This document shows positions 1 through 53,286 of a DNA stretch of 53,286 nt, piece after piece. The translations under genes and the position numbers were made by a program. This stretch comes from Lachnospiraceae bacterium. Its GTDB lineage: Bacteria; Bacillota; Clostridia; Lachnospirales; Lachnospiraceae. The stretch is taken from NCBI GenBank assembly GCA_017622505.1, contig JAGAQZ010000019.1, positions 1 through 53,286 of the forward strand, given 5' to 3'. Each line of letters starts with the position of its first letter. Within the stretch, counting starts at the first letter, position 1. The notes beneath the pieces were generated by a model, which had not been told where the DNA came from, made no database searches, and saw only the letters and a list, made by a program, of their open reading frames with translations.

Positions 1-902
1 GCGGAAACGGTAATGGAACCGGAAACGGAACAAACAATGCTACACTTTATACTTTGACTGTTGTTGGTGGTAGCGGTAGCGGAAGTTATGCATCAGGAGC
101 TAATGCAATTTTGCTTGCGGATAATCCACCCAGTGGTAAAGTCTTTGATAAGTGGGTAACCGAAACACAGGGTGTAACCATTGCTTCAGCAAGCACGGCA
201 GCAACAACCTTGACTATGCCTGCGTCTAATTTGACAGTGACGGCTACTTATAAGGATGCGCCTTCTTCAGGTAATTCCAACAATAATAGCGGTTCAAATA
301 ACAATGGCGGTTCGACAACAGTAATTACCAAACCGAATACGTCAGTAACAATTGATAAACCCGGTATTCCGAATAAAGACAGTGCGTCAGCATCTGTAAG
401 CGGTTCGACAGATAACTTTATCTTAAAGATTACAGAAAGCGCTTATGCGAAAGAGCAGGTAAAAGAGGCATTAGAGGAAGAATACGGCGATTTGGATGAC
501 ATTCGTTACTTCCCGATGGATATTTCTCTTTACGATTCTACCGGAACCAAGAAAGTAGAGAATACCGATTCTTTACGTGTAACCGTAACCCTTCCGATAC
601 CGGAAGATTTGGTAAAATATGCCGGAAACAATAAAGTTGGTTATGTTGTAAACGGTAAGCTTGTGAAGATTTCACCGAAGTTTACAACCATTAACGGTGT
701 ACCTTGCATTACATTTGTTGCACCTCATTTTTCACCCTATGTGATTTATGCGGATACTTCAGATTTGAGTGCAGGAACAGTATTGGATTCAACACCCAAG
801 ACCGGTGACGGAATTGCGCCGAAGTGGTTCTTATCTATGGGATTGGCGGCTGTAGCTGTATTCCTCTTTGTAAAGAAAGATAAGAAGCGAGTAGCAAAGT
901 AA
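1..902 (+). CDS. C-terminal part of a sortase-anchored surface protein (5' end outside window)
   Basis: The reading frame is open from base 3, so the gene starts upstream of the window; the TTG at 54 is only an internal codon. The visible part begins with a Gly/Asn/Thr-rich linker. It is followed by one divergent InlB B-repeat-like domain (about 70 residues, ending in the typical MPASNLTVTATYK pattern) and then a second Ser/Asn/Gly-rich linker. A globular beta-rich domain of about 150 residues comes next. The C-terminus is a wall-sorting signal: TPKTGD, a hydrophobic stretch and a KKDKKR tail. Such TPKTG/SPKTG motifs are variants of LPxTG used by some clostridial sortases. The protein is therefore inferred to be exported and anchored to peptidoglycan. 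The ligand is unknown. A strong hairpin follows the stop codon. Confidence 0.8.
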   Translation, partial: GNGNGTGNGTNNATLYTLTVVGGSGSGSYASGANAILLADNPPSGKVFDKWVTETQGVTIASASTAATTLTMPASNLTVTATYKDAPSSGNSNNNSGSNNNGGSTTVITKPNTSVTIDKPGIPNKDSASASVSGSTDNFILKITESAYAKEQVKEALEEEYGDLDDIRYFPMDISLYDSTGTKKVENTDSLRVTVTLPIPEDLVKYAGNNKVGYVVNGKLVKISPKFTTINGVPCITFVAPHFSPYVIYADTSDLSAGTVLDSTPKTGDGIAPKWFLSMGLAAVAVFLFVKKDKKRVAK

Positions 903-910
903 AAAAGATA

Positions 911-957
911 TAGTATTCATTTCAGCACCTTTTGCGGGTGCTGAAATACTATTTTAA
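911..957 (+). terminator. Rho-independent terminator after the surface-protein gene
   Basis: A 10-bp stem pairs TTTCAGCACC (920-929) with GGTGCTGAAA (937-946). An outer TAGTA/TACTA pair (911-915 with 947-951) extends it across a four-base bulge. A short T run follows. It lies nine bases after the stop codon and separates this gene from the next surface protein. Confidence 0.7.
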
Positions 958-986
958 AATGTAAAAATGAAAGGAGGTCAAAGCAG

Positions 987-2498
987 ATGAAAAAAAGATT
1001 TGTAATCAGTGCAGTAGCGGTTGTATTGCTTGTTTTGACCTTTTCTTTTGTTTTGGCAGGTCAAAAACGTGGTTTGGCCGGCAGTGAAAAAGAAGCGTTC
1101 CAGATGGACGGAACAACGCTGATGAAGTATATGGGCAGTTCCGAAGTGGTATATGTGCCTGATTCGGTGCGTGTCATCGGATATGGTGCTTTTGAAGATA
1201 ATGATTATATTAAGAAAGTTGTTTTACCTGCCCGTTTGGAAACCATTGAATATAATGCGTTTGCGGAATGTGACAACCTTTTGGAGATTGATATTCCGGA
1301 TTCCGTGACCAAGATTGGTTCAGCTGCCTTTGCGAACTGTAAATCACTTAGCGATGTTTATATTGGTAAAAGTGTGGAAGAATTAGGTTCCGGTATTTTT
1401 GCGGGCTGTTCTTCGTTAAAAGATTTGGACGTCAGCACCAAGAGTACAACTTTGACGTGTTTGGACAGTGTACTGATGAGTGCGGACCGAACATTTATTT
1501 ATCAGATGTTGCCGGGGCGCGAAGAACCCTTTTATATTATGAATGAAAGAGTGGAAGAAATCGGTCAGTATGCGTTCTGGGGATGTAATAATTTGGAACA
1601 CGTTATTTTATCTGATAAAATCCAGGTTATTTCGCCTTATGCTTTTTCCAATGCAGCTAACTTGAAATCAGTCTCTATGTCATTTGCGGTGACTGAAATT
1701 AAAATGAAGGCTTTCGAGGATTGTGTTAGCTTGGAACAGATTTATATTCCGGACTCTGTGACCAAGATTCACGATACGGCTTTTGACGGTTGTTCCAAAG
1801 TGTTCTTTTATACGGATGAAGGCACTTACGGAAGCAAATTTGCTGCGGAAAAAGATATGAGTGCGTCAACTACACCGATTTACAGTCTCTCTTATGCAGA
1901 GGATGTAAAAGAAGACTATTATGAAGCAATCAAAGAAGAAAAAGAGAAGTCTGAGCAGGAAGAGAATGCGCCCAAGCCTGTTGAAATAGGCCCTGATGTG
2001 ATGGGATATACAACTTTAGTAGGTAATAATGCAGTAATTCTTATGGACAGCGCCGGAGGAAAGGTTATTTCCGGTGCAAATGCACAGGCGAATGATGATT
2101 TAAAAGAGATGTCTGATAAGGGTGTTATTGGAGCGAATGCCTTTTACGGCGCGGACACTTTAGATGATGTATCAATACCTAAAGGCGTGACGGAAATCGG
2201 TAAATTTGCTTTTGCCCGAAGCAGTGTAACAAGTGTGGATATTCCGGAAGGTACCACAAGTATCGGTTATGCTGCCTTTTATCATTGTGATGATTTGGAA
2301 GATGTGGAAATTCCGGCTAGCGTAACGTATATCGGCGATAAGGCTTTCGAGCATACTGCCTGGTTGGAAGATTGGTATGAGAATGGCGAAGGCGATTATT
2401 TAATTGTAGGAGACGGTGTTTTACTCGCTTATAAAGGTGAGCCCGGAGCTTACAGAAAGCCGTCCAATGTAAAATATGTGGCGTGTGAGACGCCGTAA
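987..2498 (+). CDS. Secreted BspA-type leucine-rich-repeat (LRR_5) protein
   Basis: The 503-residue protein starts at an ATG with a strong ribosome site (AAGGAGGTC, 971-979). Residues 1-25 form a positively charged, hydrophobic signal peptide or anchor. Two blocks of BspA/LRR_5 repeats follow, at about residues 50-275 and 375-465. The recurring signature is xIPDSVTKIGxxAFxxCxxL. A charged Lys/Glu segment (about 305-335) separates the blocks. LRR_5 proteins are typically surface or secreted proteins that bind other cells or host matrix. No LPxTG-like signal is seen at the C-terminus, which stops inside what looks like another repeat (ending VKYVACETP). The role is inferred from the fold only. 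Confidence 0.85.
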   Translation: MKKRFVISAVAVVLLVLTFSFVLAGQKRGLAGSEKEAFQMDGTTLMKYMGSSEVVYVPDSVRVIGYGAFEDNDYIKKVVLPARLETIEYNAFAECDNLLEIDIPDSVTKIGSAAFANCKSLSDVYIGKSVEELGSGIFAGCSSLKDLDVSTKSTTLTCLDSVLMSADRTFIYQMLPGREEPFYIMNERVEEIGQYAFWGCNNLEHVILSDKIQVISPYAFSNAANLKSVSMSFAVTEIKMKAFEDCVSLEQIYIPDSVTKIHDTAFDGCSKVFFYTDEGTYGSKFAAEKDMSASTTPIYSLSYAEDVKEDYYEAIKEEKEKSEQEENAPKPVEIGPDVMGYTTLVGNNAVILMDSAGGKVISGANAQANDDLKEMSDKGVIGANAFYGADTLDDVSIPKGVTEIGKFAFARSSVTSVDIPEGTTSIGYAAFYHCDDLEDVEIPASVTYIGDKAFEHTAWLEDWYENGEGDYLIVGDGVLLAYKGEPGAYRKPSNVKYVACETP

Positions 2499-2518
2499 AA
2501 TAAAAGAGAAGTGTGATT

Positions 2519-2552
2519 AAAACAGGAACCTTAACAGAGGTTCCTGTTTTTA
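2519..2552 (+). terminator. Rho-independent terminator after the LRR protein gene
   Basis: An 11-bp perfect stem pairs AAACAGGAACC (2520-2530) with GGTTCCTGTTT (2539-2549). The loop is eight bases and a T run follows. Confidence 0.88.
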
Positions 2553-2630
2553 TATATTTGTAAAAAATTTTTCTGCACCTAAGAAATAACAAAAAATGAA
2601 TTGAAATATAAATAAAACTGAAAGAAACAT

Positions 2631-2659
2631 TTGACTTTATAGGCGCAGATGTTTAAAAT
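2631..2659 (+). promoter_or_regulatory. Sigma-A-type promoter for the citrate synthase gene
   Basis: TTGACT (2631-2636), a 17-base spacer and TAAAAT (2654-2659) give a near-consensus vegetative promoter. The resulting leader to the ATG at 2736 is about 70 bases. It follows the terminator of the previous gene, as expected for a new transcription unit. Confidence 0.65.
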
Positions 2660-2735
2660 GAAACACGGTGAATTATAAGAATTTGGATAAAAGTCCAAAG
2701 CCTGTTTAGAGAAGCGGGCAGAAACGGAGGACAAA

Positions 2736-4151
2736 ATGAGCGAAAACGAACACTTTCAGAACCGACAGGTCACAATGAATCCCAAGAATAACCTTCTTCA
2801 GATTGAAGAACATATGTATATCTTGGATGATGTGTCCAAACCCAATGTATTTAGAAATATGTTTCCCTATTCTGAGGTACCTAAGATTCCTTTTAACGAC
2901 CGAATCGTGCCTCACAATATGCCGAAGGAAATTTGGATTACAGATACCACTTTCCGCGACGGACAGCAGTCCAGAGCACCTTATACTACAGAACAGATTG
3001 TTACCATTTATGATTACTTACATAAGTTAGGTGGTCCCAATGGTATGATTCGCGCCAGTGAATTCTTCCTTTACAGCAAGAAGGATCGTGATGCGGTATA
3101 CAAATGTATGGAACGCGGTTATCAGTTCCCTGAAGTAACCAGCTGGATTCGTGCAAGTGAGCAGGATTTCAAGCTTGTAAAAGAAATCGGTATGAAGGAA
3201 ACCGGTATTCTTGTGAGTTGTTCCGATTATCATATTTTCTTAAAATTAAAAATGACCAGAGGCCAGGCGCTTAATCATTACTTAAACGTCATCAGACAGT
3301 GTCTTGATGAAGGTATCAGCCCCAGATGTCATTTGGAAGACGTCACAAGAGCAGATATCTACGGATTCGTAGTTCCTTTCTGTATGGAACTTATGAAATT
3401 AATGGAAGAGTACAAGATTCCTGTGAAGATTCGTCTTTGCGACACTATGGGTTACGGCGTTAACTATCCCGGTGCGGTAATTCCCCGAAGCGTTCAGGGT
3501 ATTATCTATGCAATTCATGTAAATGCAGGCGTGCCTCATCACTTGTTAGAGTGGCACGGACACAATGACTTTTATAAGGCAGTTTCTAACTCAACCACAG
3601 CATGGCTTTATGGTTGTGCAGGTATTAATACTTCATTGTTCGGTATCGGTGAAAGAACCGGTAACACACCTTTGGAAGCTATGGTATTTGAATATGCACA
3701 GCTTAAGGGTGGCTTAAACGGTATGGATACTACAGTCATTACCGAACTTGCTGAGTACTATGAGAAGGAATTAGGCTATGAAATTCCGCCTATGACACCT
3801 TTTGTTGGTAAAAACTTCAACGTAACAAGAGCCGGCATTCATGCAGACGGTTTATTGAAGAATGAAGAGATTTATAATATCTTTGATACCGAGAAGTTTT
3901 TAGGAAAGCCTGCTTGTTGTGCAGTGTCAAATACATCCGGACTTGCGGGAATCGCACATTGGATGAACACCTATTACCGCTTAAAAGGCGAGGCACAGGT
4001 AGACAAAAAGGACGAAATTGTTGTTAAGGTAAAAGACTGGGTTGATGTACAGTATGCGGAAGGCCGTGTTACCGTAATGACTGATGAAGAGTTGGATGTT
4101 CAGATTAAAGCATTCTGTGAAGAAATGCACATTCCGGTTTATGTAAGATAA
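2736..4151 (+). CDS. Putative Re-citrate synthase (HMGL/isopropylmalate-synthase superfamily)
   Basis: The 471-residue protein belongs to the DRE-TIM (HMG-CoA lyase-like) superfamily. Residues 70-80 carry DTTFRDGQQSR, CDTMGYG lies at 235-241, and the metal-binding HGHND lies at 274-278. Database entries of this kind are often labelled 2-isopropylmalate or homocitrate synthase. The C-terminal LeuA regulatory domain is absent. The next gene is NADP isocitrate dehydrogenase, which suggests the Re-face citrate synthase of strict anaerobes, condensing acetyl-CoA with oxaloacetate for glutamate synthesis. The ATG at 2736 has GGAGG nine bases upstream. The Re-citrate synthase assignment is inference from family and context; homocitrate synthase or LeuA-like activity remains possible. 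Confidence 0.7.
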   Translation: MSENEHFQNRQVTMNPKNNLLQIEEHMYILDDVSKPNVFRNMFPYSEVPKIPFNDRIVPHNMPKEIWITDTTFRDGQQSRAPYTTEQIVTIYDYLHKLGGPNGMIRASEFFLYSKKDRDAVYKCMERGYQFPEVTSWIRASEQDFKLVKEIGMKETGILVSCSDYHIFLKLKMTRGQALNHYLNVIRQCLDEGISPRCHLEDVTRADIYGFVVPFCMELMKLMEEYKIPVKIRLCDTMGYGVNYPGAVIPRSVQGIIYAIHVNAGVPHHLLEWHGHNDFYKAVSNSTTAWLYGCAGINTSLFGIGERTGNTPLEAMVFEYAQLKGGLNGMDTTVITELAEYYEKELGYEIPPMTPFVGKNFNVTRAGIHADGLLKNEEIYNIFDTEKFLGKPACCAVSNTSGLAGIAHWMNTYYRLKGEAQVDKKDEIVVKVKDWVDVQYAEGRVTVMTDEELDVQIKAFCEEMHIPVYVR

Positions 4152-4175
4152 TAAAGATTGTTACGGAACTGATGA

Positions 4176-4204
4176 TATGATTAAAGTAGTTACATTTTTA
4201 TAAT
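4176..4204 (+). promoter_or_regulatory. Possible secondary promoter for icd
   Basis: A perfect TATAAT (4199-4204) sits 17 bases after a weak TATGAT (4176-4181), inside the 96-base gap between the citrate synthase gene and icd. No terminator lies in the gap, so icd may also be read from the upstream promoter. Confidence 0.35.
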
Positions 4205-4247
4205 AAGTTAGTAGTTGATTTTAAACTTAAAATATAAGGAGACTGAC

Positions 4248-5453
4248 ATGGAAAAGATTAAAATGATTACACCTCTTGTCGAAATGGACGGAGATGAGAT
4301 GACCAGAATTCTTTGGCAGATGATTAAGGATGAACTTTTACTGCCTTACATTGATTTAAAGACAGAGTACTATGACTTAGGTCTTGAGCACAGAAACGAA
4401 ACAGACGATCAGGTTACCATTGATTCTGCCAATGCAACTATGAAATATGGCGTAGCTGTTAAGTGTGCAACCATTACCCCTAACGCTGCAAGAATGACAG
4501 AATATGACTTAAAAGAAATGTGGAAGAGCCCCAACGGAACCATTCGTGCTATGCTTGACGGTACCGTATTCCGTGCTCCCATTGTTGTAAAAGGTATCGA
4601 ACCCTGCGTTCGCAATTGGAAGAAGCCTATTACCATTGCAAGACATGCATATGGTGATGTATACAAGAATACTGAAATGAAGATTGACGGACCCGGTAAG
4701 GCTGAATTAGTATTTACCGCAGATGATGGTACCGTAACCAGAGCAACCATCCAGAATTTTGACAGAGCAGGTATCGTTCAGGGACTTCACAACATTGATG
4801 ATTCCATTGGAAGCTTTGCAAGAGCATGCTTTAACTATGCACTTGATACCAAGCAGGACTTGTGGTTTGCAACCAAGGATACCATTTCTAAGAAGTACGA
4901 CCATAATTTCAAGGATATTTTCCAGGAAATCTATGATGCGGAATATAAGACCAAGTTTGAAGATGCAGGCATCACTTACTTCTATACCTTGATCGATGAC
5001 GCTGTAGCACGAGTAATGAAGGCTGAAGGCGGATTTATTTGGGCATGCAAAAACTACGATGGTGATGTTATGTCTGATATGGTAAGTTCTGCATTCGGTT
5101 CACTTGCGATGATGACTTCCGTTCTTGTATCACCCAGCGGTGTATACGAGTATGAAGCTGCTCACGGAACCGTTCAGAGACATTACTACAAGCACTTAAA
5201 AGGCGAAGAAACTTCAACTAACTCTGTAGCAACTATTTTTGCTTGGACAGGTGCATTAAGAAAACGTGGTGAGTTAGATAATACTCCCGAATTATGTGCA
5301 TTTGCTGACAAGTTGGAGAGAGCAACTCTTAAGACAATCGAAGATGGTAAAATGACCAAGGATTTGGCATTGATTACATCTTTAGAGAATGTTACGACTT
5401 TGAACAGCCAGGATTTCATTAAGGCTATTCGTGAAACAATGGACGCAATGTAA
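4248..5453 (+). CDS. icd: NADP-dependent isocitrate dehydrogenase
   Basis: It converts isocitrate to 2-oxoglutarate and CO2 with reduction of NADP+. The 401-residue sequence matches the eukaryote-like type II (dimeric) family, starting [13 protein letters not shown]. The substrate-binding SPNGTIR loop is at residues 94-100, and conserved [17 protein letters not shown] motifs lie near the C-terminus. The ATG at 4248 is chosen because AAGGAG lies just upstream (4236-4241). An in-frame ATG at 4215 has no ribosome site and would add 11 AT-rich residues. With the preceding citrate synthase it would form two of the three steps to 2-oxoglutarate. No aconitase gene is in the window. A strong terminator follows. 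Confidence 0.95.
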
Positions 5454-5465
5454 TTGTAAATATTA

Positions 5466-5513
5466 GAACGCATAAACCTTTCAATGTATAAAATGGTTTA
5501 TGCGTTCTTTTTT
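5466..5513 (+). terminator. Rho-independent terminator after icd
   Basis: A 13-bp perfect stem pairs 5466-5478 with 5495-5507 (GAACGCATAAACC and its complement). A run of six T follows. Confidence 0.93.
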
Positions 5514-5606
5514 ATTATCATTCATAGTGAGTGTATTAATAGTACTTTATAGGCTGTAAAAGGATTACAAGATAAGGCTTTATGAAAAATGTTTGAAACT
5601 TACATA

Positions 5607-5655
5607 TTAGTATTGACAACATACTATCTGCGTGTTAGTATCTATAATATACTAA
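5607..5655 (+). promoter_or_regulatory. Promoter overlapped by a four-half-site operator array
   Basis: The promoter is TTGACA (5613-5618), 17 bases, then TAGTAT (5636-5641) with an extended-minus-10 TG at 5633-5634. It is covered by four seven-base half-sites in alternating orientation at exact 14-base spacing: TTAGTAT 5607-5613, ATACTAT 5621-5627, TTAGTAT 5635-5641 and ATACTAA 5649-5655. They form two tandem 21-base dyads with seven-base centres. This is the geometry expected for two dimers of a repressor. The regulator is not encoded next door and I cannot name it. The target gene is the membrane protein at 5717. Confidence 0.65.
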
Positions 5656-5716
5656 TCAAAACAATGTAATAGTATAATATAAAAAATATATTATATTGGT
5701 GAGGAGAGTAATAAAA

Positions 5717-6394
5717 ATGAAAACTACGTTGGGTAAAGTAACATCTATATCGTTATGTGCATTTTTAGTATTGTATGCATTTTATAATGTATTTTCGATC
5801 ATAATGCTTTTTAAAACAGTAAATTATGATTGGGATATGTATTTGGATATATACGAAATGATGAATTTGGGGCAAAGGATAAATTATATACATAATTGGT
5901 ATGTTGGACCAATAATTTCTTGGACGATTGTTTTCATTTATACAATCATAATTGGTAAAGCAAATAGGGCAAAACCGGTTGTATATTTCATTACCGCATT
6001 GGCAATTTTTGATGGCTTTTTGTTTGCCATCTTGAATGAATTTCTTTCGTCATCGTATATGATATCGATTATTTTTACTGTTATGTCTAGTTTTATTTTG
6101 CTTGCATTTGTTTTTGTTTTTCTTATGTTGTTTTTGGATTATAAAAAGAAAAAATGGAGTAAAGTAATTTGCAATACAGTAATATTTGCCTATATTGGCA
6201 GAGTTATATGTTTTTTTGTTACTTTTATTTTTAATATCTTTCGTGTTGGTATAAGTAACTTTTTTATGAATTTTGGTAATTTTATTTTACATTATGGAAG
6301 TATAATGATAGCAATCATTATATATGGACTTGTGTTGGGGTATATATTATTTCCGGAGAAGTATATAAAAAAGGAAGAGCAGAATGGGGAATAA
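5717..6394 (+). CDS. Orphan polytopic membrane protein of unknown function
   Basis: I do not recognise this 225-residue protein. It has about six hydrophobic segments, at roughly residues 8-30, 60-78, 90-110, 115-140, 155-180 and 195-218. Short charged loops separate them and the tail is KKEEQNGE. The start at 5717 is preferred over an in-frame TTG at 5696 because GGTGAGGAG (5698-5706) precedes it. Base and codon usage is noticeably more AT-rich than in the neighbours, which hints at later acquisition. It is a single-gene unit, bounded by an operator-covered promoter upstream and a hairpin terminator downstream, so it is probably tightly regulated. No function is assigned. Confidence 0.75.
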   Translation: MKTTLGKVTSISLCAFLVLYAFYNVFSIIMLFKTVNYDWDMYLDIYEMMNLGQRINYIHNWYVGPIISWTIVFIYTIIIGKANRAKPVVYFITALAIFDGFLFAILNEFLSSSYMISIIFTVMSSFILLAFVFVFLMLFLDYKKKKWSKVICNTVIFAYIGRVICFFVTFIFNIFRVGISNFFMNFGNFILHYGSIMIAIIIYGLVLGYILFPEKYIKKEEQNGE

Positions 6395-6420
6395 TTTGTG
6401 ATATAATCAAGCAATAATAA

Positions 6421-6456
6421 AAGACCGTTCAACGGTGCGTGAACGGTCTTTTTTGT
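6421..6456. terminator. Terminator between convergent genes
   Basis: An 11-bp perfect stem pairs AAGACCGTTCA (6421-6431) with TGAACGGTCTT (6440-6450). A long T run follows on the plus strand. It probably ends the membrane-protein transcript. On the other strand the T-rich tail is weaker, so it may serve the convergent ABC-F gene less efficiently. Confidence 0.88.
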
Positions 6457-6483
6457 TTGTATGATATAGGTGAATATTATTAT

Positions 6484-8475
6484 TTATTCCTCACTTAATT
6501 CTTCCCACAACTCATATAATTCATCTAATTTATTTTGCGCAGCATCGCATTCTTTGCATAATTCCTGTAATTTCACCGAGTTAGAAGCTATCTCGGGTTT
6601 GGACATTTCTTCCTGCAATTGGGCAATTTTATTTTCCAGTTCTTCGATTTCTTTCTCGGTTTTGGCGAGTTGATTTTCGCGTTTTCTCTTTGCTGCCTGT
6701 AATTCTTTTTGTTTAGCCCAATCCAGTTTCGCTTCGGTTTGGGTACCATCGTTTGAATTAGAAGTGGCAGACGCAGAACTGTTTAATGTTGTGACAGAAA
6801 CATTTGCTGTACCATTATTTCCGGTCGAAGAACTGCCTTTAGCCATATAATCCGCCGGACGTTCCGTATTCTGTGATGACTTCTCAAGGAAATAATCGTA
6901 ATCTCCCTGATAGGAAGTAACCTTACAACCATCCAAATGCAGGATTCTGCTGGCGGTACGATTGATAAAATATCGGTCATGGGATACATATAAAACGGTT
7001 CCTGTATACGCATTCAAAGCTTCTTCCAATACTTCCTTAGAAACCATATCCAAGTGGTTGGTAGGCTCGTCCAAGATTAAGAAATTCGCACCGGAGAGCA
7101 TAAGCTTGGACAAAACAACACGACCACGTTCACCACCGCTTAAAGAGCGGATTGGCTGGAAGACTTCGTCGCCCGTAAAAAGGAAGGCTGCCAGAACATT
7201 ACGTATTTCAGTTTGTGTAAGCTTGGGGTAAGTATCTGAGATTTCATCAAATACCGTTTTATTTTCGTCTAAAACCCTGCTTTGCTGGTCGAAGTAACCA
7301 ATTGTTACATTTGTACCGAGTTTTACATCTCCGTTATCCGCATCAATTAAGCCGTTGATGATTTTAAGGATGTTTGTTTTACCTGTACCGTTTTGACCGA
7401 TTAATGCAATATGTTCGCCACGTTTTATTTCGAAAGATACATTACTAAAAAGTGTTCTGTCGCCGTAGGATTTGGCAAGGTTTTCAACGGCCAATACATC
7501 ATTTCCGCTGGTTATGGTGGGAGAGAGGGTAAACTGCATATCTGCCCGTTCTTCCACAGGTTTATCAATGCGTTCGATGCGGTCCAATAATTTCTGACGG
7601 CTGTCGGCGCGTTTGACTGACTTTTCGCGGTTGAAGGAGCGGAGTTTCGTAATAACTTCTTCCTGGTGCTTGATTTCACGCTGTTGATTTTCATAGGCTG
7701 CAAGACGGGACTGTAACCAAACTTCCTTCTTCGCAATGAAATCTTCATAATTTCCTTCGTAACATAAGGAATTGCCGGCTTCAATTTCTACAACCTTGCT
7801 CACGATTTTATTGATAAAATAGCGGTCGTGGGAAACTACGAGAACCGCACTTTTAACATTTAAAAGATAGTTTTCAAGCCAGCGTACCGATTCGATATCC
7901 AGATAGTTTGTGGGCTCGTCCAAAAGGATTAAGTCAGGTTTTTCAAGAAGGATACGCCCCAAAAGAAGTCTTGTGCGTTCGCCACCGCTTAAGGTGGAAA
8001 CAGGTTTGTTGAAATCTTCCTCCTTAAATTGAAGTCCGCGTAAAATACCCTGAATATCGCTTTTATAGGTATAACCGCCGGCTAAATCAAAAGCATGCAT
8101 TTTATCATGATATGCTTTCATATGTGCATCCAAAGTTTCTTCGGTCAGATGCTTCATTTCTTCTTCCATCCGGCGAAGGGTCTCTTCCATACGAATAACA
8201 TCTGCTTTGACAACAAGAAGTTCATCGTACACCGTATTGGTGGAAGTGTAGTCGTGATGCTGTGAAAGATAGCCGATGGATGCGTCCTTTTTAATGGCAA
8301 CTTCGCCATCATCTGCATCAAGTTCCTTGGTAATAATGTAAAAAAGAGTGGTTTTTCCAGCACCGTTATTACCGATTAAAGCCACTTTCTCGTGATCATT
8401 TATATGAAAAGTTACTTTTTTCAACACGTCCTTGTCACCGAAGGATTTGGAAATGTTCTGACAGGATAAAATCAT
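6484..8475 (-). CDS. ABC-F family ATPase (YdiF/Uup-like ribosome-associated factor)
   Basis: This 663-residue protein has two fused ABC ATPase domains and no membrane segments, the hallmark of ABC-F proteins that act on ribosomes. Walker A motifs are GNNGAGKT (residues 35-42) and GQNGTGKT in the second half. LSGGE signatures and LLDEPTNYLD/LILDEPTNHLD Walker B motifs are present twice. The interdomain linker, at about 245-315, is Arg/Lys-rich. A Ser/Thr/Asn-rich spacer leads into a C-terminal coiled coil (about 600-663), as in the YdiF and Uup groups. A GGAG ribosome site precedes the ATG. It is the only minus-strand gene in the window and is divergent from the TIR locus. An antibiotic-protection role is possible but not indicated. 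Confidence 0.92.
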   Translation of the reverse strand: MILSCQNISKSFGDKDVLKKVTFHINDHEKVALIGNNGAGKTTLFYIITKELDADDGEVAIKKDASIGYLSQHHDYTSTNTVYDELLVVKADVIRMEETLRRMEEEMKHLTEETLDAHMKAYHDKMHAFDLAGGYTYKSDIQGILRGLQFKEEDFNKPVSTLSGGERTRLLLGRILLEKPDLILLDEPTNYLDIESVRWLENYLLNVKSAVLVVSHDRYFINKIVSKVVEIEAGNSLCYEGNYEDFIAKKEVWLQSRLAAYENQQREIKHQEEVITKLRSFNREKSVKRADSRQKLLDRIERIDKPVEERADMQFTLSPTITSGNDVLAVENLAKSYGDRTLFSNVSFEIKRGEHIALIGQNGTGKTNILKIINGLIDADNGDVKLGTNVTIGYFDQQSRVLDENKTVFDEISDTYPKLTQTEIRNVLAAFLFTGDEVFQPIRSLSGGERGRVVLSKLMLSGANFLILDEPTNHLDMVSKEVLEEALNAYTGTVLYVSHDRYFINRTASRILHLDGCKVTSYQGDYDYFLEKSSQNTERPADYMAKGSSSTGNNGTANVSVTTLNSSASATSNSNDGTQTEAKLDWAKQKELQAAKRKRENQLAKTEKEIEELENKIAQLQEEMSKPEIASNSVKLQELCKECDAAQNKLDELYELWEELSEE

Positions 8476-8633
8476 TTTGGTTCTCCGAATTTTTTCGTTA
8501 AATTTAAGTTGTTATATTTGTGTAAAAAATGCGTAAGGCATTAATTTTTGGCATATGAAAATTTTCTTTTATTCAAGCACACAAAAGATTATAGGATATT
8601 TTATGAAAAAAAGCAAAGAGAATAGAAATTTAT

Positions 8634-8662
8634 GTGCAAATAATAGGGAAGTATGTTATAAT
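8634..8662 (+). promoter_or_regulatory. Promoter for the TIR gene pair
   Basis: A perfect TATAAT (8657-8662) is preceded by an extended-minus-10 TG (8654-8655). The minus-35 position, TGTGCA (8634-8639), is poor. It lies in the 243-base divergent gap between the ABC-F gene and the first TIR gene, about 57 bases before the ATG. No other feature was seen in that gap apart from AT-rich sequence. Confidence 0.5.
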
Positions 8663-8718
8663 ATTAACGATTATGCTTTGAGACAAATGTTTTTACAAAC
8701 GAGGAATGGAAAATAACT

Positions 8719-10083
8719 ATGTTTAATGAAAAAATACCTTTTATTTTTATCAGTTATTCGCATAAAGATTCAGATAGGGTTTGCCCGATCATCGAACGAT
8801 TGAAAAAAGAAGGATTCAATGTTTGGTATGACGATGGTATTGAGCCCGGATCTGAATGGGATGAGAACATTGCGAACCATATTTCGCAGTGTGGTTATTT
8901 TATTGCGTTTATTAGTGAGAATTATTTGGGTTCCAGCAATTGCAAGGATGAATTGAATTTTTCAAGAGATTTGGATAAAGACAGATTGCTTGTGTATTTG
9001 GAAGAAGTGGCTTTGTCCGGTGGTATGGCAATGCGTATGAATCGAAATCAGGCAATTTACTGGGACAAGTGTGAAGATAAGGAAAAGGCTTATCAGAAGC
9101 TTTTTTCAGCGGTAGGGATTGAGAAAACAAGAATATTTATTCCGAAACCGGTGGAAGAGACTGTATCGGTACAACAACCGGTTCCTCAGCCTGCTGTAGC
9201 ACAACCAGTGCCAGCACAACAGCCTGTACCCCAGTCTGTGGCACAGCAAAGACCTGTGCAACAACCGGCACCCCAGCAAAGACCTGCGCAACAGTCAGTA
9301 CCTCAGCCTGTAGCACAGCCCAGACCTGTGCAACAGCCGGTGCCTCAGCCTACAACACAGCCTAGGCCTGCGCAGCAACCGGTGCCTCAGCCTACAACAC
9401 AGCCTAGACCTGTGCAACAACCCGTAACGTCTAAAAATGCCCCTAAAAAATCAAATGGTTTAAAGATTGGTTTAATTATCGGCGGTATTATTTTAGCATT
9501 ATTGCTCGTAGGCTTTGTTTCTGTCATGATTTTAATTGTTATAGGTAGTAGCGCTTCGTCAGGGAATAATGTTGTAATTGAAGAAGATGCTACCGCAAAT
9601 GAATTGCTTCCCTTGGCAGAAGACGGAAATGCAGATGCAATGTACCGTTTGGGCGAGATCTATTTTTATGGTGAAAACGGTGAAAAAATTGATTATGATA
9701 AGAGTTTGTACTGGATGACCAAAGCTGCAGACGAAGAACATTATGATGCTTTAAAGTTTTTAATGTTTATGTATAATGTGGAAGCAACGCCATACGAATT
9801 TGATTTTGCAAAATCTGTTGAATTTGCAGAGAGGGTACTGGAACAGAATCCGGAAGATTCAGATGCAATGTTTACGATTGGATATTGTTATTCCGTTGGT
9901 GGGTATGGTATTGAGATAGATTATGAAGAGGCTGTAAAATGGTATACCAAAGCTGCCGAGTTAGGTGAACCGGATGCGATGTATAATTTGGCACTGTGTT
10001 ATTATTATGGCTATGGTGTGGAAGTGGACCAGGAAAAGTTTGATATGTGGATGCAGGCATATGAAGAGGCAATCGGAAATTAA
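8719..10083 (+). CDS. TIR-domain membrane protein with Pro/Gln linker and outward Sel1-like repeats
   Basis: The 454-residue protein has four parts. A TIR domain spans about residues 6-140, starting FIFISYSHKDSD. The C75-x-x-E78 pair, in SSNCKDEL, matches the position of the catalytic Glu of NAD-cleaving TIRs. A Pro/Gln-repeat linker (151-236) follows, then one transmembrane helix (about 250-276). Sel1/TPR-like repeats occupy 304-339 and 378-450. There is no signal peptide. Lysines precede the helix and acidic residues follow it, so the TIR is predicted cytosolic and the repeats outside. TIR domains in bacteria often hydrolyse NAD+ or make cyclic signals; activity here is inferred. The next gene is a second TIR membrane protein. 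No Thoeris ThsA-like partner is present. Confidence 0.85.
   Translation: MFNEKIPFIFISYSHKDSDRVCPIIERLKKEGFNVWYDDGIEPGSEWDENIANHISQCGYFIAFISENYLGSSNCKDELNFSRDLDKDRLLVYLEEVALSGGMAMRMNRNQAIYWDKCEDKEKAYQKLFSAVGIEKTRIFIPKPVEETVSVQQPVPQPAVAQPVPAQQPVPQSVAQQRPVQQPAPQQRPAQQSVPQPVAQPRPVQQPVPQPTTQPRPAQQPVPQPTTQPRPVQQPVTSKNAPKKSNGLKIGLIIGGIILALLLVGFVSVMILIVIGSSASSGNNVVIEEDATANELLPLAEDGNADAMYRLGEIYFYGENGEKIDYDKSLYWMTKAADEEHYDALKFLMFMYNVEATPYEFDFAKSVEFAERVLEQNPEDSDAMFTIGYCYSVGGYGIEIDYEEAVKWYTKAAELGEPDAMYNLALCYYYGYGVEVDQEKFDMWMQAYEEAIGN
9322..9405 (+). repeat. Two near-identical 42-base coding repeats in the TIR protein linker
   Basis: Residues 202-215 and 216-229 are two 14-residue units, RP[VA]QQPVPQPTTQP, encoded by nearly identical 42-base units. 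Degenerate copies extend upstream to about 9169. Such repeats allow linker length to vary by recombination or slippage without a frameshift. Confidence 0.8.
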
Positions 10084-10134
10084 GTTAAAGTTGTCGTATG
10101 TTTGTTGGCATATTTTTTGAAAGGTAGAAGTTAA

Positions 10135-11589
10135 ATGGCAAATATTTTTCTAAGTCATAGTACAATTGATGGAGAACTGGCGAATTACATCTGCGAATCA
10201 TTTGAGAGCAGAGGCTTGTCATGCTGGATTGCGCCACGTAATATCAGACCCGGTGAGGACTGGGCATCAAGTATTACGAATGCCATATCGGAAGCGGATG
10301 TGTTTTTCATTCTTTACAGCAAGCATTCCATTAAGTCTTCACAGTGTGCGAAGGAAATCGGAATTGCTGACCGTAAGAAGAAATATATTATCCCATATAA
10401 AATTGACGATACTGAGCCGGAGGGTGCTTTTGACTATTATTTGACCGGTTGTCAATGGTTTATTATTGACCCTTCAACCGGTGAATATAAAATGGATGAA
10501 CTGTGTGATGCGATTAAGGGTGTTATTCTGCAAAAATATGATGAAGAGCAGCAACTTACTGAGACTGTTCCCGTGCAGAATAATGTTCCGGATGTACGGT
10601 CCGAAGTAGTGTTGTCACAAACTGTCGAGCCAAGAATTAAAACGGATATGCTTGTTTCTCAAAGTGCGTCCAAAGTTGCGGCTAAAGAAACTGCATCAGT
10701 GAAAAAAACGGAGAGCGTAGCAAAAACGGTTCGAAAGAAAACGACTTCCGCAAAAACGCAAAAAACAATCCGTAAACGCACAAAAGCCCAGAAGGAAAGA
10801 AGAAATCTATTAATCGGCGAAATTTGTGTTCTTGCGTTGATTTGCATAGTCGGTGTGATTGGTATTACGGCTGTTATCAGAAGTGTAACAGGAAATGAGA
10901 ATGCTTCGTCGGAACAGGGAGGATTATTTAATAAACCAAACGGTACCACCTCGGCAAAATATTTCGAATATAAGGAAGTCGACGGATATATCATTGTTAT
11001 GAGCTATACCGGAACGGATGGTAATGTTGTAATTCCTTCTGAGATTGACGGTAAAAAGGTTATGGCTCTTGGCGGAAAAATCTTTTTCTGTAACGAATAT
11101 GTTACTTCCGTAGAATTACCTGAGACAATTGTGGAAATTCCGACCTATGCGTTCTATAAATGTACTAATTTAGAGAAGGTCGTGATTCCGGAAGGCGTAA
11201 AGTTTATCGGGATGCATGCGTTTGAAGAGTGCACAAGTTTAACTGCGGTTCAAATTCCTGACAGTGTTGTTACAATCGGAGATTTTGCTTTTTGTAAATG
11301 TACCAATCTTTCGGATGTTAAGATGTCAGGAAATGTACAAAGTATCGGTATGTATTCATTTTCAAACTGTGAAACATTGAGTACAATTGCATTACCGGAC
11401 ACATTGGTTTCTGTCGGAGATATGGCATTTGCTTATTGTACTTCAATGAGCGAAATAACAATACCTGTAGGAATTGAGTCAATTTCGGCAAATGCATTTA
11501 GTGGTTGTCAGGATATAACAGTATATTATGATGATGCAAGCTATATGAATGATATTTCGGCGATTGTTGAACAGTTGTCGGAAGAGTAA
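10135..11589 (+). CDS. TIR-domain membrane protein with outward LRR_5 (BspA-like) domain
   Basis: The 484-residue protein opens with a TIR domain (residues 2-135, NIFLSHSTIDGELA). SSQCAKEI places the presumptive catalytic Glu at 74. A Ser/Thr/Lys-rich linker becomes strongly basic just before a single transmembrane helix (about 224-247). The C-terminal part (about 295-470) is a run of LRR_5 repeats of the IPxGVxxIGxxAFxxC type. The positive-inside rule puts the TIR in the cytosol and the LRR outside. These are the same modules as in eukaryotic Toll-like receptors but in reversed order. It follows the Sel1-type TIR gene by 51 bases with no terminator between, so the two are probably cotranscribed. 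The function is unknown; NAD hydrolysis is inference. Confidence 0.87.
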   Translation: MANIFLSHSTIDGELANYICESFESRGLSCWIAPRNIRPGEDWASSITNAISEADVFFILYSKHSIKSSQCAKEIGIADRKKKYIIPYKIDDTEPEGAFDYYLTGCQWFIIDPSTGEYKMDELCDAIKGVILQKYDEEQQLTETVPVQNNVPDVRSEVVLSQTVEPRIKTDMLVSQSASKVAAKETASVKKTESVAKTVRKKTTSAKTQKTIRKRTKAQKERRNLLIGEICVLALICIVGVIGITAVIRSVTGNENASSEQGGLFNKPNGTTSAKYFEYKEVDGYIIVMSYTGTDGNVVIPSEIDGKKVMALGGKIFFCNEYVTSVELPETIVEIPTYAFYKCTNLEKVVIPEGVKFIGMHAFEECTSLTAVQIPDSVVTIGDFAFCKCTNLSDVKMSGNVQSIGMYSFSNCETLSTIALPDTLVSVGDMAFAYCTSMSEITIPVGIESISANAFSGCQDITVYYDDASYMNDISAIVEQLSEE

Positions 11590-11608
11590 TATTTTAGATT
11601 ATTTGAGA

Positions 11609-11640
11609 ACCTAGGGTGTACAAATAGTACCTAGGGTGTA
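11609..11640 (+). repeat. Pair of 12-base direct repeats before rex
   Basis: ACCTAGGGTGTA occurs at 11609-11620 and again at 11629-11640, a period of exactly 20 bases. Each copy contains the palindrome CCTAGG. They end ten bases before the rex Shine-Dalgarno region. They do not resemble the usual Rex operator (TTGTTAA-type dyad), so autoregulation by Rex is not obvious. Confidence 0.7.
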
Positions 11641-11657
11641 ACGGTAGGAGGCCTTAT

Positions 11658-12290
11658 ATGACAGACAAAGGTATTTCCCAAGCGGTCATCGCAAGATTGC
11701 CCCGGTATTTCAGATTTTTGGGCGATTTAAAAGAAGAAGGGGTGGAACGTATTTCCTCCCAGGAACTAAGTAAGAGAATGGGAATTACTGCGTCCCAAAT
11801 CCGACAGGATTTTAATCATTTTGGCGGATTTGGACAGCAGGGATACGGCTATAATGTAGATTATCTTTATAATGAAATTGCGAAAATTCTTGGATTGGAT
11901 AAAAAACATAACCTGATTATTATCGGTTCCGGTAATTTGGGACAGGCCCTTGCAAATTATGTTAGTTTCGAGAAGCGTGGTTTCTTAATTAAGGGAATGT
12001 TTGATAATAATCCTGCGTTGCAGGGCAAACAGGTTCGCGGAATGGAGATTCGTCCTACGGATGAGATTGAGTCTTTTATCAAGGAAAATAACATTGATAT
12101 TGCAGTATTAACCGTTCCGAAGACCGGTGCGACCGAGATTGCCAAAAAGCTTGTAAAATGCGGTATTCGCGGTATTTGGAATTTCGCCCATGTGGATTTA
12201 GACGTTCCTTCGGATGTAACGGTTGAAAATGTACATTTGTCGGACAGTTTAATGAAATTATCGTATAAAATTAATTGCAAAAATGAATAA
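11658..12290 (+). CDS. rex: Redox-sensing transcriptional repressor Rex
   Basis: The 210-residue protein matches the Rex family in length and architecture. An N-terminal winged helix occupies residues 1-80 (ISSQELSKRMGITASQIRQDF is the recognition region). A Rossmann domain with GSGNLGQA at 90-97 binds NADH. A C-terminal swapped helix completes the dimer. Rex leaves DNA when the NADH/NAD+ ratio rises and so controls fermentation genes. The ATG at 11658 follows GTAGGAGG. It heads a group of housekeeping genes (coiled-coil protein, nnr, alr, mazF). The upstream TIR genes may use the same cofactor pool, but there is no direct evidence of a link. Confidence 0.95.
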   Translation: MTDKGISQAVIARLPRYFRFLGDLKEEGVERISSQELSKRMGITASQIRQDFNHFGGFGQQGYGYNVDYLYNEIAKILGLDKKHNLIIIGSGNLGQALANYVSFEKRGFLIKGMFDNNPALQGKQVRGMEIRPTDEIESFIKENNIDIAVLTVPKTGATEIAKKLVKCGIRGIWNFAHVDLDVPSDVTVENVHLSDSLMKLSYKINCKNE

Positions 12291-12303
12291 AAGCAGTAAA
12301 ATA

Positions 12304-12348
12304 ATTCCGTTCTCCTTATAAATTCGAGAATTTTATAAGCGAAGGAAT
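12304..12348 (+). other. Imperfect hairpin between rex and the coiled-coil gene
   Basis: CTTATAAATT (12315-12324) can pair with AATTTTATAAG (12329-12339) with one bulge. An outer ATTCC/GGAAT pair (12304-12308 with 12344-12348) can extend it. No T run follows, so it is unlikely to be a strong terminator. It may be an mRNA-stability or processing element. Confidence 0.35.
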
Positions 12349-12366
12349 AAGAAAGAAGGCGTAATT

Positions 12367-12975
12367 ATGTCACGAAGAGAAGAAGTTTATGTCTCTGCCC
12401 TAAGTGGCAAAAAAATTCCGATTTTAACCCTGGATCACAAGTGGCATCAGTTGTTTAACCAGGTGCATACCACAACCTCAATCAAGAAAGCCGAGGAAGA
12501 ATTGAATACACTGTTGAAACAGCAGGGTAAAATCAATACGGAAACGAAAGATATTAAAAAAATCAAGAACCGTTTGATGGATGAAATCGTAAAGATGATG
12601 GAAGATGCGGATAATCCGGAAACGGCGAAAAAGATTGAAGAAAATAAACGTTTAATTGAAGAATGCAACGAAAAATTAGATACTTACCGTGATGAGAGTT
12701 TGGATCTTCCCAAACGGATTAATGATGCGAACAAAAATCTTATGTTGATGACGATGGAAGCCTGCTATGAAGATATTCAGGAAAATCACGAGCAGATTCA
12801 GGAAATCACGGAGTGGATTAATAATATCCGTGTGGAACTTAAGAAAAATATGGTCCGAAAGGAAGAAATGCAGAGAAGAAACCAGGATTTATATGCCTAT
12901 ATGCATGATATTTTTGGAGCAGATGTAATTGAATTGTTTGATATGAAGTTTGGTGTAGACAATAAGGATTCATAG
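12367..12975 (+). CDS. Conserved-looking coiled-coil protein of unknown function
   Basis: The 202-residue protein is highly charged and almost entirely helical or coiled-coil from about residue 35 to 180, with no membrane segment or signal peptide. The N-terminus (MSRREEVYVSALSGKKIPIL) is globular and contains a His/Trp pair in TLDHKWHQLF. The ATG at 12367 follows AGAAAGAAGG. It ends three bases before nnr and so is very likely cotranscribed with it. I cannot assign a function. The position between rex and nnr gives no firm clue, and a structural or scaffold role is only a guess. Confidence 0.82.
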   Translation: MSRREEVYVSALSGKKIPILTLDHKWHQLFNQVHTTTSIKKAEEELNTLLKQQGKINTETKDIKKIKNRLMDEIVKMMEDADNPETAKKIEENKRLIEECNEKLDTYRDESLDLPKRINDANKNLMLMTMEACYEDIQENHEQIQEITEWINNIRVELKKNMVRKEEMQRRNQDLYAYMHDIFGADVIELFDMKFGVDNKDS

Positions 12976-12978
12976 GAT

Positions 12979-14484
12979 ATGAACAGAAAGTATATTTTGC
13001 CTGCTGCCGTTATGCAACAAGCAGATAATGCGACAATTGAACAAATTGGAATCGGTCAGGATGTGCTTATGGAGCGTGCCGCGCTGGCAGTTGTTTCAAG
13101 GGTTAAGTCCTATAATCCGCAGAAGGTTTTGTGCGTTTGCGGAACCGGAAATAATGGTGGAGATGCATTGGCTGTCGCAAGAATTCTTTTGATGCAGGGC
13201 GTGAAAGCAGATGTATATTTATGTGGTAAGCCTGAGAAATATAAGCCTGCCGTTGTGAAGCAATATAATATTTTTCAAAAAGTAGGCGGGCGGACAATAA
13301 CCACAAATGATTTTACCGAATATGATATCATTGTAGACGGTATTTTCGGTATCGGATTGGAACGCAAGGTGGAAGGCGATTATGCTGATGTAATCACGCA
13401 CATCAATCAGGCCGGCGAAGGAAAGACGAAGATTATTGCAGTGGATATTCCTTCCGGTATTCATACGGATACAGGCGCAGTGATGGGATGTGCAGTGAAA
13501 GCAGATGAAACGGTGGCTTTTGCATATTATAAGCCCGGGCATCTTGTATATCCCGGTGCGGAATATTGCGGTAAGGTTGGCGTTGAAGAAATCGGAATTT
13601 CCCATATTTTTATTGAAAATGATTATAAAGCAGATACTTTTACTATTGAAAAAGATATTCTTCCGGATTTGCCAAAACGTCCCCGTAACGGGAATAAAGG
13701 CACCTTTGGAAGAGTTTTGGTAGTTGCGGGCAGTTCTGCTATGTATGGAGCTTGCTATCTTACAGCATTGGCAACCCTGCGAATGGGTGTGGGCTTGGTT
13801 GATGTTTTCACCCATGAAGTAAACCGTACGGCAGTCCAGACTATGCTTCCGGAAGCGATTCTTCATACTTATGAAGATGACAATGTGGATTTGAATGAAT
13901 TCCGGAGGTTGATGGAACGTGCGGATTGTTTGGTGATTGGTCCCGGCTTGTCAACAAGTGATGTGGCTTTGGACCTTGTAAAAACAGTGTTAGAGCATTG
14001 CGAAAAGCCTTTGGTTGCAGACGCGGATGCCTTAAACTGTATTGCGATGCACAAGGAATTGTTACAGGTAATCAAGGATTCAAATAAGGATGTAATTGTC
14101 ACACCGCATCCGGCGGAATTATCGCGTTTAACAGGTAAGAGTATATCTGAATTAAAAGCAGATTATATAAATAGCGTGAAGTCTTTTGCAAAAGAGTACG
14201 GATTGACTGTGGTTGGTAAAGATGCAGGAACTGTGGTCAGCAATGGCGAATACACATACATCAATCAAACCGGTAATTCCGGTATGGCAACCGCGGGTAG
14301 CGGTGATGTGTTAAGCGGAGTGATTGGGGCATTGTGTGCGCAGAAGGAAAATGCTTTTGATTCGGCTTGGAAAGGCGTTTGCCTTCACGGAAAAGCCGGC
14401 GACCTGGCAATGGTGCAAAAGAATTCCTATTCCCTGATTGCAAGGGATATTGCCAATGCATTGGCAGATATTATCAAAAAATAA
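12979..14484 (+). CDS. nnr: Bifunctional NAD(P)HX epimerase / ADP-dependent dehydratase
   Basis: Nnr repairs NADHX and NADPHX, the hydrated damage products of NAD(P)H. The 501-residue protein has an N-terminal YjeF_N epimerase domain (about 1-215) with GTGNNGGD at 55-62. A ribokinase-like dehydratase domain follows from about 225. It includes KGTFGRVLVVAGS, VTPHPAELSRL and the catalytic-loop region GSGDVLSG. This is the usual bacterial fused form. It starts three bases after the coiled-coil gene, and the alr ribosome site begins ten bases after its stop, so it sits within one operon. In many genomes it is likewise found beside alr. Confidence 0.95.
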   Translation: MNRKYILPAAVMQQADNATIEQIGIGQDVLMERAALAVVSRVKSYNPQKVLCVCGTGNNGGDALAVARILLMQGVKADVYLCGKPEKYKPAVVKQYNIFQKVGGRTITTNDFTEYDIIVDGIFGIGLERKVEGDYADVITHINQAGEGKTKIIAVDIPSGIHTDTGAVMGCAVKADETVAFAYYKPGHLVYPGAEYCGKVGVEEIGISHIFIENDYKADTFTIEKDILPDLPKRPRNGNKGTFGRVLVVAGSSAMYGACYLTALATLRMGVGLVDVFTHEVNRTAVQTMLPEAILHTYEDDNVDLNEFRRLMERADCLVIGPGLSTSDVALDLVKTVLEHCEKPLVADADALNCIAMHKELLQVIKDSNKDVIVTPHPAELSRLTGKSISELKADYINSVKSFAKEYGLTVVGKDAGTVVSNGEYTYINQTGNSGMATAGSGDVLSGVIGALCAQKENAFDSAWKGVCLHGKAGDLAMVQKNSYSLIARDIANALADIIKK

Positions 14485-14506
14485 ACGGATTCTAAGGAGG
14501 AACACC

Positions 14507-15685
14507 GTGAATCATTATGAAAGAGTGTGTGCATCTGTAAATTTGGATGCCATTATCAATAATATTAAATCAATACATGAGAAACAGGGAGAAGGCCTTA
14601 AAATTATGGCTGTTGTAAAATCCGATGGCTATGGTCACGGAGCGCTTCCCATTGCAAAATGTCTGGAAGAGAAGGATTTTATCTTCGGTTTTGCAACCGC
14701 AACGGCAGAAGAAGCATTGATTCTTCGCAGATGCGGAATAAGTAAACCGATTATGATTCTTGGCTACACATTTCCTTATGCGTATGAAGATATGATTCGT
14801 GAAGACATTGCTTTTACGGTATTTCGTAAAGATATGCTGGAAGAAATTTCGGCTTTGGCGGTATCTTTGAATAAAGAAGCGAAGGTGCATATTAAAGTAG
14901 ATACGGGTATGCATCGTATTGGTATCCGTCCCGATGGTGAAGGACTTACTTTTGTAAAAGATGTATTGTCTATGCCGGGAATTAAGGCGGAGGGTATTTT
15001 TACCCATTTGGCAAATGCGGACGCCGAAGATAAAGCGGATGCTTACAAACAGGTAGAGCAGTTAAAGGCCTTTATAAGTCAAATTGAAACGGAGTGCGGT
15101 TATACATTCCCTGTGCGACATTGTTTTAACAGTGCAGGACTTATGGAAATGCAGGATGAAACTTTTAATGTGGGTCGCGTAGGTATCTCTATGTATGGCG
15201 TATGGCCTTCCGATGAAATGCAGAAGGGCCTTATGGATTTGCAGCCTGCACTTTCTCTTCACAGTAAAATCGTTTATATCAAGGATTTGCCCGCCGGTTC
15301 GCCGATTAGCTACGGCGGAACTTATGTGACAGAGAAAGAAACCAGAGTGGCAACTGTTCCTGTAGGTTATGGAGACGGGTATCCCAGAGGCTTATCCAAT
15401 TGTGGTTTTGTATTGATTCGCGGTGTACGCTGTCCGATTCTCGGAAGAGTGTGCATGGACCAGTTTATGGTTGATATTTCGGCTTTGCCCCAGATAAAAG
15501 AAGGTGAAGTTGTGACTTTAATCGGCAAAGACGGTAATGAAGAAATAACGGTAGAACAGTTATGTGATTTATACGGCGGTTTCCGCTATGAGATGATTTG
15601 TGATATCGGAAAACGTGTACCGAAAGAATACTTCTTGGGTGGTGTGCGGATTTATTCCAAAGATTATCACAATGATTTGGCATAA
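14507..15685 (+). CDS. alr: Alanine racemase
   Basis: The enzyme makes D-alanine for peptidoglycan using PLP. The start is the GTG at 14507, preceded by AAGGAGG (14494-14500). An in-frame ATG at 14438 lies inside nnr, lacks a ribosome site and would add 23 unrelated residues. From this start the protein has 392 residues, normal for the family. The PLP lysine is K38 in AVVKSDGYGHG, and the C-terminal beta domain carries the catalytic-Tyr region SYGGTY and GRVCMDQFMVD. It lies 22 bases after nnr and 90 bases before mazF, an order like the alr–toxin arrangement of Bacillus. Confidence 0.96.
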   Translation: MNHYERVCASVNLDAIINNIKSIHEKQGEGLKIMAVVKSDGYGHGALPIAKCLEEKDFIFGFATATAEEALILRRCGISKPIMILGYTFPYAYEDMIREDIAFTVFRKDMLEEISALAVSLNKEAKVHIKVDTGMHRIGIRPDGEGLTFVKDVLSMPGIKAEGIFTHLANADAEDKADAYKQVEQLKAFISQIETECGYTFPVRHCFNSAGLMEMQDETFNVGRVGISMYGVWPSDEMQKGLMDLQPALSLHSKIVYIKDLPAGSPISYGGTYVTEKETRVATVPVGYGDGYPRGLSNCGFVLIRGVRCPILGRVCMDQFMVDISALPQIKEGEVVTLIGKDGNEEITVEQLCDLYGGFRYEMICDIGKRVPKEYFLGGVRIYSKDYHNDLA

Positions 15686-15711
15686 CTTTTAGAATAAAAA
15701 TAGCAACTCTT

Positions 15712-15721
15712 TTGTATACAA
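15712..15721. promoter_or_regulatory. Perfect 10-base palindrome before mazF
   Basis: TTGTATACAA is fully self-complementary and lies in the 90-base alr–mazF gap, 54 bases before the mazF start. It could be an operator, but such short AT-rich palindromes also arise by chance. Confidence 0.25.
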
Positions 15722-15775
15722 CCTGACAAAAAGGAAATAGTAGGTAGTAAAGAAAAAGGAAATGAAGGTGTATGC

Positions 15776-16117
15776 ATGAGAAGAGGCGATGTTTTTTATG
15801 CTGATTTAAGACCTGTTGTAGGTTCGGAACAGGGCGGTATCCGTCCTGTGTTAATTGTTCAGAATGATGTAGGGAATAAGCACAGCCCCACGATTATTGT
15901 GGCCGCAATAACCAGCAAAATGAACAAGGCAAAACTGCCCACACATATTGAATTGGATTCGTCGAAATATCAAATGGTAAAAGATTCCGTGATTTTACTG
16001 GAACAATTGCGGACCATTGATAAAAAGAGACTTCATGAGATGGTGTGCCATCTGGACGAAGAAATTATGGAAAAAGTAAATAAAGCACTAATGATCAGTC
16101 TTGAGCTTCATACATAA
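15776..16117 (+). CDS. mazF: MazF/EndoA-type endoribonuclease toxin
   Basis: The 113-residue protein is a PemK/MazF-fold RNase that cleaves single-stranded mRNA at short sites. Family signatures are [20 protein letters not shown] at the N-terminus, [11 protein letters not shown], the AAITSK strand and [15 protein letters not shown]. The length is close to the Bacillus EndoA protein (about 116). In Bacillus an antitoxin gene lies between alr and the toxin. Here the 90-base gap contains no antitoxin reading frame, so the antitoxin is absent, elsewhere or unneeded. The start is supported by GAAGGTG seven bases upstream. Confidence 0.93.
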
Positions 16118-16154
16118 GAATGAGATGTGCTTAAAAATGGAGGAAATATACAAA

Positions 16155-17573
16155 ATGGACGCGGAAACGATAGGGTATATTCTGCTGTTTGTTTGTCTGT
16201 TACTGTTGGATGCCATGTTTTGCGGATTTATCGCATTGGTAGATTCTGTCCGCAGTACGGATATTGAAAAAAATGAAGAAGAGCTTGGCGAAAAGCTTAC
16301 CAAGAAATTAAGAAAAATCGAGCAAAACGAAATTGCTTATGAAAACAGGGCATTAATTGCAATTGTTGTCATTACGACAATAATGGGCGGAATATATCTG
16401 CCGATTATTTCGTGTATGTGTTTTGATTATATCGAGAATTTAAAAGCTGCAAATACTTTGCCGGCATTTTTTAGCGGTGCTGTATCACCGTATTTGGCAA
16501 CGGTATTATTTGTAATTGTTTTAGTTGTATTTTTTGTGTTGTTTTTAACCTTTGCATTGCTAATACCCAAGCGTCTGGTTAGACATATGTCTATTCGTAA
16601 GAAAGCGGTATTTGCATCGGTAGTTACAACGGTTTCGGTTATTTTAAAACCGATTACTGACTTAACAAATCTTCTTGCAAAGGGGATTTTAAGGTTATTT
16701 GGCGTGAAAAAGCCGGCGGTTAAGGCGGACGTTACCGAAGAAGAAATTATTTCAATGGTAAATGAAGGCCAGGAACTTGGTGTTTTGGAAGCAGAAGAAG
16801 CAGAGATGATTGCCAATATCTTTGAGTACGGTGACAAAGAAGCCAAAGATATTATGACAAACCGAAGCAACATCACAGCCATTGATGTGGAGATGAATCT
16901 TCCGGATGCCATTGATTTTATGCTGGAACAGAAGAACAGCCGTTATCCGGTTTATGAAGAAAATCTTGACCATGTTGTGGGTATTATTCATTTTAAGGAT
17001 GCCATCCGGTTCCAGAATGTAAATAAAAGAGCCAAGGCAAAACTTTCGGCTTATCCGGAGTTGTTGAGAGAGGCGGTTTTTGTGCCTGAGACCAAGAATA
17101 TCGATGATTTGTTTCAGGAAATGCAGTCCGCAAAGCTTCAGATGGTCATTGTGGCCGATGAGTACGGACAAACTTCCGGTCTTGTAGCGATGGAAGATAT
17201 TTTGGAAGAAATCGTAGGAAATATTCTTGATGAATATGACGAGGAAGAGGACTACATAGAAGAAAAAGGTGAAAATACTTATGAAATCGATGGTCTGACT
17301 CCGCTTGAAGAACTGGAAGAAGAACTTGGAATTACCTTTGATGATGAGAATTTTGAAACCTTAAACGGTTTTATGATTTCAAAATTGGAACACATTCCGG
17401 AAGAAGATGAATTTTTTGAGATGGATTACGGCGGATATCATTTCAAGGCATTGGAAATCGAAAATAAAATTTTTAAGACAATATCTGTGGTTCGTAATGA
17501 AATAAAGGCAGAAGAAAACACAGATGAAGAAACGGATACAACCATAAAATCTGTTGAAGAAACGGACGAATAA
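16155..17573 (+). CDS. DUF21/CBS-pair/CorC_HlyC membrane protein (CNNM-like ion transporter)
   Basis: From the ATG at 16155 (GGAGG at 16139-16143) the protein has 472 residues. An in-frame TTG at 16101 overlaps mazF and has no ribosome site. The N-terminal DUF21 domain has hydrophobic segments at about 5-30, 65-90 and 110-138. Two CBS motifs follow at about 232-290 and 305-355, the second containing the VDEYGQTSGLVAMEDILEEI-like pattern. A CorC_HlyC domain lies at about 370-448, and the tail is acidic. Proteins of this type (CNNM/CorB, 'hemolysin' in older annotation) take part in magnesium or cobalt efflux. There are only 37 bases between mazF and this start. Confidence 0.9.
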   Translation: MDAETIGYILLFVCLLLLDAMFCGFIALVDSVRSTDIEKNEEELGEKLTKKLRKIEQNEIAYENRALIAIVVITTIMGGIYLPIISCMCFDYIENLKAANTLPAFFSGAVSPYLATVLFVIVLVVFFVLFLTFALLIPKRLVRHMSIRKKAVFASVVTTVSVILKPITDLTNLLAKGILRLFGVKKPAVKADVTEEEIISMVNEGQELGVLEAEEAEMIANIFEYGDKEAKDIMTNRSNITAIDVEMNLPDAIDFMLEQKNSRYPVYEENLDHVVGIIHFKDAIRFQNVNKRAKAKLSAYPELLREAVFVPETKNIDDLFQEMQSAKLQMVIVADEYGQTSGLVAMEDILEEIVGNILDEYDEEEDYIEEKGENTYEIDGLTPLEELEEELGITFDDENFETLNGFMISKLEHIPEEDEFFEMDYGGYHFKALEIENKIFKTISVVRNEIKAEENTDEETDTTIKSVEETDE

Positions 17574-17620
17574 TGGTACAATATAAGTTGATATTTATTT
17601 AGATTACACAGGAGGCTATT

Positions 17621-18352
17621 ATGTCAGGACATTCAAAATTTGCGAATATTAAGCATAAAAAGGAGAAAAACGATGCAGCGAAAGGTAAGATTTTTACCAT
17701 TATCGGACGTGAAATTGCCGTAGCGGTAAAAGAAGGCGGCCCCGATCCTGCAAATAACTATAAACTTGCAACTGTTATTGCGAAAGCGAAGGCAAACAAT
17801 ATGCCCAACGATACCATTGAAAGAGGGATCAAGAAGGCATCCGGCGAAGGAAATAATGTGGTTTATGAGCACGTTACTTATGAAGGATATGGTCCGAATG
17901 GTATTGCAATTATCGTAGAGACTCTTACCGATAACAGAAACAGAACTGCAGCTAATGTAAGAAGTGCTTTTACCAAGGGTAACGGAAGTATCGGTACTTT
18001 GGGATGCGTATCTTTTATGTTTGATGAAAAAGGACAGGTTATCATTGACAAAGAAGAATGCGATATGGATTCAGACGAACTTATGATGCTTGTACTGGAT
18101 GCAGGAGCAGAAGACTTCAACGAAGAAGATGACAGTTATGAAATTTTAACAGCACCCGATGGCTTGATGGATGTAACCAAGGCTTTGGAAGATGCGGGAA
18201 TTCCCATGGCAAGTGCGGAAGTAACCATGATTCCGCAGAATTACGTATCATTGACAGATGAAACTGCAGTAAAAAACCTTCAGAAGACTTTGGATTTGTT
18301 GGAAGATGATGATGATGTTCAGAACGTTTATACCAACTGGGAAGAAGAATAA
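17621..18352 (+). CDS. yebC: YebC/PmpR family protein (TACO1-like)
   Basis: The 243-residue protein begins [20 protein letters not shown], the hallmark of this family. It continues with the three-domain YebC fold, including [21 protein letters not shown]. Members were annotated as transcriptional regulators. More recent work links several of them to translation of difficult, for example proline-rich, sequences. AGGAGG precedes the ATG. It stands between the DUF21/CBS protein and metY, and no terminator is visible on either side. Confidence 0.95.
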
Positions 18353-18376
18353 TTGACCGAATAAGGAGACTATCAA

Positions 18377-19663
18377 ATGAGCAAGAGAAATATTGAAACT
18401 ACTTGTATACAGGGCGGATGGCAGCCCACAAAGGGTGAACCCAGAGTATTACCCATTTATCAGAGCACAACATTTAAGTATGACACATCTGAACAGATGG
18501 GCAAGCTGTTTGATTTAGAAGACAGCGGATATTTTTATACAAGATTGCAGAACCCCACAAATGACTATGTAGCAAATAAGATTTGCGAAATGGAAGGCGG
18601 TGTAGCAGCAATGCTTACATCTTCCGGACAGGCAGCAAACTTTTATGCGGTATTTAATATTTGCGAAGCGGGAGACCATATTATTATTTCTTCTGCACTT
18701 TATGGCGGTACTTTTAACCTTTTAACAACTACGGTTGCGAAGATGGGTATTGAAACTACTGTTGTGGATCCTGAAATTTCGGAAGAAGAATTACAGGCGG
18801 CAATTAAGCCGAATACCAAGTGTATTTTGGCTGAGTCTGTATCGAACCCTTCATTGGTTGTATTGGATTTTGAGAAGTTTGTTAAGGTTGCACATGCTAA
18901 CGGCATTCCTGTAATTGTTGACAATACATTCCCTACACCCATCAACTGCAGACCTTTTGAATATGGTGTAGATATTGTTACACATTCTACGACCAAGTAT
19001 ATGGATGGACATGCTGTATCTGTTGGTGGTGCAATCATTGATTCCGGTAACTTTGACTGGATGGCGCATGCGGAGAAATTCCCCGGACTATGCACTCCTG
19101 ACGAATCTTATCACGGAATTACATATGCTGAAAAATTCGGTAAAGGTGCATATATTACCAAGGCAACAGCACAGTTAATGAGAGACTTGGGTTCTATCCA
19201 GTCACCGCAGAACGCTTTTCTTTTAAATCTTGGTTTGGAGACACTTCATTTGCGTATGGAAAGACATTGCGCCAATGCTTTAAAGGTTGCACAGTGGTTA
19301 CAGGCGAATGAAAATGTGGCTTGGGTAAATTACCCCGGCCTTGAAGGTGATAAATATCATGAGAGAGCTAAGAGGTATATGCCTAAAGGAACTTGTGGTG
19401 TGTTGACGTTTGGTTTAAAGGGCGGAAGAGATGCCAGTGTGAAGTTTATGGATAGTCTTAAGATGATTGCCATTGTAACTCATGTTGCTGATGCGCGTTC
19501 ATGCGTACTTCACCCTGCAAGTCATACACATCGCCAGATGAATGATGAACAGCTTCTTGCTGCAGGCGTACAACCTGATTTGATCCGTTTTTCAGTAGGT
19601 ATCGAGAATGCCGATGATATTATTGCAGACTTGGCACAGGCTATGGAAGCAATGAATGCATAG
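18377..19663 (+). CDS. metY: O-acetylhomoserine sulfhydrylase (MetY-type)
   Basis: This PLP enzyme of the Cys/Met-metabolism family joins O-acetylhomoserine with sulfide to give homocysteine. The 428-residue length and the TTCIQGGW start with IYQSTTFKYD are typical of MetY rather than the shorter MetB and MetC. The PLP lysine is K207 in HSTTKYMDGH. AAGGAG lies eight bases before the ATG, 24 bases after yebC. No SAM riboswitch or T-box fits in this short gap, so any methionine control must act further upstream. Confidence 0.92.
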   Translation: MSKRNIETTCIQGGWQPTKGEPRVLPIYQSTTFKYDTSEQMGKLFDLEDSGYFYTRLQNPTNDYVANKICEMEGGVAAMLTSSGQAANFYAVFNICEAGDHIIISSALYGGTFNLLTTTVAKMGIETTVVDPEISEEELQAAIKPNTKCILAESVSNPSLVVLDFEKFVKVAHANGIPVIVDNTFPTPINCRPFEYGVDIVTHSTTKYMDGHAVSVGGAIIDSGNFDWMAHAEKFPGLCTPDESYHGITYAEKFGKGAYITKATAQLMRDLGSIQSPQNAFLLNLGLETLHLRMERHCANALKVAQWLQANENVAWVNYPGLEGDKYHERAKRYMPKGTCGVLTFGLKGGRDASVKFMDSLKMIAIVTHVADARSCVLHPASHTHRQMNDEQLLAAGVQPDLIRFSVGIENADDIIADLAQAMEAMNA

Positions 19664-19678
19664 AAAGAGTTAAAATAT

Positions 19679-20632
19679 ATGGATAAATTAGCAATTGTAG
19701 TGCCTTGCTATAACGAAGAAGAAATGCTTCCGATTTCATCTGAGGCTCTTCGCGGGGCATTGGATGAACTTGTAAAGAAAAATAAAATTTCCCAGGATAG
19801 TTTCGTTCTTTTTGTAGATGACGGAAGCAAGGATAAAACTTGGGAACTCATTGAAGCGGAACATAATAAATATCCTAATGTCTATGGATTAAAACTTGCG
19901 GGCAATGTAGGACATCAGTTTGCTTTGACAGCAGGCTTGTTAACTGCAATGCAGTGTTCCGATGTTACAATTTCCATTGATGCCGATTTACAGGATGACA
20001 TTGGTGTCTTTGAAGAGATGCTTGATAAGTATTATGACGGTTGTGATATTGTTTACGGTGTCCGTAATAAAAGAAAGTCGGATACATTCTTTAAACGAAC
20101 CACAGCTCAGGCTTTTTATAAGCTGATGAGTAGTATGGGTGTTAAAACCGTATATAATCATGCGGATTTCAGACTTATGTCACAGCGCGCAGTAAAGCAT
20201 TTCAGTGAATTTAAGGAAAGCAATCTTTTCTTGCGCGGAATGGTTCCTTTGATTGGGTATAAAACAGACAGTGTATATTATGAGCGTAAGGAACGTGTAG
20301 CGGGTGAATCTAAGTATCCTTTAAAGAAGATGCTTGCCTTGGCAATAGAAGGAATTACTTCTTTTAGCGTGAAACCCATTAGTTTAATTACTGTTATGGG
20401 CGGAATTATTATTTTTGGAAGTATTTGTGCTTTTATTTATGCGTTGGTTTCGTATTTCTTTGGAGTGGTAGAACCCGGTTGGACATCTTTGATGATCTCA
20501 ATTTGGTTTATTGGTGGTGTGCAATTGCTTTCGATTGGATTGATTGGTCAGTATATCGGAAAGATTTATATCGAAGTAAAACATCGTCCGAGATACAATA
20601 TTGAAACGTTTCTTGGGGGAGAAAACGAATAG
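19679..20632 (+). CDS. Family 2 glycosyltransferase, polyprenyl-phosphate sugar synthase type
   Basis: The 317-residue protein has a GT-A domain (about 1-225). It starts VPCYNEEEMLP and carries the nucleotide-binding VDDGSKD and the metal site DADLQDD. Two C-terminal transmembrane helices follow (about 236-262 and 270-295). This is the layout of GtrB/DPM-like enzymes that load a sugar from a nucleotide onto polyprenyl phosphate. The next gene is a large GT-C-like membrane protein, so the pair may make and use a lipid-linked sugar. The sugar cannot be told from sequence. Confidence 0.88.
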   Translation: MDKLAIVVPCYNEEEMLPISSEALRGALDELVKKNKISQDSFVLFVDDGSKDKTWELIEAEHNKYPNVYGLKLAGNVGHQFALTAGLLTAMQCSDVTISIDADLQDDIGVFEEMLDKYYDGCDIVYGVRNKRKSDTFFKRTTAQAFYKLMSSMGVKTVYNHADFRLMSQRAVKHFSEFKESNLFLRGMVPLIGYKTDSVYYERKERVAGESKYPLKKMLALAIEGITSFSVKPISLITVMGGIIIFGSICAFIYALVSYFFGVVEPGWTSLMISIWFIGGVQLLSIGLIGQYIGKIYIEVKHRPRYNIETFLGGENE

Positions 20633-20673
20633 ATAGACGAAGGAAAATTAACTCGTAGGGGAGAAGGGTTCAT

Positions 20674-23385
20674 ATGAAGTTAACTAAGACATGGCTTAGC
20701 TATATCATTTGGGGAATTTTTTCAATTATCTTTTTTACAAATATCGGTATTGCAGCAATAGAGATAGGAATTCAGAATGAAACTACGGATTTCTTAATGC
20801 CGATGGCTATTCTATATGGCGGAACTATCGTTGGTATTCTTGCGTTTATCGGTATATATAAACTGATTGAAAAATATATGTTGCCGAAAATGAAGTCTGA
20901 AGGTGAACCCCCTGTTTTAAAAGGACCTGGGGAATGGCTTGCATTTGCAATGTTGATTTTTATTGCAATTGCAGTGCGTGCAATTGCGATTATTTCCGCC
21001 GGTGGTGCACTGGCAGGAACTACTGAATTTTATGAATATGCCATTGGAAACGCTGATTCGGCTGTGTTTGAAGTACATAATAATGCAACATACATTTATT
21101 GTGGTTTTCTTGGCTTTTTATTAAGTTTTCTTGGTCATTTTCCTACTGCAGCAATGTCTGTTCAGGCGGGAATTCAGGTTATTACCATAATTGTTACATA
21201 TTTTGCAGTAAAAAAAGCTTTGGGCAGAGTGCCGGCTTGGATATCAATTGCATTAATGTCTTTTTTGCCGGGAAGTTTCTTTGCGGTAAGAATGTGTACA
21301 CCGGATAGTTTTTTGACGATGCTTTTTGCTTTTTATATGCTGGCGTTGGTTTATCTGGGACAGGCGAATAGGGAGCAAAAAATTAGAATAGGTGCCCATA
21401 GCGTTTTTTATGTATTAATGGGGCTTTTTGCGGGTGTTTTAACATATTTGGATTGGACCGGTTTGCTTGCTTTCGTTATTGGTATTGTGGCTTTGGTTCA
21501 GTATAAGAATGAAGATGCCTGGTTAAAAATTCAGAGACCCTTTTTACAAGTTTTATGGTTTAGTATAGCTTTTGTTTTGACAACATTGTTATTGCTTTGG
21601 TTTCTTCCGACCGGTGGCATGGAAAGTGGCCCTGCTGCAGTTTTGGGATATGCAAGTGTATTGTTGCCGCATGGGGGCTTGAATTTAATGATTTTATCGC
21701 CGCACAAGGGGCAGTGGGATACATTGGCACTGTTTATTTTTGCGGGACTTTGGTTTTGTGGTTTTTTGCGTAATAAGCAAGATAAAGCTTTTCCTTATAC
21801 ATTTAGCATTGCGTTTTTAACAATTGCTTCGTTTGTGGGAATTGGTGCATATGATTATGATTTGATGGCAAGTTATTTGTGGATTATGCTTGCAACCATT
21901 GGTCTTACATCAATAAATGATTTTCGTAAAAATGAAAGAGACGTTGCGGTTGCGGAGAAAACAAAAGAAAACACCGCAAAACGTAAGGCTGAAAGAGAAC
22001 GTAAACGTGCGGAAGCTGCCGGTGAAAAGAGTATTCGTTTGGATGATATTCATGAGAAAAAGAGCAAAGGTTTTCCGTCTGACAATGAATCAGGAGGAAT
22101 AGGATACTCACCTGCCAGAACTTCGAATTCGTCAGTTGGACAAACAAATGCATATAATGACAGTTCTACAAAAAAAGGATATGGTATCGGTCGTAAAACA
22201 GAAAGCTTTATCGTTGAAGAACCTACAAATAATATGATGTCGACAGTGGAAGAAAAGTCTTCTAATGTAGCTGCGTCTGTTGTTTCAACACCAACATATT
22301 CGGGTGTTGAAACAGAAGAAAAATATAGCGTGGTTAAGAAGGTAGACAGACCACCTTTGGGAATGCCCTCATCTTTGACGCCGATGCAACCGCAATATGG
22401 TTATGCCCCGGGAAGTCGTTCAAGACGCTCGTTAAGATCGCCTTCTAAGAGTACTTTTACACCGGAAGATTTGGAGAGAATCAGTCGTTATACCGGTGTG
22501 AATTATATGGCTTCGCAGACTGTGTCGGTAAAACAGGAAGAACCGGAAATTGTTGAAAATAATGTAGATAATGTTATAGAAACAAGTGTAAGTTCTGATA
22601 ATGTTGCAGAAACAAATATAATTTCTGATAATGTGATTGAAACACCTGTTACAAATCATTTAAGTTCGATTTCGAAAAATGATATTGTGGTCGCACAAGA
22701 AAACGTTGTTATTGATGTAACAGAAGAACGTGTATTAGCATCTGAAACCACGGAGACAGTGATTCAAGCGGTCGAAGAATCGGTCGATATTTTGGAAGAT
22801 AATGCTGAAACATCACCGGAAACTGTTGAACATTCTGTTAGTTATATTGAATTGGACGCAATGGAAAATGAGGAGGTGAATCATATACCGAAAGAGACTG
22901 CGGTCGTAGATGAAGTGCCTACATTGGCGCCATATGTTAGTCCTTCCAGACGTCATTTCAGACACCCGTCTAAGAGTACATTTAGTCCGGAAGAATTGGA
23001 AAAAATCAGTCAATATACCGGTGTTTCCTATAAAAAAACGGAGCAGACTCCTCTTTCGCCGGAAAAAGAAAACGAAAGGCCTTTGGATGAAAAAACTAAT
23101 GCATCAGCGCAAAAAGTAGTTCGGTCCGAAAAATCTTCCGTACAGCCCGAAAAGGCTTTATTGCAGTCTGAAAAAACTGTTACGAAGCCTATGCAAGAGA
23201 CAAAGACAGTTGCTTTGGATAATGCAAAGTCAGTTACGGAACGTAAACCTAAGATGATCCGAAATCCGCTTCCGGGACCGAAGCCTCATGTGGCGAAAGA
23301 ATTAAGCTATGATTACAATCCGAAACCTTCAGAAATGGAATTTGATATTGTTGATTTGAAAGGCAAAGATTTCTTTGATTTGTAG
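20674..23385 (+). CDS. Large polytopic membrane protein (GT-C/GT39-like) with long disordered tail
   Basis: Residues 1 to about 415 contain roughly eleven to thirteen hydrophobic helices arranged like GT-C glycosyltransferases of the PMT/ArnT group. I could not identify a catalytic motif with certainty. From about 420 the sequence becomes charged (KRKAERERKRAE), then a long Ser/Thr/Glu/Val-rich low-complexity tail of about 480 residues. A 29-residue motif occurs twice in the tail, at residues 583-611 and 758-786, with core PSKSTF[TS]PE[DE]LE. The tail is presumably cytosolic. The gene follows the glycosyltransferase by 41 bases, has a GGGAGAAGGG ribosome region, and ends before a strong terminator. 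Glycosyltransferase function is inferred. Confidence 0.75.
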   Translation: MKLTKTWLSYIIWGIFSIIFFTNIGIAAIEIGIQNETTDFLMPMAILYGGTIVGILAFIGIYKLIEKYMLPKMKSEGEPPVLKGPGEWLAFAMLIFIAIAVRAIAIISAGGALAGTTEFYEYAIGNADSAVFEVHNNATYIYCGFLGFLLSFLGHFPTAAMSVQAGIQVITIIVTYFAVKKALGRVPAWISIALMSFLPGSFFAVRMCTPDSFLTMLFAFYMLALVYLGQANREQKIRIGAHSVFYVLMGLFAGVLTYLDWTGLLAFVIGIVALVQYKNEDAWLKIQRPFLQVLWFSIAFVLTTLLLLWFLPTGGMESGPAAVLGYASVLLPHGGLNLMILSPHKGQWDTLALFIFAGLWFCGFLRNKQDKAFPYTFSIAFLTIASFVGIGAYDYDLMASYLWIMLATIGLTSINDFRKNERDVAVAEKTKENTAKRKAERERKRAEAAGEKSIRLDDIHEKKSKGFPSDNESGGIGYSPARTSNSSVGQTNAYNDSSTKKGYGIGRKTESFIVEEPTNNMMSTVEEKSSNVAASVVSTPTYSGVETEEKYSVVKKVDRPPLGMPSSLTPMQPQYGYAPGSRSRRSLRSPSKSTFTPEDLERISRYTGVNYMASQTVSVKQEEPEIVENNVDNVIETSVSSDNVAETNIISDNVIETPVTNHLSSISKNDIVVAQENVVIDVTEERVLASETTETVIQAVEESVDILEDNAETSPETVEHSVSYIELDAMENEEVNHIPKETAVVDEVPTLAPYVSPSRRHFRHPSKSTFSPEELEKISQYTGVSYKKTEQTPLSPEKENERPLDEKTNASAQKVVRSEKSSVQPEKALLQSEKTVTKPMQETKTVALDNAKSVTERKPKMIRNPLPGPKPHVAKELSYDYNPKPSEMEFDIVDLKGKDFFDL

Positions 23386-23407
23386 AATAAAAACAATAAA
23401 ATAATGA

Positions 23408-23446
23408 ATACTAAAAAAGAATCCGTAAGGGTTCTTTTTTTAGTAT
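23408..23446 (+). terminator. Rho-independent terminator before tepA
   Basis: A long hairpin pairs ATACTAAAAAAGAA on the left with TTCTTTTTTTAGTAT on the right around a small GTAA loop. The right arm itself is T-rich. It lies shortly after the stop of the large membrane protein. Confidence 0.75.
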
Positions 23447-23465
23447 GTAAAAAAAGGAGATTGTT

Positions 23466-24143
23466 ATGTCTGAAAATAATAATGAGAATGATAATATTAA
23501 GGAGTATGGTACAGGTAAACTTTACAAAAATAATGATAAATACAATATTGAGTTAATATCAATTATTGGTGAAATAGAAGGACATGATAACTTAAGCGCA
23601 GGTTCCAAAACGACAAAATATGAACACATTTTACCGAAATTAGCCATGATAGAGGATGATGAAGATGTAGATGGCATATTGCTAATTATCCATACTATGG
23701 GTGGTGACGTAGAAGCAGGTCTTGCGATTGCGGAAATGATTGCCTCAATCAGCAAACCAACGGTTTCTCTTGTCTTGGGCGGTAGCCATTCCATCGGTGT
23801 ACCGATTGCGGTAAGTGTGAACTATTCTTTTATTGTTCCGACTGGGACAATGGTGATTCACCCTGTTCGGATGAGCGGTACGGTAATCGGTTCCAGTCAG
23901 ACGTATTCATATTTTAGGCAAATGCAGAATCGGATAACCGGTTTTGTGTCGTCCCACAGCCATATATCTGAAGAAAGATTAAATGAGTTAATGGTAGAAA
24001 CTGAGCAGCTTACGAAAGATGTGGGAAGTATTCTTGTTGGAGGACAAGCTGTAGAAGAAGGATTAATTGATGAAGTGGGCGGGATTCATCAGGCAATCAC
24101 AAAATTACACCATCTTATAAAAGAAAGTAAAAATACAAGATAA
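23466..24143 (+). CDS. tepA: ClpP/TepA-family serine protease-like protein
   Basis: The 225-residue protein has the ClpP/crotonase fold. By alignment with ClpP the catalytic residues are S109 in GGSHSIG, H132 in MVIHPV and D185 in TKDVGS, followed by VEEGLIDEVGG. The acidic, disordered N-terminus and the lack of ClpP oligomer signatures point to the TepA (YmfB) subgroup. In Bacillus, tepA also lies beside spoIIIE, and the next gene here is ftsK/spoIIIE, which supports the name. TepA has been linked to secretion and to germination or sporulation. AAAGGAGA precedes the ATG. Confidence 0.88.
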   Translation: MSENNNENDNIKEYGTGKLYKNNDKYNIELISIIGEIEGHDNLSAGSKTTKYEHILPKLAMIEDDEDVDGILLIIHTMGGDVEAGLAIAEMIASISKPTVSLVLGGSHSIGVPIAVSVNYSFIVPTGTMVIHPVRMSGTVIGSSQTYSYFRQMQNRITGFVSSHSHISEERLNELMVETEQLTKDVGSILVGGQAVEEGLIDEVGGIHQAITKLHHLIKESKNTR

Positions 24144-24174
24144 TGTTTTTTTATAAAATCTAATACACAATATA

Positions 24175-24203
24175 ATGACAAAAGACTAAAAAAGTGGTAT
24201 ACT
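24175..24203 (+). promoter_or_regulatory. Promoter for ftsK/spoIIIE
   Basis: ATGACA (24175-24180), a 17-base spacer and TATACT (24198-24203) with an extended-minus-10 TG at 24195-24196. It lies about 70 bases before the chosen start codon. Confidence 0.6.
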
Positions 24204-24272
24204 TACAAAGACTGGGAAAATGTACGGTTTTTTGATGTGCATTTTTCTGATTTTAGTATTGGAGGCATACCT

Positions 24273-27014
24273 ATGGCAGCATCTTCCGGTCAGAACGGAA
24301 ATCGTAAAACTTCGAATGGCCAGAAAAAAACAACTTCATCAAATACGCGTGCAAGAAGCAATACTTCAAGCAGAAGCAATGCATCTCAAAGTACCCGTGG
24401 TCGTAAGCCGGCACAACCTGATAATTCCATTATGGATGAAATTATGTTGATCTTGGTTTTTGCACTGGTAATCTTTTTGTTCTTGTGTACGGTGGGAATT
24501 ATCGGTGCTAAAGAGGGGGCAGATCCTAACTTTGGCGATTATATACAAAGTTTTATGCTTGGATTGTTTGGATATACGGCTTTTATCGTGCCGATTGTGA
24601 CATTTTTTGCAATGGCACTTGGCATATCCAACCGCAATAATTATTTTGTATGGTTTAAAATTGGTTCTTTGATTGCCCTTGTTATGGTGGTCGGAGTCCT
24701 AATGCATATGATATCTTATGCGGATTTGGAAATGATGGCAGAAGTGAAAGGCTGGCCTAAAACTTTTTATACAGGTAAAAATGGCGGTGGTGTAATTTTT
24801 GGCGCTGTTGCTTTGGGATTGTGTTCCTTGATTGGTAAAGCCGGAACCGTATTTCTTTTAATTGTTTTAACGATTATTGCGTTAGTATTATTGACCGGCA
24901 AGTCTTTTATCAAAGGCGTAAAACAGGGAAGTAAGAAAATATACGAAACGACGAAAGAAGAAAGCGGCCGTTTGAAAGAATTTTCAAATAATGTAAAAGA
25001 AGATGTTAGGAATGCCCGTTTTGAAAGTGATGATGAAGAAGAGGAACAAACTCTTCGCAGAAATAAAAGAGCAACAGGTGTTACATTAGATACTTCTTTG
25101 ACAAAGAATAACAAAGCAATGGTTACGGAAGAACCTGTAGTGGTTGAATCGACTAAGAAAGAAGAACAGCCATTGATTCCTTTGTCAGGAATGACCGAAG
25201 TAAAAGAAGAAGCGCCGGTGAAGAAAGAATCCGGTGATATTCACAGAATTGAGTATGTGGATAAAGGCGAGGATGATGATTGGATACAGCCTGTAGCGGT
25301 ACATCCTGTGAAGACGGTCAAGAACGAAGATGATGATATTGTCAAACCGATTCGCGTAAAGCAGATGGAAGAAATTCGTCCTGTGGCGGAACCGGTTCCT
25401 GCGCCTGTAGAAGAAGTTGAGATTGAAAAAGAAATTGCACCTGCGCCTGCGAAACCGGTGGCGCATCTTCGTTCGAGAGATAAAAGTGATTTTAATGCTT
25501 CGGTGGATTCTGTTTTTAAAGAGACTGATAAACCGAAGGAAAAGAAAATATATAAGTTCCCGCCGATTAATCTTTTGAAGAAAGGTGAAGGCGGACGTGG
25601 CGGTAATGATACTGAGGATATGGCTGCAACCGCCAAGAGATTGGAAGAGACATTGGAAACCTTTGGGGTTCGTGTTAAAGTTACGGATTATAGTAAAGGA
25701 CCGGCAGTAACAAGATATGAATTGCATCCTGAACAGGGTGTGAAAGTCAGTAGAATTTTATCTCTTGCAGATGATATCAAACTGAATTTGGCAGCTTCGG
25801 ATATTCGTATCGAAGCGCCGATTCCCGGTAAAATGGCGGTGGGTATTGAAGTTCCTAACAAGAACAGCAGTGCCGTACATTTGCGTGAATTGTTGGATAC
25901 CAATGAATTTACTAATTTCCCGTCCAATCTTGCATTTGCGGTTGGTAAGGATATCGGTGGTCAGCTTGTGGTTACTGATATTGCCAAGATGCCGCATGTG
26001 TTAATTGCAGGTGCTACAGGTTCCGGTAAATCGGTATGTATCAATACTTTGATTATGAGTATTTTATACAAGGCGCATCCTGACGATGTTAAAATGATTA
26101 TGATTGACCCGAAGGTGGTTGAGTTAAATGTTTATAACGGTATCCCCCATTTGATGATTCCGGTAGTGACCGATCCGAAGAAGGCATCGGCGGCACTTGC
26201 CTGGGGTGTTGCGGAAATGACGAATCGTTATAAAAAGTTTGCAGATGCGGGAGTGCGTGACTTAAAGGGTTACAACCAGAAGGCTGAAGCAGGAACGGTG
26301 GATGATGCCGGACTTCCCATGAAGAAGATGCCGCAGATTGTAATTATTGTAGACGAGTTGGCAGATTTGATGATGGTGGCTTCTAAAGAAGTGGAAGAGT
26401 CCATTTGTCGTCTGGCACAGTTGGCCCGTGCGGCAGGTATTCATTTGATTATTGCCACACAGCGTCCTTCGGTTGATGTTATTACAGGTCTTATTAAAGC
26501 AAATATGCCAAGCCGTATTGCATTTAGTGTATCCAGCGGTATTGATTCCAGAACCATTTTGGACGCTAACGGTGCAGAGAAATTGCTTGGTAAGGGTGAT
26601 ATGTTATTCTTCCCGCAGGGCTATTCAAAGCCTGCCCGTGTACAGGGAGCCTTTGTATCTGATAAGGAAGTTGCGGATGTTGTTGATTTTATTAAGAATC
26701 AGTCTATTTCCAACGATTATGGCGAACGTATCGAGGAAGCAATTTTAAGCAGTACATCTTCTTCCGGCGGTGCAATTGTTGGAGGCGGTGATGAATATGA
26801 TACATATTTTGCGGAAGCAGGACGTTTTGTAATTGAAAAGGAAAAAGGTTCCATCGGTATGCTTCAGCGTGTGTTTAAGATTGGTTTTAACCGTGCGGCC
26901 CGTATTATGGATCAGTTGGAAGAAGCAGGGGTTGTGGGACCGGAAGAAGGTACCAAACCCAGACGAATTCTTATGTCGATGAATGAATTCGAAAATTATT
27001 TACAGGAAAGATAA
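24273..27014 (+). CDS. ftsK: FtsK/SpoIIIE DNA translocase
   Basis: This ATP-driven, septum-located pump moves chromosomal DNA during division or into the forespore. The ATG at 24273 follows GGAGG (24261-24265) and gives 913 residues. An upstream in-frame GTG at 24237 has no such site. A Ser/Arg/Asn-rich N-terminus is followed by four or five membrane helices (about 55-195). Next comes an acidic, Pro/Glu-rich linker (about 210-440), then the alpha/beta motor with Walker A GATGSGKS at 580-587 and [10 protein letters not shown]. The gamma winged-helix domain that reads KOPS/SRS sites occupies the last 70 residues. Whether it is the division or the sporulation paralogue cannot be settled here. 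Confidence 0.96.
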
Positions 27015-27046
27015 TGTTGCAGAATGATGCAGAGAAATGAGGTTAT

Positions 27047-28717
27047 ATGAAAACGGACATTCAGATTGCCCAAGAGGCAAAACTTATGCCCATTACAGAA
27101 GTGGCGGAACAGTTAGGGATTTCTTTTGATGATTTGGAATTGTACGGAAAGTACAAGGCTAAGCTTTCGGATGAATATCTGGAAAGCATTCAGGGAAATC
27201 AAAATGCTAAACTTGTTTTGGTTACTGCAATTAATCCTACGCCGGCCGGCGAAGGAAAAACTACAACTACTGTAGGCTTAGGTCAGGCTTTTGCCAAATT
27301 AAATAAAAAGGCTATTATTGCATTGCGTGAACCTTCTTTAGGTCCTTGTTTTGGTGTAAAAGGCGGTGCTGCCGGTGGCGGATATGCCCAGGTTGTACCT
27401 ATGGAAGATTTGAATCTTCATTTTACCGGTGATTTTCATGCAATTACTTCAGCTAATAACTTATTGGCGGCAATGATTGACAATCATATTCATCAGGGCA
27501 ATGAATTGGGTATTGATACAAGACAGATTATTTGGAAAAGATGTCTTGATATGAATGACAGAGCGCTTCGTAATGTAGTAGTGGGACTTGGAAACAAGTC
27601 GGACGGGTTTGTGCGTGAAGACCATTTTGTTATCTCAGTTGCTTCTGAAATTATGGCAATTTTCTGTCTCGCAGAAGATATGAAGGATTTAAAAGAACGT
27701 CTTTCGCGCATTGTGGTTGCATATAATTATGAGGGCAAGCCGGTTACCGCAGGAGATTTGGGCGCTGTAGGTTCTATGGCGGCACTTTTAAAAGATGCAA
27801 TGAAACCTAACCTTGTTCAGACTTTGGAACATACACCGGCGATTATTCATGGCGGACCTTTTGCGAATATTGCACATGGCTGTAATAGTGTCAAAGCAAC
27901 CAAAGCAGCGATGAAAATGGCTGATTATGTGATCACGGAAGCAGGATTCGGCGCAGATTTGGGCGCGGAGAAGTTTTTAGATATTAAGTGCAGAATCGGT
28001 GGGCTTAAACCGGATGCAATTGTATTGGTTGCAACGATTCGTGCATTAAAGTATAATGGTGGTGTAGCTAAGGCTGATTTGTCGGCAGAAAACTTAGATG
28101 CACTTGCGAAAGGTATTGTTAACCTGGAGAAACATATCGAAAACCTTCAGAAATACAATGTGCCTGTTGTAGTCACGTTGAATTCCTTTGTAACAGATAC
28201 TGATGCGGAAACTGAATTTGTTCGCAAGTTCTGCGAAGAAAGAAACTGTGATTTTGCCCTTTCGGAAGTTTGGGAAAAGGGTGGCGAAGGCGGTATTGCC
28301 TTAGCAGAAGCTGTTTTAAATACGTTAGATACAAAGCAGTCAGCGTTTGCGCCAATCTATAGTGATGATTTATCCTTAAAAGAAAAGATTGAAACGGTTG
28401 CCAAAGAAATCTATGGTGCGGAAGGCGTTAATTATTCGGATTCTGCCAATAAACAGCTTGCTAAATTGGAAGAGTTAGGATTTGGTAATCTTCCTGTATG
28501 TATTGCGAAAACACAGTATTCCTTATCGGATAATCCTGCGCTTTTGGGAAGACCGGAAGGTTTCCGTGTAGACATCCGAGAAGCATACGTTTCAGCCGGT
28601 GCCGGCTTTGTAGTGGTTTTAACCGGAGCAATTATGACTATGCCCGGGTTGCCTAAGAAACCTGCGGCTTTGGTAATTGATGTTGAAGATGATGGCAGAA
28701 TTACAGGATTGTTCTAA
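27047..28717 (+). CDS. fhs: Formate–tetrahydrofolate ligase
   Basis: It activates formate with ATP to 10-formyl-THF, feeding purine synthesis or the Wood–Ljungdahl methyl branch. The 556-residue length is typical. The ATP loop [10 protein letters not shown] lies at residues 65-74, and [21 protein letters not shown]-type motifs follow. The gene starts 32 bases after ftsK with a GAGG site and is followed 41 bases later by folD, so these two folate genes form a functional pair. No other Wood–Ljungdahl genes are in the window, so an acetogenic role is not implied. Confidence 0.97.
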
Positions 28718-28758
28718 TTTGGATTATAAAAATATTTTAACAACGGAGGAGATACATA

Positions 28759-29604
28759 ATGTATCAGATTATTGACGGAAAAGAAATTTCAACACAGATT
28801 AAAAATGAATGCAGAGACAGAGTTGCAGCATACAAAGAACAGGGCGTGGAAATTTGTCTTGCAGTGATTCAGGTTGGCAACGATCCTGCTTCCAGTGTAT
28901 ATGTAAATAACAAGAAGAAAGCATGCGAATATATCGGCATCAAGTCTTTGTCTTATGAATTGCCGGAAGAAACAACAGAAGAGGAATTGCTTGCCATTAT
29001 TGATAAGTTAAACGCAGATGATTCCGTAAACGGAATTTTGGTTCAGCTTCCTGTGCCTAGGCATATTGATGAAGATAAAATTATTCGCGCAATCAGTCCT
29101 TTGAAGGATGTTGACGGCTTCCATACACAGAATGTGGGCGCCCTTTGCATCGGACAGAAAGGATATGTATCTTGTACACCTGCCGGTGTGATTGAACTTT
29201 TAAAGAGAAGTAATGTTTCTATTGAAGGCAAGGAATGTGTTGTAATCGGAAGAAGTAATATTGTTGGTAAGCCGATGTCTATTCTTATGTTGCGTGAGAA
29301 TGCAACCGTTACCATTGCGCATTCAAGAACCAAGGATTTAAAAGATGTTTGTAAGCGCGCAGATATTTTAATTGTAGCAATTGGTAAGCCTGAAATGATT
29401 ACCGCAGATTATGTAAAAGAAGGCGCTGTGGTAATTGATGTAGGTATTCATCGTAAAGAAGGTAAGAAATTATGCGGTGATGTCTTATTTGATGATGTTG
29501 CACCACATTGTAGCGCAATTACACCGGTACCCGGTGGTGTTGGACCTATGACAATTGCAATGTTAATGAAGAATTGTGTGGATTCGGTTGAAATCAGAAA
29601 ATAG
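28759..29604 (+). CDS. folD: Methylene-THF dehydrogenase / methenyl-THF cyclohydrolase
   Basis: The bifunctional enzyme interconverts 5,10-methylene-THF, methenyl-THF and 10-formyl-THF with NADP(H). The 281-residue sequence has the catalytic-lysine region YVNNKKKACEYIGI, the QLPVPRHI loop and the dinucleotide-binding VVIGRSNIVGKPM. It ends with the family signature TPVPGGVGPMTIAMLM. GGAGG lies about eight bases upstream. Together with fhs it links formate to methylene-THF. A third folate gene (5-formyl-THF cyclo-ligase) lies at 48399. Confidence 0.97.
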   Translation: MYQIIDGKEISTQIKNECRDRVAAYKEQGVEICLAVIQVGNDPASSVYVNNKKKACEYIGIKSLSYELPEETTEEELLAIIDKLNADDSVNGILVQLPVPRHIDEDKIIRAISPLKDVDGFHTQNVGALCIGQKGYVSCTPAGVIELLKRSNVSIEGKECVVIGRSNIVGKPMSILMLRENATVTIAHSRTKDLKDVCKRADILIVAIGKPEMITADYVKEGAVVIDVGIHRKEGKKLCGDVLFDDVAPHCSAITPVPGGVGPMTIAMLMKNCVDSVEIRK

Positions 29605-29636
29605 GATGTATTTGTTTGTTAAGAACGGAGAAGTCA

Positions 29637-31289
29637 ATGAAGTGTCCGAAATGTAATCAGGAGTTAAAAGAAGGCCAGCTTTACTGTGAAGCATGCGGTG
29701 AAGAAATCAAAATGGTTCCGGAATTTGAGCCTGAAATCGAAAACAGTATAGAAGAGACTTTGTTAAATATGGCGGATATAATCAATGAAGTGGAAGCAGA
29801 TGGTATCAAGCCTTATAAAAGTGCGCCTCAAAAGAAGACAAAAGAGACATTCAAGGTGTTTGCTAAAGAGGAAAAGAAGATTAAGGATGGCTATTTATTT
29901 GAAGAATTTCCGGATGAAGACGAAATTTTAGAAGATATGGATGATGAAGATATACCGGGGGAAGACTTCTGGGATGAAGAAGAAATCATACATTTTAAAG
30001 GAAATGATAATGTAACCAAGGCGTTTCTCACGTTTTGGTCTAAGAGTTTCCTTTCGAAAATAATAGTTTTGTTATCCGGTGTTGTTATTGTCGTTGCATT
30101 AGTGTTAGTGTCGATTGCAATTACCGGTGTTGTTCAAGATAATTCCTATGGTTATCAAGTAAAACAAGCGTTAAATGCTGCTGATGAGGGCGCATATGAA
30201 ACGGCAATCCAATATATGGAGAAGGCTTTAACTCTTGATTCATCGGATATTGAAATGAAATATTTGCTAGCGTCTTATTATGATAAAATAGGAGAGAGCG
30301 AAAATGCTGTTTTGGTTTTAAAAGGCTTAATATGCGGAGATACACAAACTGATATTAATACATATACCAAGATGTTTGATATTTATTCCCGTCAAGGTAA
30401 TATTATTGAAATAAGCAGAACTTTGGCAGAGTGTGAAGATCCTGTTATACTTGAACAATTTCGTCAGTATGTAGCAAATACACCGGAATTTAGCGATCCT
30501 GCCGGTAGTTATGATGATGTTGTTCATTTAAAATTGACAGCAAATACTACCGGAACTATTTATTATACAGTGAATGGTGGTACGCCAGATACATCAAGCG
30601 ATGTATATACTTCGCCTATCTTTTTGGAATCGGGTTATTATACAGTTAAGGCTATTTTCGTAAATTCATATGGTTTGGTTAGTGATGTGATTTCGCAACA
30701 ATATGAGATTAATGTTACAGTTCCGGCCAAACCTGTTATCAGCGTGGAGTCAGGTACCTATGATATACCACAGGTGATTTCTGTAGAGGTTCCAATGGGC
30801 TGTACCACATATTATACAACGGATGGAAGTATTCCCACCAGAGACAGCATACAATATAAAGAACCTATTTGTATGCCTTTAGGCGATTCTAAATTTACTT
30901 TTGTAACATATAGTGCTGAAAATGTTGCCAGTGAGCCTTCAATGGCAATGTATACATATAAAATTCCTGCGGATGCGATTGTTTCTGCAGCCGATGCTGC
31001 AAGTATGGTTACTATGCATCGTTTTGGAATGGGTGGCCTTATGGATACACAAGGTCATCTGTCCACGATATCAGGTAAACTTTTGTATATGTGTGAAGCT
31101 GCTGTGCAGTTAGAAGATGACACATATTATGTAATTTATGAATATTATGAGGATCCTAACAGTCAATTAAGAACCAAGACAGGTTTGGTATTTTGTTCGG
31201 CTATGCATGACCCGAATAAAGTAGGTGTTTTGGAGATTGATGAATTTGGGAACTATTATAGAGTTTTAGCTGAAATTGTTCCGCAGTAA
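29637..31289 (+). CDS. Zinc-ribbon / TM / TPR / chitobiase-C-like domain protein
   Basis: The start at 29637 is chosen over an in-frame start at 29616 because GGAG lies just before it and the zinc ribbon begins at once. The 550-residue protein has a zinc ribbon with Cys at 3, 6, 17 and 20. An acidic linker and one transmembrane helix (about 140-166) follow. TPR-like helices span about 172-250. Two beta domains resembling the chitobiase/hexosaminidase C-terminal type (TIYYTVNGGTPDTSS and TTYYTTDGSIPTRDS) cover about 290-430. The last region (435-550) is unassigned. The basic side of the helix suggests a cytosolic N-terminus and an outer C-terminus. The function is unknown. Confidence 0.85.
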   Translation: MKCPKCNQELKEGQLYCEACGEEIKMVPEFEPEIENSIEETLLNMADIINEVEADGIKPYKSAPQKKTKETFKVFAKEEKKIKDGYLFEEFPDEDEILEDMDDEDIPGEDFWDEEEIIHFKGNDNVTKAFLTFWSKSFLSKIIVLLSGVVIVVALVLVSIAITGVVQDNSYGYQVKQALNAADEGAYETAIQYMEKALTLDSSDIEMKYLLASYYDKIGESENAVLVLKGLICGDTQTDINTYTKMFDIYSRQGNIIEISRTLAECEDPVILEQFRQYVANTPEFSDPAGSYDDVVHLKLTANTTGTIYYTVNGGTPDTSSDVYTSPIFLESGYYTVKAIFVNSYGLVSDVISQQYEINVTVPAKPVISVESGTYDIPQVISVEVPMGCTTYYTTDGSIPTRDSIQYKEPICMPLGDSKFTFVTYSAENVASEPSMAMYTYKIPADAIVSAADAASMVTMHRFGMGGLMDTQGHLSTISGKLLYMCEAAVQLEDDTYYVIYEYYEDPNSQLRTKTGLVFCSAMHDPNKVGVLEIDEFGNYYRVLAEIVPQ

Positions 31290-31320
31290 AGGCGGTTATT
31301 TATACAAGGGAGGATTAAAA

Positions 31321-32208
31321 ATGTATCAAATACTTGAGGCAAGAGAATTAGCAAACAGCATTTATCTGTTTGTAGTGGAAGCAAAGCGTTGCGCAGCTTC
31401 CTGTGAGCCCGGACAGTTTGTTATTGTTCGTACAACAGAGGATGGAGAACGTATTCCTTTGACGGTTTGTGACTATGACAGAGACGCCGGTACGGTAACA
31501 ATTGTTGTACAGACGATTGGCGCATCTACTTTGGCAATGAAAGAATTAAAAGCTGGCGATGCATTCCACGATTTCGTTGGACCTTTGGGTCAGGCATCTG
31601 AATTTATCAAAGAAGATGCAGAAGAATTAAAGAAAAAGAAGATACTCTTTGTGGCCGGTGGTTTGGGAACCGCACCTGTATATCCTCAGGTAAAATGGTT
31701 GCATGAAAAAGGCGTTGATGTAGATGTTATTGTTGGTGCCAAGACCAAAGATATGGTTATTATGGAAGAAGAAATGAAGGCAGTTGCCGGAAATCTTTAT
31801 GTTACTACCGATGACGGTTCTTATGGAAGAAGCGGTATGGTTACCAAGGTTATTGAAGATTTGTATGCTGAAGGCAAGAAGTATGATGTCTGTGTAGCTA
31901 TTGGACCTATGATTATGATGAAATTCGTTTGTCTTTTAACAAAGAAACTTGATTTACATACAATTGTAAGCATGAATCCGATTATGGTAGACGGAACAGG
32001 TATGTGTGGTGCTTGTCGTCTTACTGTTGGCAATGAAGTAAAATTTGCATGTGTAGATGGTCCGGAATTTGATGGTCATCTTGTAAACTTTGATGAAGCA
32101 ATGAAGCGTCAGCAGATTTATAAAACAGCTGAAGGAAGAGCGTTCTTAAAGGAAAAAGAGGGTGATACACATCACGGCGGATGTGGAGTTTGCGGAGGTG
32201 ACAAATAA
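31321..32208 (+). CDS. nfnA: FAD/NAD-binding ferredoxin reductase subunit, NfnA-like
   Basis: The 295-residue protein belongs to the ferredoxin-reductase/PyrK family, often labelled sulfide/dihydroorotate dehydrogenase-like. It shows the flavin motif ERIPLTVCDYD, the NAD-binding GGLGTAPVYP and a [2Fe-2S] cysteine set in MCGACRLTV and FACVDGPEFDGH. The ATG at 31321 follows AAGGGAGG. An upstream in-frame start at 31276 overlaps the previous gene. It overlaps the next gene by one base (TAATG). With NfnB it would form the electron-bifurcating NADH-dependent ferredoxin:NADP+ oxidoreductase. The HHGGCGVCGGDK tail is an extra Cys/His cluster worth noting. Confidence 0.87.
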   Translation: MYQILEARELANSIYLFVVEAKRCAASCEPGQFVIVRTTEDGERIPLTVCDYDRDAGTVTIVVQTIGASTLAMKELKAGDAFHDFVGPLGQASEFIKEDAEELKKKKILFVAGGLGTAPVYPQVKWLHEKGVDVDVIVGAKTKDMVIMEEEMKAVAGNLYVTTDDGSYGRSGMVTKVIEDLYAEGKKYDVCVAIGPMIMMKFVCLLTKKLDLHTIVSMNPIMVDGTGMCGACRLTVGNEVKFACVDGPEFDGHLVNFDEAMKRQQIYKTAEGRAFLKEKEGDTHHGGCGVCGGDK

Positions 32209-33593
32209 TGAATGTATTGGAGAAAGTTCCTGTTAGAGAACAGGATGCGGCTGTCAGAGCTACTAATTTTGAAGAAGTATGTTTAGGATACAATAAAGAA
32301 GAAGCAATGGAAGAAGCGGCAAGATGTATCGGTTGTAAAAATGCAGCCTGTGTAAAAGGTTGCCCCGTTTCCATTGATATTCCCGGTTTTATCGGTCAGG
32401 TAAAAGAAGGAAATATTGAAGAAGCTTATAAAATCATCAACGAAGCAAGTTCACTTCCTGCAGTTTGTGGTCGTGTATGTCCTCAGGAAAGCCAGTGTGA
32501 AGGAAAGTGTATCCGCGGCTTAAAGGGTGACCCTATTTCTATCGGTAAGTTAGAGCGTTTCGTTGCTGACTGGGCATTTGAAAATGATGTACACCCTGAA
32601 CCTCCCAAGGAGAAGAATGGCAAGAAAGTTGCTGTAATCGGTTCCGGCCCTGCAGGTGTTACCTGTGCAGGTGACCTTGCTAAATTAGGTTATGATGTAA
32701 CTGTTTTTGAAGCATTGCATGAACTTGGTGGTGTACTTGTTTACGGTATTCCGGAATTCCGTCTTCCTAAAGAAAGAGTAGTTCGTAAGGAAATCGAAAA
32801 TGTAAAACGTCTCGGCGTTAAGTTTGAAACCAACGTAGTTGTTGGTAAGTCTGTAACCATTGACCAGTTGATGGAAGATGAAGGCTTTGAAGCTGTATTC
32901 ATAGGTTCCGGTGCCGGACTTCCCAAGTTTATGGGTATTCCCGGAGAAAATGCAAACGGTGTATTCTCAGCAAACGAATACTTAACAAGAAGTAACTTAA
33001 TGAAGGCGTTCCGTGAAGAGTCCAGAACTCCCATTATGCAGGCAAGAAAAGTCGCTGTAGTTGGTGGCGGTAACGTTGCTATGGATGCTGCAAGAACTGC
33101 TTTAAGACTTGGCGCGGAAGTACATATTGTATACCGTCGTAGTGAGGCTGAACTTCCTGCCCGAGTGGAAGAAGTGCATCATGCCAAAGAAGAAGGTATC
33201 ATCTTTGATCTTCTTACCAATCCGGTTGAAATCTTATCGGATGAGAATGGTTGGGTATCAGGTATTAAGTGCATTAAAATGGAACTTGGCGAGCCTGATG
33301 CATCCGGCAGAAGACGCCCTGTAGAAGTTCCCGGCAGTGAATTCATCATTGATGTTGATGCGGTTATTATGTCGCTTGGTACTTCGCCGAATCCTTTGAT
33401 TTCTTCTACAACAGAAGGTCTGGAAGTAAATAAGTGGAAATGTATTATTGCGGAAGAAGACAATGGTAAAACCACCAAAGAAGGTGTTTATGCCGGCGGT
33501 GACGCTGTTACAGGTGCAGCAACCGTTATTCTTGCAATGGGTGCAGGCCGTGCAGGTGCAAAGGGTATTCACGAATTTTTATCTAACAAATAA
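32208..33593 (+). CDS. nfnB: NADPH-binding subunit, NfnB / glutamate-synthase small-subunit type
   Basis: The 461-residue protein has an N-terminal four-helix domain with two [4Fe-4S] cysteine sets (CIGCKNAACVKGCP and VCPQESQCEGKC). The FAD motif GSGPAGVTCA and the NADP-binding GGGNVAMDAART follow. These are shared by GltD-like proteins and NfnB. No glutamate synthase large subunit is present, and its partner is NfnA-like, which favours NfnB. The start codon overlaps the nfnA stop, which implies translational coupling. NfnAB couples NADPH, NADH and ferredoxin pools in anaerobes. An NADPH-dependent glutamate synthase label is the alternative. Confidence 0.88.
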   Translation: MNVLEKVPVREQDAAVRATNFEEVCLGYNKEEAMEEAARCIGCKNAACVKGCPVSIDIPGFIGQVKEGNIEEAYKIINEASSLPAVCGRVCPQESQCEGKCIRGLKGDPISIGKLERFVADWAFENDVHPEPPKEKNGKKVAVIGSGPAGVTCAGDLAKLGYDVTVFEALHELGGVLVYGIPEFRLPKERVVRKEIENVKRLGVKFETNVVVGKSVTIDQLMEDEGFEAVFIGSGAGLPKFMGIPGENANGVFSANEYLTRSNLMKAFREESRTPIMQARKVAVVGGGNVAMDAARTALRLGAEVHIVYRRSEAELPARVEEVHHAKEEGIIFDLLTNPVEILSDENGWVSGIKCIKMELGEPDASGRRRPVEVPGSEFIIDVDAVIMSLGTSPNPLISSTTEGLEVNKWKCIIAEEDNGKTTKEGVYAGGDAVTGAATVILAMGAGRAGAKGIHEFLSNK

Positions 33594-33637
33594 TTTTTTA
33601 TATGATTGTGAATAAAATTCTATAAAGACATAATGCT

Positions 33638-33680
33638 AAAAGAGGAGGCGTGTATATTATGCACGTCTTCTTTTCTTTTT
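33638..33680 (+). terminator. Rho-independent terminator after nfnAB
   Basis: A stem of about 13 bp with three G-U pairs joins 33638-33652 and 33662-33674 around a nine-base loop. A T-rich tail follows. The rest of the 216-base gap holds an AT-rich stretch with a TATAAT at 33699-33704 that could be the next gene's minus-10 box, but no clear minus-35 box is seen. Confidence 0.78.
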
Positions 33681-33809
33681 GGTAAAATTATGTTATTATA
33701 TAATGTGTTTTTATGAAATCATTGAGTGGTCGGATTTTTATAAGATTTAAAAGAATGAAAGATACTTATAAGATGACCACCTATAAAATAATAAAGAGAG
33801 GTAAAAATT

Positions 33810-34667
33810 ATGCCCTGGTGTCCTAATTGTAAAACAGAATATAGAGAAGGTATTGAGAAGTGTGCCGATTGCGGAAGTACATTGGTAAAAAGCCTTAATG
33901 AAGAAGAACGCGTGGAAGAGTCCTGTTCTCTTTTATTTGGTGATAAAAAACATGTAAAGATGATTGAAGAGCATTTGCTTGCTGAAGGGTTTACATCTGC
34001 ATTTTCAGTAAAAACAGACCGTAAAAAGGGCGAAAGCAGAGAAGAAGGTGCGGAAAACTATGAGTTATTTGTATCGGCTTCCGAAAGAGAAGGTGCTGTA
34101 AGATGTGCGGCGGAATTTATGCGTAACACAAATCCACAGGCTATGGAAGCTGCCCGGAATCCCGATAGTCCCAGAGTGATGACCAAAAAATCAGAACCTG
34201 CTAAAGAATTTAAAACAGCAAAAGAAAAGAAGAGCGAATTAAAAGCCAGCGGTATTATGCTTTTGGCATTTGGCATTGCCGGCATTGTTTTTATGGTATT
34301 GGTAATTCTTGGAGTTGTTCCGCTTCGTTTCTCCGGTTTTAATGCAATCATTGCATATTCCATTATGGGCATTTTCTTTGGTGCGTTGTTCGTTTCGGGA
34401 ATTATGTCTTTTGTGAGCTTAAAGAAGATGGGCAATGCAGATGATGAAGAATCAAAGAAATTAAAAGAAATCGATGAATGGTGTGCTTTAAATCTTACCA
34501 AAGAAATTGTAGAGCAGACTATTCCCGGTGATGTTTCTGAAGACGAGCAGCTTTATTTTGAACGTTTTGATTATATGAAAGCTACCATTTCTAAAGCATT
34601 TCCTGAAATGGGCGATGATTATGCGGAATATATTACAGAGAAGAAGTATAGTGAATATTTTGAGTAA
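33810..34667 (+). CDS. Zinc-ribbon membrane protein with DUF2007-like region
   Basis: The 285-residue protein starts with a zinc ribbon (Cys 4, 7, 18, 21). A region of about 75 residues follows that resembles the DUF2007 'putative prokaryotic signal-transducing' domain. A Lys/Glu linker leads to two closely spaced transmembrane helices (about 146-170 and 178-203), and the C-terminal part is acidic and helical. GAGAGG precedes the ATG. It is monocistronic or leads into rlmH across a 109-base gap without a terminator. The function is unknown, and the DUF2007 match is by appearance only. Confidence 0.75.
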   Translation: MPWCPNCKTEYREGIEKCADCGSTLVKSLNEEERVEESCSLLFGDKKHVKMIEEHLLAEGFTSAFSVKTDRKKGESREEGAENYELFVSASEREGAVRCAAEFMRNTNPQAMEAARNPDSPRVMTKKSEPAKEFKTAKEKKSELKASGIMLLAFGIAGIVFMVLVILGVVPLRFSGFNAIIAYSIMGIFFGALFVSGIMSFVSLKKMGNADDEESKKLKEIDEWCALNLTKEIVEQTIPGDVSEDEQLYFERFDYMKATISKAFPEMGDDYAEYITEKKYSEYFE

Positions 34668-34776
34668 TCTATAAATCGTTTGAATAAAATATTAAGTTTT
34701 AAAGGAAGGATTACTTGGCAATTTTAACCTGACTATATTTTGCTGTCTATGGTAATCTGCAAACAGGAGTATTATT

Positions 34777-35256
34777 TTGAATATTACATTGGTTACCGTC
34801 GGTAAAATCAAAGAGAAATTTTATCGGGATGCGGTAGATGAGTTTGTAAAGCGTTTGAGTCGCTATTGTAAAATTAGAATTATTGAAGTGGCTGATGAGA
34901 ATACACCGAACAATGCGCCGGAAGCCATTGAAGAGCAGATTAAAAACAAAGAAGGCGAACGTATTCTTAAAAATATCACGGATAATATGCATGTAATTGC
35001 GCTTGCGATAGAAGGTAAAGAACTTTCGTCGGTTAAATTTGCGCAGAAAATGGAGCGGTTTGGCATTGAAGGAACTTCGGATCTTTGTTTTGTCATTGGC
35101 GGTTCCTTGGGCTTGTCTAAAGAAGTATATAATCGCGCAGATGAATTACTTAGTTTTTCGCCTATGACATTTCCGCATCAGTTGATGCGAGTGATTCTTT
35201 TGGAGCAGGTGTATCGTTGTTTTCGAATTATCCATAATGAGCCGTATCATAAATAA
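34777..35256 (+). CDS. rlmH: 23S rRNA (pseudouridine1915-N3)-methyltransferase
   Basis: This SPOUT-family enzyme methylates pseudouridine 1915 in helix 69 of 23S rRNA. The 159-residue length is exactly family-like. The N-terminus NITLVTVGKIKEKF, the SAM-binding FVIGGSLGLSKEV knot and the C-terminal LLEQVYRCFRIIHNEPYHK are diagnostic. The start is the TTG at 34777: AGGAG lies seven bases upstream (34765-34769) and no ATG lies in frame nearby, so translation initiation uses a rare codon. Confidence 0.97.
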   Translation: MNITLVTVGKIKEKFYRDAVDEFVKRLSRYCKIRIIEVADENTPNNAPEAIEEQIKNKEGERILKNITDNMHVIALAIEGKELSSVKFAQKMERFGIEGTSDLCFVIGGSLGLSKEVYNRADELLSFSPMTFPHQLMRVILLEQVYRCFRIIHNEPYHK

Positions 35257-35320
35257 AGTTTTTTGTATGATTTAAAATGTAAAATCAATTTTATATTCAT
35301 CACAATTTGGGGGTGTTTTT

Positions 35321-36625
35321 ATGAGAATGTATGATATTATCATGAAAAAGCGTAATAATGGGGTGTTGAGTAAGGAAGAAATTGACTTTTTGGTGGAAGG
35401 GTATACCAAAGGAGAAATTCCCGATTATCAGATGTCGGCTCTTACCATGGCCATTTATTTTAATAAAATGAATGCGGAAGAAACATTGAATCTTACTATG
35501 GCTATGGCTAATAGCGGTGATATGCTTGATTTATCTGCAATTAAAGGCGTGAAAGTTGATAAGCATTCTACCGGCGGTGTAGGTGATAAAACGTCTCTTG
35601 CTCTGATTCCTATGGTGGCAGCGGTTGGTGTTCCGACTGCGAAAATGAGTGGCCGTGGACTTGGTCATACAGGCGGAACCATTGATAAATTGGAGTCTTT
35701 TTCGGGATTTCGTACGGATATTTCAACAGACCATTTTATTGACCAGGTTAATCGTATCGGTATTTCCATAATGGGACAGACTGCTGATTTGGCGCCTGCG
35801 GATAAAAAATTGTATGCCTTGCGTGATGTGACGGCAACGGTAGACAATATGTCATTAATTGCAAGTTCTATTATGAGTAAAAAACTTGCGGCAGGAGCAG
35901 ATGCCATTGTTTTGGATGTAAAGACCGGTAGCGGTGCTTTTATGAAGAAGGAAGAAGATTCCTTTGCCTTGGCTAAGGAAATGGTTACCATCGGTAACGG
36001 TGCAGGAAGAAAGACCATAGCAGTAATTTCGGATATGGATCAGCCACTTGGAAGAGCGGTTGGAAATGCTTTAGAAGTAAAAGAAGCCATTGATACCTTA
36101 AAAGGTGAAGGGCCGGAAGATTTCAGGGAATTGTGTCTGACTTTAGGTTCTTATATGGTGGTTGCCGCAGGGAAAGCAAGTGATAAAGATGAAGCCAGAG
36201 CAAAGCTTGAAGAAGTAATTGTAAATGGTCAGGCTTTAGAGAAATTAGCGGAATTTGTGGAAGCACAAGGCGGACGAAAAGAAGAGGTCTACGATACAGA
36301 ACTTCTTCCGAAAGCGCAGCATATTGAAGAAATTGTTTCGGAAGAAGATGGATATATTTCCGGTATTGTATGTGATGAAATCGGTATTTGTTCATTAATT
36401 CTTGGTGGTGGTCGCGAAACCAAAGAAAGCGAGATTGATTTATCGGTAGGTTTGGTTATTCACAAGAAGAAAGGTGATTACGTGAAGAAGGGCGAAAGTC
36501 TTGCAACAATCCATGCGAATGATTTGGATAAATTAGAGGTGGCAAAGAAGCGTTTCCTTGCGGCGTATTCTTTTACGGATAAAGAATTCAAACCGGAAGC
36601 ATTGATTCGCGGAGTTGTGGAGTAA
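35321..36625 (+). CDS. pdp: Pyrimidine-nucleoside phosphorylase
   Basis: It splits thymidine, uridine or deoxyuridine with phosphate into base and (deoxy)ribose-1-phosphate for salvage. The 434-residue sequence has the family start [14 protein letters not shown] and the phosphate-binding [12 protein letters not shown]. The [18 protein letters not shown] signature and the C-terminal barrel-sandwich domain are also present. Length and the KxxxSGRGL context fit the Firmicute Pdp group rather than strict thymidine phosphorylase. A GGGGGTG site precedes the ATG. It ends 14 bases before the channel-like gene. Confidence 0.95.
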
Positions 36626-36639
36626 AGAGGGAAATTCAA

Positions 36640-38490
36640 ATGAAAAAAAGAAGTTTTATTCAAAAGTTAAAATATCGTTTTGATAATATTATGTCTAAAG
36701 GAACCATTGCTTTGATTGGTCTTTTATGTCTTGTGACTTTTGTTATTGTATGTATTGCAGGCGCTATTACGGTGTTAATTGGTATGGAGGGCGGAATTGC
36801 AAGTTCCATTTGGGTGAGTTTTATGCACGCCCTGGATCCGGGAACTATTACAACCGATACTTTAGACAATATACCCTATGTTATTTTGCAGACTGTTGTA
36901 ACCATTTGCGGTATTTTTATCAGCAGTGTTTTAATCGGTATTATTTCTTCAGGTTTGGAATCAAAACTATCAAGCTTGAGAAAAGGTACATCCATTGTAA
37001 TTGAAGACGGACATACGGTAATCCTTGGCTTTAACGATAATATTTATACGTTAATTAACGAGTTAATTGGTGCAAATGAAAACCAAAAAGACGGCTGTAT
37101 TGTGGTTTTAGGCGAAGAGGAAAAAGAGGTGATGGAAGATGCCATTGCGGGAAGATTTCCTGATACCAAAACCACAAGAATTATTTGCAGAAGCGGATCA
37201 CCCTGTGAACCGCATATTTTAGAACGTTGTTCCGTAGAAACCAGTAAATCCATTATTATTAATGAATACGATGATCCCCAGAGCATTAAAATTATCTTAG
37301 CTTTGACTTCGTATTTGAAGGATAAAGAACTGACTCACCCTAATCTTTATTTTACGGTTGCAATTAATGATGCGCAGAATGTGGAAGCGGCAAGAATTGC
37401 CGGCGAAGGCAGAGCGGAAGTTATTTTTGCCAACGATGCGATTTCCAGAATTATTGCACATACCTGTCGTCAACCCGGTTTGTCACAGGTCTTGGTTGAA
37501 TTATTTGACTACGATGGTGATGAATTGTACTTTGAAGATGTGCCTTCTTTGAGAGGACTTACTTTCAAGGATACTTTGAATTATTTCGATAAGGCAGTTG
37601 TTTTCGGTATTCGAAATGACAGTGGTACATACTTGAATCCGCCTATGGATACGGTTATTACGGCAGATGATAAGTTGATTTTATTAGAAGATGATGACGG
37701 TTCCTTCGTTGTTTCGGAGAAAACACCGGAATTTAAGGAAGAGCTAATTGTAAAAGAACTGCCTGAACAGCGCAAGGTAGAGACGGATGATTTGCTTGTT
37801 TTAGGAAGTAATCCTATGTTGCCGTCAATTTTAAAAGAATATGATTGTTATGTAGATGATGGAACCAGAGTTGTAATTGTTACTGATGATGATTTGGATT
37901 TGTCAGCGGAGGAGTATAGACACATTAACCCTGAAATTCGTAAAGAAGGATTCGTAAATCGTGCACGAATGGAAGAAATTCTTACGGAAGATTTGGATAA
38001 TGTGCTTATTCTCAGTAACATTCATCTTGAGGCTGAAGAAGCGGATGCACGAACGTTATTAAGTTTGATTTATTTATGGGACATTATCAAGAAGACGAAA
38101 CATCGTGTGTCAATTACAAGTGAAATGCGTAAAACCGTCAATCAGCGTCTGGCCACCGGTTCGCGCGGTGATGATTTCGTAATCGGTTCTAATATTGTGA
38201 ATCTTCTTATGACGCAGATTGCGGAAAATCGCGAATTGACGGCTTTATTTGAAGATATTTTGGATGAAGACGGTTCCGAATTGTATATGAAACCCATCGA
38301 GAATTATGTCTTACTCGATACACCGGTTGATTTCTATACCGTGACCGAAAGTGCTTCAAGACAGGGACATATTGCTGTGGGTTACAAGAAGATTATTGAT
38401 GATGAAATGTTGATTGTAACCAATCCTGCAAAGAGTGAAGAAATCACTTTTGTGGAAGGCGATTTATTGATTGTAGTAGCAGAAGATTAG
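36640..38490 (+). CDS. CASTOR/POLLUX-like ion channel with RCK domains
   Basis: The 616-residue protein has two transmembrane helices (about 21-47 and 80-103) around a pore segment (53-72, ALDPGTITTD) that lacks the classic potassium filter TVGYG. A long cytosolic part follows with tandem RCK/TrkA-N-like Rossmann units (first at about 123, VILGFNDNIYTLINEL). This matches bacterial relatives of the plant CASTOR and POLLUX (DMI1) channels, which are calcium- or potassium-conducting. GAGGG lies just before the ATG, 14 bases after pdp. A strong terminator follows. The ion and ligand cannot be read from sequence. Confidence 0.8.
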   Translation: MKKRSFIQKLKYRFDNIMSKGTIALIGLLCLVTFVIVCIAGAITVLIGMEGGIASSIWVSFMHALDPGTITTDTLDNIPYVILQTVVTICGIFISSVLIGIISSGLESKLSSLRKGTSIVIEDGHTVILGFNDNIYTLINELIGANENQKDGCIVVLGEEEKEVMEDAIAGRFPDTKTTRIICRSGSPCEPHILERCSVETSKSIIINEYDDPQSIKIILALTSYLKDKELTHPNLYFTVAINDAQNVEAARIAGEGRAEVIFANDAISRIIAHTCRQPGLSQVLVELFDYDGDELYFEDVPSLRGLTFKDTLNYFDKAVVFGIRNDSGTYLNPPMDTVITADDKLILLEDDDGSFVVSEKTPEFKEELIVKELPEQRKVETDDLLVLGSNPMLPSILKEYDCYVDDGTRVVIVTDDDLDLSAEEYRHINPEIRKEGFVNRARMEEILTEDLDNVLILSNIHLEAEEADARTLLSLIYLWDIIKKTKHRVSITSEMRKTVNQRLATGSRGDDFVIGSNIVNLLMTQIAENRELTALFEDILDEDGSELYMKPIENYVLLDTPVDFYTVTESASRQGHIAVGYKKIIDDEMLIVTNPAKSEEITFVEGDLLIVVAED

Positions 38491-38500
38491 AAACGATTTA

Positions 38501-38547
38501 AAAACCCCTTTTATTTGATAAAACACAGATAAAAGGGGTTTTCTAAT
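38501..38547 (+). terminator. Strong terminator after the channel gene
   Basis: A 14-bp perfect stem pairs AAAACCCCTTTTAT (38501-38514) with its complement at 38529-38542. The right arm ends in TTTT. The symmetry would also work on the other strand. Confidence 0.9.
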
Positions 38548-38570
38548 TATAAAGAGTTGTAAAATATGCT

Positions 38571-38598
38571 CATATTAATATCATATTTGGCATAAAAT
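38571..38598 (+). promoter_or_regulatory. Candidate sigma-E-type sporulation promoter for yqfC
   Basis: CATATT (38571-38576), a 14-base spacer and CATAAAAT (38591-38598) resemble the mother-cell sigma-E pattern (about ATATT – N14 – CATACAAT). The downstream genes are sporulation genes of the sigma-E regulon in Bacillus. The minus-10 box ends only five bases before the ATG at 38604, so the transcript would be nearly leaderless. Confidence 0.4.
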
Positions 38599-38603
38599 CA
38601 AGT

Positions 38604-38894
38604 ATGAAAAATGATAAAAGAGCAAAAATTCAGGAACAAAAAGAACAATTGGCCGACCTTTTCTCGCTTCCACACGATATAGTTTGCGGAGCAAGCAATG
38701 TATCGATTATCGGTTCTATGCGTGTGGTAATTGAGAATTATAAAGGCATTTTGGAATACGACAAGGATGTCATTCTTTTACAGGGAAAGCAGTCTAAAAT
38801 CAAAGTGTGCGGAAACTGCCTTAAAGTACGTAGCTATAACGAAGAGGAAATTATTATAGACGGTCAAATTGACGGTGTTTTATTCATAAAGTAA
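38604..38894 (+). CDS. yqfC: Sporulation protein YqfC
   Basis: The 96-residue protein belongs to the YabP/YqfC family: SLPHDIVCGASNVSIIGSMRVVIENYKGILEYD and a short C-terminal strand set. It is followed at once by yqfD, as in spore formers. YqfC and YqfD are made in the mother cell under sigma-E and are needed for spore development; the molecular role is not settled. The ATG at 38604 has no Shine-Dalgarno site. An in-frame TTG at 38649, behind AGGAA (38632-38636), is an alternative but would cut the N-terminus by 15 residues. Confidence 0.88.
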   Translation: MKNDKRAKIQEQKEQLADLFSLPHDIVCGASNVSIIGSMRVVIENYKGILEYDKDVILLQGKQSKIKVCGNCLKVRSYNEEEIIIDGQIDGVLFIK

Positions 38895-38915
38895 GTAGTG
38901 AGCGGAGGTGTAAAG

Positions 38916-40166
38916 TTGCGTTCTTTTCAGTCAATGATACAAGGATTTGTACGCATTCGTGTAAAAGGATACGGTGCCACGCGATTTGTAAATATCTGCA
39001 AAAAAAGAGGTTTTCATATTCATGATTTGGTGCAAGGGGATGAAGAATATGAATTAAATATTTCGGTCCCGGATTTTAAGCAAATCCGTGATGTTGTTCA
39101 TAAAACCAATGTAAAGGTAGCCATTGTTGAAAAACATGGACTGCCTTTTTTCTTTTTACGTATGTCTGCCCGTAAATGCTTTGTATTGGGAGCATTGATT
39201 TGTTTTGGGTGGCTTCTTTTTATGAGCCGGTTTATATGGGCCATTGAAATCGAGGGGAATGTAAGTATTTCAGATGAAATGATATTAGATTATCTTGAAA
39301 CACAGGATATTAAAATGGGTACAACAAAAAGTGAAATTGACACGGATGCACTGGAAAAGAGCTTTCGAAAGGACTTTGGCGATATTACCTGGGTATCAAT
39401 TGGACAGGAAGGGACTACCTTATCCATTGATGTTAAGGAACGTGATGTGGCTGTGTATGAAGAAGAAGGTTACTCTGCAAGCAGTTTATACGCACCAAGG
39501 GACGGCACCGTGGTATCGGTTGTGGTCCGAAGCGGTCAGGCCAAAGTAAAGCCGGGAGATGTGGTAACGAAAGGGCAACTTATTATAGACGGAGTGCTTC
39601 CGGTTGTCAAAACTGACGGCACCATTCTTGACTATAGACTTGTGAATGCAGATGCAGATGTGTTAATTGCTTATAGCGAAAACTATCAGGATGAACTTTC
39701 CTTTTATCGGGAGGAAAAACAGTATTCCGGCGAGACTTTTCAGGAATACAGTCTGCGATTGGGAAATAAAATGTATGCCTTTCACTGGTTTCACCCGCAA
39801 TATGAAAAAGAAGAAATTTCAGAGTCGTTTTATCAGTTGAAATTGTGGGAACACTTTTATTTGCCGGTTTGGTTTTATCAAAAAACACATAAAGAATATG
39901 ATTTTGTCCGCGTAAAAAAGGATAAAAGTGCCTTAGAAGCCCAATTATATGAAAATTTATCCCTTTTTCTTAAAAGTTTAGAAGAAAAGGGGGTACAAAA
40001 TATGCAAAAAGATGTTAAAATAGGTACTAGTGGTAGTATGCTTACCTTAAGCGGTGAATTATATTTTGTGGATTCTAACCTGCTTCGGGAAGAAATTAAC
40101 CCTGCCACGAGAACGGAGCTTTTAGATGGCCAATACAATTCAGTTAACAATGGAGATGAGCACTGA
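38916..40166 (+). CDS. yqfD: Sporulation protein YqfD
   Basis: The 416-residue protein is the YqfD-family sporulation factor. It has an N-terminal cytosolic region, one transmembrane helix (about residues 88-106, in LGALICFGWLLFMSRFIW), and a large outer part that starts with a POTRA-like segment (EIEGNVSISDEMILDYLETQ is in its first half). The start is the TTG at 38916, five bases after GGAGGTG (38904-38910). A GTG at 38898 would place the ribosome site inside the gene. Its 3' end overlaps phoH by 41 bases. Confidence 0.87.
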   Translation: MRSFQSMIQGFVRIRVKGYGATRFVNICKKRGFHIHDLVQGDEEYELNISVPDFKQIRDVVHKTNVKVAIVEKHGLPFFFLRMSARKCFVLGALICFGWLLFMSRFIWAIEIEGNVSISDEMILDYLETQDIKMGTTKSEIDTDALEKSFRKDFGDITWVSIGQEGTTLSIDVKERDVAVYEEEGYSASSLYAPRDGTVVSVVVRSGQAKVKPGDVVTKGQLIIDGVLPVVKTDGTILDYRLVNADADVLIAYSENYQDELSFYREEKQYSGETFQEYSLRLGNKMYAFHWFHPQYEKEEISESFYQLKLWEHFYLPVWFYQKTHKEYDFVRVKKDKSALEAQLYENLSLFLKSLEEKGVQNMQKDVKIGTSGSMLTLSGELYFVDSNLLREEINPATRTELLDGQYNSVNNGDEH

Positions 40167-41154
40167 ACATATGCAGAATATTTTCGGTGAAAGAGACTCT
40201 TATATTCGTAAAATAGAAAATGATTTAGATGTCACCATCATCAATCGTGACGGCGTGGTAAAGATTACAGGTGATGAGTATAATGCCAAGAAGGCCGTGC
40301 GACTTTTATCTGAACTGACAGAACTGTCAAAGCGGGGAAATACCATTAAAGAACAGAATGTGGATTATGGCATCGCAATGTCCAAAGAAGATAAGTCGGA
40401 TGTTTTGCTTTCGGTTGATTCTGATTGCATTTGTCATACGATGAACGGAAAGGCTGTAAAACCCATGACCTTGGGCCAGAAAGAGTATGTGGATGCAATC
40501 CGTAAGAATATGATTGTGTTCGGTCTCGGTCCTGCCGGTACGGGTAAAACCTATCTTGCTATGGCGATGGCGATTACGGCTTTTAAGAATGAAGAAGTAA
40601 GCCGTATTATTCTTACAAGACCCGCCATTGAAGCCGGAGAGAAGCTTGGGTTCCTGCCCGGCGATTTGCAGAGTAAAATTGACCCTTACTTAAGACCCCT
40701 TTATGATGCGTTATATCAGATTATGGGAGCGGAGTCTTTCCAGAAGAATATGGAGAAGGGATTAATAGAAGTGGCGCCCCTTGCTTATATGCGCGGACGT
40801 ACTTTGGATAATGCTTATATTATTCTGGATGAAGCGCAGAATACAACCCCTGCCCAAATGAAGATGTTTTTGACCAGAATCGGTTTCGGTTCCAAGGTGA
40901 TTATTACGGGTGATATTTCGCAGAAAGACTTGCCTGTCGGAGCGCAGTCAGGCTTGGATGTGGCATTGCGTGTGTTAAAAGATATTCCCGATATTCAGTT
41001 CTGTCATTTGACCGGCAAGGACGTTGTTCGTCACCCGCTTGTGCAGAAGATTGTATGCGCTTACGACAATTATGAAAAGAAAGAGAAGGCGAGAGAAGAA
41101 CGCAAGGCTGCCAGAATGAAAGAAAACAGCCGTAACAGACGTGATTCGAAATAA
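40126..41154 (+). CDS. phoH: PhoH-family ATPase (PhoL/YbeZ type)
   Basis: The 342-residue protein has a KH-like N-terminal region (about 1-70), then a P-loop ATPase with Walker A GPAGTGKTYLAM and Walker B IILDEAQNTTP. The C-terminal tail is Lys/Arg-rich. PhoH/YbeZ is an RNA-associated ATPase that works with the RNase YbeY, the next gene. The ATG at 40126 lies inside yqfD and follows GGAG in GAACGGAGC, so the two genes overlap by 41 bases and are probably coupled in translation. Confidence 0.94.
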   Translation: MANTIQLTMEMSTEHMQNIFGERDSYIRKIENDLDVTIINRDGVVKITGDEYNAKKAVRLLSELTELSKRGNTIKEQNVDYGIAMSKEDKSDVLLSVDSDCICHTMNGKAVKPMTLGQKEYVDAIRKNMIVFGLGPAGTGKTYLAMAMAITAFKNEEVSRIILTRPAIEAGEKLGFLPGDLQSKIDPYLRPLYDALYQIMGAESFQKNMEKGLIEVAPLAYMRGRTLDNAYIILDEAQNTTPAQMKMFLTRIGFGSKVIITGDISQKDLPVGAQSGLDVALRVLKDIPDIQFCHLTGKDVVRHPLVQKIVCAYDNYEKKEKAREERKAARMKENSRNRRDSK

Positions 41155-41162
41155 TAGAAGTA

Positions 41163-41214
41163 AGAATAAATTAAAAGAATAAATTAAAAGAATAAATTAA
41201 AAGAATAAATTAAA
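41163..41214 (+). repeat. Four perfect 13-base tandem repeats before ybeY
   Basis: AGAATAAATTAAA occurs four times without a mismatch (41163-41175, 41176-41188, 41189-41201, 41202-41214). The array runs into the AGAAGG ribosome site of ybeY. The unit is not a multiple of three and is untranslated, so copy number is free to vary. It would alter the phoH–ybeY spacing and the 5' context of ybeY. Confidence 0.95.
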
Positions 41215-41227
41215 AGAAGGTACAACT

Positions 41228-41734
41228 ATGGTACAAATTAATTTCTGGGACGAAATTACAGAAGAAATCAATGAAGAAGAGCTGGCATTGGCGAAGAAGG
41301 TAATAGAGCATATTTTACAAAAAGAAGGCTGTCCTTTTGATTGTGAAGTAAACCTTACTATGACGGATAATGACGGCATTCAGGCGGTAAATAAAGTGTT
41401 TCGTGATATGGACAAGCCGACGGATGTTTTATCTTTTCCGAATTGTGACTTTGATATGCCGGGCGAGTTTTCACAGTTTCGTGATGAAGATGTCTATTTT
41501 GACTGTTTTAATCCGGAGAATGACTATTTTGTCCTGGGGGATATTATGATTTCAAGGGATAAAATGCTTGCACAGGCCGAGGAATATGGTCATGGCGTAA
41601 CACGTGAATATGCTTTTCTAATTGCCCATAGTGTGTTACACTTAATTGGATATGACCATATGGAGGAAGAGGAAGCCAAACATATGGAAGCAAAGCAGAA
41701 TGAATACTTAAATGATTTAGGAATTACCAGATAA
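41228..41734 (+). CDS. ybeY: Endoribonuclease YbeY
   Basis: This zinc-dependent RNase takes part in 16S rRNA 3'-end maturation and ribosome quality control. The 168-residue protein has the NxxFRDMDKPTDVLSFP signature and the metal site H-x3-H-x5-H in HSVLHLIGYDH. A short acidic extension is present in the middle (FRDEDVYFDCFNPEND). The AGAAGG site is six bases upstream. Its partner ATPase gene phoH precedes it, separated by a tandem repeat array. dgkA and era, which often follow ybeY, are absent here. Confidence 0.96.
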   Translation: MVQINFWDEITEEINEEELALAKKVIEHILQKEGCPFDCEVNLTMTDNDGIQAVNKVFRDMDKPTDVLSFPNCDFDMPGEFSQFRDEDVYFDCFNPENDYFVLGDIMISRDKMLAQAEEYGHGVTREYAFLIAHSVLHLIGYDHMEEEEAKHMEAKQNEYLNDLGITR

Positions 41735-41756
41735 TAAACGAACGGGGATTTAATCA

Positions 41757-43409
41757 ATGAGTGAACGTGCAAAGAAAATAAGAAACGGACTTGTGGTACA
41801 AGGTGGGATTCTTGCGGCGGCGGGCCTGATTGCCAGAGCAATCGGTATTGTCAGAAGAATTCCCTTAACAAACATTATTGGTGATGTCGGTAACGGTTAT
41901 TACGCGGCAGCTTATGAATTGTATGCAATTATTCTTCTTTTATCGTCCTACAGCCTTCCTTTGGCGGTGTCTAAAATGGTCGCAGCCAGAGTCAGCAGAG
42001 GACAGTACAAAAACGCAAAGAAGATTTTTAAGGCATCTTTATTGTTTGCCACGGTGTCGGGCGGTCTTGCCTGCTTAATTGTATTATTCTTTGCAGATTT
42101 CCTTGCCGGTTCCCTGATGGGTGAACCTATGAGTGCTACGGCCTTGCGTGTCTTGGCACCCACACTTTTGATTGTAGCAATTATGGGTGTGTTCCGTGGC
42201 TATTTCCAAGGCTTGGGAACAATGACACCGACCGCAATTTCGCAGATTGTGGAACAGATTTTCCTTGTTGTGTTCTCTTTGGTATTTGCGAATATTGCCT
42301 TTGGACGCGGTGAATTATACGGCAATTTGATGATGAATGACCGTTATGCACCTGCACAGGGGGCGGCCGGTGCAACCCTTGGTTGTGGTATTGGTGCCAT
42401 AGCCGGCTTGTTATTTCTGGTTATTGTATATTATATATCCCGCGGAAATATGGTTCGTGCAGAACGTAAAGATGTAACCAAAGCGAATGAAGACTATGCA
42501 TCCATTTTCAGAGTTTTAATTCTCACCATTGTACCCGTGCTTTTAAGTTCGGTTATGTACAATTTATGCGGTGTTTTGGATCAGATTTTTTATAATCATC
42601 ATATGCTTTCCCTTGGACAGGAAGAGTTAAAAACATTTAACTGGGGCGTTTACAGCGGTAAATACAAGGTTTTGATTAATTTACCGATTGCTTTGGCAAG
42701 TGCAATGTGTTCCGCAATTGTACCTTCACTGGCAGGCAGTTTTGCGAACAATGATGTTGCAAGTGCAAGAAGTAAGGTAGCTTCCGCAATCCGCGCCACC
42801 ATGATGGTAACCATTCCTTCGGCAGTGGGACTTGCTGTGCTTGGCAAGCCTATTGTAGATATGTTATTCAGCGGTGAAGTGGATTTGGCAGGACAGATGC
42901 TTCTTATGGGTACTTTGTCCGTGGTATTCTATGCTTTATCAACCCTTGGAAACGGTATTTTACAGGGCATCGGTAAAATGTATGTGCCCATTGTGAATTC
43001 GGCAATCGCCCTTGTTGTGCATCTTCTCAGCTTGTGGGTGATGTTAAGCTTTATGAAACTTGACATTATGGCGGTAGTATTCTCAAATATTATTTTCTCG
43101 CTTGTAATGTTTATTTTAAACCACTTGGCGATTCGTAAGTTTATCGGATATCGTCAGGAACTGGTTAAAACTTTTATCATTCCTTTGATTGTGTCTGTTG
43201 TTATGGGTGCGGTTTCCTTTGGAATTTATCATTTGTTCCATTTATTCCTGCCCACAACGGCAAGTTGCATTATTGCGCTTATTGTAGCAGTATTGATTTA
43301 TTTTGTGGGAATGATTATGCTAAAAGGCTTCCGCGAAAACGAGCTTGCGCGAATTCCTTTGGTAGGCAAGCCTTTAATTTCCATGCTGAAGAGATTTGGT
43401 GCAATGTAA
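41757..43409 (+). CDS. SpoVB/MurJ-type lipid flippase (MOP superfamily)
   Basis: The 550-residue protein has about fourteen transmembrane helices and belongs to the polysaccharide-biosynthesis branch of the MOP exporter superfamily. The N-terminus (GGILAAAGLIARAIGIVRRIPLTNIIGDVGNG) and the GYFQGLGTMTPTAISQIVEQ segment are typical of SpoVB/YtgP/YabM proteins. These flip lipid-linked cell-wall precursors, and some are needed for the spore cortex. It sits in a run of sporulation genes, which makes a SpoVB-like role likely. The MurJ function in vegetative cells is the alternative. Confidence 0.88.
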   Translation: MSERAKKIRNGLVVQGGILAAAGLIARAIGIVRRIPLTNIIGDVGNGYYAAAYELYAIILLLSSYSLPLAVSKMVAARVSRGQYKNAKKIFKASLLFATVSGGLACLIVLFFADFLAGSLMGEPMSATALRVLAPTLLIVAIMGVFRGYFQGLGTMTPTAISQIVEQIFLVVFSLVFANIAFGRGELYGNLMMNDRYAPAQGAAGATLGCGIGAIAGLLFLVIVYYISRGNMVRAERKDVTKANEDYASIFRVLILTIVPVLLSSVMYNLCGVLDQIFYNHHMLSLGQEELKTFNWGVYSGKYKVLINLPIALASAMCSAIVPSLAGSFANNDVASARSKVASAIRATMMVTIPSAVGLAVLGKPIVDMLFSGEVDLAGQMLLMGTLSVVFYALSTLGNGILQGIGKMYVPIVNSAIALVVHLLSLWVMLSFMKLDIMAVVFSNIIFSLVMFILNHLAIRKFIGYRQELVKTFIIPLIVSVVMGAVSFGIYHLFHLFLPTTASCIIALIVAVLIYFVGMIMLKGFRENELARIPLVGKPLISMLKRFGAM

Positions 43410-43470
43410 TTGAATAATTTTTCCAAAAGAGGCGGATACTATAATCGTAAAAATATGTAAGGAGACACAT

Positions 43471-44109
43471 ATGAATCGATTTTTTAGAATCTGCTTTCTT
43501 TGCGTAGCGGGCGTAAGTTTATTTTTCCTTGGAATGTGGTTTTCGTCGTATTTATTTTATAAAAATCAATTGGAAATCTACGAGGAGACGCCTGTTCGAA
43601 TTGAAAATACTGAAGTTTCAAGCGAATTGCCGTCGGAAAGTCCCATGGTTGAAACCGGTGCCTATGCGACGGTGGATTTGAATACGGAATTTATTATTAT
43701 CAAAGAAAATCTCGTGACCGGTGAGGTAAGCGAAATTACGGAGGAACTGCCTTCGCAATTCGTTGGAAAAAGCCGGACTGATTTAGAGGAATATTATGAG
43801 GATTATGCCTTAAGTCCCGTGTTAAAAGACCGTGAGGAAGGTTTCGTCAGTGCATCAGTTGAAAGCTATTCACCGCAGAAACTGGTGGTGAAAAAGATTT
43901 ATGAACCCTTGCAGATGGAAGAGAAGTTTTATTTGAAGGCGGAAGAAAATTACGTCGTTGTATATTACGGGGATAACAGTACTGTCTATATGTATACGAG
44001 TATCCGTTTAGACAGTCTGCCGGAAGCGACCAAGGCTGAAATAGAAGCGGTAAAAGAGGTTGAAAGCTATGAGAGTCTGTATTCTTTTCTGGAGTCTCAT
44101 ACGAGTTGA
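43471..44109 (+). CDS. BofC-like protein, membrane-anchored
   Basis: The 212-residue protein has one N-terminal transmembrane or signal segment (about 5-28) and an outer region. The second half (about 90-205, LEEYYEDYALSPVLKDREEGF through YYGDNSTVYMYTSIRLDSLP) resembles the BofC C-terminal domain. BofC is a forespore-made protein that restrains the SpoIVB signalling protease in Bacillus. The neighbours are sporulation genes (yqfC, yqfD, SpoVB-type flippase), which fits. AAGGAGA precedes the ATG. The match is by pattern and length only, so the name is tentative. Confidence 0.65.
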   Translation: MNRFFRICFLCVAGVSLFFLGMWFSSYLFYKNQLEIYEETPVRIENTEVSSELPSESPMVETGAYATVDLNTEFIIIKENLVTGEVSEITEELPSQFVGKSRTDLEEYYEDYALSPVLKDREEGFVSASVESYSPQKLVVKKIYEPLQMEEKFYLKAEENYVVVYYGDNSTVYMYTSIRLDSLPEATKAEIEAVKEVESYESLYSFLESHTS

Positions 44110-44210
44110 GATTAAAGAATTAATAAAGAGGTAAGTTGTATAATAATTATTTGTAAAAAGTAAAATGAATGATTTTTAAGAGAAATCGTAACAGAATGTG
44201 TGGTGAAAAA

Positions 44211-45425
44211 ATGAAGACAGTAGCAGTCATCGGCGCCGGTCCTGCGGGAATGTCCGCGGCAATTGCTGCGGCAAGAAACGGTGCAAAAGTAGTAGTGTTT
44301 GAGAGAAATGATATCGCCGGTAAAAAGTTGCTTTTAACCGGTAACGGAAGATGTAATTTTACAAATGTAGATATTCATGCCGACTATTATTCCTTTGAAG
44401 AAGGTAGTGTGGCGGATGAGGTATTGAACAGCCTGTCTTCAAGGGATATTTGTGAATATTTCTCAGATTTGGGCGTGCTTTCCATGGAGCGTAAAAGCGG
44501 TATGTATCCGGTTACGGGACAGGCAGGCACGATACAGACTGCTTTCCTACAGGCGATGGAACAGTTAGGAATCGAAGTGATTTACAACGCCTGTATCGGT
44601 GAAATTGTTTGTGATAAAGAGCAGTTTGAGGTACATATGGACAATAAATTCATTTATTTTGATGCAGTGATTCTTGCCTGCGGCGGTAAGGCTGCGCCTA
44701 AAACAGGCAGTGACGGCTTTGGTTACCGTCTTGCAAGAGGATTCGGACATACGGTAACAAGGACATATCCTGTATTGGTGCAGATGCAGTCTGATGCTTC
44801 CGGTTTAAAGCAGATTGCCGGTGTTCGCTGTTATGCAAACGTGACTGCTTTGGTGAATGACTCAAAGGTTGCTACTGATTACGGCGAATTACAACTGACG
44901 GATTACGGTTTGTCCGGGATTCCTGTCTTTCATTTGAGTCGCTTCCTTTCCAAAGAAGCGGAAGAAGGGATGAAATGCGTGGTATCTGTAGATTTTATTC
45001 CGCAGATTAGTAAGGATGCAATGGATGCCTTTATTATGAAACGTTTAAACGATTTAAAAGGCTATAGTTTAAAAGATTTTATCACCGGTCTGGTACATAA
45101 TAAATTGGCGGATTATTTCCTGAAAATCCGCAATTTGGACGCGGGATATACTGTTGTGCCGGAAGATAAAAAAATGGTGCTTGAACTTTTAAACGCAATG
45201 AAAGACTGGCGTTTTAACATTACAGGCCATAAAGGTTTTGAAAATGCCCAGGTGACCAAGGGTGGCGTTGTTTTAGAAGAAATTGACGGCAATATGGAGT
45301 CAAAATTAGTAAAAGGTTTGTTTTTTGCAGGCGAAATGGTGGATGTGGATGCCGATTGCGGCGGATACAATCTGCATTGGGCTTTTGCAAGCGGAATAAA
45401 AGCAGGAGAAACAGCAGCAAAATGA
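44211..45425 (+). CDS. HI0933-family FAD-dependent oxidoreductase
   Basis: The 404-residue flavoprotein starts with the FAD-binding strand KTVAVIGAGPAGMSAAIAAA and has the HI0933-family signature GKKLLLTGNGRCNFTN. A C-terminal FAD loop, EMVDVDADCGGYNLHWAFASG, completes the fold. The ATG at 44211 starts directly at the Rossmann strand. In-frame ATGs at 44169 and 44196 would add a basic, unrelated leader. The ribosome site is weak (GTGGTGA). Its stop overlaps the next gene's start (ATGA), so the two flavoproteins are coupled. The substrate is unknown for this family. Confidence 0.85.
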   Translation: MKTVAVIGAGPAGMSAAIAAARNGAKVVVFERNDIAGKKLLLTGNGRCNFTNVDIHADYYSFEEGSVADEVLNSLSSRDICEYFSDLGVLSMERKSGMYPVTGQAGTIQTAFLQAMEQLGIEVIYNACIGEIVCDKEQFEVHMDNKFIYFDAVILACGGKAAPKTGSDGFGYRLARGFGHTVTRTYPVLVQMQSDASGLKQIAGVRCYANVTALVNDSKVATDYGELQLTDYGLSGIPVFHLSRFLSKEAEEGMKCVVSVDFIPQISKDAMDAFIMKRLNDLKGYSLKDFITGLVHNKLADYFLKIRNLDAGYTVVPEDKKMVLELLNAMKDWRFNITGHKGFENAQVTKGGVVLEEIDGNMESKLVKGLFFAGEMVDVDADCGGYNLHWAFASGIKAGETAAK

Positions 45426-47110
45426 TTCGATTAAATCAGTTAAAAATTCTTCCGGGACAAGAAGATAAGCTTTCAAGTCATGTAGCGAAAGCTTTATCTG
45501 TACGTGAAGATGAAATGATTCAACTGAATATTGTTAAGAAATCCCTGGATGCCCGTAAGAAACCGGAATTATTCTGGATTTATACGGTAGATGTGGAGTT
45601 AAAGTCATCTGCTAATTTTAAAAGAGTTTTTAAGAATAAAAATGTATCTTCCGCACCTGAATTAAAAGAATATCAGATTCCAAAATGCGGAAAGACACCT
45701 TTGGAATATCCGCCTGTTGTGGTCGGTATGGGTCCTGCGGGGCTGTTTTCGGCGTATTTGCTTGCAAAACGCGGATTTAAACCGATTGTGATTGAACGGG
45801 GAAATGATGTTGATAGCAGAATTCGAGATGTGGAAGATTTTTGGCAGGGAAAGCCATTGAAGCCTGATTCCAATGTTCAGTTTGGGGAAGGCGGTGCAGG
45901 AACTTTTTCGGATGGGAAGCTTAATACCGGCGTAAAAGATAAGGACGGCAGGAATCGTGCGGTGCTTAAGATATTCTGTGCGCATGGAGCAAAAGAAGAT
46001 ATTTTATACGATGGTAAGCCGCATATCGGCACCGACGTTCTGGCAACGGTTGTGAAAAGCATGCGTGAAGAAATCATTGCGCTGGGCGGTAAAGTGTTGT
46101 TTGGGCATCAGTTTGTGGGATACGAAGTAAAAGGCCAATCGCTAAAAAGTATCAAGGTTAAGAATTTGTCCGATGGTTCGGTTGCAGATATTGATACAAA
46201 TGTAGTTATTCTTGCGATTGGTCACAGTTCCAGGGATACTTACGAAATGTTGTACGAAAAGGAACTTCCTATGGAAGCAAAGCCTTTTGCGGTGGGGGTT
46301 CGCGTAGAACATTCCCAGGATTATATCAATCGTACGCAATATGGTGCGGAATATAAGGAACGCTATGCAGATTCTTTACCGGCATCACCCTATAAATTAA
46401 CAGCACGTGCCGAAGACGGGCGCGGGGTATATTCCTTCTGTATGTGTCCCGGAGGATTCGTGGTAAATGCATCTTCGGAAGAAGGTCGATTAGCGGTAAA
46501 CGGTATGAGTTACAGCGGGCGAAATGCGGAGCATGCCAACAGTGCCATTGTGGTTGCAATAGACGAAAAGGACTATGGAACGGGTCATGTACTTGCGGGA
46601 ATGCATTTTCAGCGTGAACTGGAAGAGAAGGCTTACGAGCTTTGTGACGGTAAAATCCCGGTACAGTTTTATGAGGATTTTAAGGAAAATGTGCAAGTTA
46701 AGCTTTCCGGCGATAAGAAGGCAAAAGATACGCAAGATTTGCAGAATAATATGTCAAATGATACAGAAGAAAAGGCTGATGATTTTATACATTCCATAAA
46801 AGGTTTGTATGCTTTTTCTGATGTAACTGAAATCTTCCCGACAGCGATTTCTAAGGCGATTGTAGATGGTATGGAGACTTTTGATCATACAATACCCGGA
46901 TTTGCCAAAGAAAATCCCCTTCTTTGCGGTGTAGAAAGCCGTACTTCAGCGCCGGTACGTATTCTGCGAGATGAATTTTATCAGGCGAATGTACGTGGAA
47001 TTTACCCTTGTGGTGAAGGCGCAGGCTATGCCGGTGGAATCACTTCGGCAGCAATGGACGGCATGAAAGTTGCGGAAAGTATTATCGTTCAATTTTGTCC
47101 GAAAATGTAG
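45422..47110 (+). CDS. Uncharacterised FAD-dependent dehydrogenase (COG2509 type)
   Basis: The 562-residue protein has a small N-terminal alpha/beta region of about 85 residues, then the FAD motif VVGMGPAGLFSAYLLAKRG. A QFGEGGAGTFSDGKLNTGVK loop and the C-terminal FAD-binding CGEGAGYAGGITSAAMDG follow. This layout is that of the widespread uncharacterised 'NAD(P)/FAD-dependent oxidoreductase' group seen in many anaerobes. The start overlaps the previous stop by four bases (ATGA), which sets the start firmly. No terminator separates it from the proB promoter at 47132, only AT-rich sequence. Confidence 0.87.
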   Translation: MIRLNQLKILPGQEDKLSSHVAKALSVREDEMIQLNIVKKSLDARKKPELFWIYTVDVELKSSANFKRVFKNKNVSSAPELKEYQIPKCGKTPLEYPPVVVGMGPAGLFSAYLLAKRGFKPIVIERGNDVDSRIRDVEDFWQGKPLKPDSNVQFGEGGAGTFSDGKLNTGVKDKDGRNRAVLKIFCAHGAKEDILYDGKPHIGTDVLATVVKSMREEIIALGGKVLFGHQFVGYEVKGQSLKSIKVKNLSDGSVADIDTNVVILAIGHSSRDTYEMLYEKELPMEAKPFAVGVRVEHSQDYINRTQYGAEYKERYADSLPASPYKLTARAEDGRGVYSFCMCPGGFVVNASSEEGRLAVNGMSYSGRNAEHANSAIVVAIDEKDYGTGHVLAGMHFQRELEEKAYELCDGKIPVQFYEDFKENVQVKLSGDKKAKDTQDLQNNMSNDTEEKADDFIHSIKGLYAFSDVTEIFPTAISKAIVDGMETFDHTIPGFAKENPLLCGVESRTSAPVRILRDEFYQANVRGIYPCGEGAGYAGGITSAAMDGMKVAESIIVQFCPKM

Positions 47111-47131
47111 TGTTTAATATGGTTCAAAAAC

Positions 47132-47160
47132 TGGACATTATATTATTTTTAGAGTAAAAT
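47132..47160 (+). promoter_or_regulatory. Promoter for the proB operon
   Basis: TGGACA (47132-47137), a 17-base spacer and TAAAAT (47155-47160). The transcript leader to the ATG at 47272 would be about 105 bases. No T-box or other known riboswitch pattern is visible in it; a small CGGTT/AACCG hairpin lies just before the GGAGGAG site. Confidence 0.6.
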
Positions 47161-47271
47161 AAAGTGTTTGAAGAGTTTTTAATTTTTAGAAATATAATTT
47201 TATATATTTTATAAAAAATCTAAGGATTGAGAAGTGTTCGGTTGTAAACGAAACCGGGCACCGGAGGAGAT

Positions 47272-48132
47272 ATGGAAACATTAAGAGAAGCAATCAAAGA
47301 TAAAAAAAGAATTGTTGTAAAAATCGGGTCATCATCTCTGCAGCACCCTGAAACGGGAGATTTGGATTACAACAAGATGGAGGTTCTTGTAAGGGAGCTT
47401 TGCAATATCCGAAATAGCGGAAAGGAAGTTGTCCTTGTAAGTTCCGGTGCGATTTCTGTCGGACGTAAGTCGGTACATCTTGAGAATGACAAGTCCGGTA
47501 AGGTATCCGTAAAGCAGGCGTGCGCTGCAATTGGTCAGGCTAAGCTTATGATGATTTATCAGAAGTTTTTTGCAGAATACAATCAGGTAACCGCACAGGT
47601 TCTTATGACCAAGGATACCATCACCAATACGACGAATCGTGTGAATGCACACAACACATTTTCAGAACTTTTGGAACTTGGCGTCATTCCTGTCGTAAAT
47701 GAAAACGATACGATTTCTACCTACGAAATCAAGTTTGGTGATAACGATACGTTGTCAGCAATCGTTGCTGCTTTGATTGATGCGGATTTGTTGATTCTTT
47801 TATCCGATATTGATGGTTTGTATACCGACAATCCCAGAAGTAATCCGGATGCGAAGTTTATCGAGGTTGTGGAAGAACTCACCGACGATATTATGCATAT
47901 GGGTAAAAGTGAGACCGGTAGCAAGGTTGGCACAGGCGGTATGAATACAAAACTTCAGGCTGCTAAAATTGCCACAAGCGCAGGTTGCGATATGATTATT
48001 GCAAACAGTTCGGACATTCATATTCTTCATAGAATTATGGACGGCAGAAACTTCGGTACTTTGTTTAAGGCAAACAGAGATGAAGATTTCTATCTTGCGG
48101 ATTATATTATGGGAATGAAGGAAGAGGCTTAA
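47272..48132 (+). CDS. proB: Glutamate 5-kinase
   Basis: It catalyses the first step of proline synthesis, the ATP-dependent phosphorylation of glutamate. The 286-residue protein has the amino-acid-kinase fold, with KIGSSSLQHPETG at the start, VSSGAISVG, VNENDTIST and KVGTGGMNTKLQAA. It ends without the C-terminal PUA domain of longer ProB proteins, the short form common in clostridia. GGAGGAG precedes the ATG. proA, the next enzyme, lies 1.8 kb downstream behind four small genes. Confidence 0.96.
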   Translation: METLREAIKDKKRIVVKIGSSSLQHPETGDLDYNKMEVLVRELCNIRNSGKEVVLVSSGAISVGRKSVHLENDKSGKVSVKQACAAIGQAKLMMIYQKFFAEYNQVTAQVLMTKDTITNTTNRVNAHNTFSELLELGVIPVVNENDTISTYEIKFGDNDTLSAIVAALIDADLLILLSDIDGLYTDNPRSNPDAKFIEVVEELTDDIMHMGKSETGSKVGTGGMNTKLQAAKIATSAGCDMIIANSSDIHILHRIMDGRNFGTLFKANRDEDFYLADYIMGMKEEA

Positions 48133-48134
48133 TT

Positions 48135-48368
48135 ATGGCAACAATGGAAGAAAAAATTACACGTATCAACGAGTTATATCATAAATCCCAGACAGAAGCG
48201 GGACTTACTCCGGAAGAAAAGTGCGAACAGCAGAAGTTGCGTGCGGATTATGTGGCAAGTGTTCGCGCAGCACTTCGAGGACAACTTGATAATATCGATA
48301 TCGAGGAGAAAGACGGTTCCGTTACGAATCTTGGTGAGAAGTTTGGGCAGAACGGTAAGTTGAATTAA
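48135..48368 (+). CDS. DUF896 (YnzC-like) small protein
   Basis: The 77-residue protein matches the DUF896/YnzC family: EEKITRINELYHKSQTEAGL, then TPEEKCEQQKLRADYVASVRA. It is a helical hairpin of unknown function; the Bacillus member YneA-operon protein YnzC is the best known. It starts two bases after the proB stop and is followed by the 5-FCL gene. Confidence 0.92.
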   Translation: MATMEEKITRINELYHKSQTEAGLTPEEKCEQQKLRADYVASVRAALRGQLDNIDIEEKDGSVTNLGEKFGQNGKLN

Positions 48369-48398
48369 TTTGTTTTAAGTAAAAATGCAGGAGGCCTT

Positions 48399-48995
48399 AT
48401 GGATATTCTTTCACAGAAAAAAAAACTTCGTAAAGAAGCAAAATCATATCGTAAAAGTTTATCCGAAAATGACCGACTGGATAAGTCAAATGCCATCATA
48501 AATAATATTAAGGCATTAAAGGAATTTCAGAAGGCAGAGGTTTTCTTGATGTATGCGTCCTTGCCGGATGAAGTTGAGACATTAAGCTTGATACATGAAC
48601 TCACAGAAGAAGGTAAAAGGCAAGTTTATTGCCCGGTGACACAAGGCGATGAGATGGAGTTTTACAGAATTTCATCTTTGAAAGATTTGAAAGAAGGCAA
48701 TTTTCACGTACTTGAGCCGGAATCTTTGGCAGAATGGCGATTGGTACTGCAGAATGACGCTTATTACTGTATGCTTATGCCTGGTCTTATGTTTGATAAA
48801 AGGGGCAACCGCTTAGGGTATGGTAAAGGGTATTACGATAAATATCTTGCAAGAGTGCCTAAAGAGGTGAATCTTACAACGGTTGCATTATCCTATGAGT
48901 CGATGGTAAAAGATGCAATTCCTGCGGAAGAGACGGATTGGCGTGCGGATTATGTCGTAACGGAAAACGAAGTAATTTATTGTCTAAGTGAGTGA
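48399..48995 (+). CDS. 5-formyltetrahydrofolate cyclo-ligase
   Basis: It returns the dead-end folate 5-formyl-THF to methenyl-THF with ATP. The 198-residue length and the signature LMFDKRGNRLGYGKGYYDKYL are diagnostic of the MTHFS family. The N-terminus (KKKLRKEAKSYRKSLS) is the usual basic helix. AGGAGG lies seven bases upstream. It acts beside Fhs and FolD at 27047-29604 in folate one-carbon metabolism, although it is here embedded in the proline operon. Confidence 0.95.
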   Translation: MDILSQKKKLRKEAKSYRKSLSENDRLDKSNAIINNIKALKEFQKAEVFLMYASLPDEVETLSLIHELTEEGKRQVYCPVTQGDEMEFYRISSLKDLKEGNFHVLEPESLAEWRLVLQNDAYYCMLMPGLMFDKRGNRLGYGKGYYDKYLARVPKEVNLTTVALSYESMVKDAIPAEETDWRADYVVTENEVIYCLSE

Positions 48996-49007
48996 AATGG
49001 TGAATAA

Positions 49008-49658
49008 ATGAAAAAGATAACTGATATTTTAAAAAATCGAATACTACATATCATCATAGCTTTTATCTGTGTAATCGTTTTAATTGTTTTTATAATTGCA
49101 GCACCGGAGATGGGCAAAAAAGCACTTTTTTATGAGACATTAAAAGCATTTTTGGTCATCGGATTTGGTATATATATGGCGTCTTTTCCTTTTGTAATTG
49201 CCATAAAACATATAAAAGAAACGAAAGATTTGCCGGATACGCAAGTGGAAACACGAATGGAAACATTTATAAGAGTATTGGGACATATCGGTTTCATTCC
49301 GTTTGTAACCTTGGCTTTAGGCATTTTAGTCATATGGGCCGGGGGCTTGCAAGTAGGTGATTGCATCAAGGATTACCGTGAAGGAACTGTGGATATTGTG
49401 CTGATGAATACCACTGCAGAATATTATAGAAGTACATCTACTCGCGGATATTCGCACAAACGATATACGGTGAAAGGAATGGAAGTTTCAACAAGAGAAA
49501 ACTATAAATTTCGCTTTGGCAGTTTAAGTAATCAGGTAATGGACGCAATCAATACTGATTCTGACCGGATTGAGATGAGGATTTATCCGAATTCCAAAGC
49601 GGTGGTTTATATGAAGATTTGCGCTTCGGATCAAACCATTGTTTTACCGGGTGAGTAA
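49008..49658 (+). CDS. Unknown membrane protein between proB and proA
   Basis: I do not recognise this 216-residue protein. It has three hydrophobic segments (about 12-32, 43-62 and 94-116) and a beta-rich C-terminal domain of about 100 residues containing a YYRSTSTRGYSHKRYTV loop. The layout is similar in kind to the DUF3592-like protein at 51248, but no sequence relation is clear. The ATG is 13 bases after the 5-FCL stop, with a weak GGTGAA ribosome site. It overlaps the next small gene by eight bases. Confidence 0.75.
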   Translation: MKKITDILKNRILHIIIAFICVIVLIVFIIAAPEMGKKALFYETLKAFLVIGFGIYMASFPFVIAIKHIKETKDLPDTQVETRMETFIRVLGHIGFIPFVTLALGILVIWAGGLQVGDCIKDYREGTVDIVLMNTTAEYYRSTSTRGYSHKRYTVKGMEVSTRENYKFRFGSLSNQVMDAINTDSDRIEMRIYPNSKAVVYMKICASDQTIVLPGE

Positions 49659-49905
49659 AATAAAAAATAAAAGTCTAAGCTTCCCAAGTGATTACGAAGA
49701 GAAGGACAGTTATTTAGACGAGGATTATTACTTATATTCCCCTGTGTTTGCCAAACTTCGTAATCTATGCGAAATTGAAAGTTCACAAAGCATCAAATAT
49801 ATGGTAAATGATGATACCGTTGTACTTTTGATATATCAAAAATCGGACAACAGTCTTGATGCGGTTAGAGCTTTTCATATCAATAGTTGGACCGGTTGGA
49901 AATAA
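49651..49905 (+). CDS. Small hypothetical protein overlapping its upstream neighbour
   Basis: The frame is open from a TTG at 49639, but the GTG at 49651 overlaps the previous stop and is the more likely start. It gives 84 residues: an acidic, Tyr/Asp-rich N-terminus (EEKDSYLDEDYYLYSP), a middle helix and an ending that is unusually aromatic (FHINSWTGWK). There is no membrane segment or known motif. The ribosome site is poor, so translation is probably coupled to the upstream gene. It may be a partner of that protein; this is inference. Confidence 0.55.
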   Translation: MSKIKNKSLSFPSDYEEKDSYLDEDYYLYSPVFAKLRNLCEIESSQSIKYMVNDDTVVLLIYQKSDNSLDAVRAFHINSWTGWK

Positions 49906-49965
49906 GTTTTTAATAAAAGCGAGAATTGATTTTTAAAAGATAGAAATTGAGGAGGAGAGACCACT

Positions 49966-51207
49966 ATGTACCTTGAAGAATTAGGTAAAAAAGCAGCTAT
50001 AGCCAAATACGAAGTGCAGGTTTTAACTACAGAAGAAAAGAATAATGCTTTAAAAGCTGTTGCGGATGCTTTGGTCGCAAACACGGATTTTATCATAAAA
50101 GAAAATGCTATTGATTTAAAAAATGGTGAAGAGAACGGAATGCACGTAGGTCTACTTGACAGACTTCGACTGACGCCGGAACGTATTGCAGCGATGTCGG
50201 AAGGAATTCTTCAGATTATCGACTTGGAAGACCCTATAGGTGAGGTTTTGGATACGACAACAAGACCGAATGGTATGGAAATCAGCAAGGTACGTGTGCC
50301 GATGGGCGTAATCGGCATTATTTATGAGTCAAGACCGAATGTTACTGCGGATGCTTTTGCATTGTGCTTTAAAACGGGTAATGCGGTGATTCTGAAGGGT
50401 GGTAAGGATGCCATTAATTCAAATAAGGCCATTACGGATACAATTCGCGGTGCGTTAAAGAATGCCGGCGTGACGGAAGATGCCATTCTTTTGATTGAGA
50501 AAACGGATCGTGAAACCACAACCGCTTTTATGAAGTTGAATGATTACGTAGATGTGTTGATTCCCAGAGGCGGTGCGGGACTGATTCGTGCGGTGGTTGA
50601 GAACAGTACCATTCCCGTGATTGAAACCGGTACGGGAAATTGTCACGTTTACGTGGATGAATATGCGGATTTTGAGAAGGCATTAAATATTATTTACAAT
50701 GCGAAAACCCAGCGTATCGGTGTATGTAACGCCTGCGAATCCCTGGTTGTGCACGAGAAGGTAAAGGATGCATTTTTGCCGCTTTTGGCTGAGAAACTGG
50801 CACCTGCCAACGTGGAAATCAGAAGTGATGCTGCTGCCAAAGAAGTGTTAAAAGACAGCGTTGATGCCACGGAAGAGGATTTCTATAAGGAATACTTAGA
50901 CTACATTATTTCGATTAAGACTGTTGCAAGCGTGGAAGAGGCGATTGCACACATTAATGAGCACAATACAGGGCATTCCGATTGTATCGTTTCTGAAAAT
51001 GCTGAGAATATTGCGAAGTTCCAAAAAGGTGTGGACGCGGCTTGTGTATATGCCAATGTTTCTACCCGTTTTACGGACGGTTTTGAGTTCGGTTTCGGTG
51101 CGGAAATCGGTATCAGTACCCAGAAACTTCACGCAAGAGGCCCTATGGGATTGAAGGAACTGACTTCCTACAAGTATTTAATTAACGGAGATGGCCAGGT
51201 AAGATAA
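49966..51207 (+). CDS. proA: Gamma-glutamyl phosphate reductase
   Basis: It reduces glutamyl-5-phosphate to glutamate semialdehyde with NADPH, the second step of proline synthesis. The 413-residue protein belongs to the aldehyde dehydrogenase superfamily. It has VRVPMGVIGIIYESRPNVTAD, GGKDAINSN and the catalytic-Cys region IGVCNACESLVVH. The GAGGAGGAGAG site is about 8 bases upstream. proB is in the same operon but four genes away. Confidence 0.97.
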   Translation: MYLEELGKKAAIAKYEVQVLTTEEKNNALKAVADALVANTDFIIKENAIDLKNGEENGMHVGLLDRLRLTPERIAAMSEGILQIIDLEDPIGEVLDTTTRPNGMEISKVRVPMGVIGIIYESRPNVTADAFALCFKTGNAVILKGGKDAINSNKAITDTIRGALKNAGVTEDAILLIEKTDRETTTAFMKLNDYVDVLIPRGGAGLIRAVVENSTIPVIETGTGNCHVYVDEYADFEKALNIIYNAKTQRIGVCNACESLVVHEKVKDAFLPLLAEKLAPANVEIRSDAAAKEVLKDSVDATEEDFYKEYLDYIISIKTVASVEEAIAHINEHNTGHSDCIVSENAENIAKFQKGVDAACVYANVSTRFTDGFEFGFGAEIGISTQKLHARGPMGLKELTSYKYLINGDGQVR

Positions 51208-51247
51208 TGCTTTAAAAAGCATTGATAAAAAGTGGAGATATGCTGTA

Positions 51248-51709
51248 GTGAATGATTTAATTGGCGAAGTCCTTGGTTTGTGTTTGTTTTTATTCTGTTT
51301 CTTGGTGTGCGTCGCTTGTATTGTCTATGGAATTTGGCGGATTACCACCGGCCAATGCCAAGAAGCATATATCGACGAAATCTTATATGACGGAAGCCGA
51401 CGCGGTCGAATATATGTATTTCGCATACAGGTAAAAACTTTTATAAATAATACTGAAACTAAATTGTTAACATCGGAAATATTTACTTCTTCATGGGTAT
51501 ATAAACGAAAATGGGAGCGCTTAAAACAAAAATATATTGGTGAGAAGGTACATATCTACATAAATCCGAAACAACCTAATTCGCAAGTTATAACAAGGGA
51601 ATTATGTTGGAGAATGTTTCTTCCTATTGGTTTGGCAGCGATGTTTTTGGGCGTGTTACTATTGTTTTTAGGTGTTGATTTAATAAATGACCTAGTTAAA
51701 CTTATATAA
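51248..51709 (+). CDS. DUF3592-like small membrane protein
   Basis: The 153-residue protein has an N-terminal membrane helix (about 7-30), a beta-rich middle (YIDEILYDGSRRGRIYVFRI, EKVHIYINPKQPNSQ) and a C-terminal helix (about 125-148). This TM–beta–TM pattern with an ExVxIYINPxxP motif is typical of DUF3592-like proteins. The start is the GTG at 51248, behind a GGAGA about 11 bases upstream. It lies between proA and miaB with short gaps on both sides. The function is unknown. Confidence 0.7.
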   Translation: MNDLIGEVLGLCLFLFCFLVCVACIVYGIWRITTGQCQEAYIDEILYDGSRRGRIYVFRIQVKTFINNTETKLLTSEIFTSSWVYKRKWERLKQKYIGEKVHIYINPKQPNSQVITRELCWRMFLPIGLAAMFLGVLLLFLGVDLINDLVKLI

Positions 51710-51735
51710 CATTTTTTTAAAGATTGGAAATAAAT

Positions 51736-53178
51736 ATGTACTCAAATTTAGACAAAACAAAAATCGGTGCCGGTTTGTCCGATATGGACGAGCTTGCGCG
51801 CCAGAAAGCTTACATAGAGGAAGCAAAAACGCTTGTGGCTAAAATTGCCGAAGAGAAAGGCAGTCCTTTGACCTGCCATGTAGCAACCTTCGGTTGTCAG
51901 ATGAATGCAAGAGACAGTGAAAAACTGCTTGGTATTCTGATTGAGGCCGGCTATCAACCTATTGATACAGAAGATGCGGACTTGGTGGTGTATAACACCT
52001 GTACTGTCCGCGATAATGCCAATCAGAAGGTTTACGGGCGTTTGGGCGTGTTAAACGGCAAGAAAAAGAAGAATCCTTTAATGAAGATTGCCCTTTGCGG
52101 TTGTATGACCCAGGAGCCGTCTGCTGTGGAGAAAATCAAGACAAGTTATCCTTTCGTGGATTTAATTTTCGGAACCCATAACATTTTTACCTTTGCGGAG
52201 CTTCTTTGTAAAATGCTGAAGGCGGATAAACGCATTGAAAGCATTTGGCAGGATACCACACAGATTGTGGAGGATTTGCCCATTGAACGTAAATTCAAAT
52301 ATAAAACCGGCGTAAACATTATGTTTGGTTGCAATAACTTCTGTTCTTACTGCATCGTACCTTATGTGCGCGGGCGTGAGAGAAGCCGTGCGCCGGAAGA
52401 AATTATCGAGGAAATCAAGAAACAGGTAGCTGACGGCGTGATTGAAGTCATGCTTCTTGGCCAGAATGTAAATTCCTACGGTAAAAACTTAGACAACCCC
52501 ATCTCTTTTGCAGAACTTTTAAGAAGAGTGGAAGAAATTGAAGGTTTGCAGCGAATTCGTTTTATGACTTCCCATCCGAAGGACTTGTCCGACGAATTAA
52601 TCGAAGTGATGAAACATTCCAAGAAAATTTGCAGGCATTTACATTTGCCCCTGCAGTCCGGAAGTACAAGAATTTTAAAAGCAATGAACCGCAAATACAC
52701 GAAGGAACAGTATTTGGAACTTGCTTTAAAAATACGTCGTGAGATTCCCGATATTGCCATTACCACGGACATTATCGTAGGGTTCCCCGGCGAAACCAAG
52801 GAAGACATTGATGAAACTCTGGATGTCATCCGTAAGGTAAAATACGACAATGCTTTTACATTCCAGTATTCAAAGCGCACCGGTACACCGGCTGCGGCAA
52901 TGGAGAACCAATGTAGTGCGGAATTCGTAAAAGAGCAATTTGACAGGGTTTTAAGTGAGGTACAGCTTAATGCAAGAAACCAAGTGGCATTGTGGGAGGG
53001 GAAAATCATGGATGCCTTGGTGGAAGAGATGAACGAGCATGACAGTACGTTGGTTACGGGACGATTGTCTAATAATACCATCGTACATTTTCCGGGAGAT
53101 GAAAGTCTGATCGGAAAGATTGTGCCGGTGCGTCTTTGCGCCTGCAAGGGATTCTATTACATAGGAGAGCTTGTTTAA
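51736..53178 (+). CDS. miaB: tRNA-2-methylthio-N6-dimethylallyladenosine synthase
   Basis: This radical-SAM methylthiotransferase modifies A37 of tRNAs that read UNN codons. The 480-residue protein has an N-terminal UPF0004 domain (TFGCQMNARDSEKLLG), the radical-SAM CxxxCxxC in CNNFCSYC with IVPYVRGRERSR, and a C-terminal TRAM domain. The ATG at 51736 is preferred; an in-frame TTG at 51724 gives four extra residues and has no better ribosome site. The N-terminal extension of about 45 residues before the UPF0004 domain is typical of Firmicute MiaB. Only one base separates its stop from the next ATG. Confidence 0.96.
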   Translation: MYSNLDKTKIGAGLSDMDELARQKAYIEEAKTLVAKIAEEKGSPLTCHVATFGCQMNARDSEKLLGILIEAGYQPIDTEDADLVVYNTCTVRDNANQKVYGRLGVLNGKKKKNPLMKIALCGCMTQEPSAVEKIKTSYPFVDLIFGTHNIFTFAELLCKMLKADKRIESIWQDTTQIVEDLPIERKFKYKTGVNIMFGCNNFCSYCIVPYVRGRERSRAPEEIIEEIKKQVADGVIEVMLLGQNVNSYGKNLDNPISFAELLRRVEEIEGLQRIRFMTSHPKDLSDELIEVMKHSKKICRHLHLPLQSGSTRILKAMNRKYTKEQYLELALKIRREIPDIAITTDIIVGFPGETKEDIDETLDVIRKVKYDNAFTFQYSKRTGTPAAAMENQCSAEFVKEQFDRVLSEVQLNARNQVALWEGKIMDALVEEMNEHDSTLVTGRLSNNTIVHFPGDESLIGKIVPVRLCACKGFYYIGELV

Positions 53179-53179
53179 A

Positions 53180-53286
53180 ATGGAAAAGTTAAAACCGAAG
53201 TTGTTTTCAGTCATGAAAACCTACACAAAAGAACAGTTTATTAAGGACGTGATTTCAGGTATTGTGGTTGCAATTGTAGCCCTGCC
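53180..53286 (+). CDS. Start of a SulP-family anion permease (3' end outside window)
   Basis: Thirty-five codons are visible from the ATG at 53180. The sequence FIKDVISGIVVAIVALP is the first membrane helix of SulP/SLC26 sulfate or bicarbonate transporters, after a short basic N-terminus. AGGAG (53163-53167) lies inside the end of miaB. The rest of the protein, including any STAS domain, lies beyond the window. Confidence 0.75.
   Translation, partial: MEKLKPKLFSVMKTYTKEQFIKDVISGIVVAIVAL

Follow-up and report, generated by a model that had tools for sequence, protein, structure and literature searches.

Two adjacent predicted transmembrane TIR proteins with different outer repeat domains in a Lachnospiraceae genome

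Where the trigger of a bacterial TIR protein is known, it is mostly an intracellular threat. The locus described here, from a gut bacterium, raises the question of whether an external ligand can switch TIR chemistry in bacteria. It lies in a window of 53,286 nt (contig JAGAQZ010000019.1 of the Lachnospiraceae bacterium assembly GCA_017622505.1, forward strand), in which the open reading frames (ORFs) follow one another in the order ABC-F, T1, T2, Rex. T1 (8719..10083, 454 aa) and T2 (10135..11589, 484 aa) are separated by 51 nt, and all features of the two genes given below are on the + strand. From the ORFs, Pfam, and hydropathy, T1 is a TIR-linker-TM-Sel1 protein and T2 a TIR-linker-TM-LRR_5 protein, and they look like members of a class with the TIR inside, one transmembrane (TM) helix, and an exchangeable outer sensor.

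In T1, a TIR domain at residues 9-128 (8743..9102; TIR_2, 73.1 bits) is joined by a low-complexity linker to a helix at residues 257-275 (9487..9543; mean hydropathy 3.35), followed by a predicted outer part (9544..10080) that contains three Sel1 repeats (Sel1, 88.5 bits, three stretches); part of the Q/P-rich linker is encoded by a 42-bp minisatellite of 3.3 copies (9280..9419). T2 likewise has a TIR domain (residues 4-96 by Pfam, 10144..10422; TIR_2, 70.8 bits), a low-complexity linker, and a helix at residues 230-248 (10822..10878; mean hydropathy 3.08), and its predicted outer part is of the BspA-type LRR_5 kind (10948..11586; LRR_5, 161.4 bits), with PDB entry 4gt6, named cell surface protein, as the best match (E = 4e-50). 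All Pfam matches of both proteins are above the curated cut-offs, which for TIR_2 is 28 bits. Within 30 residues of the helix, K/R residues number 5 before versus 0 after in T1, and 12 versus 3 in T2. The original prediction, made from the sequence, of a TIR, a variable linker, one membrane helix with lysines on its N-side, and a Sel1 or LRR_5 repeat domain was thus borne out, and so was its idea of Toll-like receptor parts in reversed order; both are predicted N-in TIR-TM-ectodomain proteins. We define this proposed class by an N-terminal TIR, one helix, a C-terminal part of at least 80 aa, and positive charge before the helix; T1 and T2 fit it on every point, and their assignment to it is well supported by these sequence features, the outward position of the Sel1 and LRR_5 parts being predicted from the helix and the charge pattern. 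A single internal helix, lying over 100 aa from the N terminus and over 80 aa from the C terminus, is present in five of the 37 window ORFs of at least 200 aa, T1 and T2 among them.

Animal Toll-like receptors also combine a cytoplasmic TIR, one TM helix, and a repeat ectodomain, which is LRR as in T2, but their outer LRR is N-terminal and their TIR C-terminal, whereas T1 and T2 have the reverse order with the N terminus inside. T1 and T2 differ further in being bacterial, in carrying Sel1 and BspA-type LRR_5 ectodomains, and in having no known adaptor. The outer parts resemble ordinary Sel1 and BspA-type LRR_5 repeat proteins but are fused to a TIR across a helix; Sel1 repeats behind a TM segment have been interpreted as associating with peptidoglycan (PMC7159879). 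Many architectures are on record for bacterial TIRs (PMC8635717), and an amoeba TIR protein has an N-terminal helix (PMC13142454). Group 6 of a published survey includes bacterial proteins that combine a TIR at the N terminus with TPRs at the C terminus, and the accessible part of that survey mentions no TM helix between the two (PMC7075850). Our search of the open-licence literature, in the portions of text available, found no description of an N-in TIR-TM-ectodomain receptor class.

The same frame recurs in relatives. Full-length T2 drew an excess of LRR_5 matches from family genomes, and the TIR alone was used as the query instead. Among 80 fetched T1-family loci (one ORF counted per locus), only 26 encode TIR-TM-ectodomain proteins, and the remainder have no helix (27), several helices (13), a short tail (2), a TIR that is not N-terminal (5), or no intact TIR ORF (7). 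The N-side of the helix is richer in K/R in 22 of the 26, and four show no bias. On this TIR-TM frame, the C-terminal domains of relatives include NPCBM (L139, 60.3 bits), DUF285 (L095, 75.7 bits), LRR_4, LRR_5, and DUF6273; NPCBM and DUF285 commonly occur on the cell surface. A TIR-TM-Sel1 gene is also present in Lachnospiraceae bacterium NC2008 (L107). The TIRs of the family form two deeply split clades (100% SH-aLRT), with T1 in one and T2 in the other, and Sel1 and LRR_4 ectodomains are each present in both. Since the TIRs of T1 and T2 are only 20-22% identical and their clades are split at this support, the pair is not the product of a recent duplication. A chromosomal family with a TIR inside and surface-type domains outside would amount to transmembrane receptor signalling by TIR, a parallel to the Toll-like receptors assembled in the opposite order.

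What would such a TIR do? Glu78 of T1 (codon 8950..8952; Glu in 41/41 and 88/88 aligned TIRs) and Glu74 of T2 (codon 10354..10356) occupy the same alignment column, which is Glu in all 88 aligned TIRs. The Glu of T2, in the context KEIGIA, aligns with Glu77 (KELAVA) of the SPARTA TIR-APAZ protein, a weak match (E about 0.05; 0.04-0.06 over the TIR-APAZ chains). In that protein, whose chain with E77 has the same sequence as PDB entries 8I87 and 8I88, E77A is described as a catalytic mutant, and NADase function as requiring TIR self-association (PMC10474274). The alignments thus uphold the proposed candidate Glu as lying in the catalytic column of the TIR. The C-x-x-E context claimed for it is present in both proteins (C75-K-D-E78 and C71-A-K-E74), but Cys71 of T2 is replaced by Val in both orthologues, so that in the T2 motif the Glu alone is conserved. 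T2 is unlike SPARTA in being membrane anchored and without APAZ or Argonaute; no APAZ domain or short Argonaute appears in the listed matches of T1, T2, and five neighbouring proteins.

The Glu alone proves nothing, because this column is also Glu in the TIRs of Toll-like receptors, which were initially characterised as scaffolds (PMC11204291). It is rather unlikely, but worth weighing, that T1 and T2 are scaffolds too, their clustering building a TIR-TIR platform that recruits a cytoplasmic protein, as in animal Toll-like receptors. At the position four residues upstream of the Glu, Asn in T1 and Gln in T2 stand in place of the Trp of five aligned PDB chains (two of them TLR1); the fit of the T1-family TIR profile to TLR15/2 (8.9e-9) is similar to its fit to bacterial Cat1 (7.4e-9); and the ten TIR_2 matches in the window genome could form a network. 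The missing Trp is not decisive, because the active NADase TIR-APAZ is without this residue too. The invariant Glu and the alignment, though weak, of T2 with an NAD+-cleaving TIR-APAZ around this residue speak against a scaffold, as does the scan of five neighbours, which revealed no obvious adaptor. The best PDB match of the T2 TIR is a metazoan TIR-STING (E = 0.0098), in an alignment that ends before the Glu. An NAD+-consuming signal is probably what these TIRs give.

We give about an even chance to the reading that T1 and T2 are two N-in single-pass TIR receptors, probably of one operon, in which the ectodomains control clustering and the TIRs cleave NAD+ or a related nucleotide. On contact of the Sel1 and LRR_5 ectodomains with an envelope or extracellular ligand, the receptors would cluster, allowing their cytoplasmic TIRs to self-associate and cleave the substrate. 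The cleavage would lower NAD+ locally or yield an ADP-ribose-type messenger, and the cell would be slowed or redirected. The two proteins probably feed two inputs into a single kind of output, and physical contact between them is only possible. A broader proposal, which we put forward tentatively and consider rather doubtful, is that gut Clostridia hold a bacterial counterpart of the Toll-like receptors, made of N-in TM TIR enzymes with interchangeable sensors from at least two TIR lineages, with the pair of different sensors working in this species group as a single two-input receptor.

How firmly do the two genes belong together? Upstream of the pair, a TATAAT-like -10 element can be read from the sequence (8657..8662); it recurs at the same place in one close genome (G019) and upstream of a relic of the pair in another (G005), and is absent in a third (G027). 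It is absent from the output of the promoter scan and so has no passing -35 partner. T1 and T2 are probably transcribed as one two-gene operon. Among 31 genomes of the genus, many of them incomplete, the pair occurs in three, always between the same flanks. These three belong to the four closest genomes and keep the order ABC-F, T1, T2, Rex, with T1-T2 gaps of 51, 41, and 36 nt; in the fourth (G005), the pair was lost by deletion, leaving a decayed relic. The pair is adjacent in two of the 80 fetched T1-family loci, apparently from two of the same three genomes, and in the other fetched loci T1-type and T2-type genes stand apart. The original prediction named rare adjacency as evidence against itself, and outside the closest relatives the genes are indeed largely apart. 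The receptor class is thus well supported, but an obligate two-protein module, given this rarity beyond the four closest genomes, is not. That the receptors are independent, their adjacency an accident inherited within a single species group, is quite plausible, at slightly less than an even chance, and is compatible with the other readings; the rarity of the pair favours it. Against it, order, spacing, and ectodomain types are kept in the three genomes despite identities of 40-48% for T1 and 47-54% for T2. Both genes diverge faster than the flanking Rex and ABC-F genes; positive selection is not inferable from this, as dS is high or not computable.

Rapid divergence and the deletion in one close genome would also fit a surface-triggered anti-phage (abortive) system, a reading that we regard as unlikely. 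In a search against defence-system models, T1 and T2 weakly resembled ThsB and further defence TIR models, and neither had a strong full-length PADLOC match; the best matches are partial (35.0 bits for T1, 37.9 for T2) and fall in the TIR, apart from a PD-T4-6 match in the low-complexity linker. Thoeris ThsB shares the TIR fold, and the Thoeris system of E. coli CFT073 also has two TIR proteins (PMC11204291). Unlike in Thoeris, none of the five neighbours examined with Pfam is a ThsA, as originally predicted, and a search of the 31 genomes for the ThsA-type STALD domain gave no match, although the control likewise matched nowhere. Of the non-TIR neighbours lying no more than two ORFs from the 26 receptors (76 in all), 64 were scanned and matched 44 PADLOC families, a raw count uncorrected for background, with 25 of the families listed. 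When 20 neighbours were rescanned singly, the mad3, mad8, and AriA matches proved to be ABC-F-type ATPases, and specific defence matches were confined to two closely related T1-family loci, L147 and L150, which adjoin strong matches to HEC-06/Orf5 (both) and PDC-M33A (L150). These matches favour a role in defence, as does a PDC-S01 match (7.8e-105) in one further member. Hardly any relatives occur on mobile elements (one among 45 pattern matches on viral contigs; one phage and two plasmid records per TIR), which speaks against it.

Rex, which senses NADH/NAD+, begins 68 nt past the end of T2. TIR activity might shift NAD+/NADH and Rex read the shift, but we consider this very unlikely. The gap in the window has no terminator or promoter match, an NAD(P)HX repair gene (NnrD/E) lies two genes beyond Rex, and the same genome has three TIR-TM-propeller genes behind the Nudix regulator NrtR. 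On the other side, a promoter-like TTGTCA/TATGAT pair in the end of T2 (11505-11532) could serve Rex, which is also found without TIRs in relatives. In two relatives, G019 and G027, a stable hairpin and a TTGACA/TATAAT pair for Rex lie between T2 and Rex, and for this reason the link to Rex was rated lower. The TIR-propeller/NrtR link was rated lower too, as NrtR adjoins these genes in two of nine loci (L052 and L259, of L052 and L259-L266); besides the window genome, this adjacency occurs only in G005, one of eight other loci (one cut by a contig end).

In PASTA-type receptor kinases, an N-in catalytic head, one helix, and an outer sensor are combined. T1 and T2 are like them in layout, with a TIR in place of the kinase. 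The window genome encodes a kinase of 732 aa that has a single helix (399-417), and when kinases were examined for ectodomains in common with these receptors, a weak DUF6273-like match came from one of three kinase loci.

Two adjacent forward-strand genes in the window, T1 (8719-10083, 454 aa) and T2 (10135-11589, 484 aa), encode proteins that run from a TIR_2 domain through a linker (Q/P-rich in T1, lysine-rich in T2) and a single helix (residues 257-275 and 230-248, respectively) to Sel1 repeats in T1 and LRR_5 in T2. All four domain matches exceed the Pfam cut-offs. Part of the T1 linker is encoded by a 42-bp minisatellite of 3.3 copies (9280-9419). The positively charged flank of a transmembrane (TM) helix lies on the cytoplasmic side (the positive-inside rule), and in the 30 residues before versus after the helix there are 5 versus 0 K/R in T1 and 12 versus 3 in T2. 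By this rule, the TIR domains are predicted to be cytoplasmic and the repeat domains external. The original prediction of neighboring TIR proteins with one TM helix and a Sel1 or LRR_5 part is borne out by the Pfam, helix, and charge data. An ABC-F-type gene on the opposite strand (6484-8475) flanks T1, and a Rex-like gene (11658-12290) flanks T2. The window also encodes a separate LRR_5-like protein (987-2498), which may be secreted, judging from the N-terminal hydrophobic stretch of its homologues in close relatives, and a 232-aa protein (5696-6394) without a Pfam match, whose homologues in the related genome G005 have several helices.

The class to which these proteins belong extends beyond the window pair. 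TIR_2 occurs in all 31 genomes of the genus set (2-10 matches each). At E 1e-20, 16 of 392 genomes of the order, counting the window genome, contain a T1 TIR relative. Scanning one genome per species yielded 248 T1 TIR relatives, and the best 80 of the 248 come mostly from gut or rumen Bacillota, as named in the records. Counting one ORF per locus, these best 80 comprise 26 TIR-TM-ectodomain proteins, 13 with a TIR and several helices, two whose tail is short, 27 that lack a helix, five whose TIR is not N-terminal, and seven loci without an intact TIR ORF. The K/R excess before the helix recurs in 22 of the 26. Their outer parts include Sel1, LRR_4, DUF285 (L095, 75.7 bits), NPCBM (L139, 60.3 bits), and a Big_2 match slightly below the cut-off (L084, 22.2 versus 22.8); among the rows labeled "other" or lacking a Pfam match, 11, such as L093, L096, and L105, were assigned no domain. 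T2-type TIRs are joined to Sel1 (L241, L211, L245), DUF6273 (L217, L219, L258, L069), LRR_4 (L226), or LRR_5 (L240). In a tree of 80 TIRs (T1 clade, 50 rows; T2 clade, 30), built by a quick method from few columns, with a long-branch warning that includes L226, and with ectodomain labels from our own seed searches (23 of 80 "other"), Sel1 and LRR_4 are each present in both clades, and well-supported branches force at least two state changes for each, as gains or losses. We predict that members of this class are TIR receptors with the N terminus inside the cell and outer domains that can be exchanged. Loci with multiple TIRs recur, with four helix-bearing TIR genes in L105 and three in L096.

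E78 of T1 and E74 of T2 had been proposed as candidate catalytic residues. Their shared alignment column is Glu in 88 of 88 TIRs: 80 from TIR-TM-ectodomain proteins (distinct TIRs from the fetched loci, window pair included; 21 of these proteins are cut off at a locus edge) and eight more encoded elsewhere in the window genome. In a comparison with PDB chains, E74 aligns with Glu77 of TIR-APAZ, the SPARTA NADase subunit (E 0.04-0.06). In PMC10474274, E77A is the catalytic mutant of TIR-APAZ, and entries 8I87 and 8I88 of that study have a chain sequence identical to the one aligned here. The best PDB match of the T2 TIR is TIR-STING (E 0.0098), in an alignment that ends ahead of the Glu. Because the TIR-APAZ match is weak, the residue at -4 is not Trp (Asn in T1, Gln in T2; Gly in TIR-APAZ; Trp in five aligned PDB chains, two of them TLR1), and the Glu column is shared with TLR TIRs, a catalytic role for this Glu is plausible, not proven.

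T1 and T2 are only distantly related within the class, and their pairing is conserved but narrowly distributed. As to adjacency across relatives, the order ABC-F/T1/T2/Rex was found in three of the 31 genus genomes (completeness 67-100%, as listed for the relatives): G019, G027, and that of the window. G005 is as close as these pair-bearing genomes (its Rex shares 92-94% identity with theirs, its ABC-F 92%); between its Rex and ABC-F (L070), there is a T1 relic, a promoter region with two T1 fragments, and T2 was not found. Among eight further genomes at this site, five (L074-L078) have no ORF of at least 80 aa between ABC-F and Rex, with ABC-F split into two ORFs in L074, and three (L071-L073) have different genes there; in L081 and L082, no ABC-F adjoins Rex within the stretch read. 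T2 TIR relatives above 40% identity in the genus set are those of G027, G019, and G018, and across 299 family genomes the best relative besides the window is 39% identical.

Across close relatives, T1 and T2 are less conserved than most of the compared flanking genes: the TIRs are 68-69% (T1) and 71-73% (T2) identical and the outer parts 31-41% and 50%, versus 91-94% for Rex, 91-92% for ABC-F, and 99% for IDH. The corresponding values are 81-87% for the coiled-coil gene that follows Rex and 76-82% for the separate LRR_5-like protein. NnrDE (57-69%) has diverged comparably to the TIRs. We make no claim of selection, because dS is high or not computable.

The pair is not constantly connected to NAD sensing via Rex, since the T2-Rex gap in G019 and G027 reads and folds as a stable hairpin with a TTGACA/TATAAT pair ahead of Rex, and in the window a promoter-like match lies in the end of T2 (11505-11532). 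No terminator or promoter match was found inside the 68-nt gap of the window. This gap also contains two copies, 20 nt apart, of a 15-nt sequence that ends in CCTAGGGTGTA (11606-11640).

Viral, phage, and plasmid collections contain almost no relatives of T1 and T2. Both proteins match PADLOC defence models only weakly and over part of their length (TIR models and, in the linker, PD-T4-6); nothing in NCBIfam exceeded the cut-off. Around the 26 T1-family receptors, ORFs of 100-1300 aa within two ORFs numbered 83 (seven TIR). Scanning 64 of the 76 non-TIR neighbors (12 of 104-219 aa left out) at 1e-10 matched 44 PADLOC families, 25 of them listed; having no background control, these counts neither establish nor rule out a weak association with defence. 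PDC-S01 is among the 25 listed, with no locus assigned. When 20 neighbors were rescanned singly, the mad3, mad8, and AriA matches were ABC-F-type ATPases. Two loci, L147 and L150 (both Clostridia from horse faeces), account for the matches to HEC-06, Orf5, and SspE; their TIRs are nearly identical, and their T1-family TIR-TM genes adjoin the HEC-06/Orf5-matching genes and, in L150, also one matching PDC-M33A.

It should be mentioned that the window genome has other TIR arrays. In L052:230-7770 (G000:C25), three tandem TIR-TM genes have a propeller-like outer part, for which a single gene of the array exceeds a Pfam cut-off, and are preceded on the same strand by NrtR and DHH genes. NrtR-DHH also precedes two TIR-propeller genes in G005 (L259), and was not ahead of such genes in seven other loci examined. 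In L051:3034-11708 (G000:C55), five tandem TIR genes lie directly before dnaE; Pfam scans of three of them detected TPR in two, and four of the five have a C-terminal helix; G027 (L267) and G005 (L268) have similar arrays. The T1 of G027 (L054:9283-10983) has a zinc-ribbon-like stretch, just under the Pfam cut-off, in its cytoplasmic linker. A TIR-TM-LRR_4 gene in L059:6760-14962 lies amid signaling genes (MCP, SpoIIE with 5TMR, EAL-GGDEF), and L060 has similar ORF sizes.
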